From assembly GCF_000427685.1 (NCBI RefSeq), contig NZ_KE386573.1, positions 2,712,938 to 2,776,937 on the forward strand: a DNA stretch of 64,000 nucleotides. Direction: 5' to 3'. Position 1 is the stretch's first letter, and each line of letters begins with the position of its first letter. The position numbers were made by a program, and so were the translations under genes. The notes beneath the pieces were generated by a model. It searched no databases, was not told the DNA's origin, and saw nothing but the letters and a program-made list of their open reading frames with translations. Positions 1 to 64,000 of the stretch are shown in pieces. Origin of the DNA: Haloplanus natans DSM 17983 (GTDB lineage: Archaea; Halobacteriota; Halobacteria; Halobacteriales; Haloferacaceae).

Positions 1-1034
1 GTGCCGACGGGTTGGCCGCCGACCACGCCCCGCACCCAGCGCCAGTGGACGCCGCGCTTGTGGTCGTACTCCGGCAGCGTGGCGCGGTAGGGGCTGGCGT
101 CGCCGCCGTCGTCGCCGTCCGCGAGGACGGGGGCGTACGTCTCGTCGGCGACGACCCGATCGACCACGTCCGTCGCGTGGTCCAGATCCGACGGGAACCT
201 GACTTTCCCCTCGCTCCGGGGGGCGCCGGCGTTGATGCTCTTCTCGAAGACGTGCACCCGGAGTTCGTGTGGCGTCGCCGATATCACGTCCGGGTCGTCG
301 TCGTAGCAGTCGGCGGGGAGAAACGGGGAGTTGCTCGAGAGAGCCAGAATGGGTCCCGCCGTCCGCAGGGCGGCGTTGAAGTAGTCGGGGAACGCCCCGG
401 CGTCGGGAATCTGGAGGTGGGGCTGGATCGACGTGGCGAGCGATTCGACGAGGATGGTCGGGTAGACGAGGCAGGTACCGGGAACGTCGAGCGTGATTGC
501 GCCGCCGCTTCGCTCCAGAATCTCGTTGTCGAGGGCGATATAGCGCGGGTGGTGGCGCATGTTCGTGGCGACGGTCACCCCGTCTCGGTCTTCGATTGAT
601 CCGAGGTACGCGTCGGTCCCCTCCGCAGGGGGGATGGTCCACATCGCGTCGAGGACGGGTGCGATTCCCTCGTCGGCGAGTGCGTCAGCCGCGGTGTCGA
701 CACTCGCCGTGATGCGGTCGGCCTGTTCGGCCACGCCGGCCGCGTCGAAGACCGTCGCCGGCGAGTTGACCTCGAGATTGTGGACGCCGAGTTCCTTCGC
801 ACAGCCGCCACGCTCGAAGACGCGTTCGGGAATCCGCGCGAGGCGGTCGTCGGCGTCGGTCGCGTACGCCTCCAGTTCCATGCCGACGGCGAACTCGTCC
901 GTGTCCAGCCGGCCGGATCGGATGTCGTCACGGATTCGTTGCGCTTGCTCGCGAACCCGGCGGTCGAACTCCGCGCGCACGTCCGGGTCGGTCGAGCGCG
1001 CAACCGCGTCGACGGGGTCGGGATGCCCCCCCAT
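1..1034 (-). CDS. glutamate-cysteine ligase-like (GCS2 family) protein, 3' end outside window
   Basis: The minus-strand frame starts at ATG 1034-1032 and stays open to the window edge, about 344 codons. Early residues read FAVGMELEAYA followed by KELGVHNLEVNSPATV, the usual opening of the GCS2-type glutamate-cysteine ligase fold (an ATP-grasp-like carboxylate-amine ligase); the ELE and NLEVN stretches carry metal and substrate contacts in that family. The substrate in haloarchaea is not settled by sequence; gamma-glutamylcysteine synthesis is one possibility. The ATG overlaps the pspA stop as TGATG, so the two are translated from one message. Partial gene; family call fairly firm, exact reaction inferred. 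Confidence 0.75.
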   Translation of the reverse strand, partial: MGGHPDPVDAVARSTDPDVRAEFDRRVREQAQRIRDDIRSGRLDTDEFAVGMELEAYATDADDRLARIPERVFERGGCAKELGVHNLEVNSPATVFDAAGVAEQADRITASVDTAADALADEGIAPVLDAMWTIPPAEGTDAYLGSIEDRDGVTVATNMRHHPRYIALDNEILERSGGAITLDVPGTCLVYPTILVESLATSIQPHLQIPDAGAFPDYFNAALRTAGPILALSSNSPFLPADCYDDDPDVISATPHELRVHVFEKSINAGAPRSEGKVRFPSDLDHATDVVDRVVADETYAPVLADGDDGGDASPYRATLPEYDHKRGVHWRWVRGVVGGQPVG

Positions 1035-1819
1035 CAGGCCGACTCCTCGTCGTCGTCCGCCCGCAACTCGTCGAGTTCGGCCTCGACATCCGTACCGGAG
1101 TCCGTCGTCTCGGCCGCCTCGCCCGACCCAATCTCGGCTTTCAGCGTCTCCAGTTCCGCGTCCACCTCGCTGTCCGTCCGTCCGGCTTCGAGCTGGCGGT
1201 CGATGGCGTCCTCGTCGGAGAGAGCGTCCTCGAACGCGCCCGACTCCTGCAGTTCGTCCATCGCCGCCGCGCGAGCCTCCATCTCGTCCGTCCGCTCCTC
1301 GGCGCGTTCGAGCGCGCGGCTCACGTCGCTCATCTCGTCGCCGACGCCGCTCATCGCCTCCGAAACACGGGTCGACGCCTCCGCCGCCTCGTACCGGGCT
1401 TTCATCGTCTCCTTTTTGGTCCGGAACTCCTCGATCCGGCGCTGGAGCTCGTTTTTTTTCTCGACCAGATCGTCCTGTGTCGACTGGAGGTCGGCGATCT
1501 GGCCCTCGATGTCCTCGATCTGACTCATCTTCTCTTTCTTTTTCTCCAACGCCTGCCGCGCCAGATCGTCACGGTCCTGTCGCACCGCCTCTCGTGCCTG
1601 CTCGTTGTGTTTGTCGACGTTCTCTTCGAGCCGACGTTTCTGGATCTCCAGTCGCTTTTTCTGGGTCGTCAGGTCGGCGATGCCCTGCTTGACCTGCTGT
1701 AGTTCGTCGCGCATCCGCTCGTAGGAGTAGTCGAGCGTCTCGGTCGGGTCCTCGGCCCGATTCAGGAGGGCGTTGACCTTCGACCGGACGACGTAGGAGG
1801 CCCGCGAGAGTATTCCCAT
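1034..1819 (-). CDS. pspA: PspA/IM30 family membrane-stress protein
   Basis: A 261-residue protein beginning MGILSRASYVVRSKVNALLN, the membrane-binding amphipathic helix typical of PspA/Vipp1 (ESCRT-III superfamily). Nearly all of the rest is charged coiled coil, about residues 25-190, rich in K, E, Q and R heptads, followed by a very acidic tail. It should bind the inner face of the membrane and stabilise it under stress. The start is chosen because the helix begins exactly there; longer upstream frames are arginine-rich shadow sequence. The stop shares a base with the start of the ligase-like gene (TGATG), implying an operon. Confidence 0.9.
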   Translation of the reverse strand: MGILSRASYVVRSKVNALLNRAEDPTETLDYSYERMRDELQQVKQGIADLTTQKKRLEIQKRRLEENVDKHNEQAREAVRQDRDDLARQALEKKKEKMSQIEDIEGQIADLQSTQDDLVEKKNELQRRIEEFRTKKETMKARYEAAEASTRVSEAMSGVGDEMSDVSRALERAEERTDEMEARAAAMDELQESGAFEDALSDEDAIDRQLEAGRTDSEVDAELETLKAEIGSGEAAETTDSGTDVEAELDELRADDDEESA

Positions 1820-1902
1820 ACCCCCCGTTTGGGACGCGAGGCTTAAAATCTCACCCGCCGGAGAACGACAGGATTGAGGCCCCGCGTGGCGTAGCTCCGG
1901 GC

Positions 1903-2490
1903 GTGCCGACCGAACGCCTCGCCATCCCCGGCAGCCGGGACGTGCGCGCGACTCTGGCCTGCGAGAACGGCGAGGGTATCCTCGTCGCCTGTCCACCTCA
2001 CCCCCGACACGGCGGCACCCGCCACGACGGCCGGCTGACCGCCGTCGCCGACGCGCTCCCCAACCGGATCGACTGCCTCCGGTTCGACTACGGGCCGTGG
2101 GATCAGGGGCGGGGGGAACGGACGGACGCCGCGAGCGCGTGTTCGTGGGCCGCCGAGCGGTACGACCGTGTCGGCCTGTTCGGCTACAGTTTCGGCGGCG
2201 GGGTCGCCCTCCGTGTCGCCGCCGAGACGACCGTCGACGCCGCCGCCGCACTCTCGCCGGTCGCCCACTTGGACGACGGGACCGACGTGGCAGCCGCCGT
2301 CGCCCGCGTCGACGCGCCGCTGTGGGTGGGGTACGGAACGCGGGATACGACCGTCGACGCCGGGCGGGTGGCCGAGGCGGCGGACGAGGCAGGGGGAGCC
2401 GTCGAGACGTTCGCCGCCGATCACGTCTTCGTCGGGCAGGAAGCGGCGGTCGGCGAGCGCGTGGCCGCGTTCGTCGACGACAGCCTGTGA
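1903..2490 (+). CDS. alpha/beta hydrolase (dienelactone hydrolase-like)
   Basis: A 195-residue single-domain hydrolase. GYSFGGG at about residues 93-99 is the nucleophile elbow with its serine; a late aspartate (about D145, in YGTRDTT) and histidine (ADHVF, about H173) complete a plausible triad. GTG start at 1903. It is divergent from pspA, with 83 bp between the two starts for both promoters. Substrate unknown. The stop TGA (2488-2490) abuts a palindromic repeat copy that starts at 2491. Confidence 0.75.
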   Translation: MPTERLAIPGSRDVRATLACENGEGILVACPPHPRHGGTRHDGRLTAVADALPNRIDCLRFDYGPWDQGRGERTDAASACSWAAERYDRVGLFGYSFGGGVALRVAAETTVDAAAALSPVAHLDDGTDVAAAVARVDAPLWVGYGTRDTTVDAGRVAEAADEAGGAVETFAADHVFVGQEAAVGERVAAFVDDSL

Positions 2491-2564
2491 TACGGATTGT
2501 TGTAACGGTGCACCGGTGGTTCGTCTCCGGGCGAACCATCGGTACTGACTGACGACAAATCGTA
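2491..2564. repeat. palindromic MITE-like repeat, copy 1 (diverged subtype)
   Basis: Ends read TACGGATTGTTGT and ACGACAAATCGTA, roughly inverted. The inner stem is CACCGGTGGTTCG / CGAACCATCGGT, with the ACTGACT side motif on the right arm. Flanks are TGA (the stop of the hydrolase) and CGA, a decayed triplet duplication. It belongs to the same family as the 80-bp copies but uses TACGG ends, like the copy at 26012-26074. Confidence 0.8.
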
Positions 2565-2611
2565 CGAACGGGGGCGGCGATTTTTATCGGTCGCCGCCGT
2601 ACGCAGTCGCC

Positions 2612-3139
2612 GTGTCACTCCCCACTCGCCGACGCGTGTTGCTCGGCGCGGCCGCCGTTACTGGCCTCGCAGGCTGTCCGGGGACCGACGGCCAGTCGGA
2701 CGGGCGCGACGGTGACGCCGACGCCGGAGCCACGCCGACCGACGCCGAACCGGCCGACCGTGAACTCGACCTCCGCGAGGCGAACGTCGTCGCCGTCGCC
2801 GTCGACCGACGGGCGGGCGGCTATCGCTTCGGCGTGACCCTCCATCACGACGACGGCGGCGAGGGCGGCTACGCGAACTGGTGGCAGGTCGAGACGCTCG
2901 ACGGCGAGCGGCTGGATCGGCGCGAACTCGCACACCCCCACGGCACTCGCGAGTTCACGCGGTCGGCGACGGTGACGGTGCCCGACGGGACGACCTGTGT
3001 CGTCGTCCGCGGCCACGACGAAACCCACGGCTACGGTGGCCAGGCGATGCTGGTGAACGTCGAGACGGGCGCGACGGCGGCCGTCCGACAGGGGTCCGGT
3101 CGAGCGTCGATGGCCGGGCGCGGCTGCCCGGGCGGCTGA
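2612..3139 (+). CDS. twin-arginine-type lipoprotein, unknown function
   Basis: A 175-residue protein starting at GTG 2612. The N-terminus has a twin-arginine-like RRRVLLGAAAVTGLAGC segment with lipobox LAGC (cysteine about residue 22), then an acidic, Asp/Gly-rich linker and a compact beta-rich domain of about 110 residues. A TATA-like TTTTTATC at 2581-2588 lies 27 nt upstream, so the mRNA is probably leaderless. It should sit outside the cell tethered by lipid. No enzyme motif is visible. The domain has histidines (THGYGG, LHHDD), but no metal site can be claimed. Confidence 0.7.
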   Translation: MSLPTRRRVLLGAAAVTGLAGCPGTDGQSDGRDGDADAGATPTDAEPADRELDLREANVVAVAVDRRAGGYRFGVTLHHDDGGEGGYANWWQVETLDGERLDRRELAHPHGTREFTRSATVTVPDGTTCVVVRGHDETHGYGGQAMLVNVETGATAAVRQGSGRASMAGRGCPGG

Positions 3140-3145
3140 GTCGCG

Positions 3146-3385
3146 TTACTCCGCGTCGGCGTCGTCCCGCTCCATCCGCGAAATCTTGAGATACGAGGCC
3201 ATCGCCAGGATGGTCGCCGGCCACAGCCCGACGAACTGTCCGCGCTGTTCGTCGCCTTTGATGTAGTAGTAGTAGAGCGCGAGGGCGACGGAGCCAATCG
3301 CCGACAGTGCCGCCGGGCCGAGACCGCTCGATTCGAGTTCGTCCGCCAGTGCGTTCGTCTCGTCGGTGTCCGTAGTCGAACTCAC
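3146..3385 (-). CDS. small membrane protein, haloarchaeal, unknown function
   Basis: A 79-residue protein with an acidic N-terminus (DTDETNALADELESS) and two hydrophobic helices: ALSAIGSVALALYYYYI and FVGLWPATILAMASYL. The tail is charged. It is convergent with the lipoprotein, six bases apart. Nothing indicates a function beyond membrane location. Confidence 0.65.
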   Translation of the reverse strand: MSSTTDTDETNALADELESSGLGPAALSAIGSVALALYYYYIKGDEQRGQFVGLWPATILAMASYLKISRMERDDADAE

Positions 3386-3430
3386 TTTTTATCGTTGGAC
3401 TGCAGACATATATATCATCCGCCGCGACGG

Positions 3431-3754
3431 TCAGTTGTACTCCCGCCACCGATATCCGCACTCCTTGCATTTGAAAAAGCGCGTCGGCGGTTCGTCGGCC
3501 GCCCCGGTCTGTTTGATCGTATACCACGCCTCACCGTGCCCGCATTGCTCGCAGGTCACGTCCGTCGCCGTGGGTTTCCCCTCGAAGTTCGCGCCCTCTT
3601 CCGTCTCGATGACGTCGTCGTCGCTCTGGGCTTCGGTGGAGACGAACTCCGCGGCGCGTTCCTCGTCGCGTTCGCTGGTCGCGCCACAGGACGTACAGAC
3701 CATCTCGCCGTCGCGGGTGTGCATCATCGACCCGCAGTCGTCGCAGAACTGCAT
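3431..3754 (-). CDS. tfs: transcription factor S (TFIIS-like RNA polymerase cleavage factor)
   Basis: A 107-residue protein with two zinc ribbons: CDDCG...CTSCG at residues 4-23 and CEQCG...CKECG at residues 68-99. The C-terminal ribbon in archaeal TFS inserts into the RNA polymerase funnel and stimulates cleavage of backtracked RNA; the usual acidic DE pair of that ribbon appears here as GEA or AADEPPT, so the exact tip residues need alignment. The length fits the family (about 105). The start at 3754 is taken because the first zinc knuckle begins at residue 4. It is followed at 36 bp by a divergently placed start region. Confidence 0.85.
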   Translation of the reverse strand: MQFCDDCGSMMHTRDGEMVCTSCGATSERDEERAAEFVSTEAQSDDDVIETEEGANFEGKPTATDVTCEQCGHGEAWYTIKQTGAADEPPTRFFKCKECGYRWREYN

Positions 3755-3828
3755 ACCGACGGGGTAGCGGGTCGACCTACAAAGGTCACTCGGCGTAGTG
3801 AATCGACCGGCCGTCGGGGCCGACCCGA

Positions 3829-4284
3829 TCAGTCGAACCGGGTGGTAGCGTCCTCGTCCTCGACGACCGGGCAGTTCCGGACGCGGAACCGATCGGTGTC
3901 GACGGCCTCGACGATGGAGGTTCCCTCGTGGGTGCAGGCCGTCTCGGGCGGCGCGGCGAAGTGAGGGCACCGCTGGCAGAAGTCGCGTTTCGGGACGACG
4001 CGTTCGTCCGGGTCGTTGGCCCGTTCCGCCTCGGCGCCGAGGCCCACCCGCTCTTCCGGCCCCGTCTCGCCCTCGACGAACGACTCCCAGACGGCCTCGT
4101 CGTCGACATCGCCGACGTCGACGGACTCGAAGAGGTCGTCGTCGGGTGGCACCTCCGCCGACTGCGACTCGCGGGCCTCCCGGCGGCCCCGAACCTCGCG
4201 CGCGAGGTCCTCGAGGGGGGCGTCCACGTCGTCGCGGTCCGGTTCGCCATCGGCACCGGCGTCGTCCGTCGGCTCCTCAGTCAT
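3829..4284 (-). CDS. conserved acidic haloarchaeal protein with a cysteine/histidine cluster
   Basis: A 151-residue protein. The first 95 residues are highly acidic and look disordered. The C-terminal part carries CQRCPHF...CTHEGT...NCPVV, four cysteines and two histidines that could bind zinc or an iron-sulfur cluster. It overlaps the 3' end of the coiled-coil gene by 8 bp and so is the last gene of a minus-strand operon. I do not know a function. Confidence 0.65.
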   Translation of the reverse strand: MTEEPTDDAGADGEPDRDDVDAPLEDLAREVRGRREARESQSAEVPPDDDLFESVDVGDVDDEAVWESFVEGETGPEERVGLGAEAERANDPDERVVPKRDFCQRCPHFAAPPETACTHEGTSIVEAVDTDRFRVRNCPVVEDEDATTRFD

Positions 4285-5086
4285 CGGTCGAGGCCTCCAC
4301 GTCCAACAGGTCGGCCGCGTCGCCGAGGGCGTCGTCCCGGCCGTCGGTCAGCGCCGGGCGGTCTCCAGTCGAAAGCGTCGCACTGCCGAAAAAACCCGTC
4401 GAGGGCTCGAAGTCGACGAATGCCGCCTCGCAGTGGGGGCAGTTGGGTCGAGCGAGGAGACCGAGGTCGACTGTCGCCGAACAGTCGGCACACGACGCCG
4501 TGCGCTCGCCGTGGCGATTCGCCGCCGTCCGCAGGTCGTCGACCGCGCGCCGGTCGTGTTCCGCGGCCGAGACGCGCCGAACCTCGGCGCGGATGTCGAC
4601 GACGGCGCCGGCCAGCGTCTCGACGGTCTCGTCTAAGTCGTCGGTCACGTCTGTCAGATACTCCAGGATCTCCTCGTAGTTCTCGAACCCGCCGTCGAGG
4701 CGGTCTTCGAGGTCGGCCACCGCCGACTCCGCGTCCGCGGCGGCGCGGACGGCCTCGTTCACGCGGTCATCGAGGTCCGGATGGCCATGCGCTTTGGGCG
4801 CCTTGGCGTCGGTTTCGCGTTTGATCTGGACGACCCGGTCGCGCACGTCGTCGATCTTGTAATCGAGTTCGTCCTCCACCGCGTCGACGCGGTCGGCGAG
4901 CGTGTCGACGTCGGCTGCGAGTTCGTCGAGCGGCGCCGCCGCTCCGTCGGTTTCGGCGTCGAGCAGCCGATAGACTGCGGCTGCACGGGCGAGGATCGCC
5001 TCGGGCTCGGCGTCCCGCTCGGCCGCTTTCCGTTCGACCCACGCCCGTAGCTCCGCCGGGAAGGCCTCGGACTGCTCCCCTTCCAT
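4277..5086 (-). CDS. coiled-coil protein with C-terminal zinc ribbon
   Basis: A 269-residue protein starting MEGEQSEAFPAELRAWVE. Residues about 45-185 are heptad-rich coiled coil (LADRVDAVEDEL, VADLEDRL, LDETVETLAG). A ribbon CADC...CPHC follows at about residues 205-225, then an acidic tail. It lies 49 bp downstream of the KaiC-like gene and overlaps the next gene by 8 bp. The pairing of this coiled-coil protein with a RecA-fold protein suggests partners in one complex, but that is inferred from position only. Confidence 0.7.
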   Translation of the reverse strand: MEGEQSEAFPAELRAWVERKAAERDAEPEAILARAAAVYRLLDAETDGAAAPLDELAADVDTLADRVDAVEDELDYKIDDVRDRVVQIKRETDAKAPKAHGHPDLDDRVNEAVRAAADAESAVADLEDRLDGGFENYEEILEYLTDVTDDLDETVETLAGAVVDIRAEVRRVSAAEHDRRAVDDLRTAANRHGERTASCADCSATVDLGLLARPNCPHCEAAFVDFEPSTGFFGSATLSTGDRPALTDGRDDALGDAADLLDVEASTDD

Positions 5087-5135
5087 CCCATAGATGGTTG
5101 GCCCCCGATGGTATAAGTATGGCCGCCCGGTTATC

Positions 5136-5972
5136 TCATCTGATCTTGCGGACGCCACTGACATCGAACCCGCCCTGATGAACCTCCGTCTCGAAGCGGA
5201 TGATGTTCTCCGCTTCGAGTCGGGAGAGCACCCCCTGGAACTCCTTGACGAACATCGTCCGGGCGCGTTTCGACCCGCCGCTCTCCCACTCGAACTGGAG
5301 GGTACCGGACGCGGCGTCCATCAAGTGACCGAGCTCCGTCGGCCCCAGCGTGTCCTCCTGAACCAGCAGCAGGATGATCCCGCCCCAGTCGTACGCGGCC
5401 TTTCGGATACCCTTCATCAGGAGTGCGAGGTCGCTCCAGTCCATATCGCCGCTGACGGCGGCGACGAGGTCGGTGATCGAGTCGACGACCACGAGATTAC
5501 CCGCGGCGTGCTCGCCGAGATACTCGCTGAGTGCGCCGAGTGCGCTCTCGCGGCGCTCCTCCGTCGCCAGATCGCTCACCGTCCGCGTCTTGCCCACGTA
5601 CCACTCCCGGGGAATCGGGCTCAACTGGAAGTATTCGGGCGAGAGGTCACAGAAGTGGACGTGGTCGACGGCCGCTCGGACCAACTCCTCGTCCATGGTG
5701 TAGGCCATCTCGCGTTCGAGCTGATCGCGGCCGGCGGTAAAGGAGACGTAGTGGACCTCCTCCGGCGGGTCGGCTGCCGCGTTCGTGTCGCCGTAGTGGA
5801 GATCGAACGCCTCGCTGTCGCCGTAGTAGAGCCCGTTCATCACGGTGCTCGTGTGGACGAACTCGCGGGCGCCTGCGCCGGCTTCGCCGCTCAGGAGAAC
5901 CACGCTCCCCGGCGGGGCCCCGCCGCCGACGATCGAATCGAGGCGGGCGATGCCGAACGGAATCCGAGCCAT
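5136..5972 (-). CDS. RecA/KaiC-fold protein (haloarchaeal HTR-like) with degenerate Walker A
   Basis: A 278-residue protein with the layout of RadA/KaiC-type ATPases: IPFGIARLDSIVGGGAPPGS at the N-terminus, then the strand VVLLSG. The P-loop reads GEAGAGAREF: the invariant Lys and Ser/Thr are replaced by Ala and Arg. The Walker B strand NLVVVDSITDL is intact. So nucleotide hydrolysis is doubtful, although the fold is clear. I recall the haloarchaeal family being called HTR-like protein. It sits in a tight operon between the RFAP-synthase-like gene and the coiled-coil gene. Confidence 0.8.
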   Translation of the reverse strand: MARIPFGIARLDSIVGGGAPPGSVVLLSGEAGAGAREFVHTSTVMNGLYYGDSEAFDLHYGDTNAAADPPEEVHYVSFTAGRDQLEREMAYTMDEELVRAAVDHVHFCDLSPEYFQLSPIPREWYVGKTRTVSDLATEERRESALGALSEYLGEHAAGNLVVVDSITDLVAAVSGDMDWSDLALLMKGIRKAAYDWGGIILLLVQEDTLGPTELGHLMDAASGTLQFEWESGGSKRARTMFVKEFQGVLSRLEAENIIRFETEVHQGGFDVSGVRKIR

Positions 5973-5996
5973 GTGATGTCTACGGACGACGGCCCG

Positions 5997-6983
5997 TTAG
6001 TCGTTGCGGCGACCGACCTCGGTCCGCGCACCGCGATTGCGTCCCTCGGCGACCAGCACCCGGCCGTCGACATCCGCGGCGTCGAGGGCCGCCCGCCCCG
6101 CCTCCCGCGATGCGGACGCCCGGTCGGCGTCGGTCACGCCGTACACCGCTGGGCCCCACGACGACTGGCCGGCGCCGTAGATGGCCGGCGAGTCGTCGAG
6201 GGTCGCGACGAGTTCGCCCGCCGGCGGCCGGTAGACGCCACCTTGCTCGTCGGCGTACCACGTCCCGTTGAGCCGGCCGACATCGGCGACGGCGGCGCCG
6301 AAGCGTTCCGCCGAGCCCTCCGTGATCGCCGGGAGGACGCGACGGACGATCACCCCGGCCAGTCGGTCGCTCGGCGACGGCGGCGCGGACTCGACGACGG
6401 TTCGCATGCTCCGATCCTCGTCGTCGCCGCTCGGCCCCACTGAGGCGTCGGGGACGACGATCAGGAACCGCCAGCCGTCGGGGATGGGATGACGGGCGGC
6501 AACCGGCGGCACCGACCACCGGCCGAGCGCGGGCCGGTCGGTGGTGAAACGCGCGGTCGGGTGGCCGGCGTCGAGGACGAACCCACCGTCCTCGAAGGTG
6601 GCGACGCCGACGCCGGAGCGACCGCCACGACCCAGCTCCGGCGCACGTTCACGCACGCCGACCGGCACGTCGTGGGCCCGCGCGATGGCGGCGAGCGTCG
6701 CGAGCGCGAACTGCGTCCCGCTCCCGAGGCCGACGTGTCGGGGGAACTCGCCCTCGACCGTGAGGTCGGCGCCGGGAACGTCGAGCAGGGAGACGGCGCG
6801 GGCGGCGTACTCACGAGCCACCTCGTGTTCACAGCGAACGCCGTCGGCCGGCGTCGCCGTGATACACACCGCCGGCCGGTCGAGGCCGACACCGAGGCTC
6901 CCGTACAGTCGCTCGCGCGCGAGGCTCAGGTTACAGAAGCCGAAATGCAGCCGCGCGTAGGCCGTGACGCTGGCACGTGTCAT
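5997..6983 (-). CDS. beta-ribofuranosylaminobenzene 5'-phosphate synthase-like GHMP-family protein
   Basis: A 328-residue protein beginning MTRASVTAYARLHFGFCNLS, the usual opening of archaeal RFAP synthases (first committed step of methanopterin synthesis in methanogens). The GHMP phosphate-binding loop is RHVGLGSGTQ at about residues 87-96, and a second glycine-rich stretch is YGAGQSSWGP. Haloarchaea use folates rather than methanopterin, so the reaction here may be a related C-riboside or pterin-pathway step; that is inference. It is 4 bp downstream of the cupin gene and 24 bp upstream of the KaiC-like gene. Confidence 0.75.
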   Translation of the reverse strand: MTRASVTAYARLHFGFCNLSLARERLYGSLGVGLDRPAVCITATPADGVRCEHEVAREYAARAVSLLDVPGADLTVEGEFPRHVGLGSGTQFALATLAAIARAHDVPVGVRERAPELGRGGRSGVGVATFEDGGFVLDAGHPTARFTTDRPALGRWSVPPVAARHPIPDGWRFLIVVPDASVGPSGDDEDRSMRTVVESAPPSPSDRLAGVIVRRVLPAITEGSAERFGAAVADVGRLNGTWYADEQGGVYRPPAGELVATLDDSPAIYGAGQSSWGPAVYGVTDADRASASREAGRAALDAADVDGRVLVAEGRNRGARTEVGRRND

Positions 6984-6987
6984 ACAC

Positions 6988-7311
6988 CTAGCCCGAGCCC
7001 GGCATCGGACAGAGGCTCGCGGTGAAGACGACCGTTTCGTCGGTGTCGTTTCGCGCCCCGTGGAGCACGCCACGGTCGTGTTGAACGACGCCGGGGGAGT
7101 CGATGGCCTCCTCACTTTCCCCCTGAGCGACCGTCACCGTCCCCTGCAGGACGTGAAAGACGTTCGTACTGTCGTCGTGTTCGTGGGGATGCAGCTCCGC
7201 GCCGGGACCGAGCGCGAACGCCTTCACCAACACGTCGTCGCTGACGACCAGTTCGGCCGTCAGCACCTCCTCGGGATCGGGATCGAGCGCGGTCAGTCGA
7301 TCGAGCGTCAT
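6988..7311 (-). CDS. cupin-domain protein
   Basis: A 107-residue single cupin. Motif 1 is ELHPHEHDDSTNVFHVLQG, with His, His and Glu-type metal ligands; motif 2 is GVLHGARNDT. The fold could bind a metal or a small ligand. First gene of a probable operon running to 3829 (cupin, GHMP, RecA-fold, coiled coil, acidic protein). Substrate unknown. Confidence 0.8.
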   Translation of the reverse strand: MTLDRLTALDPDPEEVLTAELVVSDDVLVKAFALGPGAELHPHEHDDSTNVFHVLQGTVTVAQGESEEAIDSPGVVQHDRGVLHGARNDTDETVVFTASLCPMPGSG

Positions 7312-7374
7312 ACGTGTGGATCGGCTGCCGGCGTCTTAACGGTGCGGCTTCGGGGTGAGTGGCGGCGATTCCGA

Positions 7375-8061
7375 TCAGTCCGCGTCGAGCGGATAGGGCT
7401 CCGGTGCGGGGATCACGGCGCGTGCGAGCGCCGACATCTCGTCGGCGCGTTCGTTCACGATGCGACGGAAGTAGGGAGTCATGACCTCGCGGGCCTGCTT
7501 CCACTGCCGGGTGTCGTGGAACTCGACGCCGAGGGCGTATCGAGTGGGCTCGGGACCGAAGCCACCCTGCCCGTGACGGGGTTTGTGCGGGTACGCCTCG
7601 TCCTGGAACGCCGTGCGGAGTTCGAGCATCTGGGCGCGCATCATCGGCGACCAGTAGTCGCCACCACATTTGTGTTCGCGCCACGCGACGGTGGTGAGCC
7701 GGGCGTACTCGGGGTCGATACCGGCGACCTCAGCGCGGGCCCGAAAGCCGTCTTCGACCGCCGACCAGTCCGCCCCGGCGAGCCGATCCGGATCGATGTC
7801 GCCGGTCTCGTTCCGGCACGCGTCCTCGACGGCGTCTTTCGCCCAGAGCGCGTCGACGTAGCCCTCGGCCGCCTCGCGTGCCGTCGACGCCTCGAGATGG
7901 GCGAACTGGAGCGTATCGACGGCCGCGAACGCCTCGACTGCCGCCTCGCGTTCCCGCCGGTCGTGGTAGATGAAGCCTCGACACAGCTGATCGGCCATGT
8001 ACGCCGCGACGGATTCGGCACGTTCGACGCCGTCGCCAGTAGTGGGAGGGCGCGTCGTCAT
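7375..8061 (-). CDS. hypothetical protein, 228 aa
   Basis: An acidic, largely helical-looking soluble protein with no signal or membrane segment. Notable stretches are MADQLCRGFIYHDRREREAA and HKPRHGQGGFGPEPTRY. I do not recognise the family. The start ATG overlaps the stop of the upstream 135-residue frame as ATGA (8058-8061), which points to coupled translation if that frame is real. Confidence 0.6.
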   Translation of the reverse strand: MTTRPPTTGDGVERAESVAAYMADQLCRGFIYHDRREREAAVEAFAAVDTLQFAHLEASTAREAAEGYVDALWAKDAVEDACRNETGDIDPDRLAGADWSAVEDGFRARAEVAGIDPEYARLTTVAWREHKCGGDYWSPMMRAQMLELRTAFQDEAYPHKPRHGQGGFGPEPTRYALGVEFHDTRQWKQAREVMTPYFRRIVNERADEMSALARAVIPAPEPYPLDAD

Positions 8062-8465
8062 GTGAGCGTCGAGTGAGTGGGGGCGGTTACGGTAACAGAC
8101 GGTCCGTCGCCGGCCGACGCGTCGGAGAGTGGCGACGACGATCCCTGTCGGCCGCCTTCGGCACCGCCCGCGTCGGTCGGGGGGATCGCGGTACGGTCAC
8201 GGTCGTCGTGGGTGGGGGGAGTGTGAGCGTCCATCTCGCTCTCGTTGTCGTCGTCTACGTCGGAGTTATTTGTAGTATCGATATCAATCGCGGTGATTTC
8301 GGCGGTCTTCCGCCACTCAGCCGACAGTTTCGGGTCGGCCGCCGTTTCGCCGAACGTGGGGATCGGAGCGCAGGCGGGCGGCGTGATCGGCACGTCGTCG
8401 GGGCCCGTAGCCGCCGGAGTCGTGGCGAGGACGGGCGGCGTCGGGAACGGGTTCGTCGCTAGCAT
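8058..8465 (-). CDS. possible small acidic Pro/Thr/Asp-rich protein
   Basis: A 135-residue frame from ATG 8465 (an alternative ATG at 8504 gives 148 residues). It is rich in P, T, D and S with no recognised domain. In favour: its stop overlaps the next start as ATGA, third-position GC is high, and a TATA-like TTTAT (minus strand, about 8508-8513) would give a start point near 8486. Against: low complexity, and an open frame on the opposite strand. Treat as tentative. Confidence 0.35.
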   Translation of the reverse strand: MLATNPFPTPPVLATTPAATGPDDVPITPPACAPIPTFGETAADPKLSAEWRKTAEITAIDIDTTNNSDVDDDNESEMDAHTPPTHDDRDRTAIPPTDAGGAEGGRQGSSSPLSDASAGDGPSVTVTAPTHSTLT

Positions 8466-8539
8466 CGTGGACGAATCCAGTGGCCGACACCACTTCAATG
8501 GCATCGAGGATAAACCCGCGTTAGCGGCTCTGAAGCCGA

Positions 8540-8555
8540 TTTAACCCGAGTTAAA
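8540..8555. promoter_or_regulatory. inverted repeat TTTAAC-CCGA-GTTAAA, possible operator
   Basis: A perfect 6-bp inverted repeat with a 4-bp spacer between the end of the 106-residue guaA-linked gene and the start of the 8058-8465 frame. It sits about 30 bp upstream of a TATA-like box for that frame, so an operator is possible. TTAA-rich sites of similar look recur at 26131-26154. Confidence 0.3.
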
Positions 8556-8557
8556 CG

Positions 8558-8878
8558 TCAGGCCAGCTCCTCGGCGACCAGATCCACGCCGAACAGGTCG
8601 GGATCCATCGCGAGGTCGGCCTGCCCGCGGGCGAAGTTCGGGAGCGAGTCGTGGCTGTAGACGACGATCCGGGCGTCGGGATTTCGGTCCTTCACGACCG
8701 AGATGGCTGTCGCCTCGTCGAGGTCGGTGAGGACGAACAGGTCGGCGTCGTCGACGCCGGCGTCGTCGAGCACCGACGCGGTGAGGATGCCCTCGATCCG
8801 GGTCACGTCGATACCCTGTAGCTCCAGCGCGGCGCCGAGACCGTCGTGATCCGGGCCGGCGAGGATGGCTCGACTCAT
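8558..8878 (-). CDS. conserved haloarchaeal protein coupled to GMP synthase
   Basis: A 106-residue protein starting [20 protein letters not shown]. The alternating strands (RAILAG, LFVLTDL, ARIVVYS) suggest a small Rossmann-like or receiver-like fold, rather like an NAD- or nucleotide-binding half-domain. The start overlaps the guaA stop as ATGA, so it is translationally coupled. I recall a DUF of this type beside guaA in haloarchaea, but its role is unknown. Confidence 0.7.
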
Positions 8879-9792
8879 TCGTACTCGATGGTCGCGGGGG
8901 GTTTGTGCGTCACGTCGTAGACCACCCGCGCGACGTTGTCGTTCTCGCCCGTGATTCGGCTCTGAATCCGCTGGAGCGTCTCCCAAGGGAGATCCTGTGC
9001 GCGCGCGGTCATCCCGTCTCGGCTCTCGACGGAGCGGACGGCGACGACCCAGCCGTGGACACGGTTGTCACCTTTGACGCCCGTTGCTTTGCCGATGACG
9101 GCCGCGAAGGCCTGCCACGGGTCGTGTTGTTCGACTTCCTCCTCGACGACGTGACACGCCTCGCGCGCCACGTCGAGTTTCTCCTCGGTTACCTCGCCGA
9201 TGATGCGCACGGCGAGTCCGGGGCCGGGGAACGGCATCCGTTCCGAGACGACTTCTTCTAAGTCCAGTGCCCGCGCCACCTGCCGCACCTCGTCCTTGTA
9301 GAGGTCGCGGACGGGTTCGACGATGCCCTCGAAGTCGATTACGTCGGGCAGGCCGCCGACGTTGTGGTGGGATTTGATGTTCCCCTCGCTCTCGATGCGG
9401 TCGGGGTAGATGGTTCCCTGGACGAGGTAGTCGGCGTCGGCCTCGCGGGCCTCGCGTTCGAACTCGCGGATGAAGCTCTCGCCGATGACGTGGCGTTTCT
9501 CCTCGGGGTCGGTCACGCCCGAGAGGGCGTCGAGAAAGCGGTCCTGCGCGTCGACGATCCGGAGGCTATCCATGAACGCAAAGGTCTCCCGAATCCCCTC
9601 GGTCTCCCCTTTGCGCATCAACCCGGTGTCGACGTAGACGGGGGTGAGCTGGTCGCCGATGGCGCGGTAGGCCAGCGCGGCCGCGACGGAGGAGTCGACG
9701 CCGCCCGAGAGCGCGATGATGGCGTTGTCGTCACCGACCTCGGCGGCGATTTCGTCGGTCGCCTCCGCGATGAACGCGTCGGTGTCGACCAT
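8875..9792 (-). CDS. guaAB: GMP synthase (glutamine-hydrolysing), subunit B
   Basis: A 305-residue ATP-pyrophosphatase subunit of the two-subunit archaeal GMP synthase. It converts XMP to GMP with ATP and ammonia supplied by a separate GuaA amidotransferase subunit, which is not in this window. The PP-loop SGGVDSS is at about residues 30-36; the XMP-binding tail ends KPPATIEYE. The amidotransferase domain of bacterial GuaA is absent, as expected for archaea. Its start overlaps the pyrG stop (TGATG), linking the last steps of GTP and CTP supply. Confidence 0.95.
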
Positions 9793-11438
9793 CAGATCTC
9801 CACCTCCTGCCCTTCGTCGGCCTGTGCAAGCGCCGCTTCGACGAAGGCGACGAATGGCGGGCTCGCCCGGTCGGGACGGGAGCGGAACTCGGGGTGGAAC
9901 TGCGTCCCCAGGAAGTACGGGTGGCCGTCGAGTTCGACGATTTCCATACGGTTGCCCGCGCGCCCGGAGAACGTAAGGTCGCCGGCTTCGAGATCGTCGA
10001 TATACTCCGGGTTGACCTCGTAGCGGTGGCGGTGACGTTCGGTACAGGAGTCGGCGCCGTACACCTCGTGGGCGAGCGTCTCCGGCCGAATCTCGGTTTC
10101 GTGTGCGCCGAGACGCATCGTCCCACCGAGGTCTTCCAGATCGTACTGCTCCGGCAGGAGATCGATCACGGGGTAGGGCGTGTCCGCGTCGATTTCGGCC
10201 GAATGAGCGCCCTCGAGACCGAGGACGTTCCGCGCGTACTCGACGACCGCCATCTGGAAGCCGAGACAGAGGCCGAGGAAGGGCACGTCGTTTTCGCGGG
10301 CGTACCGGATCGCCTCGATCTTCCCCTCGGCGCCGCGGGAGCCGAAGCCGCCGGGGACGACCACCGCGTCCGCCTCGCGGAGGCGTTCGGTGTGGTGGTC
10401 GCGCATCTCGTCGGCGTCCACCCAGAGGACGTTCACCTCGACCTCCTGGTGGATGCCCGCGTGTTTCAGCGCCTCGTGGATCGACATGTACGCGTCTTCG
10501 AGGGCGTACTTGCCGACCAGCGCCACGTCGATCTCACCCGTCCGTTCGCGCGTGACGAGTTCGCGCCACCGGCTGTCCCGCTCCGCCGCCGGCAGCGCCT
10601 CGTCGGCGATATGCAGCCGCTCCATCACGTACTCGTCTAGCCCCTCTTCCTCGACCATCAGGGGGACGTGGTAGATGTCCTCCACGTCGGGGTTGGAGAA
10701 CACCGCGTCGGTCGGCACGTCACAGAACAGCGCGATCTTCTCTTTGGTCTTCGGGTCGAGACGGTCCTCGCACCGGCCGACCAGCACGTCCGGTTGGAGA
10801 CCGATCGAGCGGAGTTCCTTCACGCTGTGCTGGGTGGGCTTGGTCTTTTGCTCCCCGTTTTTCGAGTAGGGGACGAGCGTCACGTGCGCGAAGAGCACGT
10901 CCTCGTCGTCCTCCTCGTGGGCGAACTGCCGGAGGGCTTCGAGATAGGGCATCCCCTCGATGTCGCCGACGGTGCCGCCGACCTCGATGAGACAGACATC
11001 GGTCCCCTCGGCGGCCTCACGGATGCGGCGCTTGATGTCGTCGGTGATGTGCGGGATGATCTGGACCGTGTTGCCCAGGTAGTCGCCCGCCCGCTCCTTT
11101 TCGATGACGTGTTTGTACGTCTTCCCCGTGGTGACGTTGTGGTCGAACGTCATGTCCGTCCCGAGGAAGCGCTCGTAGTTGCCGAGGTCGAGGTCGACCT
11201 CGCCCCCGTCTTTCAGCACGTACACCTCCCCGTGCTGGTAGGGGTTCATCGTCCCTGCGTCGACGTTGAGGTAGGGGTCGATCTTCACGGCGGTCACGTC
11301 GAAGCCCGCGTTCGACAGGAGGCGGCCGGTGCTGGCGGCCGTAATCCCCTTACCGAGCCCGGACATCACCCCCCCGGTTACGAAAACGAACTTCCGACCC
11401 AGTTCCGGGTCGTACCCTGTCTCGGGTTCCGTCGGCAT
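9792..11438 (-). CDS. pyrG: CTP synthase
   Basis: A 548-residue protein with both domains. The N-terminal synthetase domain opens [21 protein letters not shown], the phosphate-binding start of all CTP synthases. The C-terminal class I glutamine amidotransferase has the nucleophile in GLCLGFQ and the late catalytic HPEF. It makes CTP from UTP, ATP and glutamine. Length is normal. First gene of the pyrG-guaAB-small protein operon; divergent from the aldo/keto reductase with 118 bp between starts. Confidence 0.97.
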
Positions 11439-11556
11439 AACGACCCTGCGCGAGCGCGCATGAAAATCGTTTCGCCTACGCGCTCCGCGTGCGCCGGGGT
11501 TGCACGGAACTCACCGAAACCGCAGGCTTCGAGTCCGCGGGCTCTCTGGTGACGGT

Positions 11557-12342
11557 ATGGACATCCCGCAACTCGGCTTCGGTACCTACCAGTTGACCGA
11601 CCCGGAACGGTGTGTGAGCGCCGTGCAGACGGCACTCGAAACGGGCTATCGCCACGTCGACACCGCCGAATACTACGAGAACGAGGCCGCCGTCGGCGAG
11701 GGAATCGCCGCGAGCGACGCCGAGGACGTGTTCCTCGCCTCGAAGGTATGGCGTGACCGCCTCGCACACGACGACTTCCTCGAGAGCGCCCGCGAGCGTG
11801 TCGACCTGCTCGGCGTCGACAGCCTCGATCTGCTCTATGTCCACTGGCCGATGGACACCTACGACCCCGCGGAGACGCTCCCCGCCCTGCTCGACGCGCG
11901 CGAGGAAGGGTTGACCCGCGGCCTCGGCCTCAGCAACTTCACGCCCGAACTCGTGGACGAGGCCATCGACCACCTCGGCGAAGCGCCCGCGGCCCACCAG
12001 GTAGAGTTACATCCGCTCTGCCAGCAGGAGGCGTTGCGCGACCACGCCGACCGCCACGGCTACCAACTCGTCGCGTACGCGCCCATCGCGCGCAACGCCG
12101 TCGCGGACGTGCCGGAGATCCGGCAGGTGGCCGAGAAACACGAGGCGACGCCGGCGCAGGTGTCGCTGGCGTGGGTGCTGGCGAAAGGCGTCGTCCCCAT
12201 CCCGAAGGCCGGGACGCCCGCACACATCCGGGAGAACTACGCGGCGCTCGATCTCGACCTCGACGACGAGGACGTGGCCCGGATCGACGCCATCGACCGT
12301 GAGGATCGGGTCGTCGACTTCCCGAACGCGCCGTGGCACTGA
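11557..12342 (+). CDS. aldo/keto reductase
   Basis: A 261-residue TIM-barrel reductase. GYRHVDTAEYYENE holds the catalytic Asp and Tyr, LLYVHWP the catalytic His, and VPIPKAGTPAHIREN is the NADPH 2'-phosphate loop. Start taken at MDIPQLGFGTYQL because the family begins there; upstream in-frame codons are non-conserved. Probably reduces aldehydes or 2,5-diketo sugars; substrate not determinable. Confidence 0.9.
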   Translation: MDIPQLGFGTYQLTDPERCVSAVQTALETGYRHVDTAEYYENEAAVGEGIAASDAEDVFLASKVWRDRLAHDDFLESARERVDLLGVDSLDLLYVHWPMDTYDPAETLPALLDAREEGLTRGLGLSNFTPELVDEAIDHLGEAPAAHQVELHPLCQQEALRDHADRHGYQLVAYAPIARNAVADVPEIRQVAEKHEATPAQVSLAWVLAKGVVPIPKAGTPAHIRENYAALDLDLDDEDVARIDAIDREDRVVDFPNAPWH

Positions 12343-12449
12343 TACGGGCTACCGTAGCGGTCCATAGGCCCTCGGCGTGACGGCCCGGGAGAACCGACGA
12401 GCGTCGGGAACGCCGAAGGGGTATCCGAATAGACAACGTAACAACAAGA

Positions 12450-13046
12450 ATGGCAGACGACAAATCGGGCCGAGAGGCGCAGGCACGCAGTGCCGAACGG
12501 CGCCAGCGGGAACGCGAAATCGCCGCGGCACTGGAGCGCGGCGGTGAAGCGGAACCACCGATCGACGCGGCCGAACTCGTCGACTTCGAGGTGGCGCTGG
12601 AGTCGTTGTCCTATCCGGCGACGGGTGCCGAGATCGTCACCGCAGTCGGCGATCACGAGATCGACGCGGCCGATCGAACGTACACCGTCGGGGAGCTGTT
12701 GCCCAAAGCGGACGTGGAGACGTTCGACTCCCCTGCCGACGTTCGGGTTCGCGTACAGCGACCGACGATCGCCGCGACGATGAAACGGATCGTCGAAGCG
12801 GTCGACGCGCTTCCAAACGAGGAGTTCGGCGGCTCACAGCGCGACGCCTACGAGAAGACGCTCGATGAACTCGAATCGATCGACGAGGACGACGACGAGG
12901 GCGTTCGCGTCATCGGCGACTGGATCGTCGAACGGATTCGCGACGACGAGACGCTTCCGGGGTCCCGAGCGGTACGCCGACGGGCGGCGAAGTTCTGCCA
13001 GGAGAGCGGCTATCGGGTCCGTAACGACGAGTGGCTGGGTGTCTAA
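12450..13046 (+). CDS. conserved haloarchaeal protein (DUF5789/DUF2795-like)
   Basis: A 198-residue, very charged soluble protein. A basic helix (AQARSAERRQREREIAAALE) is followed by YPATGAEIVTAVGDHEI, which resembles small haloarchaeal DUF2795/DUF5789 modules as I recall them. No catalytic motif. Its stop TAA (13044-13046) is the left copy of a duplicated TAA that flanks the palindromic repeat at 13047-13126. Confidence 0.7.
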   Translation: MADDKSGREAQARSAERRQREREIAAALERGGEAEPPIDAAELVDFEVALESLSYPATGAEIVTAVGDHEIDAADRTYTVGELLPKADVETFDSPADVRVRVQRPTIAATMKRIVEAVDALPNEEFGGSQRDAYEKTLDELESIDEDDDEGVRVIGDWIVERIRDDETLPGSRAVRRRAAKFCQESGYRVRNDEWLGV

Positions 13047-13126
13047 TAGTGATCATTGTAAGTCAGTACCGGTGGTTCGCCGACCCGTTCTGGCGAACCA
13101 TCGGTAAACAGTTACAATAAACACTA
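13047..13126. repeat. palindromic MITE-like repeat, copy 2 (80 bp, reverse orientation)
   Basis: Exactly 80 bp. Ends are TAGTGATCATTGTAAG and TTACAATAAACACTA. The flanking triplet is TAA on both sides (13044-13046 and 13127-13129), and the left one is the stop codon of the preceding gene. The ACTGAC side motif is on the left arm (as GTCAGT), so this copy is inverted relative to most others. Confidence 0.95.
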
Positions 13127-13211
13127 TAAGCCACGGCCGGCGGGGACGGGATACGACCGTCGTCGTCGGGCACTTCGTCATGCTTTTCACTACCCGCGCC
13201 AAGGTTCGAGC

Positions 13212-14051
13212 ATGAGCGCGGACGACAAGTATCCCGAAGAGAGCGGGCGGCGGCGGTTCGTCAAAGGCGTCGTCGGTGGCTCGGCGCTCGCGGGCGTGGG
13301 CGCCCTCGGGACGGTCACCGTCAACAGCGCGACCGCCTCGCCCGGGGCCGGCGGTGGGAGCACGCAGGCGTGGGCGATCAAGAACACCGGCGGCCCGGCG
13401 CCGCGCGGAATGCCCCAGATTCCCATCGAGATCGATTCGGAGGGATACCTCAAGGGCGTCTGGCCCACCGTCAAGACCGTCACGCAGGGCGGCCGGCAGG
13501 TCCAGATCGCCGAGATGGAGCTCGGCGGATCGACGTACTCCTCGGAGTGGTTCCAGTACTGCGGCGTCGAGGGGTACGCAGGCATCCAACCGGGCTACGA
13601 GAGCGACAACTACTTCCGCACCGGATCGAACCCCGCCTACGAGTGGCAGTCCCAGAGCAAGGAGGAAGGCGACCGCCTCCACGTCGACGACTTCAGCGAC
13701 TACGAGGAGTGGGGCAACGGCATCGGCACCGCGGGCACCGGCAAGCCCGCGACCGGTCGGTGGCGCTCCGAGGACGCCGAGGACATCGTTCCCATCCAGG
13801 TGCTCCGGAGCACGCGCATCGAGGAGGCGGCCCAAGGCGACGAGTGGCTTCAGGCCAGCACCTCCGAGGGCTTCATCGCGTGGCTCAACAAGTGCACCCA
13901 CTTCTGCTGTGTGCCGGGATACAAGCAGTCCGAAGACGCCGCGCGCTTCGGGAACGCCAACGGCGTCTACTGTCAGTGCCACCAGTCCATCTACGACCCG
14001 TTCAGCGTCGTCCAGACGCTGTTCATCGCGCGGCCGCGCCCCACTAACTGA
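13212..14051 (+). CDS. Rieske [2Fe-2S] protein, Tat-exported
   Basis: A 279-residue protein with twin-arginine signal RRRFVKGVVGGSALAGVGAL, then a periplasm-facing domain. Cluster box 1 is CTHFCCVPG and box 2 is YCQCHQSIYDP: two Cys and two His ligands plus the disulfide-forming cysteines. This is the quinol-oxidising electron-transfer subunit of bc-type complexes. No cytochrome b gene is next to it, so partners are elsewhere. The C-terminus (FSVVQTLFIARPRP) matches full-length relatives. Confidence 0.9.
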   Translation: MSADDKYPEESGRRRFVKGVVGGSALAGVGALGTVTVNSATASPGAGGGSTQAWAIKNTGGPAPRGMPQIPIEIDSEGYLKGVWPTVKTVTQGGRQVQIAEMELGGSTYSSEWFQYCGVEGYAGIQPGYESDNYFRTGSNPAYEWQSQSKEEGDRLHVDDFSDYEEWGNGIGTAGTGKPATGRWRSEDAEDIVPIQVLRSTRIEEAAQGDEWLQASTSEGFIAWLNKCTHFCCVPGYKQSEDAARFGNANGVYCQCHQSIYDPFSVVQTLFIARPRPTN

Positions 14052-14068
14052 ACTGCGAAGTCCCCGTT

Positions 14069-14350
14069 CTACGCGCGCCCACCGCTCACCGGCGGGAACA
14101 GCGCGAGTTCGTCACCCGATTCCAGCGTCGTCTCCAGCCCCTCGGCCCCGTGGACGCTCTCGCCGTTCCGAAGCACGTTGATGTGGTCGGCCACGTTCCC
14201 CGCGTCGTCGAGGACGCGGTCACGGAGAGCGGGCCGCGCCACGAACAGTTCGTCGAGGGCGTCGCCGACCGTCGCGCCGGGTTCGGTGTCGACCCGGATC
14301 TCCCGGTCGCCGGCCACCTCAGCGAGGTCCGCGAACAACTTCCACTGCAT
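14069..14350 (-). CDS. samp1: SAMP1/MoaD-like small archaeal modifier protein
   Basis: A 93-residue beta-grasp protein beginning MQWKLFADLAEVAGDREIRV, very close to Haloferax SAMP1 as I remember it. It should act as a ubiquitin-like protein tag and/or sulfur carrier for molybdopterin after adenylation by an E1-like enzyme. The diglycine that must be C-terminal is present (FPPVSGG) but is followed by two extra residues, RA, before TAG. That tail would have to be removed before activation. Convergent with the Rieske gene, 17 bp apart. Confidence 0.85.
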   Translation of the reverse strand: MQWKLFADLAEVAGDREIRVDTEPGATVGDALDELFVARPALRDRVLDDAGNVADHINVLRNGESVHGAEGLETTLESGDELALFPPVSGGRA

Positions 14351-14388
14351 GGGTACGTCTCGCGCCCCGTCAGTCAAAGGCGTTGTGT

Positions 14389-15543
14389 CTACGCCGGCCG
14401 ACTCCGGGCGTCGAGGCGGCGGTACGTCTCGGGGCGGGCGACGACGTACACCGAGTCGCCGGCGGCGAGCGTCCGGTCGTCGGGCAGGTCGTCGACGCTC
14501 CCGTCCGCGCCGGCGACGGCGACGACGGTGGCGTCGAGTGTCTCGACGGCCGCCCCGGCGAGGTCGCTCCCGTCCGCGACGGTCACGACGTACATCGTCT
14601 CCTCGGCCGCCCGTAGGAGGGAGGCGAACTCGCGTTCGGCCTGTGGTTCGGCGGGCAGGGTCACCAGCCGGTAGGTCGCCTCGCCGTCGAGTCGCGTCGC
14701 CTCCTCCTCCGCGACGGCGAGTGTCGCCACGTCGTCGACGTGTGCGCGCAGTTCGGCGGTCAGGACGCGTTCGGGGCCGTCCGAATCGGTTCGCCACACC
14801 TGCACGCGGTCGCCCGGACTCGCGGCGTTGGCGGGGTCGGCCCGGACCGCGACGGCGACGGTCCCGGGCGCGAGCGTCGGGCCGATACCGGTCGCCCGGC
14901 TCCCCAGCGCGAGATACTCGACGGTGCCGTCGGCCGCGAGTTCCACGTCGACGTAGCCCACGTCGTAGTCGTCCTGCAGGCGGGTGGCGAGCCGATCCTG
15001 CAGTTCCGTGACGGACAGGCGCCGGGGGAAGATCAGCGTCTTGCCCGCGAGTGCCTCCTTGGTCGCTGGGCTGACGGGGTCGTAGCCCTCCATGTCCTCG
15101 ATGTCGTCGACCGTCTCGGGGAGGGTCACGTCCGTGATGCGGCCGACCGAGCGGACGATCCGACTCACCTCCACGTCGAGTTCGCGGGCGCCCGCGACGG
15201 CGAACACGTCGGTCGCGATCCGGTCACCGACGAGGCGGCCGGCGGGCGCGGCGAGGCCGCCGACGGCGAGGGCGAGCGTGTTGAACACGATCCGAGGCGT
15301 GGAGAAGATCCCCGTCTCGCCGCTGAGCAGGTCGGTGAACACCCCGACGGTGTTGAGCGCGAGCGCGACCACCGAGAGACCAAGCAGTATCGACAGCCAC
15401 AGCGGCAGTCGGAGTTTGGTGTACCAGCGGTAGGCGAGCGCCGCGATAGCGCTCACGAGGGCGGCGCCGACACCGACGGCGAGCAACTCCGCGAGGACGA
15501 TGAGCGAGGGGGAGAGGGCGGGCACCGACACCTGGAGCGTCAC
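14389..15543 (-). CDS. membrane protein with TrkA-C/RCK-type domains (second of pair)
   Basis: A 384-residue protein. About three membrane helices lie in the first 115 residues (LIVLAELLAVGVGAALVSAI; LWLSILLGLSVVALALNTVG; FNTLALAVGGLAAPAGRLVG). Soluble domains follow, ending LAAGDSVYVVARPETYRRLD, the classic end of a TrkA-C domain. GTG start at 15543, overlapping the upstream stop as GTGA. It lacks a pore loop, so a regulatory or sensing partner for potassium transport is likelier than a channel. Confidence 0.75.
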   Translation of the reverse strand: MTLQVSVPALSPSLIVLAELLAVGVGAALVSAIAALAYRWYTKLRLPLWLSILLGLSVVALALNTVGVFTDLLSGETGIFSTPRIVFNTLALAVGGLAAPAGRLVGDRIATDVFAVAGARELDVEVSRIVRSVGRITDVTLPETVDDIEDMEGYDPVSPATKEALAGKTLIFPRRLSVTELQDRLATRLQDDYDVGYVDVELAADGTVEYLALGSRATGIGPTLAPGTVAVAVRADPANAASPGDRVQVWRTDSDGPERVLTAELRAHVDDVATLAVAEEEATRLDGEATYRLVTLPAEPQAEREFASLLRAAEETMYVVTVADGSDLAGAAVETLDATVVAVAGADGSVDDLPDDRTLAAGDSVYVVARPETYRRLDARSRPA

Positions 15544-16757
15544 GCGACCGCCTCCCGGAACGCGGTGACCGCGTCGTAAGAGCCGACGACGAACAGGTCG
15601 TCGCCGGTGGCGAGCGCCTGCGACCCACGGGGAGCGAGCTGCCAGCGACCCTCGTGGCGGACGGCGAGAACCGTCACGCCGAAGGCATCGCGCAGGGCGG
15701 CAGCGCCGATGGTCGTCCCCGCGATGGGGGCGCCCTCCCGGACTGCCAGCTTTCGAATCCGGGTACCGGCCTGCCGGAGGATCGAGAGGAGTTCGTACTC
15801 CCGGCGCGTCCCCCGCGACTGGACGGCGAGACGGTCGACCGCCGAGCCGAGCAGCGACGACGCCTGACCGGCGTCGACGGCGACGGTCACGCGGCCGTCG
15901 CCGCCGTCGGCGACGGGGAGGGACGGGGCGACGGCCGGATCGGGCGTCGGCTCCGTCCCGCCGTCGGTGGCGTCGGCGCCATCGTGGACGCGGTCGCTCC
16001 GGAGGCTGAGCACGTCCCCGCGGTAGGTTCGATCCGGAGTGACGACCGCCACCTCGTCGCCGCGGGCGGTGCCGGTGGGGAGGAGCGCACGCACCGAGAC
16101 GCCGCGTTTGCCGGGGGGGACCCGCTTCGAGAGGCCGCCGAGTGGCGGCGCGGCGCTCACCGTCGCTCGCGCGCGCTCGTCGAGCGTCACCGCCACGTCC
16201 GCGAGGTCGAACTCCGTGCGGAGGCGGTCGGCCACCCGACCCTCCAGTTCGACGACGGGCACGTCGGCGGGGAAGGTGGCGGCCCACTCCCGAATCTCAC
16301 GGCGGAGGTCCGCGGGCACGGACGGATACCCCTCCATGTCGCCCACGTCACCGGAGACGCGCACGTCGACCTGACCGCGGCCGCCGACGAGTTCGACGAC
16401 GTCCGTCGAGAGCGTGCGGTCGGTGAGTTTGCGCAGGGAGAGCTTGCGGGGGAACTCGACGCCCATCTTGTCGCCGGCGTTGTGGGCGTACAGCGAGAGC
16501 ATCAACACGACGATGAGCGCGACGCTGAGGCGAATCTGGTTCGACGACCGGGTGAACGTCGGATCGTTCAGCGCCATCAGCCCGCCGTTGACGCCTGCGA
16601 TGGCGACGGCGAGAACGACGACACCGAACGCGGGGACGGTGACGCCGGTGACGTATTTGAAGACGAATCCGAGCGCCCAGGAGACGAGCGCCGGGATGAT
16701 ACCGGTCAAGACGCCGAGATAAATGCCGAGTACCACCTCAACCGGAACGGAGGCCAT
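15540..16757 (-). CDS. membrane protein with TrkA-C domain (first of pair)
   Basis: A 405-residue protein built like its downstream neighbour: three N-terminal helices (VVLGIYLGVLTGIIPALVSW; FGVVVLAVAIAGVNGG; LSVALIVVLMLSLYAHNAG), a shared cytosolic middle region with D(V)GDMEGY/PS, and a C-terminal TrkA-C domain ending ALATGDDLFVVGSYDAVTAF. The two genes look like diverged paralogues. TrkA-C domains bind nucleotide ligands that gate potassium systems. It is divergent from a potassium channel gene, 85 bp apart, supporting a joint role in potassium balance. Confidence 0.75.
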   Translation of the reverse strand: MASVPVEVVLGIYLGVLTGIIPALVSWALGFVFKYVTGVTVPAFGVVVLAVAIAGVNGGLMALNDPTFTRSSNQIRLSVALIVVLMLSLYAHNAGDKMGVEFPRKLSLRKLTDRTLSTDVVELVGGRGQVDVRVSGDVGDMEGYPSVPADLRREIREWAATFPADVPVVELEGRVADRLRTEFDLADVAVTLDERARATVSAAPPLGGLSKRVPPGKRGVSVRALLPTGTARGDEVAVVTPDRTYRGDVLSLRSDRVHDGADATDGGTEPTPDPAVAPSLPVADGGDGRVTVAVDAGQASSLLGSAVDRLAVQSRGTRREYELLSILRQAGTRIRKLAVREGAPIAGTTIGAAALRDAFGVTVLAVRHEGRWQLAPRGSQALATGDDLFVVGSYDAVTAFREAVA

Positions 16758-16842
16758 AGTCCGGTCACGACGGCGAGGCCTAAACCGCTAACGGGACGGG
16801 TCCGACGAGTCCTTTATCAAGCCCGTCCGCGAGGGCGTAGGC

Positions 16843-18000
16843 ATGGCCGCGAGTCGGAGCGATCGGTTCCTCGGCGTGCGAGCGGCGGTGGGGCTGACGC
16901 TACTCGCTGGCGCGCTCTCGATGGTGACGGGTATCGTCCACATGGGGTCGCCCACGGGACGGCCGCTCGTCCCCTTCGTGCCGCCGGTGGCCCGCGCCAC
17001 CGCCGGCTTCACCGGCACGCTCACCGGCTTCCTGTTGCTCGGGAGCGCGCTCGGCCTCCGCCGGGGACTGCGTGCCGCCTGGCTCTCGACGCTCTGCCTG
17101 CTCGTCGTCTCGGCGGTACAGGGGCTCGTCCAGGCGAGCGAAACCTCGATTCCGCTCGTGGTACTGTCGGTGTTGGCGCTGCCCGCCGTCGCGCTCAACC
17201 GCCGCCGGTTCGACCGCTCGGTCGACTTCTCGGCGACGCAACTCGCCGCCCTGCTCGCCCTGGGCGGCTCGCAGGTGTACATAACCACGGGCGCGTACGC
17301 CCTCCGCGAGGAGTTCGGCGGCATCAGCACGCTCGTCGACGCCGTCTACTTCGCCGTCGTCACGTCCAGTACCGTCGGCTACGGCGATATCACGCCCCAG
17401 ACGGCGGTGGCGCGGCTGTTCGGCATCTCGGCGCTCGTCGTCGGTACGGCGAGTTTCGCCATCGCGCTCGGCGTCCTGCTGACCCCGGCCATCGAAGCCC
17501 GACTCGTCAAGGCACTCGGAAGAATGACACAATCAGAACTCGACTTACTCGACGATCACGTCCTCGTCCTCGGTTACGGCGACCTGACCGAGGCGATCAT
17601 CCAGGAACTGAACGGGAAAGCGCAGTTTCTCGTCGTCGTCCCCGACAGCGACGTGGCCCGGCGGTTGGGCGAACGCGACGTCGACACGCTCGTCGGCGAC
17701 GCCAGCGACGAGGGGACGCTCCGGCGGGTCCACGTCGAGGAGGCACGCGCCGTCGTCGCGGCGACGAACGACGACGCGGCGGACGCCCTCGCCATCCTGA
17801 CCGTCCGGCATCTCGCGCCCGACGCCCACATCGTCGCGGCGGCAACTCAGCGCGAGAACGTTGACAAACTCCGGCGTGCGGGCGCCGATACGGTGATCAG
17901 CCCCGCGAGCATCGGCGGCCACCTGCTCGTCGAGTCGGCTCTCGGCGGGGCGGACGTGGACACGGAGGCGGTCGCCGACCGCTTGCTCGACGAGATATAG
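16843..18000 (+). CDS. potassium channel with RCK (TrkA-N) domain
   Basis: A 385-residue protein with four N-terminal helices (residues about 12-120), a pore helix and the potassium selectivity filter TVGYGD at residues 177-182, and an inner helix. A cytosolic Rossmann RCK domain starts DHVLVLGYGDLTEAI at about residue 227 and ends near residue 345. It should conduct potassium under control of a cytosolic ligand. A TATA-like CTTTATC lies 27-32 nt upstream of the ATG. Confidence 0.9.
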   Translation: MAASRSDRFLGVRAAVGLTLLAGALSMVTGIVHMGSPTGRPLVPFVPPVARATAGFTGTLTGFLLLGSALGLRRGLRAAWLSTLCLLVVSAVQGLVQASETSIPLVVLSVLALPAVALNRRRFDRSVDFSATQLAALLALGGSQVYITTGAYALREEFGGISTLVDAVYFAVVTSSTVGYGDITPQTAVARLFGISALVVGTASFAIALGVLLTPAIEARLVKALGRMTQSELDLLDDHVLVLGYGDLTEAIIQELNGKAQFLVVVPDSDVARRLGERDVDTLVGDASDEGTLRRVHVEEARAVVAATNDDAADALAILTVRHLAPDAHIVAAATQRENVDKLRRAGADTVISPASIGGHLLVESALGGADVDTEAVADRLLDEI

Positions 18001-18038
18001 CCAGACCGACACCAGCGAGCGCAAGCGGTCGCCGACCG

Positions 18039-19433
18039 CTACGGCTTCCCCCGGTCGACGATCGCCACGTCACACTCCACGTCGTGGAGCCGTTCGAAGG
18101 TGGGCGGCGAGACGAACCGGGAAGCGCGGGAGCGGTCGCCCGACGACCCGACCACAAGCAAGTCGTACGCGCCGGCGTTGGCGCCGATAAAGTCGGTGAC
18201 GTTGCTGCGCGCCACCCGCGTCTCCACGTCCGCGTCCACCGTCTCGGCGAGGTTCGCCAGCCGCGATTCGGCGCGCCGGCGCTCCACTTCGGCGTCGATG
18301 CAGGTACAGACGCTCAGGCTCCCGCTCTTGCCGGCCAGTCGCGCCGCAAAATCGAGCATCGCGTGGGCGGTGTCGCCCGGGCGGGCGACCGTTACGAGAA
18401 TCCGCCGCCACCGGCGCGTCCCCGTCGTCGACCGGAAGGCAACGGCGTCGAACTCGCTGTCGAACACGCCGCGGACGTACGGCGAGAGCAGGCCACGGTC
18501 CTCCTCGTACGGCGTGACCACGAGGTCGCAGTTCGTGTTCGTCGCCGTCTCCATCGTCGTCGGTACCGGCGCGTCCCGCGCCACGACGACTTCACAGGGG
18601 ACGCCGGCACGCGTTCGAACCGTTCTGGCGGCGTCTTCGAGCCGTGCCGCAGTTTCGGTCGCGGCGTCGTCGAGCGTCGGGGCGGCGTCCCCGTCGGGCC
18701 CCTCCTCCAGCACCGAAAGCAACACCACTTTCCCGGCGTCGTGGGCGGCGGCGAGCGTCGCCCCGAAGAGGGCCGTCGTCTCCGCGGCCTCGGGGTCGCC
18801 ACGCATGGGGACGAGGACGTGGTCGTCGCCCTGTGCGGTGTCGTAGAGATACTGCGCGCGGCGTTCGTAGAACCGGGTGCGCCAGACCGAGAACACCAGC
18901 GCGACGAGGGCGCCAAACACCGCGACGCTCGTGACGTACGCCTCGGGCGACGCGTCGTCGGTGACGAGGACGAGCAACGCCGTCGAGAACGCCGCCGGCT
19001 CCTCCACGTCGAGCGCCCACGTCGCGGCGCCGGTGAGGAAAATGGAGAGGGCGGCGCTGACCGGCGATACGGAGACGATAGTGGCCATCGGGAACAGAGG
19101 TGCAGAAAGGCCGAGCGCCGCCCACCCACACAGCGCGCCGACGACGAGGCCGACGACGAACTTCCGGGGGGAGGCGTACCGGCCTTCCGGATCGGAAAAG
19201 AGCGTGTACGCGCCGGAGGCGAGCGGCGGGAAGAGGAGAAAGGAGAGTTCGGCCAGTGCGTTCGAGACGAGGGTGACGAAGCCGATGAGCAACGGCACGG
19301 CCACCAACACCGTCAGGTGGAGGAGGTTGCCGGTGTGCTGGACCCAGCGGCCGAAGGCCGCGAGTTCGCGGCGCTCGAACCGCCGGAGCCGACGGGCAAC
19401 GGCGACCAATCGGGCGAGCACACCCTCGAACAT
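18039..19433 (-). CDS. HPP-family membrane protein fused to two Usp domains
   Basis: A 464-residue fusion. The N-terminal half holds about five helices of the HPP family (SFLLFPPLASGAYTLFSDPE, VGLVVGALCGWAALGL, VSPVSAALSIFLTGAATWA). Residues about 215-325 form one universal stress protein domain (DDHVLVPMRG start) and about 335-462 a second (RRILVTVARPGD, ending LLVVGSSGDRSR), the latter with the usual G-x2-G-x9-GS-type nucleotide loop only partly kept. Likely senses nucleotide at the membrane; transported solute unknown. One base downstream of the uridine phosphorylase gene. Confidence 0.8.
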   Translation of the reverse strand: MFEGVLARLVAVARRLRRFERRELAAFGRWVQHTGNLLHLTVLVAVPLLIGFVTLVSNALAELSFLLFPPLASGAYTLFSDPEGRYASPRKFVVGLVVGALCGWAALGLSAPLFPMATIVSVSPVSAALSIFLTGAATWALDVEEPAAFSTALLVLVTDDASPEAYVTSVAVFGALVALVFSVWRTRFYERRAQYLYDTAQGDDHVLVPMRGDPEAAETTALFGATLAAAHDAGKVVLLSVLEEGPDGDAAPTLDDAATETAARLEDAARTVRTRAGVPCEVVVARDAPVPTTMETATNTNCDLVVTPYEEDRGLLSPYVRGVFDSEFDAVAFRSTTGTRRWRRILVTVARPGDTAHAMLDFAARLAGKSGSLSVCTCIDAEVERRRAESRLANLAETVDADVETRVARSNVTDFIGANAGAYDLLVVGSSGDRSRASRFVSPPTFERLHDVECDVAIVDRGKP

Positions 19434-19434
19434 C

Positions 19435-20169
19435 CTAGCCCAGCGTGGCGGCGGCGTCGAGCGCGAGCCCGATCATCCGCTCGACGTTGTTGCGGGCTTT
19501 CGGCGGCAGTTCGTCCTCGGTGGCGTCGCCGGTGCCCTTCTGTGTCCCCTCGACGAGGTTGCCGTCGACGGTGCAGATGGCGCCGGCCCGGAGCCCCTTG
19601 CGCCGCGCGAGGGTAAAGAGCGCGGCCGCCTCCATCTCCACCGCGAGCAGGCCCGCGGCCTCCCAATCGGCCACGTAGTCGTCCGTCTCGGCGTAGAACG
19701 CGTCGTCGGTGACGACGGGGCCGACGTGGACGGCTTCGTCGTTCGCCTCGCTCGCGTCGACGAGCGCGCGAACCACCTCGAAGTCGGGGACCGCCGGATA
19801 CTCGGCCCGCTCGTACCGCTTGGTCGTCCCCTCCTCCTTGGCGGCGCCGGTGGCGACCACCATGTCGCCGATCTCGATGCCGGCTTGGAGCGCGCCGGTC
19901 GTCCCCGGCCGGATGACCGTCTCGACGCCGACGGCGGCAAGTTCTTCGAGCGCGATGGCCGCCGAGGGCGACCCCACACCCGTCGAACAGATGGTCAGCG
20001 GGACGCCGTCGTACTCGGCGTCGACGAGGCGGTACTCGCGGTTGTGCGCGAGGTCGGTGGCCGAATCGCAGGCGGCGGCGATTCGCTCGACGCGGCCCGG
20101 ATCGCCGGGCATGAGCGCCACATCGTGTACGTCGCCGTCGCCGACCCGCAGGTGCGGCTGGAGTGTCAT
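19435..20169 (-). CDS. udp: uridine phosphorylase family nucleoside phosphorylase
   Basis: A 244-residue PNP/UDP-family enzyme: ALMPGDPGRVERIA (phosphate site), CSTGVGSPSAAIALEEL, VIRPGTTGALQ and AVEMEAAALFTLA, with the Glu-Met-Glu that binds ribose. It splits nucleosides with phosphate to give ribose-1-phosphate and base. deoC and other nucleotide genes nearby fit a salvage role. Start at 20169; the mRNA probably continues into the HPP-Usp gene. Confidence 0.9.
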   Translation of the reverse strand: MTLQPHLRVGDGDVHDVALMPGDPGRVERIAAACDSATDLAHNREYRLVDAEYDGVPLTICSTGVGSPSAAIALEELAAVGVETVIRPGTTGALQAGIEIGDMVVATGAAKEEGTTKRYERAEYPAVPDFEVVRALVDASEANDEAVHVGPVVTDDAFYAETDDYVADWEAAGLLAVEMEAAALFTLARRKGLRAGAICTVDGNLVEGTQKGTGDATEDELPPKARNNVERMIGLALDAAATLG

Positions 20170-20279
20170 ACTGGAGTCACACCGGGCCGGAAAGAAAACA
20201 GTCCCGGCTGACGGGGATGACTCAAGCGGCCGTCGTAGTCACCACAGTGTACAAGCGGCCCGGACACGAGGGAACCCGT

Positions 20280-21272
20280 ATGGATTCGACACGACGGGGA
20301 CTCCTCGCGGCGGGCGCGGTCGGCGGCCTCTCCTCGCTCGCCGGCTGTCTCGGCGCGTTCGGTGGGTCGGACGGGGCTCTCGAGGGCGACGGCGGGGGTC
20401 GCGGCCTCCAACTCGTCCTCTCGGACGCCCCGACACCGCTTCGGTCGGGCTACGTCGTCGACTTCGCGGAGACCGAGCGCCCGGACGACCGAGCGGCGTT
20501 CGAGGCGGCGCTCGCCGGCGAGCATTACACCAGCCGGCATCGGACGCCCTTCGGCGCCCGCCCCGACGACCCGAAATACGTCCGCCACGAGGGGACGTAC
20601 TACCGACTGGGCCACGTCGTCGTGAACGAACGGGCCGTCACCCACCCCGTGGTTCGGCTGTTCGAGGTCGCCGACGCCGACGACGGGGGCGCCCCCGAGG
20701 CCGTCGACGCGGACGCCCTCTCCGAAGCGGACCGGACGGCCGTCCACGTCGCCCACATGGCCGCGCGGGCGCGGGAGAACGAGGGCGGGGTTCCCTGGGG
20801 CGCGGTCCAACGTGGCGGCTTCGTCTTCCGCGACGCGGCCGACATCGCGGAGAGCCGGTTGGTCGGCGAGGACGCGCCCAGCCACGTCGTCTACCGGGAG
20901 ACGGTGTACGAACTCGCGGTGCGTCGCGAACGGTTCTACGAATCGGTCTACCGGGCGACGGTCGAACCGGTCGCCGAGTCGCCCGAGCGGATGGAAACGA
21001 TCCTCCGGGCGCAGTTCGTCGACGCGCGCCTCTCCGGCGGCGACCTGTCGGGGCAGGCGCGGTCGCTCCTGCGGGACGCGATGGGCGAGGGCTACGCGGA
21101 GTCCCACCCCGTCTCCGAGCCGTATCGGACGGTCCTGACCCGACTCCACGCCCGCGCGTACCTCGACGGCGACATCGAGAAGGACGCGTACGTCGAGGAC
21201 CCCGGCGTCGGGATGGCGCTCTACGACGGGTCGTACTACCGGTATCGGCTGCGGTTCGTCGACAGAGGCTGA
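20280..21272 (+). CDS. twin-arginine lipoprotein, unknown function
   Basis: A 330-residue protein beginning MDSTRRGLLAAGAVGGLSSLAGC: Tat signal with lipobox LAGC. The mature part is acidic and mixed alpha/beta, with repeated tyrosines (GTYYRLG, YDGSYYRYRLRF). No enzyme motif recognised. Start chosen at the signal peptide; upstream codons are not signal-like. Convergent with the DUF63 gene, 3 bp apart. Confidence 0.7.
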   Translation: MDSTRRGLLAAGAVGGLSSLAGCLGAFGGSDGALEGDGGGRGLQLVLSDAPTPLRSGYVVDFAETERPDDRAAFEAALAGEHYTSRHRTPFGARPDDPKYVRHEGTYYRLGHVVVNERAVTHPVVRLFEVADADDGGAPEAVDADALSEADRTAVHVAHMAARARENEGGVPWGAVQRGGFVFRDAADIAESRLVGEDAPSHVVYRETVYELAVRRERFYESVYRATVEPVAESPERMETILRAQFVDARLSGGDLSGQARSLLRDAMGEGYAESHPVSEPYRTVLTRLHARAYLDGDIEKDAYVEDPGVGMALYDGSYYRYRLRFVDRG

Positions 21273-21275
21273 CGG

Positions 21276-22082
21276 TCAGGGAGCGACGGTGAACAGGAGG
21301 ACGTTGTGCGCACCCGGACCCAGTCCGACGGCGGCGACGAACCCCAGCAGGAGTCGGCCGGTCGTCGGCTCCTCGCGGACCGTCTCGGTCAGCGCGACGA
21401 CCACGGCCGAGGCGACGACGAGTTTCACGAGGACGAACAGCCACGCGCCGCCGACGGCGGGGGCGGTGGGGAGCGACGCCCCGAACTCGATGACGAGCCG
21501 CGAGAGCGGGGTGCGCTCGCCGAACCCGAGGAGGTCGACGCCCACGGCCGTCGAGACGCCGTCGAGGGCGTGGGCGCCGACGGCGAGGATGCCGAGGCGG
21601 CCGGTGACGGTCACCGCAGGGCGAAGGCGTCGGAGGAGGAGCCACGTGCCGGCGGCGGCGACGCCGGCGCCGACGAGGATGCCGAGCGCGTAGCCGAGAC
21701 GGAGCGTCCCGGCGCCCGCGCCGACGGCGAGGACGGCGGCGACGACGGGGAGGGCGAGGAGGATGCCGACGCGGCGCAGTCGGCGGGCGGTTCCGGCGTC
21801 CGCACCGACGGCGAGCCACGCCGCCCCCGCGACGACGGCGACGGAGAGGTAGACGGCGGGGGTCCCGGCAAACGGTCGCACGACCGACGGGAGCGCACCG
21901 AGGACATAGAGGACGTGTAGGGCGGAGCCGAGAACCATCCACGGCACGAACGCGCGTATCGTCGCGTCCGTGACCGGAGGGCGGCGACGGCGGAGGAGTG
22001 TGCCGACGGCGACCAGACCGGCGACGAGGACGACCAGATAGGGGAGCGGCGGAAGCGCGAAGCCCTCGGGAAGGACGGCCAT
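21276..22082 (-). CDS. DUF63-like polytopic membrane protein
   Basis: A 268-residue protein with about seven or eight hydrophobic helices. GAHALDGVSTAVGVDLLGFGE is a polar, conserved-looking loop I associate with DUF63, a family found widely in euryarchaea. It ends GPGAHNVLLFTVAP. Function unknown; the conserved His/Asp in a membrane setting could be catalytic, which is conjecture. Start taken at MAVLPEGFALPPLPY. Confidence 0.75.
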   Translation of the reverse strand: MAVLPEGFALPPLPYLVVLVAGLVAVGTLLRRRRPPVTDATIRAFVPWMVLGSALHVLYVLGALPSVVRPFAGTPAVYLSVAVVAGAAWLAVGADAGTARRLRRVGILLALPVVAAVLAVGAGAGTLRLGYALGILVGAGVAAAGTWLLLRRLRPAVTVTGRLGILAVGAHALDGVSTAVGVDLLGFGERTPLSRLVIEFGASLPTAPAVGGAWLFVLVKLVVASAVVVALTETVREEPTTGRLLLGFVAAVGLGPGAHNVLLFTVAP

Positions 22083-22141
22083 AGGTGATGGGCGGGGAGT
22101 CGGCGGGAAAGCCTTACGCTCCGGCGACGTGAGGACGCGGC

Positions 22142-22774
22142 ATGGACCGAGCCGACTTCGCCGCACGCATCGACCACACCGTCCTCGGGCCGGAGACGAC
22201 GCCCGCCGACGCCCGGCGGGTCGTCGCGGAAGCGGCCGAACACGGGACGAACGCCTGCATTCCCCCGTGTTACGTTGCCGAAGCCGTCGACGAGGCACCG
22301 GACGTGACGGTGGTGACGGTCGTGGGATTCCCACACGGCCAGCACGACCCCACGGTGAAACGCGAGGAGGCCGTCGAAGCGTGGGAGGACGGCGCGGACG
22401 AACTCGACGTGGTGGTGAACGTCGGGCGGGTGCGAGCGGGCGAGACGGACGCGGTGACCGACGAACTCGGCGAACTCGTCGCCACCGTGCCCGTACCGGT
22501 GAAAGTCATCGTCGAGGCGCCGCTGCTGACGGAGACGGAGATGCGGCGGGCCGCGGAGGCCGCCGTCGAGGCCGACGCCGACTACCTCAAGACGGGCACC
22601 GGCTTCGCGGGGCCGGCGACCGTCGAGGACGTGGCGCTGCTCGCGGAGTATCTGCCGGTGAAAGCGAGCGGGGGGATCGAAACCTACGAGACGGCGAAGG
22701 CGATGCTTGACGCGGGCGCGGACCGTATCGGCGCGTCGGCGGGCGTCACGCTGGTCGAGGGGTTCGACGGGTAG
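22142..22774 (+). CDS. deoC: deoxyribose-phosphate aldolase
   Basis: A 210-residue TIM-barrel aldolase. [11 protein letters not shown] opens it; [13 protein letters not shown] and [14 protein letters not shown] lead to the Schiff-base lysine in [10 protein letters not shown] (about K147) and the second lysine in PVKASGGI. It cleaves 2-deoxyribose-5-phosphate to glyceraldehyde-3-phosphate and acetaldehyde. Divergent from DUF63. Confidence 0.95.
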
Positions 22775-22885
22775 GCGAGCGTCTCGGACACACTCGCCGC
22801 GTTCGGCGACGGCCGGGACGAGTGGGGCAGATCACCACCGGACCGTCGCGCTTTTGTCCGCGGACGCGCTACCGTCGACAACCGA

Positions 22886-24142
22886 ATGGCGCGGTATCAC
22901 ATCGAGACGTACGGGTGTACGGCCAACCGCGGCGAGAGCCGAGGGATCGAGCAACGGCTCCGCGACGGCGGCCACTACCCCGCCGACGGGCCAGCGGACG
23001 CCGACGTGGCCATCCTCAACACCTGTACGGTCGTCGAGAAGACGGAGCGCAACATGCTCCGCCGGGCCGAGGAACTGCAGGCCGAGACGGGCGACCTCGT
23101 GGTGACGGGCTGTATGGCGCTGGCACAGGGCGAGGCGTTCGCCGAGGCGGGCATCGACGCCGACGTGGTCCACTGGGACGCGGTGCCCGAGGCGGCGCTG
23201 AACGGCGAGTGTCCGACGACGACGCCCGACGCCGAGCCGATCCTCGACGGCGTGATCGGCATCCTCCCCATCGCACGCGGCTGTATGAGCGACTGTTCGT
23301 ACTGCATCACAAAGCGCGCGACGGGGCGAATCGACTCGCCACCGGTCGAGGAAAACGTCGAGAAAGCACGGGCGCTGGTCCACGCCGGCGCGACGGAACT
23401 CCGCATCACGGGCCAGGACACCGGCGTCTACGGCTGGGACCGCAACCAGGGCGAGAGCCTCCTGCCCGAACTCCTGGATCGAATCTGTGACATCGAGGGC
23501 GACTTCCGGGTGCGGGTCGGCATGGCCAATCCGAAAGGCGTCCACGGCGTGCGGGAGGAACTCGCCGACGTCTTCGCCGAAAACGACGAACTGTACAATT
23601 TCCTGCACGCGCCGGTGCAGTCGGGGTCGGACGACGTACTCGGCGATATGCGCCGCCAGCACCGGGTCGACGAGTTCCTGGAGGTGGTCGAGACGTTCGA
23701 CGACCGCCTCGACGAGTGGACGCTCTCGACTGACTTCATCGTCGGCTTCCCGACCGAGACGGACGCCGACCACGAGATGAGCATGGACCTCCTGAGGCGG
23801 GTGCGCCCGGAGAAGATCAACGTCACCCGCTTCTCGAAGCGGCCGGGGACGGACGCCGCCGACATGAAGGGGCTCGGCGGGACGATCAAGAAGGAGCGCT
23901 CGAAGGCGATGTCCGAGTTGAAACGCGAGGTGGTGGGCGAGGTCCACGAATCGATGGTGGGGACACGGCGCGAGGTGCTCGCGGTGCGACCGGGCACCGG
24001 CGACTCCGTGAAATGTCGCGACGGCGCCTACCGTCAGGTGATCGTCACGCGGGCCGACGAGCGAGGGATCGAGCCGGGTGATTTCGTCGACGTGGAGATC
24101 ACGGGCCACGAGACGATGTACGCCTTCGGCGAGCCGGTATGA
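22886..24142 (+). CDS. tRNA methylthiotransferase (t6A37 to ms2t6A, CDKAL1/MtaB type)
   Basis: A 418-residue radical-SAM protein. The UPF0004 domain has three cluster cysteines (YGCTANRGES, LNTCTVVEKTE, VTGCMALAQG). The radical-SAM cluster is CMSDCSYC at about residues 132-139. A C-terminal TRAM domain (RREVLAVRPG...FVDVEITG) binds RNA. It adds a methylthio group to t6A at position 37 of ANN-decoding tRNAs. The stop overlaps the PadR-like start as ATGA. Confidence 0.92.
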   Translation: MARYHIETYGCTANRGESRGIEQRLRDGGHYPADGPADADVAILNTCTVVEKTERNMLRRAEELQAETGDLVVTGCMALAQGEAFAEAGIDADVVHWDAVPEAALNGECPTTTPDAEPILDGVIGILPIARGCMSDCSYCITKRATGRIDSPPVEENVEKARALVHAGATELRITGQDTGVYGWDRNQGESLLPELLDRICDIEGDFRVRVGMANPKGVHGVREELADVFAENDELYNFLHAPVQSGSDDVLGDMRRQHRVDEFLEVVETFDDRLDEWTLSTDFIVGFPTETDADHEMSMDLLRRVRPEKINVTRFSKRPGTDAADMKGLGGTIKKERSKAMSELKREVVGEVHESMVGTRREVLAVRPGTGDSVKCRDGAYRQVIVTRADERGIEPGDFVDVEITGHETMYAFGEPV

Positions 24143-24426
24143 AGTGGCTCCGGAGCGGCCTCCGCCGCGATATCTGTGTCGTCGTCGCGAGCGAGGGCGC
24201 GCCGACGGCCCAGAGGTGTAAGGCGGCCGTGGAGTCGCGATACGACGACCGGATCGACCCCAAGACCTTCTACGGCGCGCTGGACGCGCTGACGGATACG
24301 GGCCACCTGAGGAAGACGGTCGACGGCCTGCACGACCGCTACGAACTCACGGCGGCGGGCGAACGGGCGCTCCGGGACCACTACGAGTGGGTCGACGGGG
24401 CGCTCGCGGACGACGGTGCGGAGTGA
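24139..24426 (+). CDS. PadR-like winged-helix regulator
   Basis: A 95-residue winged helix. MKWLRSGLRRDICVVVA is followed by a recognition region IDPKTFYGALDALTDTGHLRKTV and the wing DRYELTAAGERAL, which matches PadR-type layout. Coupled by ATGA to the tRNA methylthiotransferase gene; adjacent, without a gap, to the convergent cation efflux gene. Targets unknown. Confidence 0.75.
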   Translation: MKWLRSGLRRDICVVVASEGAPTAQRCKAAVESRYDDRIDPKTFYGALDALTDTGHLRKTVDGLHDRYELTAAGERALRDHYEWVDGALADDGAE

Positions 24427-25344
24427 TCACCGCACCGTCGTCGACGCGGACGACCGTTCGGCGGCGTCTTTCCACTCGCCGAGGCCGGCGGGATCGAGGT
24501 GGACGTGCACGTCCGAGACGGGTTCGATCTCCCGCACCCGTTCCCGGAGTTGGGTTTCGAGGTCGTGAGCCTCGGCCAGGGAGAGGTCGCCGTCGACTTC
24601 GGCGTGAAACTCCACCTCGATGACGTGTCCGGAGTAGTAGGCGACGAAGTCGTGGAGGCCGTGGACCTCGGGATGCGAGCGAATCGCGGCTTCGATCCGA
24701 TCGCGTTCCTCCGTGGGGGGCGCGCCGTCGGAGAGATAGCGGATGTTCTCCCGCGAGACATCGACGCCCTGATAGATGACGAGGAGGCTCACGACGCCGC
24801 CGGCCAGCGGGTCGAAGATCGGGTAGCCAAGCGCCATACCGGCGACGCCGGCGACGACAGCGATGGTGGTGTAGATATCGTTTTTGCTGTCGGCGGCGAG
24901 GGCGCGGAGACTCGGCGAACCGACTTCGCGGTTGACGCGGACGGTGTAGACGTAGCAGGCATACCGGACGACGAGGGCGACGAGGAGGCCGGCGACGAGG
25001 ACGACGCTGTACTCGGCGGCCGGGCCATCGAGGAGGGCGTGCCCGGAGTCGTAGAGGAGTTTCAGGCCCAGAAGAACGAGAACGCCACCCACGAACAGGG
25101 CGGTGAGGGGTTCGAACCGGTCGTGGCCGTGCGGGTGGGAGGCGTCGGGGTCGTCGTAGACGAACCGCCCCCAGACGAGGACGACGGCGCTCGCGAGGAG
25201 GTCCGCGACGGAGTGGGCGGCGTCGGCCATGAGCGCGAGGCTGCCGAAGGTGACGCCCAGGAACCCCTCGACGCCGATTTTGACGACGTTGGAGGCGACG
25301 TTGACCCACGACGCCTTGAGGAACGATTCACGATCCGCGCTCAT
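24427..25344 (-). CDS. cation diffusion facilitator (Zn/Fe/Mn efflux)
   Basis: A 305-residue CDF transporter with six helices in about residues 10-205. Metal-site motifs are LMADAAHSVADLLAS in helix 2 and the HPHGHDRFEPL loop; the helix 5 partner is AADSKNDI. The C-terminal cytosolic ferredoxin-like domain (EVHGLHDFVAYYSGHVIEVE) completes the fold. It exports divalent metal by proton exchange. A TATA-like box reads CTTATG on the minus strand at about 25370-25375, suggesting a leaderless mRNA. Confidence 0.92.
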   Translation of the reverse strand: MSADRESFLKASWVNVASNVVKIGVEGFLGVTFGSLALMADAAHSVADLLASAVVLVWGRFVYDDPDASHPHGHDRFEPLTALFVGGVLVLLGLKLLYDSGHALLDGPAAEYSVVLVAGLLVALVVRYACYVYTVRVNREVGSPSLRALAADSKNDIYTTIAVVAGVAGMALGYPIFDPLAGGVVSLLVIYQGVDVSRENIRYLSDGAPPTEERDRIEAAIRSHPEVHGLHDFVAYYSGHVIEVEFHAEVDGDLSLAEAHDLETQLRERVREIEPVSDVHVHLDPAGLGEWKDAAERSSASTTVR

Positions 25345-25414
25345 ACGCGACTTGACGAGTTAAACCCACATAAGCAGTGTCATTAGGCCAGTAGAAGCCA
25401 GTTTTTGATTGAGT

Positions 25415-25960
25415 CTAATCCATCGAGAACGATATCGCCCGGTCGTCGCCGGGGACCGTCGCGCCCGGTTGGGCGGCGAAGGCGTCGCGGAGACGGTCGT
25501 ACGTCTCGTCGACGGCTTCGACGATGACTGTGGTGTCGGCGACGACGGGCATGAAGTTGGTGTCGCCGGACCACCGGGGGACGACGTGGGTGTGGAGGTG
25601 GTCGTCGATGGAACCGCCGGCGGCACCGCCGCCGAGGTTGAGGCCGGCGTTGTAGCCGTCGGGCGCGAAGGCTGCGTCCATCGCGTCGAACGTGCGTTGC
25701 TTGAGGCGGGCGTGGTCCAGAAGTTCCGCGTCGTCGAGCCCGCGGTAGTCGCCCTCATGTCGGTCGGGGATCACCATCGCGTGCCCGGGATTGTAGGGGT
25801 AGTTGTTCAGGATGACGAACGCGTGGTCGCTCCGGGCGACGATCCGACTCGCCCGGTCGTCGTCGCGGGTGGGGAGGACACAGAACGGACAGCCCTCCAC
25901 GTCGCCGTCGTCGTCGCGGCTCACCCACTCGATGCGCCACGGCGCGAACAGTTGGTCCAT
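25415..25960 (-). CDS. HIT-family hydrolase (Ap4A-type)
   Basis: A 181-residue histidine-triad protein. An N-terminal CPFC (residues 24-27) and downstream histidines form the small zinc site common to these proteins. The catalytic triad HLHTHVV is at about residues 122-128. It hydrolyses nucleotidyl phosphates such as Ap4A or nucleotide phosphoramidates. NNYPYNPGHAMVIPDRH is the usual nucleotide-binding stretch. Stand-alone gene. Confidence 0.92.
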   Translation of the reverse strand: MDQLFAPWRIEWVSRDDDGDVEGCPFCVLPTRDDDRASRIVARSDHAFVILNNYPYNPGHAMVIPDRHEGDYRGLDDAELLDHARLKQRTFDAMDAAFAPDGYNAGLNLGGGAAGGSIDDHLHTHVVPRWSGDTNFMPVVADTTVIVEAVDETYDRLRDAFAAQPGATVPGDDRAISFSMD

Positions 25961-26011
25961 ATCCCCGCGGGGGCGCCCAGCGATTTATACTGTGGGGCGC
26001 TCGCCGCCCGA

Positions 26012-26074
26012 TACGGATCGGTGTGTCGGTTCGCCGGCCTAGCGAACAACCGGTACTGACTGCCACCGAATCGT
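26012..26074. repeat. degenerate palindromic repeat, copy 9
   Basis: Arms TACGGATCGGTG and CACCGAATCGT pair, with an inner stem GGTTCGC / GCGAACAACC and the conserved GGTACTGACT on the right. Shorter than the 80-bp form, with TACGG ends like copy 1. Flanking triplets are CGA and about CTG/TGA, no clean duplication. An old copy. Confidence 0.65.
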
Positions 26075-26097
26075 CTGACGCGTGGCAGACGACGAAC

Positions 26098-26115
26098 GTT
26101 CTCACGCGTGAGAAC
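26098..26115. promoter_or_regulatory. perfect 18-bp palindrome GTTCTCACGCGTGAGAAC
   Basis: A perfect dyad about 80 bp upstream of the 66-residue zinc-ribbon gene and 55-70 bp upstream of its TATA-like CTTATG (26167-26172). Size and symmetry suit a dimeric repressor site. A second inverted repeat, CTGCCAC / GTGGCAG, lies just before it (26060-26088). Confidence 0.4.
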
Positions 26116-26130
26116 CCGATTGAGCCGGAG

Positions 26131-26154
26131 TTAAGCGGGTTTAATCCGGGTTAA
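26131..26154. promoter_or_regulatory. three TTAA sites at 10-bp spacing upstream of a zinc-ribbon gene
   Basis: TTAA occurs at 26131, 26141 and 26151, one helical turn apart, in GAGTTAAGCGGG-TTTAATCC-GGGTTAACC. It lies just upstream of the TATA-like box and start of the 26198 gene, so an oligomeric regulator could bind one face of the DNA. Confidence 0.35.
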
Positions 26155-26197
26155 CCGACTGCCGGGCTTATGCGCAGGGCGTCGGTATGGGTAAGCG

Positions 26198-26398
26198 ATG
26201 AAGGCGAAGCGTCCCAACCCAGACACTAACCTCGAACTGTGTCCCGACTGCGGACGGGAAACCAGGCACGCGGTCCGGGTCGAAATCCGGACGGAGAACC
26301 CTGCCTCGGCGAACGCCGCGTTCTCGCGGGAGCCGTACCGGGTCGCGGTCTGTGGGGAGTGTGAGGCGGAGTCGATCCAGCGGATGAACGACGCCTAG
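26198..26398 (+). CDS. small zinc-ribbon protein, haloarchaeal
   Basis: A 66-residue protein with two CxxC knuckles, CPDCGRET (residues 15-18) and CGECE (residues 52-55): a single rubredoxin-like zinc ribbon with a basic N-terminus. Possibly binds nucleic acid. Promoter region holds a palindrome and phased TTAA sites. I recall a DUF of this shape (DUF7835) in haloarchaea; role unknown. Confidence 0.75.
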   Translation: MKAKRPNPDTNLELCPDCGRETRHAVRVEIRTENPASANAAFSREPYRVAVCGECEAESIQRMNDA

Positions 26399-26450
26399 CG
26401 TCGGCAACCGGGTGTGGTGAACGCTCTGTGCCCGCCGGTCGACGGCGGAT

Positions 26451-27341
26451 CTACGCGGTCGTGATCTCACACCCGTCGTCGGTGACGATGAGGGTGTGTT
26501 CGGCCTGACTCACCAGCCGTCCTGCCTCCTCTTTCAACACGGGATAGCCGTGGATCACGTCCTGCTGTTTGAGCCGTCGGAGCGCCATCTCCGCGCGCGA
26601 GGCGTCGATCCACCGGGCGGCGAAGGGGAGGGTGCGGTACTCCTCGGTCACCTGTTCGAGCACCTGCCGAGCCTGGCGGTTCCGGACCGAACGCTCCCGT
26701 TCGAGCCCGTAGATCTCCTCTTTGTTCCCCTCGCTCACCTTGCCGCGGCCGTCGGTGGCGAAGGGTTCGATGGCGACGACATCGCCGACCTGGAGTTCCG
26801 AGCCGTGTTCGATACCGCGGTTGGGGACCGACGGGCCGGTGTGGGCGTCCCACTGCGCGACGCCGTGGCCCGAGAGGTTGAGGACGGGCGTGTAGCCGTA
26901 GCCCCGGATCACGTCCTCGATTTCGCCGCCGATGTAGCCGGTGTCGACGCCGGGAGCGACGGCGTCGATGGCCACGTCGAGGGCCTCCTCCGCCGCCTCC
27001 ACGAGTTCGGGATTGCCCGAAAGGTCGACCGTCGTCGCGGCGTCGGCGATGTAGCCGTCGACGTGGACGCCCACGTCGAGACAGACCATCCCCTCGTCGA
27101 ACGTCGTCTCGTCGTCGCGGGCGGGGGTGGAGTGGGAGGCCTCCTCGTCGACGCTGATGTTGACGGGGAAGGCAGGCCCGTCCGCGAGTTCGTAGATCCG
27201 ATCCTCGGCGTGTTCGGCGACTTCGAGGTGGGTGACGCCGGGTTCGATCATCCCGGCCGCCTCGTCGAGGACGGTCCGCAACGCCTCGCCAGCCTGGCGA
27301 TACTTCTCGACGGTTTCCTCGTCGAGGGGTCCTACGCTCAT
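26451..27341 (-). CDS. map: methionine aminopeptidase, type II
   Basis: A 296-residue pita-bread metallopeptidase that removes initiator methionine. Landmarks: HSTPARDDE, the metal-binding Asp pair in VHVDGYIADAATTV, HGVAQWDAHTGPS, and EPFATDG with its Glu. The long insert before the last domain (KEEIYGLERERSVRNRQAR) marks type II. Start placed at MSVGPLDEETVEKY, a usual beginning. A TATA-like sequence on the minus strand at 27401-27408 implies a short 5' leader. Confidence 0.95.
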   Translation of the reverse strand: MSVGPLDEETVEKYRQAGEALRTVLDEAAGMIEPGVTHLEVAEHAEDRIYELADGPAFPVNISVDEEASHSTPARDDETTFDEGMVCLDVGVHVDGYIADAATTVDLSGNPELVEAAEEALDVAIDAVAPGVDTGYIGGEIEDVIRGYGYTPVLNLSGHGVAQWDAHTGPSVPNRGIEHGSELQVGDVVAIEPFATDGRGKVSEGNKEEIYGLERERSVRNRQARQVLEQVTEEYRTLPFAARWIDASRAEMALRRLKQQDVIHGYPVLKEEAGRLVSQAEHTLIVTDDGCEITTA

Positions 27342-27431
27342 GGACGCCCTTGGCGTGAGCCGGGGAAAGAGGTTGCGACGTTCGGCTGCCAGGGTGAGTG
27401 TTATATAGACATGGAGGGACCAATTAGCGCG

Positions 27432-27441
27432 CTTTATGTAA
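27432..27441 (+). promoter_or_regulatory. TATA box for the metallophosphatase gene
   Basis: CTTTATGTAA centred 27 nt before ATG 27463: the spacing of a leaderless haloarchaeal promoter. Confidence 0.5.
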
Positions 27442-27462
27442 GTAGACGATCCTGTTCGAGCC

Positions 27463-28179
27463 ATGATCCGGACCGACGCGCTCGACGCCAGCCTCGACCT
27501 GGCCCTGGGCGACGAGCACCGGGAAATCGACGCCGACGCGTGGGACGATATCTACGTGGTCGGCGACGTGCACGGCTGTCTACAGGAGCTACAACGACTC
27601 GTCGACCGCCTCGATCCCGGCGCGAACGACCTCGTCGTCTTCGTCGGTGACCTCGTCCGAAAAGGTCCCGACAGCGGCGGCGTGATCGACTTCGTGCGCT
27701 CCCGCCCCAACTTCGTCACCGTCCGCGGCAACAACGAGGAGAAACTCCTCCGGGACGAGAAGTCCCTCGACTCGCTCTCCGAAGACGATCTCCGGTGGAT
27801 CGCCGACCTCCCCGTCGCCGTCCACTGGGACGGCGCGCTGGTCGTCCACGCCGGCGTCGACCCGCGGAAGTCGCTCGTCGAACACACCGTCGACGACTTC
27901 GAGAACGTCCGCGAACTCGGCGACGGCGACTACGAACCCCCGTTCTGGTACGACGAGTACGCGGGCGACCACCGCGTCTTCTTCGGGCACACGCCGCTCG
28001 AAGCGCCGGTGGTCCGCGAACACGCCGTCGGCCTCGACACTGGCTGTGTCTACGGCGGCACACTCACCGCCTACGACTGCCGCGGCGACCGCTTCGTGAG
28101 CGTCGCGCCCGACCGGACGGTTCAGGAGCGCCCGGCCCGGAAGTTCGTCACGCCGCGTCGCACCGTCGCCGCCGACTAA
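27463..28179 (+). CDS. metallophosphoesterase (PPP/ApaH-like)
   Basis: A 238-residue two-metal phosphatase with the complete signature: GDVHGC, GDLVRKGPDS, RGNNEE, HAGVDPRK and FFGHTPLE. It may act on phosphoproteins or on diadenosine polyphosphates; the sequence does not decide. Its stop overlaps the convergent asparaginase-like gene at 28176-28179. Confidence 0.9.
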   Translation: MIRTDALDASLDLALGDEHREIDADAWDDIYVVGDVHGCLQELQRLVDRLDPGANDLVVFVGDLVRKGPDSGGVIDFVRSRPNFVTVRGNNEEKLLRDEKSLDSLSEDDLRWIADLPVAVHWDGALVVHAGVDPRKSLVEHTVDDFENVRELGDGDYEPPFWYDEYAGDHRVFFGHTPLEAPVVREHAVGLDTGCVYGGTLTAYDCRGDRFVSVAPDRTVQERPARKFVTPRRTVAAD

Positions 28180-29090
28180 CGCTCCGCGACGGCTACCTGC
28201 ATCGACTCGCTGTTTCTCGCCGCCCCCGTCCCGTCCGGCCCGCAGACGATGACGCCGGCCGTCGAGCCGGTCAGTTCCTCGAACGCGTCGATGGCGAGCG
28301 ATGCGGCCCGGTCGGCGGGAGCGCCGGCGGCGAGATGATCGACCGCCAGCTTCGCGAGGGTGACACGGGCGATATCCTCGCCGGCACCCGTTGCGCTCGC
28401 GCCGCCGGCGGGCGTACAGAAGAACCCGGACCCGACCTGTGGCACGTCGCCGACGCGCCCGGCGAGCGCGAACCACCGGCCCGCGGTGGAGGTGGCGGCG
28501 GCGAACCGCGCTCCGTCCTCGCCGGCCGTGGGTCGGCTTCCCGTGGAGCGCGGCTTCAGGGTTGCGACGGCGCCGACGGTGTCGTGGTCGTGGCCCTCAC
28601 CGCGGCCGAACCGCTCGCGGAGCCAGTCGAGATGCGTCTTCGGGGACCCCGTGGGCGGATCGGCGTCCGCGAACCGCTCGCGGGTGCGTTCGGTCGTCAG
28701 ATCGACGCCCGTCTCGATTCCGAAGTCGGCCGCGAGCGCGGCGGCGTACTCGCCGGCGACACAGACGTGTGGCGTCTCCGTGGCGACGACGCGGGCGGCG
28801 CTCACGGCATCCTCGACGCCGGGAACGTTCGCGACGGCGCCGACGGCCCGGTCGCTCGTCATCAGCCCGGCGTCGACGCGGACGACGCCGTCCGATTGGA
28901 TCGCGCCGCCGCGGCCGGCGTTGAACCGGTCGTCGGCCTCCAGTCGGCGAAGCGCCGTCTCGACGGCCGAAAGCGGCGTTGCTTCCGCCGCTCCGTCGGC
29001 CGCGGCGGCGTCGAGGACGGCCTGACGCTCGGGCGTGGGTCGGCCGGGACCGGTGCCGGAGCCAGCGCCGCCGTGGACGATGATGCGCAT
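28176..29090 (-). CDS. isoaspartyl peptidase/L-asparaginase-type Ntn hydrolase
   Basis: A 304-residue proenzyme of the threonine-type asparaginase family. It opens MRIIVHGGAGSG. The autocleavage site and nucleophile Thr are in HDHDTVGAVA (about residues 168-177), and the substrate-binding arginine region is GRVGDVPQVGSGFF. After self-cleavage it should hydrolyse asparagine or beta-aspartyl dipeptides. The usual GTVGAVA is DTVGAVA here, so processing efficiency may differ. Convergent with the phosphatase, stops overlapping. Confidence 0.85.
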   Translation of the reverse strand: MRIIVHGGAGSGTGPGRPTPERQAVLDAAAADGAAEATPLSAVETALRRLEADDRFNAGRGGAIQSDGVVRVDAGLMTSDRAVGAVANVPGVEDAVSAARVVATETPHVCVAGEYAAALAADFGIETGVDLTTERTRERFADADPPTGSPKTHLDWLRERFGRGEGHDHDTVGAVATLKPRSTGSRPTAGEDGARFAAATSTAGRWFALAGRVGDVPQVGSGFFCTPAGGASATGAGEDIARVTLAKLAVDHLAAGAPADRAASLAIDAFEELTGSTAGVIVCGPDGTGAARNSESMQVAVAER

Positions 29091-29174
29091 ACGGATCGAT
29101 AGCCGGGACGGAGAATAAGCCTCGTGCCCGATAACGGCAGGTCTTTTACGGTGGTCGGCGAATTCGCCGACGAT

Positions 29175-30431
<1,257 letters not shown>

Positions 30432-30498
30432 ACCGACCGCGCGTCGCTCGGTGATCCCACCCGTTCGGATTCCGTCAATATCGCGGCGGTTCCTTCAC

Positions 30499-30509
30499 TA
30501 ATTTATACT
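30499..30509 (+). promoter_or_regulatory. TATA box for adk
   Basis: TAATTTATACT centred about 26 nt before the ATG at 30530, so transcription should start at or next to the initiation codon. A purine-rich GGAGGGGGGAGAG lies in between. Confidence 0.6.
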
Positions 30510-30529
30510 CGGAGGGGGGAGAGTCCTAC

Positions 30530-31177
30530 ATGAGCGAGCCTCATGTGCTGTTGCTCGGCGCACCGGGAGCGGGTAAAGGAACCCAGAGCAAGCGCCTCGC
30601 GGACGCGTTCGGCATCGAACACGTCACTACCGGCGACGCGCTCCGTGCGAACAAGGACATGGACATCAGCCACATGGAGACGGAGTACGACACGCCGCGG
30701 GCGTACATGGACGCCGGCGAACTCGTCCCCGACGAGGTGGTCAACGAAATCGTCAAGACGGCGCTTTCGGCGGCCGACGGCTACGTCCTCGACGGCTACC
30801 CCCGCAACCTCGAACAGGCCGAATATCTCTCCGACATCACGAGTCTCGACGCCGTGGTCTTTCTCGACGTGAGCGAGGCGGAACTCGTCGAGCGTCTCAC
30901 CGGCCGCCGCGTCTGTGACGACTGCGGCGCCAACTACCACGTCGAGTTCAGCCCGCCCGCGGAGGACGGCGTCTGTGACGACTGTGGCGGCGACCTGATC
31001 CAGCGCGACGACGACACCGAGGACACGGTGCGGGAGCGCCTCCGCGTCTACGAGGAGAACACGGCGCCCGTCGTCGAACATTACCGCGACGAGGGCGTCC
31101 TCGTCGAAGTCGACGGCGAAGGGACGCCGGACGAGGTGTTCGAGTCGATCCGCGAGGAAGTCGAGGCGGCGACGTAG
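30530..31177 (+). CDS. adk: adenylate kinase, long form with zinc lid
   Basis: A 215-residue enzyme interconverting ATP+AMP and 2 ADP. P-loop [10 protein letters not shown] at residues 8-17, AMP-binding TTGDALR and [11 protein letters not shown], and a lid holding four cysteines (CDDCGANYH and CDDCGGDL) that bind zinc. First of adk-DUF106-cmk-truB, a cluster that in haloarchaea usually lies behind secY at the end of the ribosomal operons; here icd precedes it instead. Confidence 0.96.
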
Positions 31178-31290
31178 CGGTCGAACAGCAGATTCGTCGG
31201 CGCCGGCGGCACGCGCACCGATGCGTTCCCGCCCGCCGCGAGCGAGCCAGAGTAAAACCTTCTTAACCGCCGGGTGGTTACTGATCCTCA

Positions 31291-32208
31291 ATGGCACGGA
31301 TCGAGCAGAAAGTGCGGGACCTCGTCTCCGAGGACGCGGAGATGGAGGCGGTCGTTCGGACCGTCCTCGACCACGCGGACGACGGCGAGGTCAAGTGGGT
31401 CGACGTTCGTGAAGACCTCTCCAGCGGGCAGTGGGGTCGACTCATCGAGACCGGCGTACTGGTCGACGGCGACGCCGGCTTCCGGCTGGCCGCCCCCGAG
31501 GCGACTCGTGACGCCCTCGAAAACGGCGAGGCGGAGACGACCACGTCCACGACCACTACCTCGTCGAGCGACGACGACGAATCCTCGTGGTCGAAGTGGG
31601 ACAAGGGCGCGGCGGTCGTCAGTATCGCGCTCTTCGCCGGCTACTCCTGGGCGCCGATGCGGAACGTCATCGGCAACGGGATGAACGTCTTTCTCGGCCC
31701 TCTGAACACGGCGCTCCCCTTCTACGCCGTCGTCATGATCCTCGCGGTCGTGACGGGGCTGTACTCGACCATCCTGCAGGCGAACCTGATGGACTCCGAA
31801 AAGATGGGCGCCTACCAGGAGAAGATGCAGGAGATCCAAGAGAAACGCAAGGAGGCGAAAGAACGGGGCGACGACGAGGCGCTCGATCGCATCCAAGACG
31901 AGCAGATGGAGGCGATGGGCGACCAGATGGGTATGTTCAAAGAGCAGTTCCGCCCGATGGTGTGGATCATGTTCCTCACCATCCCCGTCTTCCTGTGGAT
32001 GTACTGGGGAGTCGGCATCGGGGCGAACGCGACGCCCATCTTCGACCTCGAACCGCTGGTGCTCCCGTTCGCGGGCGAGAGAGCGTGGACCGATCAGGTG
32101 CTCGGTCCGATCCAGGTGTGGATCGTCTGGTATTTCCTCTGCTCGATGGGCTTTACGCAGATCATCCGCAAGGGGCTGAACATCAACATCAGCCCGACGG
32201 GGAGCTAG
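31291..32208 (+). CDS. DUF106 membrane protein (YidC/Oxa1/EMC3-like insertase)
   Basis: A 305-residue protein. Residues about 1-95 are an acidic cytosolic region; helices follow at about 110-128 and 140-162. A charged coiled-coil hairpin (EKMQEIQEKRKEAKERGDDE) comes next, then helices MVWIMFLTIPVFLWMYWGVG and VWIVWYFLCSMGFTQIIRKG. DUF106 proteins are archaeal members of the Oxa1 superfamily and contact ribosomes through the coiled coil. The place between adk and cmk is conserved in archaea. Probably helps insert membrane proteins. Confidence 0.9.
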   Translation: MARIEQKVRDLVSEDAEMEAVVRTVLDHADDGEVKWVDVREDLSSGQWGRLIETGVLVDGDAGFRLAAPEATRDALENGEAETTTSTTTTSSSDDDESSWSKWDKGAAVVSIALFAGYSWAPMRNVIGNGMNVFLGPLNTALPFYAVVMILAVVTGLYSTILQANLMDSEKMGAYQEKMQEIQEKRKEAKERGDDEALDRIQDEQMEAMGDQMGMFKEQFRPMVWIMFLTIPVFLWMYWGVGIGANATPIFDLEPLVLPFAGERAWTDQVLGPIQVWIVWYFLCSMGFTQIIRKGLNINISPTGS

Positions 32209-32286
32209 CGGTTCCACCCGAGTATCGTGACGAACGGGCGGCGATATAAGGACACGCTCTTTTAGCCGGCTCTCATGAGTGGCGGT

Positions 32287-32871
32287 ATGTTACTCACCGT
32301 GTCCGGCCCGGCGGGCAGCGGAAAGAGCACCACCGCGGCCGGCCTCGCGGAGGCGCTCGATCTGGAGCACGTCAGCGGCGGCGACATCTTCCGCGAACTC
32401 GCGGCCGAACGTGGCTACTCTCCCGTCGAGTTCAACGAACTCGCCGAGGAAGACGAGAGAATCGACCGTGATCTGGATCGGCGGCTGTACGAAATCGCCC
32501 GCGACCGCGACGGCGTCGTCCTCGAATCGCGACTCGCCGGGTGGCTCGCCCCCGACGCCGACTTCCGCCTCTGGCTCGACGCCCCCATCGACGTGCGGGC
32601 CGCCCGCATTGCCGATCGTGAGGAGAAATCCGTCGAGCAGGCCCGCGAGGAGACGCGCCGACGCGAACGGAGCGAACGAAAGCGGTACCGCGACTACTAC
32701 GACATCCCTATCGACGACCTCTCGATCTACGACCTCGTTATGAACACGGCACGGTGGCCGGCAGCCGCCGTCCTCGCCGTTCTCACGACCGCCGTCGAGC
32801 AGTACGACCCGGCGGCCGACGAGGGGCGGTACGCCATCGAGGGCGTCGACCTCGACGGTCTACAGCCGTGA
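32287..32871 (+). CDS. cmk: cytidylate kinase
   Basis: A 194-residue kinase for CMP/dCMP. MLLTVSGPAGSGKSTTAAGLAE has the P-loop; HVSGGDIFRELA and RLAGWLAPDADFRLWLDAP follow. I placed the start at the ATG where the family begins. A second ATG at 32275 lies 27 nt after a TATA-like GATATAAG (32243-32250) and could be the true leaderless start, adding MSGG. The stop overlaps truB as GTGA. Confidence 0.93.
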   Translation: MLLTVSGPAGSGKSTTAAGLAEALDLEHVSGGDIFRELAAERGYSPVEFNELAEEDERIDRDLDRRLYEIARDRDGVVLESRLAGWLAPDADFRLWLDAPIDVRAARIADREEKSVEQAREETRRRERSERKRYRDYYDIPIDDLSIYDLVMNTARWPAAAVLAVLTTAVEQYDPAADEGRYAIEGVDLDGLQP

Positions 32872-33767
32872 CCTGCCTCCGTGACCCACCCGACGACCGC
32901 GACCTCGACGCCCTCCTCGCGTTCGGCGTCGTCAACCTCGACAAGCCACCCGGCCCCTCCGCCCACCAGGTCGCGGGCTGGGTGCGCGACCTCGTGGGCG
33001 TCGACCGCGCCGCTCACGCCGGGACGCTCGACCCGAAGGTGACCGGGTGTCTGCCCGTCACCCTCGGCGACGCCACCCGCCTCGCGCCCGTCTTCCTGGA
33101 GGGCCGCAAGGAGTACGTCGCCGTCCTCGAATGCCACGGCCGCCCACCCGCCGACCTCGACGACGTGGTCGCCGAGTTCGAGGGAGAACTCTACCAGAAA
33201 CCGCCGCGGAAAAGCGCCGTCGCGCGCCGCCTCCGCACCCGGACGGTCCACGGCCTCGACGTGCTCGAAACGCGTGACCGCCAGGTCCTCCTCCGGATCG
33301 AATGCGCGAGCGGCACCTACATCCGCAAGCTCTGTCACGACCTGGGCCTCGCCCTCGGGACCGGCGCACACATGGGCGCCCTCCGCCGGACCGCGACCGA
33401 CCCCTTCGACGACCGCGACCTCGTGACGCTTCATGACCTCGCCGACGCCCTCGCGTTCGCCGAGGACGGCGACGAGGAGCCGATCCGGGAGGTCGTCGCC
33501 CCCGCCGAACGGGTATTGCGGGATCTGCCCACGGTCACCATCGCCCCGAGCGCCGCCGAACAGGTGGCGACCGGAGCGCCCGTCTACGCCCCCGGCGTGA
33601 TCGACAGCGAGGTGTCGGCGCCTCGGGACGCCGGCGAGTCCGGCGACGAACCCCCACTCGTCGCCTGTGTCACACCCAGTGGGGCCGCAGTGTGTCTCGG
33701 GCGGTTCGTCGGCGACCCCGACGGGGACTCGGGGACCGTCGTCGATCTGGAACGGGTGCTCGTCTAG
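32868..33767 (+). CDS. truB: tRNA/rRNA pseudouridine synthase (archaeal Cbf5/TruB)
   Basis: A 299-residue enzyme. The catalytic Asp is in HAGTLDPKVTGCLPV; GRKEYVAVLECHG and the C-terminal PUA domain (LPTVTIAPSAAEQVATGAPVYAPGV) complete it. It acts as the catalytic subunit of H/ACA RNA-guided pseudouridylation and can modify U55 in tRNA. GTG start at 32868 overlaps cmk; no other start fits. Confidence 0.93.
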   Translation: MTCLRDPPDDRDLDALLAFGVVNLDKPPGPSAHQVAGWVRDLVGVDRAAHAGTLDPKVTGCLPVTLGDATRLAPVFLEGRKEYVAVLECHGRPPADLDDVVAEFEGELYQKPPRKSAVARRLRTRTVHGLDVLETRDRQVLLRIECASGTYIRKLCHDLGLALGTGAHMGALRRTATDPFDDRDLVTLHDLADALAFAEDGDEEPIREVVAPAERVLRDLPTVTIAPSAAEQVATGAPVYAPGVIDSEVSAPRDAGESGDEPPLVACVTPSGAAVCLGRFVGDPDGDSGTVVDLERVLV

Positions 33768-33813
33768 CCCAAAGCGACACGCTTAACCCACACACCGCCC
33801 TCGCTCGAAATGC

Positions 33814-33884
33814 GGGACCGTGGGGTAGTGGTATCCTCTGCGCATGGGGTGCGTTGGACCCGTGTTCGAATCACGGCGGTCCCA
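33814..33884 (+). tRNA. tRNA-Pro (anticodon GGG)
   Basis: A 71-nt cloverleaf: acceptor GGGACCG pairs with CGGTCCC (33877-33883), discriminator A. The anticodon loop ATGGGGT gives U33, anticodon GGG and G37. The T arm is CCGTG-TTCGAAT-CACGG. The anticodon stem pairs as G-U, C-G, G-C, C-G with a T-T mismatch at its outer end. No intron and no encoded CCA. It lies 46 bp after truB. Confidence 0.93.
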
Positions 33885-34135
33885 CTCCCTTTTCGACGCA
33901 ACTGATGCGGAAAGCCTTCCGGCTGCTGATTTGAGCGCCGGCGACGTGGTTGTCGTCGACCGTTCGGTCGTCGCGATCGATAGCCGCGGCTCGCGGCTGG
34001 TCGGTGTCGATCGTGTCGACGAGTCTTGGGTATGTGCCACCCCCTTCGGCAACCCTTCTTCCGTTCCGGCGGGATCGGTGTCCCTGACGAAAGAGCGTGG
34101 CTGCAAGTCCAAGGAGAGTCGGAACGACCGATTCA
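33885..34135. other. gap after tRNA-Pro, no supported gene
   Basis: 251 bp. A plus frame reads LPAADLSAGDVVVVDRS and so on, but its only ATG lies inside the tRNA and it runs into the next repeat copy. It may be decayed coding sequence. A T-poor stretch follows the tRNA with CTCCCTTTT at 33886-33894, a possible terminator. Confidence 0.4.
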
Positions 34136-34215
34136 TACTGTTTATTGTGCCGGTTTACCGGTGGATCGGCAGAACGGGTCGGTGAACCACCGGTGATGAC
34201 TTACAATAATCACTA
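34136..34215. repeat. palindromic MITE-like repeat, copy 3 (80 bp)
   Basis: Exactly 80 bp: TACTGTTTATTG at the left, ATAATCACTA at the right, inner stem ACCGGTGGATCGGC / GGTGAACCACCGGT. Perfect TCA duplication at 34133-34135 and 34216-34218. The right TCA is the complement of the TGA stop of the LLM gene. Confidence 0.95.
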
Positions 34216-35139
34216 TCAGAACTCGTCCACGATCTCCTCGGCAAACTGCGTCACCGTCTCCTCGGGATCGTCACCTGCCAGACTCACGATGACGTGATCC
34301 AGCCCGTAGTCGTCGAGCCGCCGGAAGTAGTCGCGGAACCACTCCACCCCCGCCCGGTAGCCGAGGTGGAGATGTTCGGGCTCCGCGGCGGGGTCGTCGG
34401 CCAGGGCGACACGAACGGCGATGACGAACGGCTTCTCACCCGCGAGGTGGCGCCACTTGTCGACGTAGGTCCGGAGGGTGTCGTCGGGGAGATGGTAGAA
34501 CAGCCAGCCGTCGCCGTGTTCGGCGATCCACTCGACGGACTGCCGTGCGTGGCCGGTCGGAAGGAGCGGAAGGGTGTCGGTCGTCGGGTCGGGGAGGACG
34601 GTCAGGTCGCCGTCGAGTTCGCCCCAGGAGCCGTCGAGGGTCGGAAAGTCCTCGCGCCAGAGCGTGCGGAGCGCGTCGACGCTCTCGCGGACCCGTTCGC
34701 CGCGCGTGTCGGCGTCGACGCCGAAGGCGGGATACTCCGGGTCGCGGTCGCCGGAGGCGACGCCGAGGACGAGACGCCCGTCGGAGAGTCGGTCGACGCT
34801 CGCGGCCGACTTCGCGACGTGGATCGGGTGGCGCAAGGGAAGGACGACACTCGACGTACCGAGGGCGATGTCGTCGGTTCTGGCGGCCAGATATGAGAGG
34901 AGTGGCCACGTGTCGAACGCGCCGCCTGCGTCACCGAATTTCGGCCAGTAGGTCGGCACGTCGCGCGCCCAGAGGGCATCGAAGCCGACCGATTCGGCGT
35001 GGGTCGCGAGCGCGACTTCGTCCTCGATAGCCGGCGTCGACATCCGGTCGGCTGTCAGTGGCAGTCCGAGGCCGATGGAGAGATCGGCCGACCCGAACAG
35101 CCGTCGGTACCCCCGATTCGCGTACGCGGCGTCGGTCAT
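34216..35139 (-). CDS. LLM-class (F420-dependent-type) oxidoreductase
   Basis: A 307-residue luciferase-like TIM barrel. ADLSIGLGLPLTADR, AESVGFDALWARDVPTYWP, GTSSVVLPLRHPIHVAKSAASVDRL and the late LPLLPTGHARQSVEWIAEHGDGW are family stretches. In haloarchaea such enzymes commonly use coenzyme F420 for hydride transfer; substrate unknown. Start at MTDAAYANRGY. The TGA stop is the target triplet of the repeat at 34136-34215. Confidence 0.85.
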   Translation of the reverse strand: MTDAAYANRGYRRLFGSADLSIGLGLPLTADRMSTPAIEDEVALATHAESVGFDALWARDVPTYWPKFGDAGGAFDTWPLLSYLAARTDDIALGTSSVVLPLRHPIHVAKSAASVDRLSDGRLVLGVASGDRDPEYPAFGVDADTRGERVRESVDALRTLWREDFPTLDGSWGELDGDLTVLPDPTTDTLPLLPTGHARQSVEWIAEHGDGWLFYHLPDDTLRTYVDKWRHLAGEKPFVIAVRVALADDPAAEPEHLHLGYRAGVEWFRDYFRRLDDYGLDHVIVSLAGDDPEETVTQFAEEIVDEF

Positions 35140-35231
35140 CGGGCGTGCTTGGTGGCGGGGACGTATCCGTGCTCGGATCGGAGCCGCGGGGCAGGCGTGA
35201 GGCGGGCGAACACGCGGTTCCGTCGCCGCCG

Positions 35232-35546
35232 TCAGTTCTGCCGTTCGAACCGGTGCAGCACGATTTCGGAGGTGTCGTCCCACTCGAAATGGTCGTGGGC
35301 GCGCTCCAGAATCTGCTTGTAATGGTCCAAGTCGCGGGCGCCCTCGGCCTGGGCGTCGGCGTCGGTCATGTCCCCGAGGGTGCGGTCGGCCACCTCGACG
35401 ACTTCGAAGGTGGCGCCGTCGAGTTCGAAGGTGTCGCCCTCGTCGGCGTACTGCTGGCCGCGATGGATCTGCGTCACTTCGCCGTCGAGTGCCTGCTGGC
35501 GCATCCGGTCGTTCGGCAGGAGCGTGCCGGGGTCGATGTCTGCCAT
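35232..35546 (-). CDS. ASCH-domain protein
   Basis: A 104-residue protein beginning MADIDPGTLLPNDRMRQQAL. A beta-rich PUA-like ASCH fold is suggested by VTQIHRGQQYADEGDTFELDG and TFEVVEVADRTLGDMTDADAQAEG. ASCH domains bind RNA, and some cleave it. Ends IVLHRFERQN. Confidence 0.8.
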   Translation of the reverse strand: MADIDPGTLLPNDRMRQQALDGEVTQIHRGQQYADEGDTFELDGATFEVVEVADRTLGDMTDADAQAEGARDLDHYKQILERAHDHFEWDDTSEIVLHRFERQN

Positions 35547-35743
35547 ACGCGAACGTAGGACTCGACGGTCAAAAACGGTCGGACGGGAACGAGCGCCACC
35601 ATCCGGGTGGTGCGGCAAAAATCGTGCAAATATATAAACAAAGACAAATGATACACCAAAATAGACTACATTCAAAACACTATTTCTCCAATTTAGGCTA
35701 CTATGTCCGATAAATATTTATTCCTCTGCCTGAATGGTCAGGT
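35547..35743. other. AT-rich intergenic stretch with TATA-like sites
   Basis: About 35620-35730 is strikingly AT-rich for this genome (GCAAATATATAAACAAAG, CCGATAAATATTTATTCC). No frame. It probably carries the promoter of the two tiny genes at 35744 and 35890; ATAAATATTTAT (35710-35721) is 23-34 nt before the ATG and itself an inverted repeat. Confidence 0.55.
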
Positions 35744-35890
35744 ATGGTAGAACGCGACGACGGATCGACGGTCGCATCGCACACCGAGTACGTCCGGACT
35801 CGGGTCCAGTGTGTCGGCTGTGGGATGAGCGTCCCGACGAGGAAGGGAAGCGGTCGGCGGCTATGCGGCCGCTGTCGGCGGAGCAACTGA
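35744..35890 (+). CDS. 48-residue zinc-ribbon microprotein
   Basis: ATG at 35744, TGA at 35888-35890. After an acidic start it reads VQCVGCGMSVPTRKGSGRRL then CGRC: two CxxC knuckles 15 residues apart with a basic loop, a compact zinc ribbon. Its stop overlaps the next ATG (TGATG). A TATA-like ATAAATATTTAT sits at leaderless spacing. Role unknown, perhaps nucleic-acid binding. Confidence 0.65.
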   Translation: MVERDDGSTVASHTEYVRTRVQCVGCGMSVPTRKGSGRRLCGRCRRSN

Positions 35891-36066
35891 TGGATCGCAC
35901 GGACGCGACGCTCCAGCAGGCCCCGGAGTTCGAACTGGAATGTCTCTACGACGATCCATCGAGCCCGTCGGAGCTGACGGTGTTCTCACCGGAGACGCCG
36001 GCGATGGCGACGGAATGGCTCACCGTCGACCGGTCGGCGGCGGTCAGCCTCGATCGGATGCGATAG
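35890..36066 (+). CDS. 58-residue haloarchaeal protein (DUF7511-like)
   Basis: ATG at 35890, overlapping the previous stop. It ends TEWLTVDRSAAVSLDRMR, a C-terminal pattern (WLT-acid-x-x-AVSL-x-MR) that I recall for the small haloarchaeal DUF7511 family. Acidic, no membrane segment. Translationally coupled to the microprotein before it, so the two may work together. Confidence 0.65.
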   Translation: MDRTDATLQQAPEFELECLYDDPSSPSELTVFSPETPAMATEWLTVDRSAAVSLDRMR

Positions 36067-36067
36067 C

Positions 36068-36400
36068 CTACTCGTCGGGGCGCACGAAGCCGTCCTCGTC
36101 GTCGGACGACCACACGCCCGACACGTCGGTCGGCTCGATCGGTACCTCCTTGCGGCTCCCCATCGCTCCCACTTCCCGCGTCGGAAAGTCGTCGTCCGGG
36201 GCCGTGATCGTGATGTCGGAGTGAGCGAACAGATACTCGGCGGTGATGCAGACGTCTCCGGAAAGCTCGCCGCGGATCACCCCGTCGGCGTCGGTGAACG
36301 TGAGCGCGCGTCGGTACGGCCGTTGGCAGGCCGGACACGTTCCGCCGTACGGCTGTCCGTCGGCGTCGCCGGCCATGATGCGGTCGTCTGAGTCGACCAT
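36068..36400 (-). CDS. small protein with single CxxC, unknown
   Basis: A 110-residue acidic protein. GGTCPACQRPYRR at about residues 20-32 has one CxxC, and a lone later cysteine (GDVCITAEY) might join it in binding metal. Convergent with the DUF7511-like gene, 1 bp apart. I do not recognise it. Confidence 0.55.
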   Translation of the reverse strand: MVDSDDRIMAGDADGQPYGGTCPACQRPYRRALTFTDADGVIRGELSGDVCITAEYLFAHSDITITAPDDDFPTREVGAMGSRKEVPIEPTDVSGVWSSDDEDGFVRPDE

Positions 36401-36665
36401 ACGGTTCCCACTGCGACCGGGGAGTATAGGCGTTGCCAGTCGGCCCGCAGAGGGGCGGCGGAGCGTCGCGATCCTAAACCGTGTTTAATCACCTAGTACA
36501 CTGCCCCACACACCAATGCAATTTGGAATAATAGATGGCAAAACGATATATACTTGGATATATTGAGACATAATCGACGTGTTCGAGCACAATAGCCCAA
36601 AGATTTCGGAGAATAGTGCAAAATTGATCGAGATTGATTCGGAGACGGGAGCCAACTGACGACCA
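36401..36665. other. AT-rich promoter region of the peptide transporter operon
   Basis: 265 bp with a local AT-rich centre. CGATATATACTTGGATAT at about 36545-36562 supplies TATA-like sequence about 100 bp before the ATG at 36666. A 5' leader of roughly 70-80 nt follows, unusually long for haloarchaea, so regulation in the leader is possible. No gene seen. Confidence 0.45.
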
Positions 36666-38396
36666 ATGTTCGACAAATCGGATCTGGAAGGGCCACGTAT
36701 CGATCGACGGACGGCGACGAAACTGCTCGCGGCGGGGGGTCTCAGCGGCCTCGCCGGGTGTAGCGGTGGCGGTGATTCGGGCGGTGACGACGATGCCGGT
36801 GGGGGTGGAACCGAGAGCAGCAGTGAGTCGACCAGTTCAGGTGGGTCGAGCGGCGGGTCGATCACCGCCGGGTGGAACATCGACGAAATCGAGTATCTCG
36901 ACCCCCACTACATCGACAAAGGACAGGAGATTTACCTCTCCTCGAACATCTACAGCGGCCTCGTGAAAATCGGGGCCGACGGCTCCATCGTCGGCGACCT
37001 AGCCACCGACTGGTCGCTCCCGGACAGTTCGACGTACGTCTTCGACCTGAAGGAGGGGGCGACCTTCCACAACGGCGATCCGCTCGACGCCGCGGCGGTG
37101 AAGGCGTCGTTCGAACGGCTGATGAGCCTCGACGACTCGCCGCATCTGGGCAAGGTGTCGTCGGTCGACAGCGTCACCGCGGAGGACGCCACCACCCTGC
37201 GGATCAGCCTTTCACAGACCGTCGGGCCGTTCATCTCCTTCCTGACGCGGGGGCCGGGTCGTGCCGGCACCATCGTCCACGCCCCGAGCGCCACGTCGAA
37301 CCCAGACGAGTACAACCGGATGCCCGTCGGCAGCGGCGCGTTCGAACTCACCGAACGCGAGTCGGGCGAATACCTCCAGCTCGAGGCCCACGACGGCTAC
37401 TTCGGCACCGACAGCGAGGGGAACTCGCTCCCGTATCTGGATTCGGTCCGGGTCGACCTGATCCCGGAGCCGTCGACGATGTGGACGGCGATCCGCGGCG
37501 GCGAGATCGACTACTCGATCAGCATTCCCGCCCAGAACGCCGGGCAGGCCGAGTCGATGGGCAACCTGAACGTGACCGGGACGAACCCCGGCGCGTGGTT
37601 CTGTATCGCGCCGCTGTGTAACGACCCCGCGGAGGTAGAGTTCGCCCAGTTCGCCAGCGGAAGCGCCCAGCCGACCGATAAGTGGTCCAACCAGGACCTC
37701 CCGACGGCGGACAAGCGGGTCCGGCAGGCCATCTCGATGGCCATCGACCGCGAGGCGCTCATCGAGCGTGCCTTCTTCGGCTACGCGGAACCGGCCCACT
37801 CCGTGTTCAACCCCGCGCTCGCGTGGCTCTACGAGGAGGAGCCCGATCCGGGCCAGTACTACGACCCCGAGACTGCCACGCAACTCCTCGACGAGGCGGG
37901 CTACACCGGCGATCCGCGGATGAGCCTCTCACTGCTCGGAACCCCCAACGACGAACGCCGGATGACCGTCGTCCAGGAGATGCTTTCCCAGGTCGGCATC
38001 GAGGTCCAACTCAACGTCCAGCAGTCCTCGGCGTACTGGGACAACCTCTACCAGTACGAGAACGAACTGGTGATGTACGACGGCTACGTCGACATCGACC
38101 CGTGGATGTCGCTGTGGAAGCAGCTCAAAACGCCCGTCGAGAACGGCTCGGCCGGGAAGTGGCAGGCGAACCTCTACAGCAACCCCAAATTCAACAGCCT
38201 GCTGGAACAGGACTACGGCACATCGGATCAGGCCCAGCGGAAGGAGATCCTCCGGCAGGCCGAGGAGATATTCGTCGAGGACACCCCGTGGGCGATGACG
38301 ACGTTCCCGCTCATTCCGAAGGCGAGCACGTCGGAACTCTCCGGCATCGGTAATCAGGCCGGCCTGAGCAACTTCCACACCGCACGGCTCGGATAG
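36666..38396 (+). CDS. dppA: ABC transporter substrate-binding lipoprotein (peptide/SBP_bac_5)
   Basis: A 576-residue binding protein. Signal RRTATKLLAAGGLSGLAGC with lipobox, then a Ser/Gly-rich linker. The SBP family 5 signature region is LVKIGADGSIVGDLATDWSL followed by YVFDLKEGATFHNGDPLDA. Captures peptides or similar solutes outside the cell for the permeases that follow directly (next ATG begins at the base after its stop). Solute inferred from family only. Confidence 0.92.
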   Translation: MFDKSDLEGPRIDRRTATKLLAAGGLSGLAGCSGGGDSGGDDDAGGGGTESSSESTSSGGSSGGSITAGWNIDEIEYLDPHYIDKGQEIYLSSNIYSGLVKIGADGSIVGDLATDWSLPDSSTYVFDLKEGATFHNGDPLDAAAVKASFERLMSLDDSPHLGKVSSVDSVTAEDATTLRISLSQTVGPFISFLTRGPGRAGTIVHAPSATSNPDEYNRMPVGSGAFELTERESGEYLQLEAHDGYFGTDSEGNSLPYLDSVRVDLIPEPSTMWTAIRGGEIDYSISIPAQNAGQAESMGNLNVTGTNPGAWFCIAPLCNDPAEVEFAQFASGSAQPTDKWSNQDLPTADKRVRQAISMAIDREALIERAFFGYAEPAHSVFNPALAWLYEEEPDPGQYYDPETATQLLDEAGYTGDPRMSLSLLGTPNDERRMTVVQEMLSQVGIEVQLNVQQSSAYWDNLYQYENELVMYDGYVDIDPWMSLWKQLKTPVENGSAGKWQANLYSNPKFNSLLEQDYGTSDQAQRKEILRQAEEIFVEDTPWAMTTFPLIPKASTSELSGIGNQAGLSNFHTARLG

Positions 38397-39356
38397 ATGG
38401 GACTGCAACGGTACGTCGCAAAACGGGTGCTACAGGCGGTGCTGGTGGTGTACGTCGTCGCCACCGCAGTCTTCGTCGCCGTCCGGTCGGTTCCCGGTGA
38501 TCCCGCCCGACTGGTCCTCGGCGGCAACGCCGGGCCGGAGGAGCTCGCCGCGGTGCGAGAGGAGCTCGGCCTCGACGAGCCGATCTACGTCCAGTACGCC
38601 GACTGGATGGCCGACCTCGCGCGCGGCGACCTCGGGCAGTCGATTTTCACCGGCGAAGCGGTGATCACGCGCATCCTCGGCGCCGCCGAACCGACGTTGA
38701 GCATCGGTCTCGTCGGCATCTGTATCGCCCTCCTGGTCGCCATTCCGGGCGGCATCGTGAGCGCGACCCGCAAAGGAGGATGGGAGGACTACGCCGTCAC
38801 GAGCGTCGCCTTCCTCGGCGTCAGCATGCCGTCGTTCTGGATCGGTATCGTCCTGCTGCTCGTGGTCAGCACGTTCGTTCCGTTCCTGCCCTCGTACGGC
38901 TACGTGTCGATCAGCGAGGGGGTGGTGCCGTGGCTCTCCCACGTCATCCTTCCGGGACTGGCGGTCGGACTACCGTACGCCGGCATCATCACCCGGATGA
39001 CCCGATCGTCGATGCTCGAAGTGCTGAGCGAGGATTACATACAGACCGCGCGCGCCAAGGGGCTCCCGCCACGGACCGTCCTGCTCAAACACGGGCTCCA
39101 GAACGCGCTCCTGCCGGTCGTCACCGTCGCCGGCATCCTCTTTGCCCTCCTCCTCGGCGGCATCGTCGCCGTCGAGGTGGTGTTCGGAATCCAGGGCTTC
39201 GGTCGCCTGCTCATCCGCTCCATCGAACGCCAGGACTTCCCCATCGTGCAGGGGTCGGTGATCGTCATCTCGATCATCTTCGTGTTCATGAACCTGTTCG
39301 TCGACCTGCTGTACACGTCGATCAATCCGAAGATTCGGTACGGAGGTGAGGCCTGA
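38397..39356 (+). CDS. dppB: ABC transporter permease (DppB type)
   Basis: A 319-residue permease with six helices. The first is VLQAVLVVYVVATAVFVAV, and the extracellular loop holds VPGDPARLVLGGNAGPEELAAVREELGLD. The coupling EAA-type loop is YIQTARAKGLPPRTVLLKHGLQNAL (about residues 210-234). Overlaps dppC by one base (TGATG). Confidence 0.93.
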   Translation: MGLQRYVAKRVLQAVLVVYVVATAVFVAVRSVPGDPARLVLGGNAGPEELAAVREELGLDEPIYVQYADWMADLARGDLGQSIFTGEAVITRILGAAEPTLSIGLVGICIALLVAIPGGIVSATRKGGWEDYAVTSVAFLGVSMPSFWIGIVLLLVVSTFVPFLPSYGYVSISEGVVPWLSHVILPGLAVGLPYAGIITRMTRSSMLEVLSEDYIQTARAKGLPPRTVLLKHGLQNALLPVVTVAGILFALLLGGIVAVEVVFGIQGFGRLLIRSIERQDFPIVQGSVIVISIIFVFMNLFVDLLYTSINPKIRYGGEA

Positions 39357-40267
39357 TGGGCGCCGACTACGGCGGGTACGGGAGCGACGAGGAGACCCGC
39401 GTGTTCGGGGTTCGAATCGACCGATTCGACACGTTCCGGGAGACGCTCGCCGGCGATTACAAGGCCACGCTCGGTCTCGTTATCGTCGTCACCTTCGTCC
39501 TCGCGGCCGTCTTCGCGCCAGAGCTAGCGCCCTACGACCCGATGGCTCAGGAGTTCGCCATCATGCAGCCGCCGTCGCTGTCGAGTGCCCACCCGTTCGG
39601 CACCGACTCCTTCGGCCGGGACCTGCTCTCGCGGATGATGCACGGCGCCCGAATCAGCCTCGCGGTCGGGCTCGCCGCCGTCTCCGTCGCCGCAGTCGTC
39701 GGCATCGGACTGGGCCTCGTCGCCGGCTACTACGGCGGTGCCGTCGACGACGCGCTCATGCGCTTTGTCGACGTGCTCTGGGCGTTCCCGTGGCTCCTCG
39801 TGGCGATCATGCTCGTCGCCATCTTCGGCCAGGGCGTCTGGAACGTCATCGCCGCCATCGCCTTCGCGTACATCGACGACTTCGCCCGTATCGCGCGCAG
39901 CGAGGTGCTGTCGATCCGCGAAGAGGAGTTCGTCCTCGCGGCCAAGAACATCGGCCTCGGCGACAGGGAGATCATGATCGAGGAGGTGCTGCCGAACGCG
40001 GTGGCGCCGCTGATCGTCCAGTTCACCGTCCTCGTCGCCCGCGCGATGCTCGCCGAGAGCACGCTCTCCTTTCTCGGTATCGGCGTCAAACCGACCACAC
40101 CGACCTGGGGGGCGCTGCTCGGCCAGGGCCGGAGCCTCATCGGCCAGGCCTGGTGGATATCGATCATCCCCGGCATCGCCATCGTCGTTACGGTACTCGG
40201 CATCAACCTCTTCGGCGACGCGCTCCGCGACGCCTTCGACGTGCGTGGGGAGGAGGGATCGGCGTGA
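39356..40267 (+). CDS. dppC: ABC transporter permease (DppC type)
   Basis: A 303-residue permease. An N-terminal cytosolic stretch and first helix VVTFVLAAVFAPELAPYDP are followed by HPFGTDSFGRDLLSRMMHGARISL, the standard DppC entry. The coupling loop is VLAAKNIGLGDREIMIEEVLPN. Stop overlaps the next start as GTGA. Confidence 0.93.
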   Translation: MGADYGGYGSDEETRVFGVRIDRFDTFRETLAGDYKATLGLVIVVTFVLAAVFAPELAPYDPMAQEFAIMQPPSLSSAHPFGTDSFGRDLLSRMMHGARISLAVGLAAVSVAAVVGIGLGLVAGYYGGAVDDALMRFVDVLWAFPWLLVAIMLVAIFGQGVWNVIAAIAFAYIDDFARIARSEVLSIREEEFVLAAKNIGLGDREIMIEEVLPNAVAPLIVQFTVLVARAMLAESTLSFLGIGVKPTTPTWGALLGQGRSLIGQAWWISIIPGIAIVVTVLGINLFGDALRDAFDVRGEEGSA

Positions 40268-41394
40268 CACTCCTCGACATCGAGGGACTGGAAGTCACCT
40301 TCCCGGTCGAGGGCGGGCCGGACGTGCCCGCCGTCGACGGCGTCGATCTCTCGGTCGAAGCGGGCGAGATTCACGGCCTCGTCGGCGAGTCCGGGTCGGG
40401 CAAGAGCGTCACCGCCCGGTCGATCATGCGCCTGCTCGACGGCGCCGAGGTGGCCGCGGATCGCTTCGACTACCGCGGCGAGGACCTCTACGCCAAATCC
40501 GATGCCGAGATGCGACGGGTCCGCGGCGACGAGATCGGCATGGTATTTCAGGACTCGCTCTCGGCGCTCAACCCGGTGATGACCGTCGGCGAACAGATCG
40601 CGGAGGTCGTCAGACACCACGGCGACGTGGACGAGTCGGCCGGCCTCCTGGGCGAACTCCGCCGCAAATACGTCACCGGGACGAGCAAATCCGCTCCGTC
40701 GTGGCGTCGCGCCGTTTCCCTGCTCGAGACGGTCGGGATCGCGGACCCCGAGGCGATCGCCACCTCGTACCCCCACCAGCTCTCCGGCGGCCAGCGCCAG
40801 CGCGTGATGATCGCGTCGGCGCTCGGGGGCGATCCCTCGCTCATCGTCGCCGACGAGCCCACCACCGCACTCGACGTGACCGTCGAAGCGGGCATCCTCA
40901 ACGAACTCCGGCGGCTCTGCGAGGAGTTCGACGTGGCGATCCTGCTGATCACTCACGACCTCGGCGTCGTCGCCGAGACGTGTGACAGCGTGACCGTCAT
41001 GTACTCGGGGTCGGTGATGGAGCACGGAACGACCGAGAGGCTGTTCGAGAACCCGGCACATCCCTACACCAAGGGGTTGCTCCGAAGCATTCCCGAAGGG
41101 GCGGCGACGGGCAGCGAACTGACGACGATTCCGGGATCCGCACCGGAGCCGACCGAACGCCCCGACGGCTGTCCCTTCCGGGACCGCTGTCCCGCCGCCT
41201 TCGACGCGTGTTCCGAACCGCTCCCCGAACACGTCGTCGACGAGGGCCACGTCGCACACTGTCACCTCTACGCCGAGGGTGACGGGCCCGGCGAAGTGAC
41301 CTGGGACGCCGCCGCGGCGGCGACCGAGAGCGTCGACGACGGAACGACCGATGCGGCCGAGCGGACGGCCACGACGGAGGTGACCGACCGATGA
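40264..41394 (+). CDS. dppD: ABC transporter ATP-binding protein (DppD type)
   Basis: A 376-residue ATPase: Walker A GESGSGKS (about residues 42-49), Q-loop MVFQD, signature LSGGQRQR, Walker B SLIVADEPTTALD, H-loop THD. The oligopeptide-transporter C-terminal domain has cysteines CPFRDRCPAAFDAC...CHLY that in related proteins bind an iron-sulfur cluster. GTG start at 40264, coupled to dppC; stop overlaps dppF by ATGA. Confidence 0.93.
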   Translation: MTLLDIEGLEVTFPVEGGPDVPAVDGVDLSVEAGEIHGLVGESGSGKSVTARSIMRLLDGAEVAADRFDYRGEDLYAKSDAEMRRVRGDEIGMVFQDSLSALNPVMTVGEQIAEVVRHHGDVDESAGLLGELRRKYVTGTSKSAPSWRRAVSLLETVGIADPEAIATSYPHQLSGGQRQRVMIASALGGDPSLIVADEPTTALDVTVEAGILNELRRLCEEFDVAILLITHDLGVVAETCDSVTVMYSGSVMEHGTTERLFENPAHPYTKGLLRSIPEGAATGSELTTIPGSAPEPTERPDGCPFRDRCPAAFDACSEPLPEHVVDEGHVAHCHLYAEGDGPGEVTWDAAAAATESVDDGTTDAAERTATTEVTDR

Positions 41395-42488
41395 GCACGA
41401 CCGATACGACGAGCGACGCGACCGACGCACGGCCACCGGAACTCCTGCGAGCGACGAACCTGAAGAAGCATTTCCCGCTCGACGATGGGCTCTTCGACCG
41501 CCTGTTCGGCAAGAGTCAGGTGGTCCGCGCCGTCGACGGCGTCGACCTGACCGTCCACGCCGGCGAGACGGTCGGCATCGTCGGCGAATCCGGGTCGGGC
41601 AAGAGCACGCTCGGCCGGACCGTCTCGCGGCTGTACGAGCCCACGGACGGGAGCATCACGTTCGACGGCGAACATATCGAGACCCACTCCGGGCGGGAGC
41701 TTCGCCCGATCCGGCGACGGGTCCAGTACGTCTTTCAGGACCCGATATCGGCGCTCAACCCGCGCAAGACGGTCGGCGAGAGCGTCGCACGCCCGCTCTC
41801 GGTCCACGACATCGCCGACGGCGAGGCGAAGTGGGAGCGCGTCGCCGACCTGTTCGAGGAGGTCGGACTCGCACGGTCACAGCTCGGCGCCTACCCCCAC
41901 GAACTCTCTGGCGGCCAGCGCCAGCGGGTCGGCCTCTGTCGGGCCCTCGTGACCGAACCCGACCTCGTCGTCTTCGACGAACCCGTCTCGGCGCTCGACG
42001 TGACCCTACAGGCACAGATCCTCAACCTCATCAACCGTCTCCAGCGGGAGTTCGAACTCTCCTACCTGCTGATCTCGCACGACCTCAACGTCGTCCGGCA
42101 GGTGTGTGACCGCATCGCAGTGATGTACGCCGGCGAAATCGTCGAACGGGGAACGGTGGCGGACATCTTCGAGAACCCGAAGCATCCGTACACGCGGGCG
42201 CTCCTCGACGCCATCCCGCAGGTCGAAGGGGGGAAACGGGGCGAGCGGAAGTCCCTCGGCGGCGAACCGCCGAGCGCGACGAACCCGCCCACGGGCTGTC
42301 GGTTCCATCCCCGGTGTCCCGAGTTCATCGACGGTTCCTGTTCGGGGCAGAAACCGGCGCTCCAGTCCGTCGACGACGCCGGCCACGAGGCCGCCTGTCA
42401 CTGGCTCGACCGGAGCGAGGGCGAGCGGGCGACACACACCCCGCCCTCGCCGTCCGAACGGGAGGTCATCCGGGAGTCGAGCGACTAG
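41391..42488 (+). CDS. dppF: ABC transporter ATP-binding protein (DppF type)
   Basis: A 365-residue ATPase: Walker [11 protein letters not shown]-loop YVFQDP, signature LSGGQRQR, Walker [14 protein letters not shown], and the C-terminal cysteine cluster [15 protein letters not shown]...C. Last gene of the five-gene operon, so the transporter is complete: binding protein, two permeases, two ATPases. Confidence 0.93.
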
Positions 42489-42800
42489 TCCCCGGCCCGC
42501 CAGCGCCAGCGGCCCGGTCAGCCGGGCCGCCCGGTCGTCCGCCGCGTCCTCCCGGTGTCGCGAGTACGCCTGCACGACGGCGGTGAGGAGGAACAGACAG
42601 ACGGCGACGAGGTGAGGCCGGCGACGACGACGGCGGTCGGGACGGGCCGTCCACAGGAGGCGAAGCGCGCGGTAGGTGGCGACGGAGAGGGAGGCGTGAA
42701 CCGCCTCGGGGTCAAGCCCCGAGGCACTCGGCCTGTTCCGCCTGTAGACGAGGAGCGTGACAGCCACCGCGACGACCCGGAGCGCCGGACCGCGTCGCAT
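42489..42800 (-). other. possible small membrane-protein gene or remnant
   Basis: A minus frame starts at ATG 42800, sharing a base with the TAA stop of the GTPase gene (TAATG), which suggests coupling. It reads RVVAVAVTLLVYRR and HLVAVCLFLLTAVVQAYSRH, two hydrophobic segments. The frame does not stop in the gap but runs about 480 bp antisense into dppF, ending at 42006. A one-base shift near 42495 would instead reach a TAG at 42485-42487 overlapping the dppF stop, as convergent genes often do. Possibly frameshifted. Confidence 0.3.
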
Positions 42801-44404
42801 TACTCGTCGACGCCGATGACGGTGCCGACGCCCTTGCTCCGGCCTTCGCGGAAGACGAACCGCTGTCCCTCCTCGATCAGGTAGGGGCGGAACTTGAACT
42901 CGACCGACGCCGTGCCGCGGTCGCCGGGCAGGAGGTGTCCTCCCTCGGGGCGGAAGACGGCCGCCTCGCTGATCGTTTCGAGGTGGACGACGGGCTCGTA
43001 CCCCGTTCCGATGCGGGTCGGGTGGTTGAGCACGACCACTTCGGCCTCGAACTCGCGGACGGGCGTGGGATCGGCGTCGGCAGGGAGCAACACCATCCCG
43101 CGTTCGATCTCGCGTTCGGCGACACCTTTGAGCGCGATGCCGACGATCCGGCCCGCCTCCGCGCGGTCGACGCGGTGATAATGCATCTCGATGGAGCGAA
43201 CCTCCACCTCGCGGAACGTGCCGTCGGGCATCGGACCGAGGAGGAGGTCGTCGCCGGCCTCGACGGTGCCGGAGTTGACGGTACCGGAGGCGACGGCGCC
43301 GACGCCCGTCACCGAGTAGGTGCGGTCGATGTACATCCGGAAGTCGCCGTCCCCGCCGTTGGTCTTGGGGAGGCGCTCGAACAGGTCGTCGAGGTCGTCC
43401 AGCCCCGTCCCGGCAACGGCGCTGGTTTTCAGGATGGGCACCACGTCGCCGATCTCCTCGGCCGCCGTCGCCACGCCGTGTCGTTCGATCCGGAGCGGCG
43501 TCTCCTCCACGTCCCGCAGGAGGCGTTCGACGGCGCGTTCGACCTCGTGGACGCGGTCCTCGCTCACCACGTCCGTCTTGGTGATAGCGACCATCGTCGG
43601 CAGCTCCGTCGCGAGCAGGATGCCGAGGTGTTCGCGCGTGGTCTTCGTCGGGCCGTCGTCGGCCGCGACGGTCAACAGACCGTAGTCGAGTTTCTGGCCC
43701 ACCAAGCCCCTGATCGTCGTCCGCAGCCACGGTTCGTGACCCACGGTGTCGACGAACGAAACCAGTCGGTCCGCCTCCTCGACCACCCGGGCGCGGTCGC
43801 TCTTTCGGTGGGGGTTGTCCATCCGCACCGGCCCCGCATCGTCGAAGCCATACACCGCGTAGGAAAGATCCGCCGAGAGGCCCCGCTCGACCTCGTGGGG
43901 CTGTACGTCGAGATACGAGCGCGTACTCCCCTGCCCGTCGTCGGCCTGTCCCGTCACCAGGGTCCCGACGAGCGTGCTCTTGCCGTGATCGACGTGTCCC
44001 GCCGTCCCGACGACGATGTGTGAGTCGTCGGTGTCGAGGATCGCTCCCTCACGGATGGTGGCGACGCCTACCAGCCCACTTTCGTCCTCGCCGCCGACAC
44101 CCCACGTCTCCACGTCCTCGATGTGGGCGCCCGCCTCCTCGGCGAGCAAGGAGAGCACGTCCATCGATTCGGAGAAATCGGTCGGATGGATGCCGGCGAT
44201 GTGGCCGTCGTCGGTGACGCCCACGACGTACGTCGCCTCGCCGTCGCCGGAGAGCACGCGGTGGCGCAACTGCGCCGCCAGGCTCTCCATCCGGCCGTCG
44301 ACAAGGTGGACTTCGCGGGAGAGCCGCTCCTTAAACTCGATTGGGCCACCCTCCTCTTCCCCGCGCTCGAGGGCCCGTTCCAGCAGGGCCCGATCGGCGG
44401 TCAT
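42800..44404 (-). CDS. GTPBP1-like translational GTPase
   Basis: A 534-residue GTPase. An N-terminal domain of about 125 residues (EFKERLSREVHLVDGRMESLAAQL) precedes the elongation-factor-type G domain: G1 GHVDHGKST, G3 DTVGHE, G4 TKTD. Two beta-barrel domains follow, ending KGVGTVIGVDE. This is the arrangement of eukaryotic GTPBP1/2 and of archaeal relatives; GTPBP1 delivers aminoacyl-tRNA or rescues ribosomes. Start at MTADRALLERALERG. Confidence 0.88.
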   Translation of the reverse strand: MTADRALLERALERGEEEGGPIEFKERLSREVHLVDGRMESLAAQLRHRVLSGDGEATYVVGVTDDGHIAGIHPTDFSESMDVLSLLAEEAGAHIEDVETWGVGGEDESGLVGVATIREGAILDTDDSHIVVGTAGHVDHGKSTLVGTLVTGQADDGQGSTRSYLDVQPHEVERGLSADLSYAVYGFDDAGPVRMDNPHRKSDRARVVEEADRLVSFVDTVGHEPWLRTTIRGLVGQKLDYGLLTVAADDGPTKTTREHLGILLATELPTMVAITKTDVVSEDRVHEVERAVERLLRDVEETPLRIERHGVATAAEEIGDVVPILKTSAVAGTGLDDLDDLFERLPKTNGGDGDFRMYIDRTYSVTGVGAVASGTVNSGTVEAGDDLLLGPMPDGTFREVEVRSIEMHYHRVDRAEAGRIVGIALKGVAEREIERGMVLLPADADPTPVREFEAEVVVLNHPTRIGTGYEPVVHLETISEAAVFRPEGGHLLPGDRGTASVEFKFRPYLIEEGQRFVFREGRSKGVGTVIGVDE

Positions 44405-44488
44405 GTGGCGTGTTAGGCAACGACTCGGCAAAACGCTTTCCGTCGTATGGGTATAGTTATCACACTTTTCGAACAGCTGACCTACTCA

Positions 44489-44568
44489 TAGTGTTTATTG
44501 TAACTGGTTACCGGTGAGTCGCCAAGACGGCCCGGCGACCCACCGGTACTGACTTACAACAAACACTA
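44489..44568. repeat. palindromic MITE-like repeat, copy 4 (80 bp)
   Basis: Exactly 80 bp: TAGTGTTTATTGTAACTG at the left, GACTTACAACAAACACTA at the right, inner stem CCGGTGAGTCGCC / GGCGACCCACCGG with paired changes in both arms. Perfect TCA duplication (44486-44488 and 44569-44571). The right TCA is the TGA stop of the 89-residue minus frame. Confidence 0.95.
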
Positions 44569-44838
44569 TCAGCCGGCAGGATCGAGTGTGGCTTGGTGCG
44601 TGTACCCGTCGAGATTGCTCCGTTGCTCCTCGAACTCTTCGGGGGAGAGCGCACCACACCGCATCGTGTAGATTCTGTCGTCCTCCGTATCGGTGAGGTC
44701 GGACCCGAATACGGACTGTTTCAACTGAAGCGGTCGCGCGGAGTCCCCTTCCTCAAGGCGCGACCGAAGGGAGCGAGTAGGGAGGGGAGGAGCGCGTTCG
44801 TACGGGATACAAACATTATTTTTTAAGTAGCCACTCAT
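44569..44838 (-). CDS. small acidic protein, possibly 5'-truncated by the TnpB element
   Basis: An 89-residue frame. The second half, from about residue 41 (VFGSDLTDTEDDRIYTMRCG, then ALSPEEFEEQRSNLDGYT), looks like normal haloarchaeal coding sequence. The first 40 residues are translated from what appears to be the left end of the IS1341-type element. So the original start is probably lost. Its stop is the target triplet of repeat copy 4. No family recognised. Confidence 0.4.
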   Translation of the reverse strand: MSGYLKNNVCIPYERAPPLPTRSLRSRLEEGDSARPLQLKQSVFGSDLTDTEDDRIYTMRCGALSPEEFEEQRSNLDGYTHQATLDPAG

Positions 44839-44851
44839 CTACATTGAAACT

Positions 44852-46108
44852 GTGGCAGACGACTACGTGCGTCGGACCGCCATCACCCGCCTCTCAGTGA
44901 ATGGTGAGCAACGCGAGTTGCTTGAGGAAACCATCTCCGAGTGGAAGTGTGGTTGCCAACTCGCTACGGACATGGCATGGGGCAAATGCAACGCCAAAAG
45001 CGACGTACAGCCCCTCGCCTACGACGACGTGCGTGAACAAACTGACCTCGGGAGTCAGCACGCGATTCTCGCCACACACCAAGCCGCACAAGCCATCACC
45101 GGCTGTATCGAACGTCGCTCGAACGGCAAGAAGGTCAGCAAACCAATCTTCACCGCACCCACGGTGAAATACGACACTCGGACAATGACGCTGTTTGACG
45201 ACGATACCGTGTCACTCTCGACAACGGAGAGTCGCGTCCGGTGTGACCTTGCTCTCCCTAACGCCGACGACGGCTACCAACGGCAGTACCTCAACTCCAA
45301 GAAGTGGAGCGTCACGGAAAGTACGCTCACCGCCCGTGACGGCGATTACTTCCTGCATATCGGTTTCCGCCGACACAAGAACGATACCGAACGGAACACC
45401 GCCAAGGACGGAATGGTTCTCGGGGTTGACCTCGGTATCGAAAATCTCGCCGTTACGAGTACTGCCTCCTTCTTCAGCGGGCGGGAACTAACCCATGACC
45501 TCCGCGAGTTTGAGAAGGTACGCACCGGACTCCAACAGACCGGGACGAGAAGCGCCCACCGAACGCTTGAACAGTCCAGTGGTCGGGAACTTCGATACGT
45601 CAGAGACGTGCTTCACCGAGCGTCGAACGCCATTATTACGGAAGCACTCCGCTACGAGTGCGACGTGATCGCGTTCGAGGACTTAACCTATATCCGCGAG
45701 CGCACGGGAGCGTCGTGGGGCCACAAGTGGGCGTTCCGAACGCTCTATGAGCAAGTGGAGTACAAGGCTGAAGCCGAAGGTATCTCGGTGAAACAAGTTG
45801 GTTCGGCGTACACATCAAAGCGGTGCGCTGAGTGTGGATTCACGGCAGATGAGAATCGACCGACTCGAAATGCCTTCCGATGTGTGAAGTGCGAGTCGGA
45901 AGCGAACGCGGATTACAACGCGGCGAAGAACATCGGTATGCGGTATGTCCGTCGGGGCCAACAGTCGTCCCGGCGGACGGGCAACAGTCAGCTTGCCCTA
46001 AAGTCTGGAACGGTGACGCCGAGCGGGGGATTTACAGCCCACCCGGACGGGTTCAAGGCCGAGTTCATGGACAAGCCCCACCCTCCACGAGCGAACCCGT
46101 CAGGGTGA
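44852..46108 (+). CDS. tnpB: TnpB RNA-guided nuclease (IS200/IS605 family)
   Basis: A 418-residue protein with GTG start. The RuvC triad is complete: D193 (GVDLGIEN), E276 (IAFEDLTY) and D354 (NADYNAAKN). A zinc finger CAEC (325-328) and CVKC (344-347) lies between the last two. TnpB uses a transposon-end omega RNA to cut DNA matching the guide next to a target-adjacent motif, which favours keeping the element after excision. Nothing is broken, so it may be active. Its third-position base use differs from flanking genes, a sign of transfer. Confidence 0.93.
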   Translation: MADDYVRRTAITRLSVNGEQRELLEETISEWKCGCQLATDMAWGKCNAKSDVQPLAYDDVREQTDLGSQHAILATHQAAQAITGCIERRSNGKKVSKPIFTAPTVKYDTRTMTLFDDDTVSLSTTESRVRCDLALPNADDGYQRQYLNSKKWSVTESTLTARDGDYFLHIGFRRHKNDTERNTAKDGMVLGVDLGIENLAVTSTASFFSGRELTHDLREFEKVRTGLQQTGTRSAHRTLEQSSGRELRYVRDVLHRASNAIITEALRYECDVIAFEDLTYIRERTGASWGHKWAFRTLYEQVEYKAEAEGISVKQVGSAYTSKRCAECGFTADENRPTRNAFRCVKCESEANADYNAAKNIGMRYVRRGQQSSRRTGNSQLALKSGTVTPSGGFTAHPDGFKAEFMDKPHPPRANPSG

Positions 46109-46124
46109 GCGAAGTAGGGTGGGG
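46076..46124 (+). ncRNA. predicted omega RNA 3' hairpin of the TnpB element
   Basis: A 9-bp perfect stem CCCCACCCT (46076-46084) / AGGGTGGGG (46116-46124) spans the last 30 nt of tnpB and its stop. Inside is a smaller ACCC / GGGT hairpin. Known omega RNAs occupy exactly this place, with the guide being the host DNA just past the right end (here beginning about 46132). Start of the RNA is not determinable. Confidence 0.6.
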
Positions 46125-46147
46125 TAGTTGACATAATAGCTCGATAC

Positions 46148-46660
46148 CTATCCGTCCCGAAGCCGCTCGTACGCGCGGTTCACCCGCTTGAACGCCTCCT
46201 CGTCGCCCCCGTCGGCGTCCGGATGAACCTCCTTGACTTTCGATCGGTAGGCCCGCCGCACCTCGTCGTCGCTCGCGTCGGGGTCGAGTCCGAGCGTCTC
46301 GTAGGCCTCGCGCCGACTCGGGCCGGCGTCTGTCCCGGGGGCGCCGGTCCGCCGCCCGGACGCCCGGGCGCCCGACGCCGCGCCGCGGGCCGTCGCACCG
46401 AACCCACCGGGGGCACGGCGCTGCCGACGGCCGGCGGACCCCCGACTCGCCCGCGCCTCCCGACGGGCGCGCTCCTCGATCCGGCCCGTCGAGTGGTGCC
46501 ACATGAGGTACGTCGTCGCCGCGAACGGAATCGCCAGAAAGAGCAAGAACAGTTGGTAGACGAACGCGATCACTACGAGGACGACCGTGAGGCCAGCGAA
46601 CATCGCCGCGAGGCCGAGAACGAGTCGATCCCTGTCCACACCGGAACGTGGGGTGGCCAC
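46148..46660 (-). CDS. membrane-anchored J-domain protein
   Basis: A 170-residue protein from GTG 46660. Two adjacent hydrophobic stretches ([21 protein letters not shown] and [18 protein letters not shown]) are followed by an Arg/Gly/Ala-rich linker and a C-terminal J domain ([20 protein letters not shown] onward) with the HPD motif intact (EVHPDADGG). It should stimulate DnaK ATPase at the membrane. The GTG lies just after CTTACAACC; upstream codons to 46855 are not convincing. Confidence 0.8.
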
Positions 46661-46681
46661 GGTTGTAAGCGTCTCGCCCGG

Positions 46682-46956
46682 GTGACCGTGTGGATCGAAC
46701 ACCAGTCGGTCATCCCGGTCGTGTGGCTCCCTCGTGACGACACTCGAGGGGTCGAGACACGGCGGGCCGACGACGTGTGCGGCCACACGGCGACGCTCTA
46801 TCTCGGACCCGAAGACGCGCCGGATTCGCTCGATCCGGGGCACCTCGGCGACCACTTCGACAGCCTGGAACGGACGGGGGGAGTCGCCAACATCTCGCCG
46901 TCGAGACGCCGGGGCGGACGTATCGATACGACCTGCAACGCCGCGGCTACGAGTGA
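46682..46956 (+). pseudogene. small frameshifted gene, possible winged-helix remnant
   Basis: A plus frame from GTG 46682 reads [15 protein letters not shown], then [20 protein letters not shown] and [14 protein letters not shown] with good third-position GC. It then loses frame near 46895. A different frame carries on as [18 protein letters not shown] and stops at TGA 46954-46956. Joined, the two parts make a natural protein end, so a one-base deletion (or a sequencing error) is likely. The TGA is the target triplet of repeat copy 5. Confidence 0.4.
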
Positions 46957-47036
46957 TAGTGTGTATTGTGACTGTTTACCGGTGGGTCGCCAGGACGGGT
47001 CGGCGAACCACCGGTACTGACTTACAACGATCAGTA
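46957..47036. repeat. palindromic MITE-like repeat, copy 5 (80 bp)
   Basis: Exactly 80 bp: TAGTGTGTATTGTGACTG at the left and TTACAACGATCAGTA at the right, inner stem ACCGGTGGGTCGCC / GGCGAACCACCGGT. Perfect TGA duplication (46954-46956 and 47037-47039). The left TGA is a stop codon. Confidence 0.95.
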
Positions 47037-47109
47037 TGAGCCACCCGGTGGCGGCGTGTTTCAGTGCCGTCCGTACTTTCAGGTCCCCCGGCGTCGAAGG
47101 GGCGAATCG

Positions 47110-48141
47110 ATGCGTACCGTCGACGGCGCCGACGGCGGGGGCCAGTTGCTCCGGACGGCATTGAGCCTCTCGGCCGTCACCGGGACCCCGTTTCGGATCG
47201 AGAATATCCGCGGCGAGCGTCCGAATCCGGGGCTCAAACCGCAGCATCTCACGGCGGTCGAGGTGATGGCGGAGCTCTGTGGCGCCGACGTGGAGAGCGC
47301 CGAACTCGGTGCGGAGTCACTGACCTTCCGTCCGGGGGACAAACGGCACACGTCGCTCCGGGCCGACATCGGCACGGCCGGGAGCGTCACGCTCCTGTTC
47401 GACACAGTCCTGCCGGTCGCGGTTGTCGACGACGAACCGTACCGGCTGACGGCGACCGGTGGGACGGACGTGAACTGGTCGCCGACGATCGAGTACCACC
47501 GGTCGGTGAAGTTTCCGTTGCTCGCCGCCCAGGGGGTCGACGCCGCTATCGATCCGGCGAGGACCGGCTTTTATCCAGCCGGCGGCGGGAAGGCCACCCT
47601 GCAGGTGACGCCCGCGTCGCTCTCGCCGTTCGGCCTCGACCGCCGTGGCGACCTCGACGGGGTCGGCCTCTACTCCAAAGCGTCCGAGTCGCTCGCCGAC
47701 CGGAACGTGGCGGATCGGCAGGCGGCACACGCACGCGAGGAACTAGACGCGGCGGGAGTGTCGGCGACGGTGCAGCGCGTCGAGTACGTCGAGACGGCGT
47801 CACCGGGATCGTCGCTTCTCCTCCGTGCGAACTACGAACACACGGTGGCCGGGTTCGACGCCCTCGGTGAACGCGGCCGCACGTCAGAGGCCGTCGCCGA
47901 GGACGCCGTCCGACGGTTCAGAGCGTTTCACGACACGGCCGCGGCGGTCGATCCCCACATGGCCGACCAACTGCTGGTCGTTCTCGCGCTCGTCGGCGGG
48001 CGCGTCCGGATTCCGGCGCTCACCGACCACGTGCGGACGAACCTGGCTCTCCTCGATCGGTTCGGGAGCGACGTGGATATCGACCCGGCGGCGGACGGGA
48101 CGCATCTGATCGAGGCGAACGCGCATCCGGCGGTCGATTGA
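47110..48141 (+). CDS. rtcA: RNA 3'-terminal phosphate cyclase
   Basis: A 343-residue enzyme converting RNA 3'-phosphate to a 2',3'-cyclic phosphate with ATP. DGADGGGQLLRTALSLSAVTG and RPGDKRHTSLRADIGTAGSVTLL are family stretches. The adenylylated histidine falls in the late VDPHMADQLLVVLAL region. Start at MRTVDGADGGGQ, the usual beginning. About 73 bp after the right edge of repeat copy 5. Confidence 0.93.
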   Translation: MRTVDGADGGGQLLRTALSLSAVTGTPFRIENIRGERPNPGLKPQHLTAVEVMAELCGADVESAELGAESLTFRPGDKRHTSLRADIGTAGSVTLLFDTVLPVAVVDDEPYRLTATGGTDVNWSPTIEYHRSVKFPLLAAQGVDAAIDPARTGFYPAGGGKATLQVTPASLSPFGLDRRGDLDGVGLYSKASESLADRNVADRQAAHAREELDAAGVSATVQRVEYVETASPGSSLLLRANYEHTVAGFDALGERGRTSEAVAEDAVRRFRAFHDTAAAVDPHMADQLLVVLALVGGRVRIPALTDHVRTNLALLDRFGSDVDIDPAADGTHLIEANAHPAVD

Positions 48142-48536
48142 TCTCCGCGTTCGCCAAGGACCGCTCACGACCGGAGCTCGATCCGCGAGGCGCAGGTCCG
48201 CCGTCCCAACGTCCGTGCCGGGGCGTCGTCGGAGTCAGCCCGGCGACAGCGGTTCCACGGGGGAACGACGTTGCAGGAAGGCGTCGAGACAGTCGTCGAC
48301 GGTCACGCGTTCCCCGTCGATGTCACACGGAAAGAGTCCCCACACGTGGGTGCCGGCGTACACCGCCAGCGTGATCACCAGGGGCTGGAAGACGTCATGA
48401 ACGGCTACGTCGCCGTCCATCCCGGGGAACTCACGGACGTGATCGGTCAGTTCCGTCCGTGGCGACTCTCAGAAAATGACAACTAGCCCATGTTTTTTCG
48501 GGATGGTCGTCGTACCGGAATCGTGGAGGTCCAACC
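48142..48536. other. 395-bp gap between rtcA and hsp20
   Basis: Holds one candidate small minus frame (48235-48420). The last 50 bp before hsp20 contain CCATGTTTTTTCGGG and no clear TATA. No other structure seen. Confidence 0.4.
48235..48420 (-). CDS. possible 61-residue protein, maybe 5'-truncated
   Basis: It reads MDGDVAVHDVFQPLVITLAV, then YAGTHVWGLFPCDIDGERVT and VDDCLDAFLQ, natural-looking with good codon use. The open frame continues upstream of the ATG for 16 more codons (ending LTDHVREFPG) to a TGA at 48469-48471, with no start codon, so the original gene may have been longer. Function unknown. Confidence 0.35.
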   Translation of the reverse strand: MDGDVAVHDVFQPLVITLAVYAGTHVWGLFPCDIDGERVTVDDCLDAFLQRRSPVEPLSPG

Positions 48537-48983
48537 GTGAGTTCACCCAGTAACCCCTTTGACGAGTTGGAACGTCTGTTCGAACGAATGAGCCGGCAGT
48601 TCGACGATGCGACCGGTACGTGGGACGCGGAGAACCCGTTCGGTCGGATGGCTACGGGGATGGAGTCGATGTCGATAGATCTCGTCGAGGCGGACGGCGA
48701 GTTCGTCGTGACCGCCGACCTGCCGGGGTTCGAACGTGACGAGGTCGAGATCCAGGTGACGGATCACACGCTCCGCATCGAGGCCGACCGCGAGGAGGCG
48801 ACGGAGGAAGGCGAGGGGGACTACCTCCGACGCGAACGGCGCCAGGAGTCGATGCACCGATCCATCCGCCTCCCCGACAAGATCGACACGGAGTCGGTGA
48901 ACGCCCGGATGAAAAACGGCGTGTTGACCGTGACGCTCCCCCGTCTCGACACCGAGGAGGCACGGTCGATCGAGATCGAATAG
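48537..48983 (+). CDS. small heat shock protein (Hsp20/alpha-crystallin)
   Basis: A 148-residue chaperone. The alpha-crystallin domain runs from about residue 45 (SIDLVEADGEFVVTADLPGF) to 135, with the closing strand motif ARMKNGVLTVTLPR. A C-terminal IEIE replaces the usual I-x-I/V tail that docks neighbouring dimers. GTG start at 48537. Holds unfolded proteins under heat or salt stress. Confidence 0.92.
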   Translation: MSSPSNPFDELERLFERMSRQFDDATGTWDAENPFGRMATGMESMSIDLVEADGEFVVTADLPGFERDEVEIQVTDHTLRIEADREEATEEGEGDYLRRERRQESMHRSIRLPDKIDTESVNARMKNGVLTVTLPRLDTEEARSIEIE

Positions 48984-49005
48984 CGGCGTCCCGCCCACAG
49001 CCAGG

Positions 49006-49085
49006 TAGTGTTTATTGTAACTGTTTACCGGTGGTTCGCCAGAACGGATCGGCGAACCACCGGGACTGACTTACAATGATCAGTA
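49006..49085. repeat. palindromic MITE-like repeat, copy 6 (80 bp)
   Basis: Exactly 80 bp: TAGTGTTTATTGTAACTG at the left, TTACAATGATCAGTA at the right, inner stem ACCGGTGGTTCGCC / GGCGAACCACCGGG. Flanks are AGG and TGA, so no triplet duplication is preserved here. 22 bp after the hsp20 stop. Confidence 0.93.
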
Positions 49086-49114
49086 TGAAGCCCCGCGACG
49101 CCGTACTCGGCGCC

Positions 49115-49261
49115 ATGAGCGTGACGACCCTCTGTCAGGTCTGTGAGTCGGCGACGGCCAGTCACGCCTGTGACACCTGCGGCGCGGCCGTCTGTGCCGA
49201 GCATTACGACCGTGAGACCGGGCTGTGTACGGTCTGTGCCGCGAGGGTTCGGGGCGGCTAG
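49115..49261 (+). CDS. 48-residue zinc-finger protein
   Basis: It reads MSVTTLCQVCESATASHACD, then TCGAAVCAEHYDRETGLCTV: four CxxC/CxxH-type knuckles arranged like a HIT-type or B-box finger binding two zincs. In-frame ATGs at 49076 (overlapping the end of the repeat) and 49085 would lengthen it; I take the internal ATG nearest the motif. Its TAG overlaps the pyrF stop. Confidence 0.7.
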   Translation: MSVTTLCQVCESATASHACDTCGAAVCAEHYDRETGLCTVCAARVRGG

Positions 49262-50070
49262 CGGAACTGCTCGAGTCGTTTTTTGAGTCGCTTGGCCGCC
49301 TCGCCCGCCGCGCCGAAGTACGCGCCCTCGTCGTTGCCGGGGGCGTCCTCCCCCGCGAAGATGATCCCCCGCGAGGAGTTGACGAGGCCAACGCCGTCCG
49401 CGAGGCCGTACTCGACCGCCGCCTCGGCGTCGCCGCCCTGAGCCCCCACGCCGGGGACGAGAAAGGGGATGTCCGGAACCTCGGCGCGGAGCGTCTCCAG
49501 TTCCTCGGGTGCCGTCGCGCCGACGACGAGGCCGACGTTCCGGTGCTCGTTCCACAGATCGGCCAGCGCCGCCACGCGCCGGTAGAGCGGTTCGCCCGAG
49601 GCGAGTTCGAGGTCCTGCAGGTCCGCGCCGCCCGGGTTCGACGTGCGACAGAGGACGAACACCCCCGCCTCCTCGCGGGAGAGGAAAGGATCGAGCGAGT
49701 CCCGGCCCATGTACGGGTTGACGGTGATGGCGTCGGCGGTGTCGAGCAGTTCCGCGTACCGCCGCGACGTGTTGCCGATGTCGGCCCGCTTGGCGTCCAA
49801 CAGAACCGGCACGTCCTTCCCGCCCGCGTAGGCGATCGTCTCCCGGAGCGCGCGCCACCCGTCGGCGTCCTCGTAGAAGGCCGCGTTGGGTTTGTAGCAG
49901 GCCGCGTGTTCGTGGGTAGCGTCGATGATCCGGCGGTTGAACGCCCACCGCGGCAGGTCGCGGTCGGACAGAAAGTCGGGAATGCGGTCCGGGTCGGCGT
50001 CGAGGCCGACGGAGACGACGCTGTCGACGCGTTCGATGCGCTCGCGCAGACGGTCGAAGAAGGCGGTCAT
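49258..50070 (-). CDS. pyrF: orotidine 5'-phosphate decarboxylase, type 2
   Basis: A 270-residue TIM barrel making UMP from OMP. The catalytic stretch is VPVLLDAKRADIGNTSRRYAE, with the DxKxxD-type Asp-Lys-Asp. VSVGLDADPDRIPDFL opens the fold, and the phosphate loop is FLVPGVGAQGGD. The longer form (about 270) is type 2. Convergent with the zinc-finger gene, stops overlapping at 49258-49261. Confidence 0.95.
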   Translation of the reverse strand: MTAFFDRLRERIERVDSVVSVGLDADPDRIPDFLSDRDLPRWAFNRRIIDATHEHAACYKPNAAFYEDADGWRALRETIAYAGGKDVPVLLDAKRADIGNTSRRYAELLDTADAITVNPYMGRDSLDPFLSREEAGVFVLCRTSNPGGADLQDLELASGEPLYRRVAALADLWNEHRNVGLVVGATAPEELETLRAEVPDIPFLVPGVGAQGGDAEAAVEYGLADGVGLVNSSRGIIFAGEDAPGNDEGAYFGAAGEAAKRLKKRLEQFR

Positions 50071-50107
50071 AGGGGGAGTGGTCGGGGCACCGACTTCAAT
50101 CCGACTC

Positions 50108-51673
50108 TCATCGGTCGTCGTAAACCACCGCGCCGTCGACGACCGTCAGCGACACGTCGATGTCGTCGATGGCGTCCGGTCGCTCCCACGGCGACCCGTC
50201 GAGGACGACCAAGTCGGCACACTTGCCCGGTTCGACCGTTCCCAAGCGATCCTCGTCGAAGCCGGCGTACGCGCTTCCGAGCGTGTACGCCCGCAACGCC
50301 TCGGTCACCCCGAGGCGCTGTGCCGCCGTCGGCGCGTTGACGGCGTGATGTACGCCGAAGAGGGGGTCGAGGGGCATACCGTCGCTCCCGAACGCGAGGT
50401 GGACGCCCGCCTCGGCCAGTCGACCCAACCGGTTCGTCTCGGTCCGGCGGTCGCCGAGGCGGTCGGCGTACAGGCCGTCCGCGCCGGCCCAGCGGTGGAA
50501 GTTCGGCTGGACAGAGGCGACCACGCCGCCCTCGGCGAGGCGGTCGATCGCCGCGTCGCTCGCGAGTTCGGCGTGTTCGATCCGGTGTCGTTTCTCCCCC
50601 GAATCGGCGCTACCGGCCCCTCCAGATGTCGCCGACGCCTCGCCCACGAACGCGTCGACGACTTCGTCGACCGCCTCGTCGCCGATAGCGTGGGCGGCGA
50701 CCTGGAAGCCGGCGGTGTCGGCACTGTCGAGTAGGTCGCGGAACTCGGCGGACGTGACGATCCACTCGCCGCGTTCGTCGGGGGCATCGCTGTAGGGCGT
50801 CGAGAGCTTCGCCGTCCGCCCACCGAGGCTGCCGTCGGTGAACGTCTTGATCGCCCCCACCCGGACGAGGCCCTCGCCGTGGTTCGTCCGGAGGCCCGTC
50901 TCGACGAGGGCGTCGAGGTGGTCCGCCCAGTAGTTGAGGCGAACCCGGAGGGTCAACGCGCCGTCGCGCGCGAGGTCACGGTAGGCGCGCGTGGCGTGGC
51001 CACCCCGAACCATGTCGTGAACGCCGGTCACGCCGCGGGCGTTGGCGTAGTCCTGGGCGGCCCGGAGCAGGTCGACCATCCCCGTGGCGTCGGGGCCGAG
51101 GGCGTCGAGGACGGCGCCGGCGGCCGCCTCGACGACGACGCCGGTCGGCTCGCCGCCCTCGTGGCGGACGCCCGCCGCGGGCAGGTCGTCGACCCACCGT
51201 TCGAGCGCGGTCGAATCCAGCGAGACGACGTGGAGGTCCTCGCGGACGGCGACGACCGGCCCCGCGGCGTCGACGGCGTCCAGATCCGCCCGGGTGAGGT
51301 AGTCGGCCTCGACCCACGTGCTCTCGTCGTAGCCGAAACCGACGACGGGGTCGCCGGCGTCGACGGCGGCGGCCCGGTCGTCGAGGCGGGCGAGCACGTC
51401 CGTCCGACTCTCGGCGCCCGAGAGGTCGGCGTCGACGAGTCGCCGGCCGAGGATGTCGAGGTGGGTGTGGGCGTCGATAAAGCCCGGGAGGACGACCCGG
51501 CCGGCGCAGTCGACGACCCGGGTGTCGACGCCGCTCAGGAAGTCGAGGTCGTAGGCGTCGCCGACGCGGACGATCCGTCCCCGACGGACGGCGACCGCCT
51601 CGTGGGTCTCGTCGGGGCGGGCAAGGGTGTGGACCTCCGCGTTCGTCAGGATGAGGTCGGCGGCCTCGGTCAT
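50108..51673 (-). CDS. amidohydrolase (YtcJ-like)
   Basis: A 521-residue metal-dependent hydrolase. The N-terminal metal site is GFIDAHTHLD at about residues 66-75. AAHAIGDEAVD and HRIEHAEL carry further histidines, and the late Asp is FGSDGMPLDP. The small beta domain at both ends is typical of YtcJ-type exported or cytosolic amidohydrolases. Substrate unknown. Start MTEAADLILTNAEVHTL. Confidence 0.88.
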   Translation of the reverse strand: MTEAADLILTNAEVHTLARPDETHEAVAVRRGRIVRVGDAYDLDFLSGVDTRVVDCAGRVVLPGFIDAHTHLDILGRRLVDADLSGAESRTDVLARLDDRAAAVDAGDPVVGFGYDESTWVEADYLTRADLDAVDAAGPVVAVREDLHVVSLDSTALERWVDDLPAAGVRHEGGEPTGVVVEAAAGAVLDALGPDATGMVDLLRAAQDYANARGVTGVHDMVRGGHATRAYRDLARDGALTLRVRLNYWADHLDALVETGLRTNHGEGLVRVGAIKTFTDGSLGGRTAKLSTPYSDAPDERGEWIVTSAEFRDLLDSADTAGFQVAAHAIGDEAVDEVVDAFVGEASATSGGAGSADSGEKRHRIEHAELASDAAIDRLAEGGVVASVQPNFHRWAGADGLYADRLGDRRTETNRLGRLAEAGVHLAFGSDGMPLDPLFGVHHAVNAPTAAQRLGVTEALRAYTLGSAYAGFDEDRLGTVEPGKCADLVVLDGSPWERPDAIDDIDVSLTVVDGAVVYDDR

Positions 51674-51958
51674 ATCCGATCCCCCGGCGGCGAACGCGTT
51701 AACGCTTTGGGGAGCCGCGAGACGGACGGGTCCGTCGGGCGCCGGCCACCGGACGACGATCGGTCCGACTCGACGCGAAGACGACGGCCACCGAGGCGGG
51801 GGGAGAGACCGCCTCGTGTACAGTATCGAAAACGCCGGGGTCGGGGCGATGCATGGTCGATCCGACCTGACGGCTGGCCCCGCGACGGGGCATTCGGTCG
51901 TGGGTGAAGCGGCTATACAAACGTACCGCTCCAATTCTCAGTAGCTAAAACTGCGGCC

Positions 51959-53284
51959 CTACTCGGCGGGTGGCAGTCCCTCGTCGTTCACCACCGTGCC
52001 ACCCTCGTCGACGGTGACGACACCGCGGTTGTTCACGGCGTAGGGATCGAGACCGATCTCCTCCATGAACCCTTTGTAGAGCCGTTCGACCGTCTCGCCG
52101 TCCTTCTGTCGGTCTGACGCGCGGTCACAGAGTTCGATCAGGTCCTCCGGAACGTCGTTCTCGTGGACGATCCAGTGGTTGATCAGGTCGGAGAGCCGCC
52201 GGATTGGGGAAGTGAAGTGGCCGTAGATGTCGAAGTTGAGGGCGTGGTGGCCGCCGAACGGGTCGTTCATGTACTTCGCGCGGGGCATCACCTTCAGCAC
52301 CGCACGCTGGATCTTCGACAGCATCCGGTCGGGCGCGGTTTCGAGCGCCCCGTTGACCGCCTTTCGGGGGTCGTCCCACTTATCCGAGGGGATGGAGACG
52401 CCGTTCAGTTCCTGAATCTCGCGGAGCGCGTCGTTCCACTGGTCCGGCGTCGGCTGGGGGTGGACCCGGTACATCGCCTCGACGCCCCGGTTCCACATCA
52501 GTTCGTGTGTCACCGCCTTGTTCGCTTTCAGCATACACTCCTCGATGATGGTGTGGGCGCGGTCCCGCCGGGGGTTCAGGACGAGCGACCCGTCCTCCTT
52601 GCGCTGTTCGTGCATCCGATCCGCGAGTTCAAAGGCTAGAGAGTTCTCGGCGTGAAGGGGGGCGTCGGGGTCCTCCAGTCGGTTCTCACACTGGCTGTAA
52701 GTGAGGCGTTCGTCGCTCCGGATGACGGACTTGTAGATGTCTATCTCCTCGAACGAGAGCGTCTCGGGGTCGAGTTCCATCTCGACGGTGTGGGCGAGGC
52801 GGTCCTCCTCGGGCACGAGCGAACAGACCGTCTCCGCGAGCGTCGGCGGCAGCATGTGGATGGTGTAGGCGGGGAGATAGACGGTGTTGCCCCGCTGGAC
52901 GGCCTCTTCCCACATGGCGGAGTCGGGGTGGACGTAGTGGGTCACGTCGGCGATGTGGACCCACAGCCGATAGCAGTCCTCCTCCTCGCGGACGCTGATC
53001 GCGTCGTCGAAGTCCTGAGCGTCGATGGGGTCGGTCGTCCACGCGGTCAGGTCGCGGAGGTCCCGTCGCTCGTCGAGTTCGTCCCGAATCTCCGCTTGAA
53101 CGCCCTCGGTTCGCTCGCGCGCCTCGCGGAGAACTTCGGGCGGAAAGGCGTCACGGATCTCGAACTCCTCGAACAGATCCTCGCGTTTCTCCTGTAACTG
53201 GCGGGCCTCGGCCGGACTGATCTCGACTGGTCCCTGGCCCTCGGCCGTCCCGGCCTGGGCCTGCGCCTCGGAATCGTTCGTCAT
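51959..53284 (-). CDS. rnr: RNase R-like exoribonuclease (RNB domain)
   Basis: A 441-residue protein. The catalytic RNB stretch is DPIDAQDFDDAISVREEEDC, with metal-binding aspartates; HPDSAMWEEAVQRGNTVYLP and the late GGHHALNFDIYGHFTSPIRRLSD are further RNB marks. The cold-shock and S1 RNA-binding domains of bacterial RNase R are missing, as in the haloarchaeal enzyme, which degrades RNA 3' to 5' in the absence of an exosome. Start at MTNDSEAQAQ. Confidence 0.92.
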   Translation of the reverse strand: MTNDSEAQAQAGTAEGQGPVEISPAEARQLQEKREDLFEEFEIRDAFPPEVLREARERTEGVQAEIRDELDERRDLRDLTAWTTDPIDAQDFDDAISVREEEDCYRLWVHIADVTHYVHPDSAMWEEAVQRGNTVYLPAYTIHMLPPTLAETVCSLVPEEDRLAHTVEMELDPETLSFEEIDIYKSVIRSDERLTYSQCENRLEDPDAPLHAENSLAFELADRMHEQRKEDGSLVLNPRRDRAHTIIEECMLKANKAVTHELMWNRGVEAMYRVHPQPTPDQWNDALREIQELNGVSIPSDKWDDPRKAVNGALETAPDRMLSKIQRAVLKVMPRAKYMNDPFGGHHALNFDIYGHFTSPIRRLSDLINHWIVHENDVPEDLIELCDRASDRQKDGETVERLYKGFMEEIGLDPYAVNNRGVVTVDEGGTVVNDEGLPPAE

Positions 53285-53359
53285 GCTCCGGACTATACGT
53301 GACGGGTAGTTAGACGTGTCGGGCCGGACGCCCCAGCCGTGGCCGTGTGCCGAGCCGTC

Positions 53360-53671
53360 TCAGGATTCCGGTTCCTCGGCCGAGCCGTACCGTTCCTCGA
53401 CGGCGCCGTAGTACCGTTCGAGGAAGTCCCGCTGTGAGAGTTCGGCGTCGTCACCGACTTCGACGAGCAACGCTTCGAGTTCGTCCCGGGGCTGGTGACA
53501 GAGGTTTCGATAACACTTCTTGCAGAGATGCTCGAACTCCTTGCCGTGTCGGCTCCAGCGGTCACCCTCCTTGTCGTACTCCCGGGCCTCGGATCGGCGC
53601 AGCGAGGTGCCACACGCGATACAGACGACCGTCTTCCGATCCCGCCCCCCGTCCGATCCGGAACGCCACAT
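53360..53671 (-). CDS. zinc-ribbon protein, haloarchaeal
   Basis: A 103-residue protein. Two zinc knuckles CIACG (residues 17-20) and CKKCYRNLC (residues 50-58) flank a basic stretch; the C-terminal half is acidic and helical. It is 75 bp upstream of rnr on the same strand, so the two may share a transcript. I recall a DUF7562-type family; role unknown. Confidence 0.7.
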   Translation of the reverse strand: MWRSGSDGGRDRKTVVCIACGTSLRRSEAREYDKEGDRWSRHGKEFEHLCKKCYRNLCHQPRDELEALLVEVGDDAELSQRDFLERYYGAVEERYGSAEEPES

Positions 53672-53777
53672 GGCCGACAGCAGGCACCACGCCCACTTAG
53701 CGTTTGTTACGCGTCAGACGCGGCCGACGGCGACGCCCGATAATCAGTATTATCCGCCGAGGGATCTACCCTCACCT

Positions 53778-54257
53778 ATGGAAGTCAAATCCCGCCACCA
53801 CCTGCGGAGCGACGAGATACGGGACCTGGAGACGACCCTCGGAGACGCGCTAGGGGTCTCCCTCGACGGCGACACCTACGAGCGCGTCGACCTCGTCGGG
53901 ACCGAGTTCGACCTGGTACTCGTCGACGGCGACCCGTCGGTGTTCTACGTCGACGGTGAACCCTTCCTGACGGTCCGCGGCGCGAACGCCTATTCCCCCG
54001 AGCGACGGGTCGTCACCGTCGACGCCGGCGCCGTCCAGTTCGTTAGCGACGGCGCCGACGTGATGCGTCCCGGGATCGTCGACGCCGACGACGCGATCGA
54101 ATCCGGCGACCTCGTCGCTATCGTCGAGGAGACCCACGGCAAGGCGCTGGCGGTCGGTCGCGCCATCGAACCCGGGAGCGACCTCGTCGGCGACTCGGGG
54201 AAAGTCGTCGAATCCGTCCACCACGTCGGCGACGACCTCTACGAGTTCTCGGTGTAG
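53778..54257 (+). CDS. PUA-domain RNA-binding protein (MCT-1/Tma20-like)
   Basis: A 159-residue protein. An N-terminal domain starting MEVKSRHHLRSDEIRDLE (DUF1947-like) is followed by a PUA domain from about residue 78 (ERRVVTVDAGAVQFVSDGAD, then VMRPGIVDAD). Eukaryotic MCT-1 of this build works with DENR on post-termination ribosomes; the archaeal role is presumed similar. It overlaps the convergent DUF1028 gene by 19 bp. Confidence 0.88.
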   Translation: MEVKSRHHLRSDEIRDLETTLGDALGVSLDGDTYERVDLVGTEFDLVLVDGDPSVFYVDGEPFLTVRGANAYSPERRVVTVDAGAVQFVSDGADVMRPGIVDADDAIESGDLVAIVEETHGKALAVGRAIEPGSDLVGDSGKVVESVHHVGDDLYEFSV

Positions 54258-54877
54258 CGGTCGACCGCCGCGTCGTAGCCGTGTTTCGCCCGTCGGTACG
54301 TCTCGCGCAGGTCGGCCACTGGCGTCTCCGCCGCGTCGACGCGCAGGTCGTGATACAGTGGCTCGGACGTCCCCGTCCGCACGGCCACCGCGGCGCTCCC
54401 GACCGGCAGATCACGGTCGTCGCCGCCCGCCCGCGCCCCGGCCGCGAGCGCGGTGATCAGGCGCCGAACGAGCGGCGCGTCCCGCTCGTTCTCCCGGTAG
54501 CCCTGTGCCAGCGCGTCGAGCACTCCCTCCTCCGCCAGCGACGTGCCCGCGACGGTGTAGCCGTCGCCGACGCGGCCCGCCGCGACGGGTCGGCAGTCCG
54601 CACCCGTGTGGGCGCCGGCCGAGTCGACGCCGACGCCGTGGCGCTGTGTTCGGGGATCGCCCGTCGCGGCCATCGCGTCGGCGACGCGGTCCCCGCCGGC
54701 GACAGCGTCGAGGAGCCGTCGCCCGGCGTCGGCGTCGGTCACGCCGGCCACCGCGACGGCGCCGGCGTCGCTCACGTGTGGGCAGACGCTTCCCACCGCC
54801 GGGACGCGGGCCGCGGCGGCGACGCCGAAGCGATAGCCCGCCGCCCCGCGCTCCCGGACGCAGATGCTGAAGGTCAC
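54239..54877 (-). CDS. DUF1028-family Ntn-hydrolase-like protein
   Basis: A 212-residue protein from GTG 54877. It begins VTFSICVRERGAAGYRFGVA, close to the opening of DUF1028 proteins, which are predicted Ntn-fold amidohydrolases. GTSLAEEGVLDALAQGYREN and GGDDRDLPVGSAAVAV are further conserved areas. Substrate unknown. Divergent from sepF, with 79 bp between starts. Confidence 0.8.
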   Translation of the reverse strand: MTFSICVRERGAAGYRFGVAAAARVPAVGSVCPHVSDAGAVAVAGVTDADAGRRLLDAVAGGDRVADAMAATGDPRTQRHGVGVDSAGAHTGADCRPVAAGRVGDGYTVAGTSLAEEGVLDALAQGYRENERDAPLVRRLITALAAGARAGGDDRDLPVGSAAVAVRTGTSEPLYHDLRVDAAETPVADLRETYRRAKHGYDAAVDRYTENS

Positions 54878-54956
54878 AGTCGAGGCTGGGGGTGCGGGCT
54901 CAAAAGTTCCGCCGTCTGACGCAAGAACTATTGAGCCGGTGGGTCCTGTACGTACT

Positions 54957-55310
54957 ATGGGCATCATGAGCAAGATCCTCGGCGGTGGCGGCACCCACAG
55001 CACCGAGGACTACGTCGAACTGAGCCTCGACGACTTCGATACGGCGCGGGCCGAGGCCGGGATGAGCGTACACATCGCGGAGATCAGCGAACAGCGCGAC
55101 GCGATGGCGATCAAGGACGCCGTCTACGACGGCGACCTCGTCATCGCGGACATCACGCGTCTGAGCCCGAGCGACAGCGTGGCCGACCGCATCATGGAGG
55201 ACCTCCGGCAGGTCGCCCGCGAGGTGGACGGCGACGTGGTGCAGAAAGGCGACGACCAGATCATCGTCGCGCCGACGGGCGTGGCGATCAGCCGCGAGAA
55301 GCTCTCCTGA
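54957..55310 (+). CDS. sepF: archaeal SepF, FtsZ membrane anchor
   Basis: A 117-residue protein. MGIMSKILGG is the amphipathic membrane-targeting helix, followed by a short linker and the SepF core (YVELSLDDFDTARAEAGMSV to GDDQIIVAPTGVAISREKLS). In haloarchaea SepF links FtsZ to the membrane and is essential for division. Its TGA stop (55308-55310) is the target triplet of repeat copy 7. Confidence 0.92.
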   Translation: MGIMSKILGGGGTHSTEDYVELSLDDFDTARAEAGMSVHIAEISEQRDAMAIKDAVYDGDLVIADITRLSPSDSVADRIMEDLRQVAREVDGDVVQKGDDQIIVAPTGVAISREKLS

Positions 55311-55383
55311 TAGTGTAACTGTTTACCGGTGGGTCGCCAGAACGGGTCGCCAAACCACCGGTGATGACTTACGGTGGTCACTA
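55311..55383. repeat. palindromic MITE-like repeat, copy 7 (73 bp, internal deletion)
   Basis: TAGTG then TAACTGTTTACCGG (the TTTATTG stretch is lost) and ACTTACGGTGGTCACTA at the right. The inner stem ACCGGTGGGTCGCC / CGCCAAACCACCGG is still recognisable. Flanks TGA (sepF stop) and CGA, a one-base-decayed duplication. Confidence 0.9.
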
Positions 55384-55492
55384 CGAGGACCGGTTCCGGG
55401 GGCTCGCCGACGGAGAGAGCGGGACACCGGCACCCGGTTTCGACCGCCCGAACCGACAGCGTTTCAGCGGTCCGGCCCCCAGTCGGCCGTAG

Positions 55493-58482
<2,990 letters not shown>

Positions 58483-58486
<4 letters not shown>

Positions 58487-58904
58487 TCGAACGCCGTCCG
58501 CACCGCATCGGCCATCTCATACTGTCGGGTGTAAGTCAATCATGACGTTCGCCACCCTGGGTGGCGAATGTCTTGAAACAGTTACAGCCGACAGTATCAC
58601 ACGCCCGCTGGCCGTGTTCCGTCTCGTGATCCCGAACCGGGTCGTCGTAATCGAGGTGACCGCGCTCGACGAGTCGGTGCAGACAGACGCCGGCGTAGGG
58701 TTTGGTACACGAGAAGAGCACGTGCCGGCGGTCGGGCGTCGTCGCCGGGCCGTCCGGGCCGACGGTGCCCGTCGCCAGGTCGAGGACGAGGTCGTCCCCG
58801 TCGTACACCGACAACTGCGCGCCGTGGTGGAACCCCACCGTCGCGTGGCGCTCGAACACCCGCCGCACCCGTCCCGCCGGATCGGCGTCGAACGTCGATG
58901 GCAT
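58483..58904 (-). pseudogene. serine hydrolase (beta-lactamase-like) remnant, interrupted by a repeat
   Basis: From ATG 58904 the frame reads about 95 residues of a class C beta-lactamase-type hydrolase: HHGAQLSVYDGDDLVLDLA, then VLFSCTKPYAGVCLHRLVER with the SxxK catalytic Ser and Lys, then HLDYDDPV. The remaining 250 or so residues are missing. After GQRA the frame meets repeat copy 8. Removing the 77-bp repeat and one TCA triplet joins the frame to EMADAVRTAFD and a TAG (58485-58483) that overlaps the uvrA stop. So a gene already shortened by deletion was hit by the repeat. Confidence 0.7.
58520..58596. repeat. palindromic MITE-like repeat, copy 8 (77 bp, reverse orientation, diverged)
   Basis: Ends TACTGTCGG / CCGACAGTA are a perfect inverted repeat but differ from the TAGTG-TTTATTG ends of other copies, with both arms changed together. 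The inner stem TTCGCCACCC / GGGTGGCGAA is also perfect and different. TGTAAGTCA and AAACAGTTACA are kept. Perfect TCA duplication (58517-58519 and 58597-58599). Confidence 0.92.
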
Positions 58905-58973
58905 ACGCGTCCCCTCTCGTGGCAGGACCGAAAGCCCGTCGCCGCTCGTTACTCAAGCTGGATTTCGTTAGAT

Positions 58974-58984
58974 AAATTTATATT
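58974..58984 (+). promoter_or_regulatory. TATA box for the BtuF-like gene
   Basis: AAATTTATATT centred about 27 nt before ATG 59007, in a locally AT-rich stretch; a leaderless transcript is expected. Confidence 0.6.
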
Positions 58985-59006
58985 GCTAAGGGCGATCGGA
59001 TCGGGC

Positions 59007-60650
59007 ATGCACACGACACGGTGGGTTCTCGTCGTGTTGATCGTCGCCGCGACGCTCGGATCGCCGGGCGTCGGCGCCGCGGCGGCCGACACGGGCTGTT
59101 CGTTCCCCGTCACGCGGACGGACGCGACGGGGACGACGGTCACGATAGCCGAGGACCCGGACACGGTGGTGACGCTGAACCCCAGTGCGGCACAGACGAT
59201 GTACGAAATCGGCGCGTGGGACGAAGTAGTGGGCGTCTCGTCGTTCGCCGACTACCTCCCCGGCGCGGACGAGAAGACGACGGTGGGCACCGGAAACAGC
59301 GACGCGACGGTCGAACGGACCATCGCGCTCGATCCGGACCTCGTGCTCGCGCCCAACACCATCTTCGATTCCACGGTGCAGCAACTCCGCGACGCCGGCC
59401 TGACGGTGTACAAGTTCGAGGCCGCCGAGGACCTCGACGACATCGAGGCGAAGACGCGGCTGACGGGCGAACTCGTCGGGCACTGTGAGGATGCGGACAC
59501 CCGTGCCAACGAGTTCGCCCGGCAGGTCGACGTGGTCCGGGACGCCGTCGACGACGTCGACCGGCCGGACGTGTTCTACACCTTCTTCGGCTTCACGGCC
59601 GGATCGGACACCTTCGTCAACGAGGTCATCGAGACGGCTGGCGGAAACAACATCGCGGCCGACGACGCCGGCATCAACGCTAGTGGCGGCGACACGTCCG
59701 GTTTCTTCAGCGTCAACAGCGAGGTCGTGGTCGCCGCCGACCCCGCGTGGTTCGTCCTCAACAGCGACCAGTACGACACCGCCGAAGTTCCGTCGGGCCC
59801 CGGCGGCGTCTACGAGGGTACGACCGCCTACGAGGAGGGGAACGCCGTCGTCCTCGACGCGAACGAAATCAGCCAGCCGGCCCCCCGCATCGTCGACGCC
59901 ATCGTCGACCTGGTTCGGGTGCTCCATCCCGACGCCTACGAGAACGAGATTGCGGGGCGGATCGATCCCGACCTCGCCGAGGGCGAGCGACGGGTCACGG
60001 CCGAACGCCTCGCCGACGGGAGCCTCTCCCTGCAGGCCGACAACATCGGCCGCGACGACGCGGTGAGCTTCGCGGTTCCGGCGCGGCCGAACGCGACGGT
60101 CGACGTGCGCCGACTCAACGTCACGCTCTCGACGGTGAACCCGACGTTCGAACTCCGCGTGCGGCCGGCGGGCGACCGCGCGGCGCCGACCGGCACCCGC
60201 ACCCTCGACACGATGGAGGTGTCCGGCAACGGCATCTTCGCCCGCGACATCGATCACCTGACGCTCCGGTTCGCGGTGAACGGGAGTCGCCTCGACGGGG
60301 CCGACCCCGAGACGGTCACGCTCTACCGCGCGAACGAGAGCGGGTGGACGCCGCTCCGGACGACGCGGGTGAACGCGACGAACGGCACCCTCGTCTACGA
60401 GGCGCGGGCGACCGGGATGCCGACGCTGCTGGTGGCCGTCGACGAGCCGCGACCGGTGTCGCCCGGGACGAACGCGACGGCGACGGCGACGGCCACCTCG
60501 ACGGCCGCGCCCACGGCCACTCCGACGCCCACGACCACTCCGACGCAGACGGCCACTACGGCGCCGTCGACGCCCGGCAGCGCCCCCGGATTCGGCCCGC
60601 TCGTCGCGCTCGCGGCGATCCTCCTCGTGGCGCGGGGGTGGCGTCGATGA
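59007..60650 (+). CDS. BtuF-like substrate-binding protein with PGF-CTERM anchor
   Basis: A 547-residue surface protein. Sec signal MHTTRWVLVVLIVAATLGSP; residues about 30-315 form a class III (BtuF/FepB) binding domain (TVVTLNPSAAQTMYEIGAWD, IALDPDLVLAPNTIFDSTVQ). A beta domain follows, then a Thr/Ala/Pro linker and the C-terminal PGFGPLVALAAILLVARGWR, a PGF-CTERM signal for archaeosortase processing and lipid anchoring. Ligand could be cobalamin, heme or iron chelate. No BtuC/D permease or ATPase is in the window. Overlaps the next gene by ATGA. Confidence 0.85.
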   Translation: MHTTRWVLVVLIVAATLGSPGVGAAAADTGCSFPVTRTDATGTTVTIAEDPDTVVTLNPSAAQTMYEIGAWDEVVGVSSFADYLPGADEKTTVGTGNSDATVERTIALDPDLVLAPNTIFDSTVQQLRDAGLTVYKFEAAEDLDDIEAKTRLTGELVGHCEDADTRANEFARQVDVVRDAVDDVDRPDVFYTFFGFTAGSDTFVNEVIETAGGNNIAADDAGINASGGDTSGFFSVNSEVVVAADPAWFVLNSDQYDTAEVPSGPGGVYEGTTAYEEGNAVVLDANEISQPAPRIVDAIVDLVRVLHPDAYENEIAGRIDPDLAEGERRVTAERLADGSLSLQADNIGRDDAVSFAVPARPNATVDVRRLNVTLSTVNPTFELRVRPAGDRAAPTGTRTLDTMEVSGNGIFARDIDHLTLRFAVNGSRLDGADPETVTLYRANESGWTPLRTTRVNATNGTLVYEARATGMPTLLVAVDEPRPVSPGTNATATATATSTAAPTATPTPTTTPTQTATTAPSTPGSAPGFGPLVALAAILLVARGWRR

Positions 60651-63316
60651 ACCACACCGCCGTCGCCGCCCTCGCCGTCGCCGTCCTGCTCGGCGCTGCG
60701 ACGCCGGCAGCGGGCGCGGGCGTCGGCTTCGGCGACGCCACCGTCTCGCCGACGGCCGTCTCGACGGGCGAGACGACGACGCTCGACCTCTCGGTGAACG
60801 CCACGGGCGTGAACACCACCGACGGGACGACGGACGCGAACGTCACGGTGACGGCCCCCGAAGGACTCGATTTCGCCGGCGCGACGGCGACGACGCCGGC
60901 CGCGACGCCGAACGCGACGGGCGTGACCGCATCCGTCGACGGCACGGCAAACGCCGTCGTCGTCTCGTGGGACGACGACGCGGGTGTCGACGCCGAGACG
61001 GTGACGGTGACGGTCAGCGTCTCGGGCGTCGTCGTCGGCCGGACGGGGAGCCACGACCTGACCGCGTCCGTCGACGCCGACGGCGACGGGACGGCGGACG
61101 CGACGGGATCGCTCGGCACCGTCACCGCATCGGCGACGGGGAGCGACCGGAGCGTCACCGCGGGCGACGTGCTCTATCTCGGCGAGGAGGACGTGGACCT
61201 GACGCGTCTCGATGGGGTCGCCCCGGCGGGGTCGTCCCAGCGGTTCTACGGCACCAGCGGCGACGTCGAGGGGAAGCCGGCGACCGTCGACGACACCCTC
61301 GTCGCCGACGTGACCGCCGCCAACGGCTTCCAGCCCGGGACGTACGGTCCGGCAGGCGACACCGACGCGTCCACAGTCGGCGTCGAGCGCCCGAACGTAA
61401 CGGACGTGGAGCTTTCCCCGGCGGACACGCCCGGCGGCACGGACGTCGCCGGGTCGTCGATTCCACGGAGCGTCGGGACGCTGGTCGTCGACCCGCAGTT
61501 CGACTTCGCGGCCGCGGACGACGCGACGGTCGTCGTCGAAAACGCGGACGGGCTGGATCTGACGGGTGAACTCACCGACGATCCGACCGTCTCGGCGTCG
61601 GGTGAGACGGTTCGGCTCGACGTATCCGGCCTCTCGGCCGGTACGTACACCGTCCGCGTCGAGGGGGCGACCGACCTCGATCACGTGAACGAGACGGTGA
61701 CGGTCCGCCTCCGTCCGGAGGCACGGACCGTCTCCCTGAGTCGGACGCGCGTCCCGCGGGGCGAGACCACCGTCGCGACGGTGAGCGGGTCACCGGGGGC
61801 GGTTCGACACGTTCGCGTGCCGACCGACGCCCTCCGTGACGGGGAGACGGCGACCGTCGCCACCGCGGAGGCGGTGTTCGGCGCCGCGGAGGGCCTCGTC
61901 CTCGTCGGCGTCGACGCCGATGCGACCGCCCTCTACGCCGCCGTCCGTCTCGACGACGACGGCTTCGCAAAGGTCGAACTCGAAACCGACCGGCTGGACG
62001 AGGGGACCCACGAGATCGATCTGGCACGAAACGCCACCGCCGACCCCCGGGCGAGCGTCCCGCTCACCGTCACCGACCGTCGGCTCTCGATGACGGCCAA
62101 CCGTTCGACCCTCGCCGTCGGCGAGACGGTCACCGTATCGGGGTCGGCCCGCGGTGCCGACACGGTGAAACTCTACGCCCACGTCGGCGGCGAGTACGCC
62201 CCGCTGTACGCCGACACGGACACCGACGAACTGGCGGAGGCGCGCGTCCACGACGGCTCGTGGGACGTGGACCTCGACACCCGCGCGGTGGTGACCACCG
62301 CCGACAGCTACCGGATCGCCGCCGTCGCGGACCCCGGCGAGGAGTTCCTGGGATCGACGGCCCGCATTTCGGAGTCGACGCTCCGCGGGTTCGACACCGT
62401 CGCCACGACCACCGTCGAGACGGTCGACCCGTCGCCCACGGCGTCGGTGTCACAGTCCCGCATCGCCACCGCCGCCGGCGACGAAGTCGAGGTCACCGGC
62501 ACCGCCCCCGGGCCGGGCGAGACGGTTCGGGCCTACGTCGTCTCCCCGCGCGGCGCCGTCGACCCCCGCGACGTGGACGTCGCCGAGGACGACGCCTTCG
62601 ACTTCGACTACGCCGCCTTCGACGCGCCCGGTCGGTACCGCATCCTCCTCGTGACGACCGGGCGCGACGCGACGTTCGGGTTCGCCGACGGGGGCGACGC
62701 GGCGGCCATCCGAAGCGAACTTTCGGGGTCGGAGACGCCCGACGAGGCCGCGGCCGTCGTCCGCGACGCCTACGGCGGCGCCGGCGTCGACGACCGGATC
62801 GTCGGCCTGACCGTCACCGCCACCGATCCCCAAGTGCAGGTCGAGACGGTTCGTCACCGGGCGGGCGAACTCGTCGTCGCGGGCACGTCGAACCGCGAGA
62901 ACGGGACGACCGTCCTCCTCGACGTTCGGGACGGGACGCGTCTCGCCGCGACGGCCGACGCGACGGTGAACGCGTCCGGCCGCTGGCGGACCGCCATCGA
63001 CGTATCGGGCGTCGACGCCGGCCGATACACCCTCCGGGCCGAGACGGTCGACGCGACGGACACCCGAACCGTGCGGGTCGGCGACGCGTCGTCCGCGACG
63101 CCCGTGCCGAGGGCGACGGCGACGGTGACCCCGATGGACACCCCGACGGCGACGACCACACCACCCGCCACCGACGCGGCGGCCGCCGGTGGGGAGACGC
63201 GTCGGGCGACCGACCGCGCGGCCCGCACGGGGGCGGGCGGCGACGGGTTCGGGGTCCTGCCCGCCGTCGCCGCGGCGCTCGCGGGCCTCCTCCTCGCGGC
63301 CGGTCGGCGTCGGTAG
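60647..63316 (+). CDS. large secreted surface protein with S-layer-like domain
   Basis: An 889-residue protein. Signal MNHTAVAALAVAVLLGAATP, then Ig-like or cohesin-like beta domains rich in T, D, G and N. Residues about 163-185 read VTAGDVLYLGEEDVDLTRLD, the strand-turn pattern seen at the start of haloarchaeal surface glycoproteins. Many NxS/T sites suggest glycosylation. The C-terminus has a Thr/Pro linker and GFGVLPAVAAALAGLLLAAG then RRR, a PGF-CTERM-like tail without the Pro. Start overlaps the BtuF-like stop, so the two should be made together and may form one surface complex. Confidence 0.8.
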   Translation: MNHTAVAALAVAVLLGAATPAAGAGVGFGDATVSPTAVSTGETTTLDLSVNATGVNTTDGTTDANVTVTAPEGLDFAGATATTPAATPNATGVTASVDGTANAVVVSWDDDAGVDAETVTVTVSVSGVVVGRTGSHDLTASVDADGDGTADATGSLGTVTASATGSDRSVTAGDVLYLGEEDVDLTRLDGVAPAGSSQRFYGTSGDVEGKPATVDDTLVADVTAANGFQPGTYGPAGDTDASTVGVERPNVTDVELSPADTPGGTDVAGSSIPRSVGTLVVDPQFDFAAADDATVVVENADGLDLTGELTDDPTVSASGETVRLDVSGLSAGTYTVRVEGATDLDHVNETVTVRLRPEARTVSLSRTRVPRGETTVATVSGSPGAVRHVRVPTDALRDGETATVATAEAVFGAAEGLVLVGVDADATALYAAVRLDDDGFAKVELETDRLDEGTHEIDLARNATADPRASVPLTVTDRRLSMTANRSTLAVGETVTVSGSARGADTVKLYAHVGGEYAPLYADTDTDELAEARVHDGSWDVDLDTRAVVTTADSYRIAAVADPGEEFLGSTARISESTLRGFDTVATTTVETVDPSPTASVSQSRIATAAGDEVEVTGTAPGPGETVRAYVVSPRGAVDPRDVDVAEDDAFDFDYAAFDAPGRYRILLVTTGRDATFGFADGGDAAAIRSELSGSETPDEAAAVVRDAYGGAGVDDRIVGLTVTATDPQVQVETVRHRAGELVVAGTSNRENGTTVLLDVRDGTRLAATADATVNASGRWRTAIDVSGVDAGRYTLRAETVDATDTRTVRVGDASSATPVPRATATVTPMDTPTATTTPPATDAAAAGGETRRATDRAARTGAGGDGFGVLPAVAAALAGLLLAAGRRR

Positions 63317-63369
63317 CGCCGGGGCCGCGTCTCCGTCGCAGTGAAAACCCCCGCGCGCCTAGCAGGGGT

Positions 63370-63423
63370 ATGATGGACGACGAACTCCCTGCCCCGCCGG
63401 CACTGGCCGGCCGATCCGTATGA
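63370..63423 (+). other. 17-codon upstream reading frame overlapping the FAU-1-like start
   Basis: MMDDELPAPPALAGRSV ends TGA 63421-63423, overlapping ATG 63420 as ATGA. It could be a leader peptide coupling translation, or chance. GGCACTGGCCGGCC inside can fold weakly. Confidence 0.25.
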
Positions 63424-64000
63424 ACGTCCGCTGTCGCGGTATCTACACGACTGCGCTCACGCGCCGCTTTCTCGACGCCGGACACGACGTGGTGTCGGCG
63501 TCCGATCCGATCCGCGAGCGCTTCGACGCCGACTTCGGGACCGATCCCCACGACGTGACCGTCGAGACGACCGACGACCGGCAGGGCGTCGGCGTGGCCG
63601 GCGCGCCCGACGCCGTCTCCCGGGCGGTCGGGATGCTCGACCCGACCCGCGACACCTTCGCGTGGGCGTCGCCCGCGCCCCGCGACGCCGTCTTCGACGC
63701 CCGCATCACCGAGACGCTGGGGAGTGGCGCCGTCTGTGACCTGGGCGACGCCGAGGGCTTTCTCCCCTTCGGGAGCGTCGACGCCCACGTCGAAGTCGGC
63801 GACGACGTTCGCGTCCAGGTGTCCGAGTCGGCGGCGCCGTGGGTCGACCGCCGGCCCGTCCTCGACGGCGGCGTGTGCGCCCGCGCCGGCCCGGCGACGC
63901 TCGTTCGCGGCGAGTCCGGCATCACCGTCGATAGCTACGACGACGAGGCGGGACGGGAACTCGCGGGCATGACCGACCTCCTCGGCATCGATCCGCCCGA
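63420..64000 (+). CDS. FAU-1/DUF402-type RNA-binding protein, 3' end outside window
   Basis: It starts MNVRCRGIYTTALTRRFLDA and is open to the window edge (193 codons). VVSASDPIRERFDADFGTDP, VTVETTDDRQGVGVAGAPDA and LPFGSVDAHVEVGDDVRVQV (an S1-like RNA-binding strand set) fit the N-terminal part of FAU-1 (RNA-binding protein AU-1), an archaeal RNase E/G-related protein acting on AU-rich RNA, with a DUF402 domain expected beyond the window. Confidence 0.85.
   Translation, partial: MNVRCRGIYTTALTRRFLDAGHDVVSASDPIRERFDADFGTDPHDVTVETTDDRQGVGVAGAPDAVSRAVGMLDPTRDTFAWASPAPRDAVFDARITETLGSGAVCDLGDAEGFLPFGSVDAHVEVGDDVRVQVSESAAPWVDRRPVLDGGVCARAGPATLVRGESGITVDSYDDEAGRELAGMTDLLGIDPP

What the first reader, a model, noticed from the sequence alone, without database searches (positions are those of the whole stretch)
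14069..14350. SAMP1-like modifier whose diglycine is followed by Arg-Ala
The C-terminus reads PPVSGG-RA-stop. Ubiquitin-like proteins need a free terminal Gly-Gly for adenylation. Haloferax SAMP1, as I recall, ends at Gly-Gly. Either a protease trims two residues (a made-to-be-matured modifier, as in eukaryotic ubiquitin-like proteins), or this copy no longer works as a tag.
Basis: partly seen in the sequence, partly recalled or inferred. Interest (0 to 1): 0.55.

Follow-up and report, generated by a model that had tools for sequence, protein, structure and literature searches.

The report
Capped SAMP1, likely trimmed by desampylase
A salt-loving archaeon makes its ubiquitin-like tag SAMP1 with two extra residues after the active Gly-Gly end; many relatives carry different short caps, and in the genomes examined every capped SAMP1 sits in a genome that also has the protease known in a relative to cut right after that Gly-Gly.

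Summary
Window 14350..14069 (-) encodes a SAMP1 ortholog that reads FPPVSGG-RA-stop. It is no sequencing error: 10 of the 11 other genomes of the genus (Haloplanus) also have 1-5 residues after Gly-Gly. Across 392 genomes of the order, 282 carry the exact DELALFPPV core. All 282 keep Gly-Gly, and at least 59 (21 of 74 genera) have residues after it. Caps differ in sequence, are mostly under 10 residues, and came and went many times. The host has the whole toolkit: UbaA-type E1, MoaE, and the haloarchaeal desampylase (HvJAMM1 family). All 59 capped genomes have the desampylase; 43 SAMP1-bearing genomes lack it, and all 43 end exactly at Gly-Gly (Fisher 2e-5 per genome, 0.004 per genus, 0.011 stratified by family; a tree-based pair test was too weak to decide). 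Published work shows HvJAMM1 cuts a SAMP1 linear fusion precisely after Gly-Gly. Best reading: a capped precursor matured by desampylase, the caps probably being tolerated accidents of stop-codon loss rather than designed propeptides. Capped sulfur carriers and SAMP precursors are known elsewhere, so this is a new variant of a known kind. Mass spectrometry of the mature end is the missing test.

The parts
14078..14350 (-). SAMP1 ortholog, codons 1-91 through the Gly-Gly (beta-grasp ubiquitin-like / MoaD-type sulfur carrier)
   Evidence: NF041918 131 bits, ends at residue 91; PDB SAMP1 chains, E about 1e-29
14072..14077 (-). Cap: Arg-Ala codons (CGC GCG) after Gly-Gly; inferred cleavage point between Gly91 and Arg92
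   Evidence: Translation and codons; cleavage is inferred, not shown
14069..14071 (-). Stop codon TAG of the SAMP1 gene
13212..14051 (+). Convergent neighbour, Rieske-like iron-sulfur protein, ending 17 nt before the SAMP1 stop; in several congeners the two stop codons overlap (CTAA/TTAG)
   Evidence: ORF; Rieske_proteo 35 bits, below its cut-off of 97; overlap read from DNA (L092, L094, L097, L098)

Best explanation
This is a working SAMP1 (ubiquitin-like modifier and MoaD-type sulfur carrier) encoded as a capped precursor, SAMP1-GG-RA. The haloarchaeal desampylase, a JAMM metalloprotease that normally releases SAMP1 from its targets, cuts after Gly91 and removes Arg-Ala. The exposed Gly-Gly is then adenylated by UbaA and used for thiocarboxylation (molybdopterin synthase with MoaE) or for sampylation. 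The cap is probably not a designed propeptide. Because desampylase accepts many residues after Gly-Gly, loss of the stop codon costs little where the enzyme is present, so short unrelated caps arise and vanish repeatedly; each cap then makes SAMP1 dependent on the protease. Shown: cap, Gly-Gly retention, toolkit, co-occurrence. Shown by others in Haloferax: HvJAMM1 cuts a SAMP1 linear fusion exactly after Gly-Gly. Inferred: that cleavage happens to this cap in this organism.
For: (1) Gly-Gly is under strong constraint despite the caps: of 392 genomes, 282 have the DELALFPPV codons, 281 of them match with Gly-Gly, and the one exception, G025, also keeps Gly-Gly, with a tail of at least 70 residues. 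In 38 capped loci all four Gly codons are used at both positions, so the changes there are synonymous only. (2) Desampylase co-occurrence: 59 of 59 capped genomes against 180 of 223 not scored as capped; the 43 genomes without it all read GG-stop (29 visible, 12, 2). Local GC does not explain this. (3) The host has desampylase NF041370 at 192 bits (cut-off 130), a single strong ThiF/UbaA match (276 bits), and MoaE, found in 12 of 12 genus genomes. [quoted passage not shown] (5) Passages of PMC6043591: an archaeal JAMM trims Caldiarchaeum SAMP precursors.
Against: No protein data for this organism. The co-occurrence could partly reflect shared ancestry: on a SAMP1 tree only 4 supported independent pairs were available, 2-3 going the predicted way and 0 the other, which cannot reach significance. 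HvJAMM1 was tested on a protein fusion, not on a dipeptide cap. 180 desampylase-bearing genomes show no cap in these searches, so the protease at most permits caps. Another peptidase, or the second JAMM protein of the host, could do the trimming.
Confidence: 0.74

Rival explanations
1. Trimming happens, but by another peptidase (a carboxypeptidase, or the second JAMM protein at C7:1646519), and the link with the desampylase is coincidental.
For: A second JAMM-type protein is present (PF14464 46 bits). A two-residue cap is within reach of a carboxypeptidase (general knowledge).
Against: 59 of 59 capped genomes have the desampylase and none of the 43 genomes lacking it is capped. Caps in other genera reach 10-47 residues.
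Confidence: 0.12
2. The cap stays on and this SAMP1 is no longer activated; it is a decaying or repurposed copy.
For: A blocked Gly-Gly cannot be thiocarboxylated (established mechanism; stated as a prediction for Ubl-MoaE fusions in PMC4443979).
Against: Gly-Gly is kept in 282 of 282 genomes with the core, with synonymous variation only in the loci examined. In this host it is the SAMP1-family protein with the highest score, and MoaE and E1 are kept.
Confidence: 0.07
3. The cap is an adaptive propeptide that keeps SAMP1 inactive until a signal or a location is reached, as an activation switch.
For: Caps are far shorter than read-through would give (36 of 38 at most 9 residues against 7 of 52; per genus 18 of 21 against 4 of 35), so length is constrained. 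Many Halorubrum and Halalkalicoccus-group caps share similar four-residue forms ending in Arg or Gln.
Against: No conserved cap sequence between genera, repeated gain or loss (at least 23 changes on a 137-row tree), and one congener has no cap (L091). Short length also fits selection against long tails.
Confidence: 0.07

Closest known systems
Haloferax volcanii SAMP1 with HvJAMM1
   Same: Same family and E1/MoaE partners; HvJAMM1 cuts a SAMP1 linear fusion after Gly-Gly, in vivo and in vitro (passages of PMC4443979).
   Different: Haloferax SAMP1 ends at Gly-Gly in the solved chains; the fusion there was engineered, whereas here the cap is natural.
Caldiarchaeum subterraneum SAMP precursors with CsJAMM, and CsUb-pre with CsRpn11
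   Same: Archaeal Ubls made as precursors and trimmed by JAMM proteases (passages of PMC6043591).
   Different: A different archaeal lineage. Here the caps recur across haloarchaeal genera and can be set against the presence or absence of the protease.
Capped bacterial sulfur carriers: PtmS2 (GG-MV) and PtmS3 (GG-C) with JAMM PtmS1; QbsE with QbsD
   Same: MoaD/ThiS-type carriers with one or two residues after Gly-Gly, exposed by a protease (PtmS passages in PMC6006322; the QbsE tail is recalled, only QbsD is mentioned there).
   Different: Those serve natural-product pathways, PtmS1 being clustered with PtmS2; here it is the housekeeping SAMP1 and the desampylase is not adjacent.

Membership tests
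SAMP1 (NCBIfam NF041918) | Whole-protein profile score over the curated cut-off | tested here: met
   131.2 bits, cut-off 60
SAMP1 (NCBIfam NF041918) | Gly-Gly at the end of the beta-grasp domain | tested here: met
   Residues 90-91 align to the last two profile positions
SAMP1 (NCBIfam NF041918) | Gly-Gly as the encoded C-terminus | tested here: not met
   Followed by Arg-Ala; claimed only as a capped precursor of SAMP1
SAMP1 (NCBIfam NF041918) | UbaA-dependent conjugation or thiocarboxylation | not testable with these tools
   E1 and MoaE genes are present, activity unknown
JAMM-matured capped Ubl or sulfur carrier | Residues after Gly-Gly in the gene product | tested here: met
   RA here; at least 59 of 282 genomes with the core
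JAMM-matured capped Ubl or sulfur carrier | A JAMM protease in the same genome with the metal motif intact | tested here: met
   NF041370 192 bits; HSHP...SATD present in the translation, the motif itself being recalled
JAMM-matured capped Ubl or sulfur carrier | Cleavage after Gly-Gly demonstrated | not testable with these tools
   Shown by others for a Haloferax SAMP1 fusion only

The most novel reading that the evidence does not exclude
Desampylase has a second, constructive job: wherever it exists, SAMP1 stop codons drift, and in capped lineages the enzyme that removes SAMP1 from targets has become the obligatory activator of SAMP1, and through it of molybdenum-cofactor synthesis. This would be a neutral ratchet that has made an optional protease essential many separate times, a possible model for how eukaryotic Ubl precursors arose.
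Probability: 0.4. Interest if true: 0.62.

Novelty: new variant of a known kind. Interest (0 to 1): 0.5.

Why it matters
Why ubiquitin-like proteins are made as precursors is an open question. Here caps appear and vanish across close relatives, together with genomes that have or lack the protease, so the question becomes testable with allele swaps in a genetically tractable archaeon. It also warns that annotation or expression of haloarchaeal SAMP1 as ending at Gly-Gly is often wrong, and it suggests that desampylase may be needed for molybdenum-cofactor synthesis in capped species, although a SAMP1 encoded ending at Gly-Gly should not need it for this step.

Tried and rejected
Base-calling error: rejected, since 11 of 12 genus genomes are capped with differing DNA. 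Dead copy: disfavoured by Gly-Gly retention and kept partners. Random stop-codon read-through without constraint: rejected on length (36 of 38 against 7 of 52; per genus 18 of 21 against 4 of 35). GC content as the hidden cause of the desampylase link: medians 0.690, 0.686 and 0.703, no significant difference. Relatedness as the hidden cause: stratified by family, one-sided exact p = 0.011; tree-based independent pairs gave 4 usable pairs, undecided. Adjacent-gene explanation for the paralog P0003: its extra Ala comes from a GCATGA overlap with the next gene's start, a different cause from the SAMP1 cap. Literature on capped haloarchaeal SAMP1: six searches of the open library; no report of it was seen in the listings or in the passages read. 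Subscription papers, including the 2012 HvJAMM1 paper (not held), could not be checked.

Limits of the counts: the survey counts only genomes with exact DELALFPPV codons, so 110 of 392 genomes were left out. Caps whose first residue is Cys, Tyr or Trp were seen only through the truncated listing, so 59 is a lower bound and some of the 223 'not capped' genomes that have desampylase may be capped. Desampylase counted as present at E < 1e-10; 19 weaker matches counted as absent. Loci L009 and L010 were dropped as duplicates of L098 and L100 before the counts. In one search, 145 proteins were reduced to 137 rows, and 48 rows entered the smaller tree, after removal of identical proteins. GC control: 21 capped genera with one genome each, 18 genomes from desampylase-less groups, and 17 of the 38 other desampylase-bearing genera (those with coordinates in the listings). 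No structure was predicted.

Full report
What is there. The reverse-strand ORF 14350..14069 encodes 93 residues ending FPPVSGG-RA-stop. It is a SAMP1 ortholog by the curated NCBI profile (131 bits, cut-off 60), whose last position is the second Gly, and by similarity to the solved Haloferax SAMP1 chains, which align through Gly-Gly.

The cap is real and common. In the 12 genus genomes searched the residues after Gly-Gly are RA (twice, one being ours), RQ (twice), A, R, MR, TQ, TDRAR, RGATE and RVAE, and one genome has none. Among 90 distinct SAMP1 loci are capped and 52 end at Gly-Gly. Halorubrum often has four-residue caps such as SVGR and AVGR; Halalkalicoccus has SAPR (L069), and other members of the group code g34, which holds the same SAPR sequence, have SDRR, SGQR, SGRR and SGRQ.

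Survey of the order. In 392 genomes, 282 carry exact DELALFPPV codons and 281 of them match with Gly-Gly and a TRR within 27 bases. Two patterns that require a non-stop codon after Gly-Gly hit 16 and 40 genomes with no overlap. Two more caps beginning with Cys were seen (G315, G377), and G025, the one genome outside the 281, keeps Gly-Gly with a long tail. That makes at least 59 capped genomes in 21 of 74 genera (G025 belongs to a genus already counted). The 110 genomes without the exact core were not examined.

Gly-Gly is kept. All 282 genomes with the core retain Gly-Gly. At the two Gly codons of the 38 capped loci all four Gly codons occur, which is what purifying selection on a still-used Gly-Gly looks like and not what a dead tag would show.

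The protease link. The desampylase family NF041370 has a strong match in 279 of 392 genomes (E < 1e-10). Among genomes with the core, 59 of 59 capped and 180 of 223 others have it (Fisher p = 2.3e-5). Per genus it is 21 of 21 capped against 38 of 53 others (p = 0.004); stratified by family with genus as the unit, one-sided p = 0.011. The 43 genomes without it all read GG-stop: 29 in the listing, 12, and G184 and G284. In genus g61 the capped genome (G166) has the protease and the GG-stop genome (G112) lacks it. Local GC does not differ significantly between the groups. Against this, a SAMP1 protein tree gives only 4 supported independent pairs, with 2-3 in the predicted direction and none opposite, which cannot be significant.

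The host's toolkit. The genome has one strong ThiF/UbaA match (276 bits; the two other matches are below the cut-off), one MoaE, the desampylase (192 bits) with HSHP...SATD in its translation (the JAMM motif is recalled), and a second JAMM-type protein. MoaE is found in 12 of 12 genus genomes. The desampylase is similar in sequence to solved JAMM structures including JAMM1 (5lda, 5ld9).

Where caps come from. In several congeners the SAMP1 stop lies on the complement of the convergent Rieske-like gene's stop (CTAA/TTAG; L092, L094, L097, L098, read), and in Halorubrum the capped stop abuts a conserved downstream stretch that lies further away in some uncapped species. Caps are much shorter than stop-codon loss would give: 36 of 38 are at most 9 residues, whereas only 7 of 52 uncapped loci have a next in-frame stop that near (p = 1e-15); with one genome per group it is 18 of 21 against 4 of 35. 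So long tails are selected against or short ones are favoured, while sequence is free. The state changes at least 23 times on a 137-row SAMP1 tree built by the quick method from about 90 residues, so the number is rough.

Mechanism. [quoted passage not shown] Passages of PMC6043591 report CsJAMM cleaving Caldiarchaeum SAMP precursors. Passages of PMC6006322 describe capped bacterial sulfur carriers that need a protease, with a JAMM protease gene beside one of them. From these, the most likely route here is desampylase cutting Gly91-Arg92, then UbaA activation. That step is inferred for this organism.

Novelty. Capped Ubls and sulfur carriers trimmed by JAMM proteases are known. What I did not find in the open library is the recurrent, variable capping of haloarchaeal SAMP1 and its restriction to genomes with desampylase. 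I file it as a new variant of a known kind.

Noticed in passing
G000:C7:218854-219126 (L002:1492-1776, P0003): A second SAMP1-family protein (109.5 bits) ends VAGG-A-stop. The extra Ala arises from a GCATGA overlap with the start of the next gene; 10 of 12 genus copies have Ala or Thr there and 2 have GG-stop (GGATGA).
   Followed up: partly
G000:C7:866403-866666 (L003:1438-1782, P0004): A SAMP1-like protein just under the family cut-off (59.3 against 60 bits) has a 21-residue Arg-rich tail after its Gly-Gly.
   Followed up: no
G000:C7:384892-385140 (L004:1498-1761): A SAMP1-family protein (65.1 bits) ends MRGG-S, so all four SAMP1-like copies with Gly-Gly found in this genome have something after it.
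   Followed up: no
G000:C7:1523038-1523307 (L126:1384-1788): A MoaD-like protein ends FVYPFIFCC, with Cys-Cys where Gly-Gly would be expected.
   Followed up: no
G051:C100:7169-7225 and G076:C6:106340-106396: Two genomes of group g34 carry a second, AT-richer SAMP1 copy ending GG-SFSLRI and GG-LFSLRI, perhaps on a mobile element.
   Followed up: no
L014-L052 downstream of SAMP1 (Halorubrum): A conserved DNA stretch ATCGGTCGTTTCAAACG follows the capped SAMP1 stop in many Halorubrum, and lies further downstream in some uncapped ones; possibly a terminator or a promoter of the next gene.
   Followed up: no
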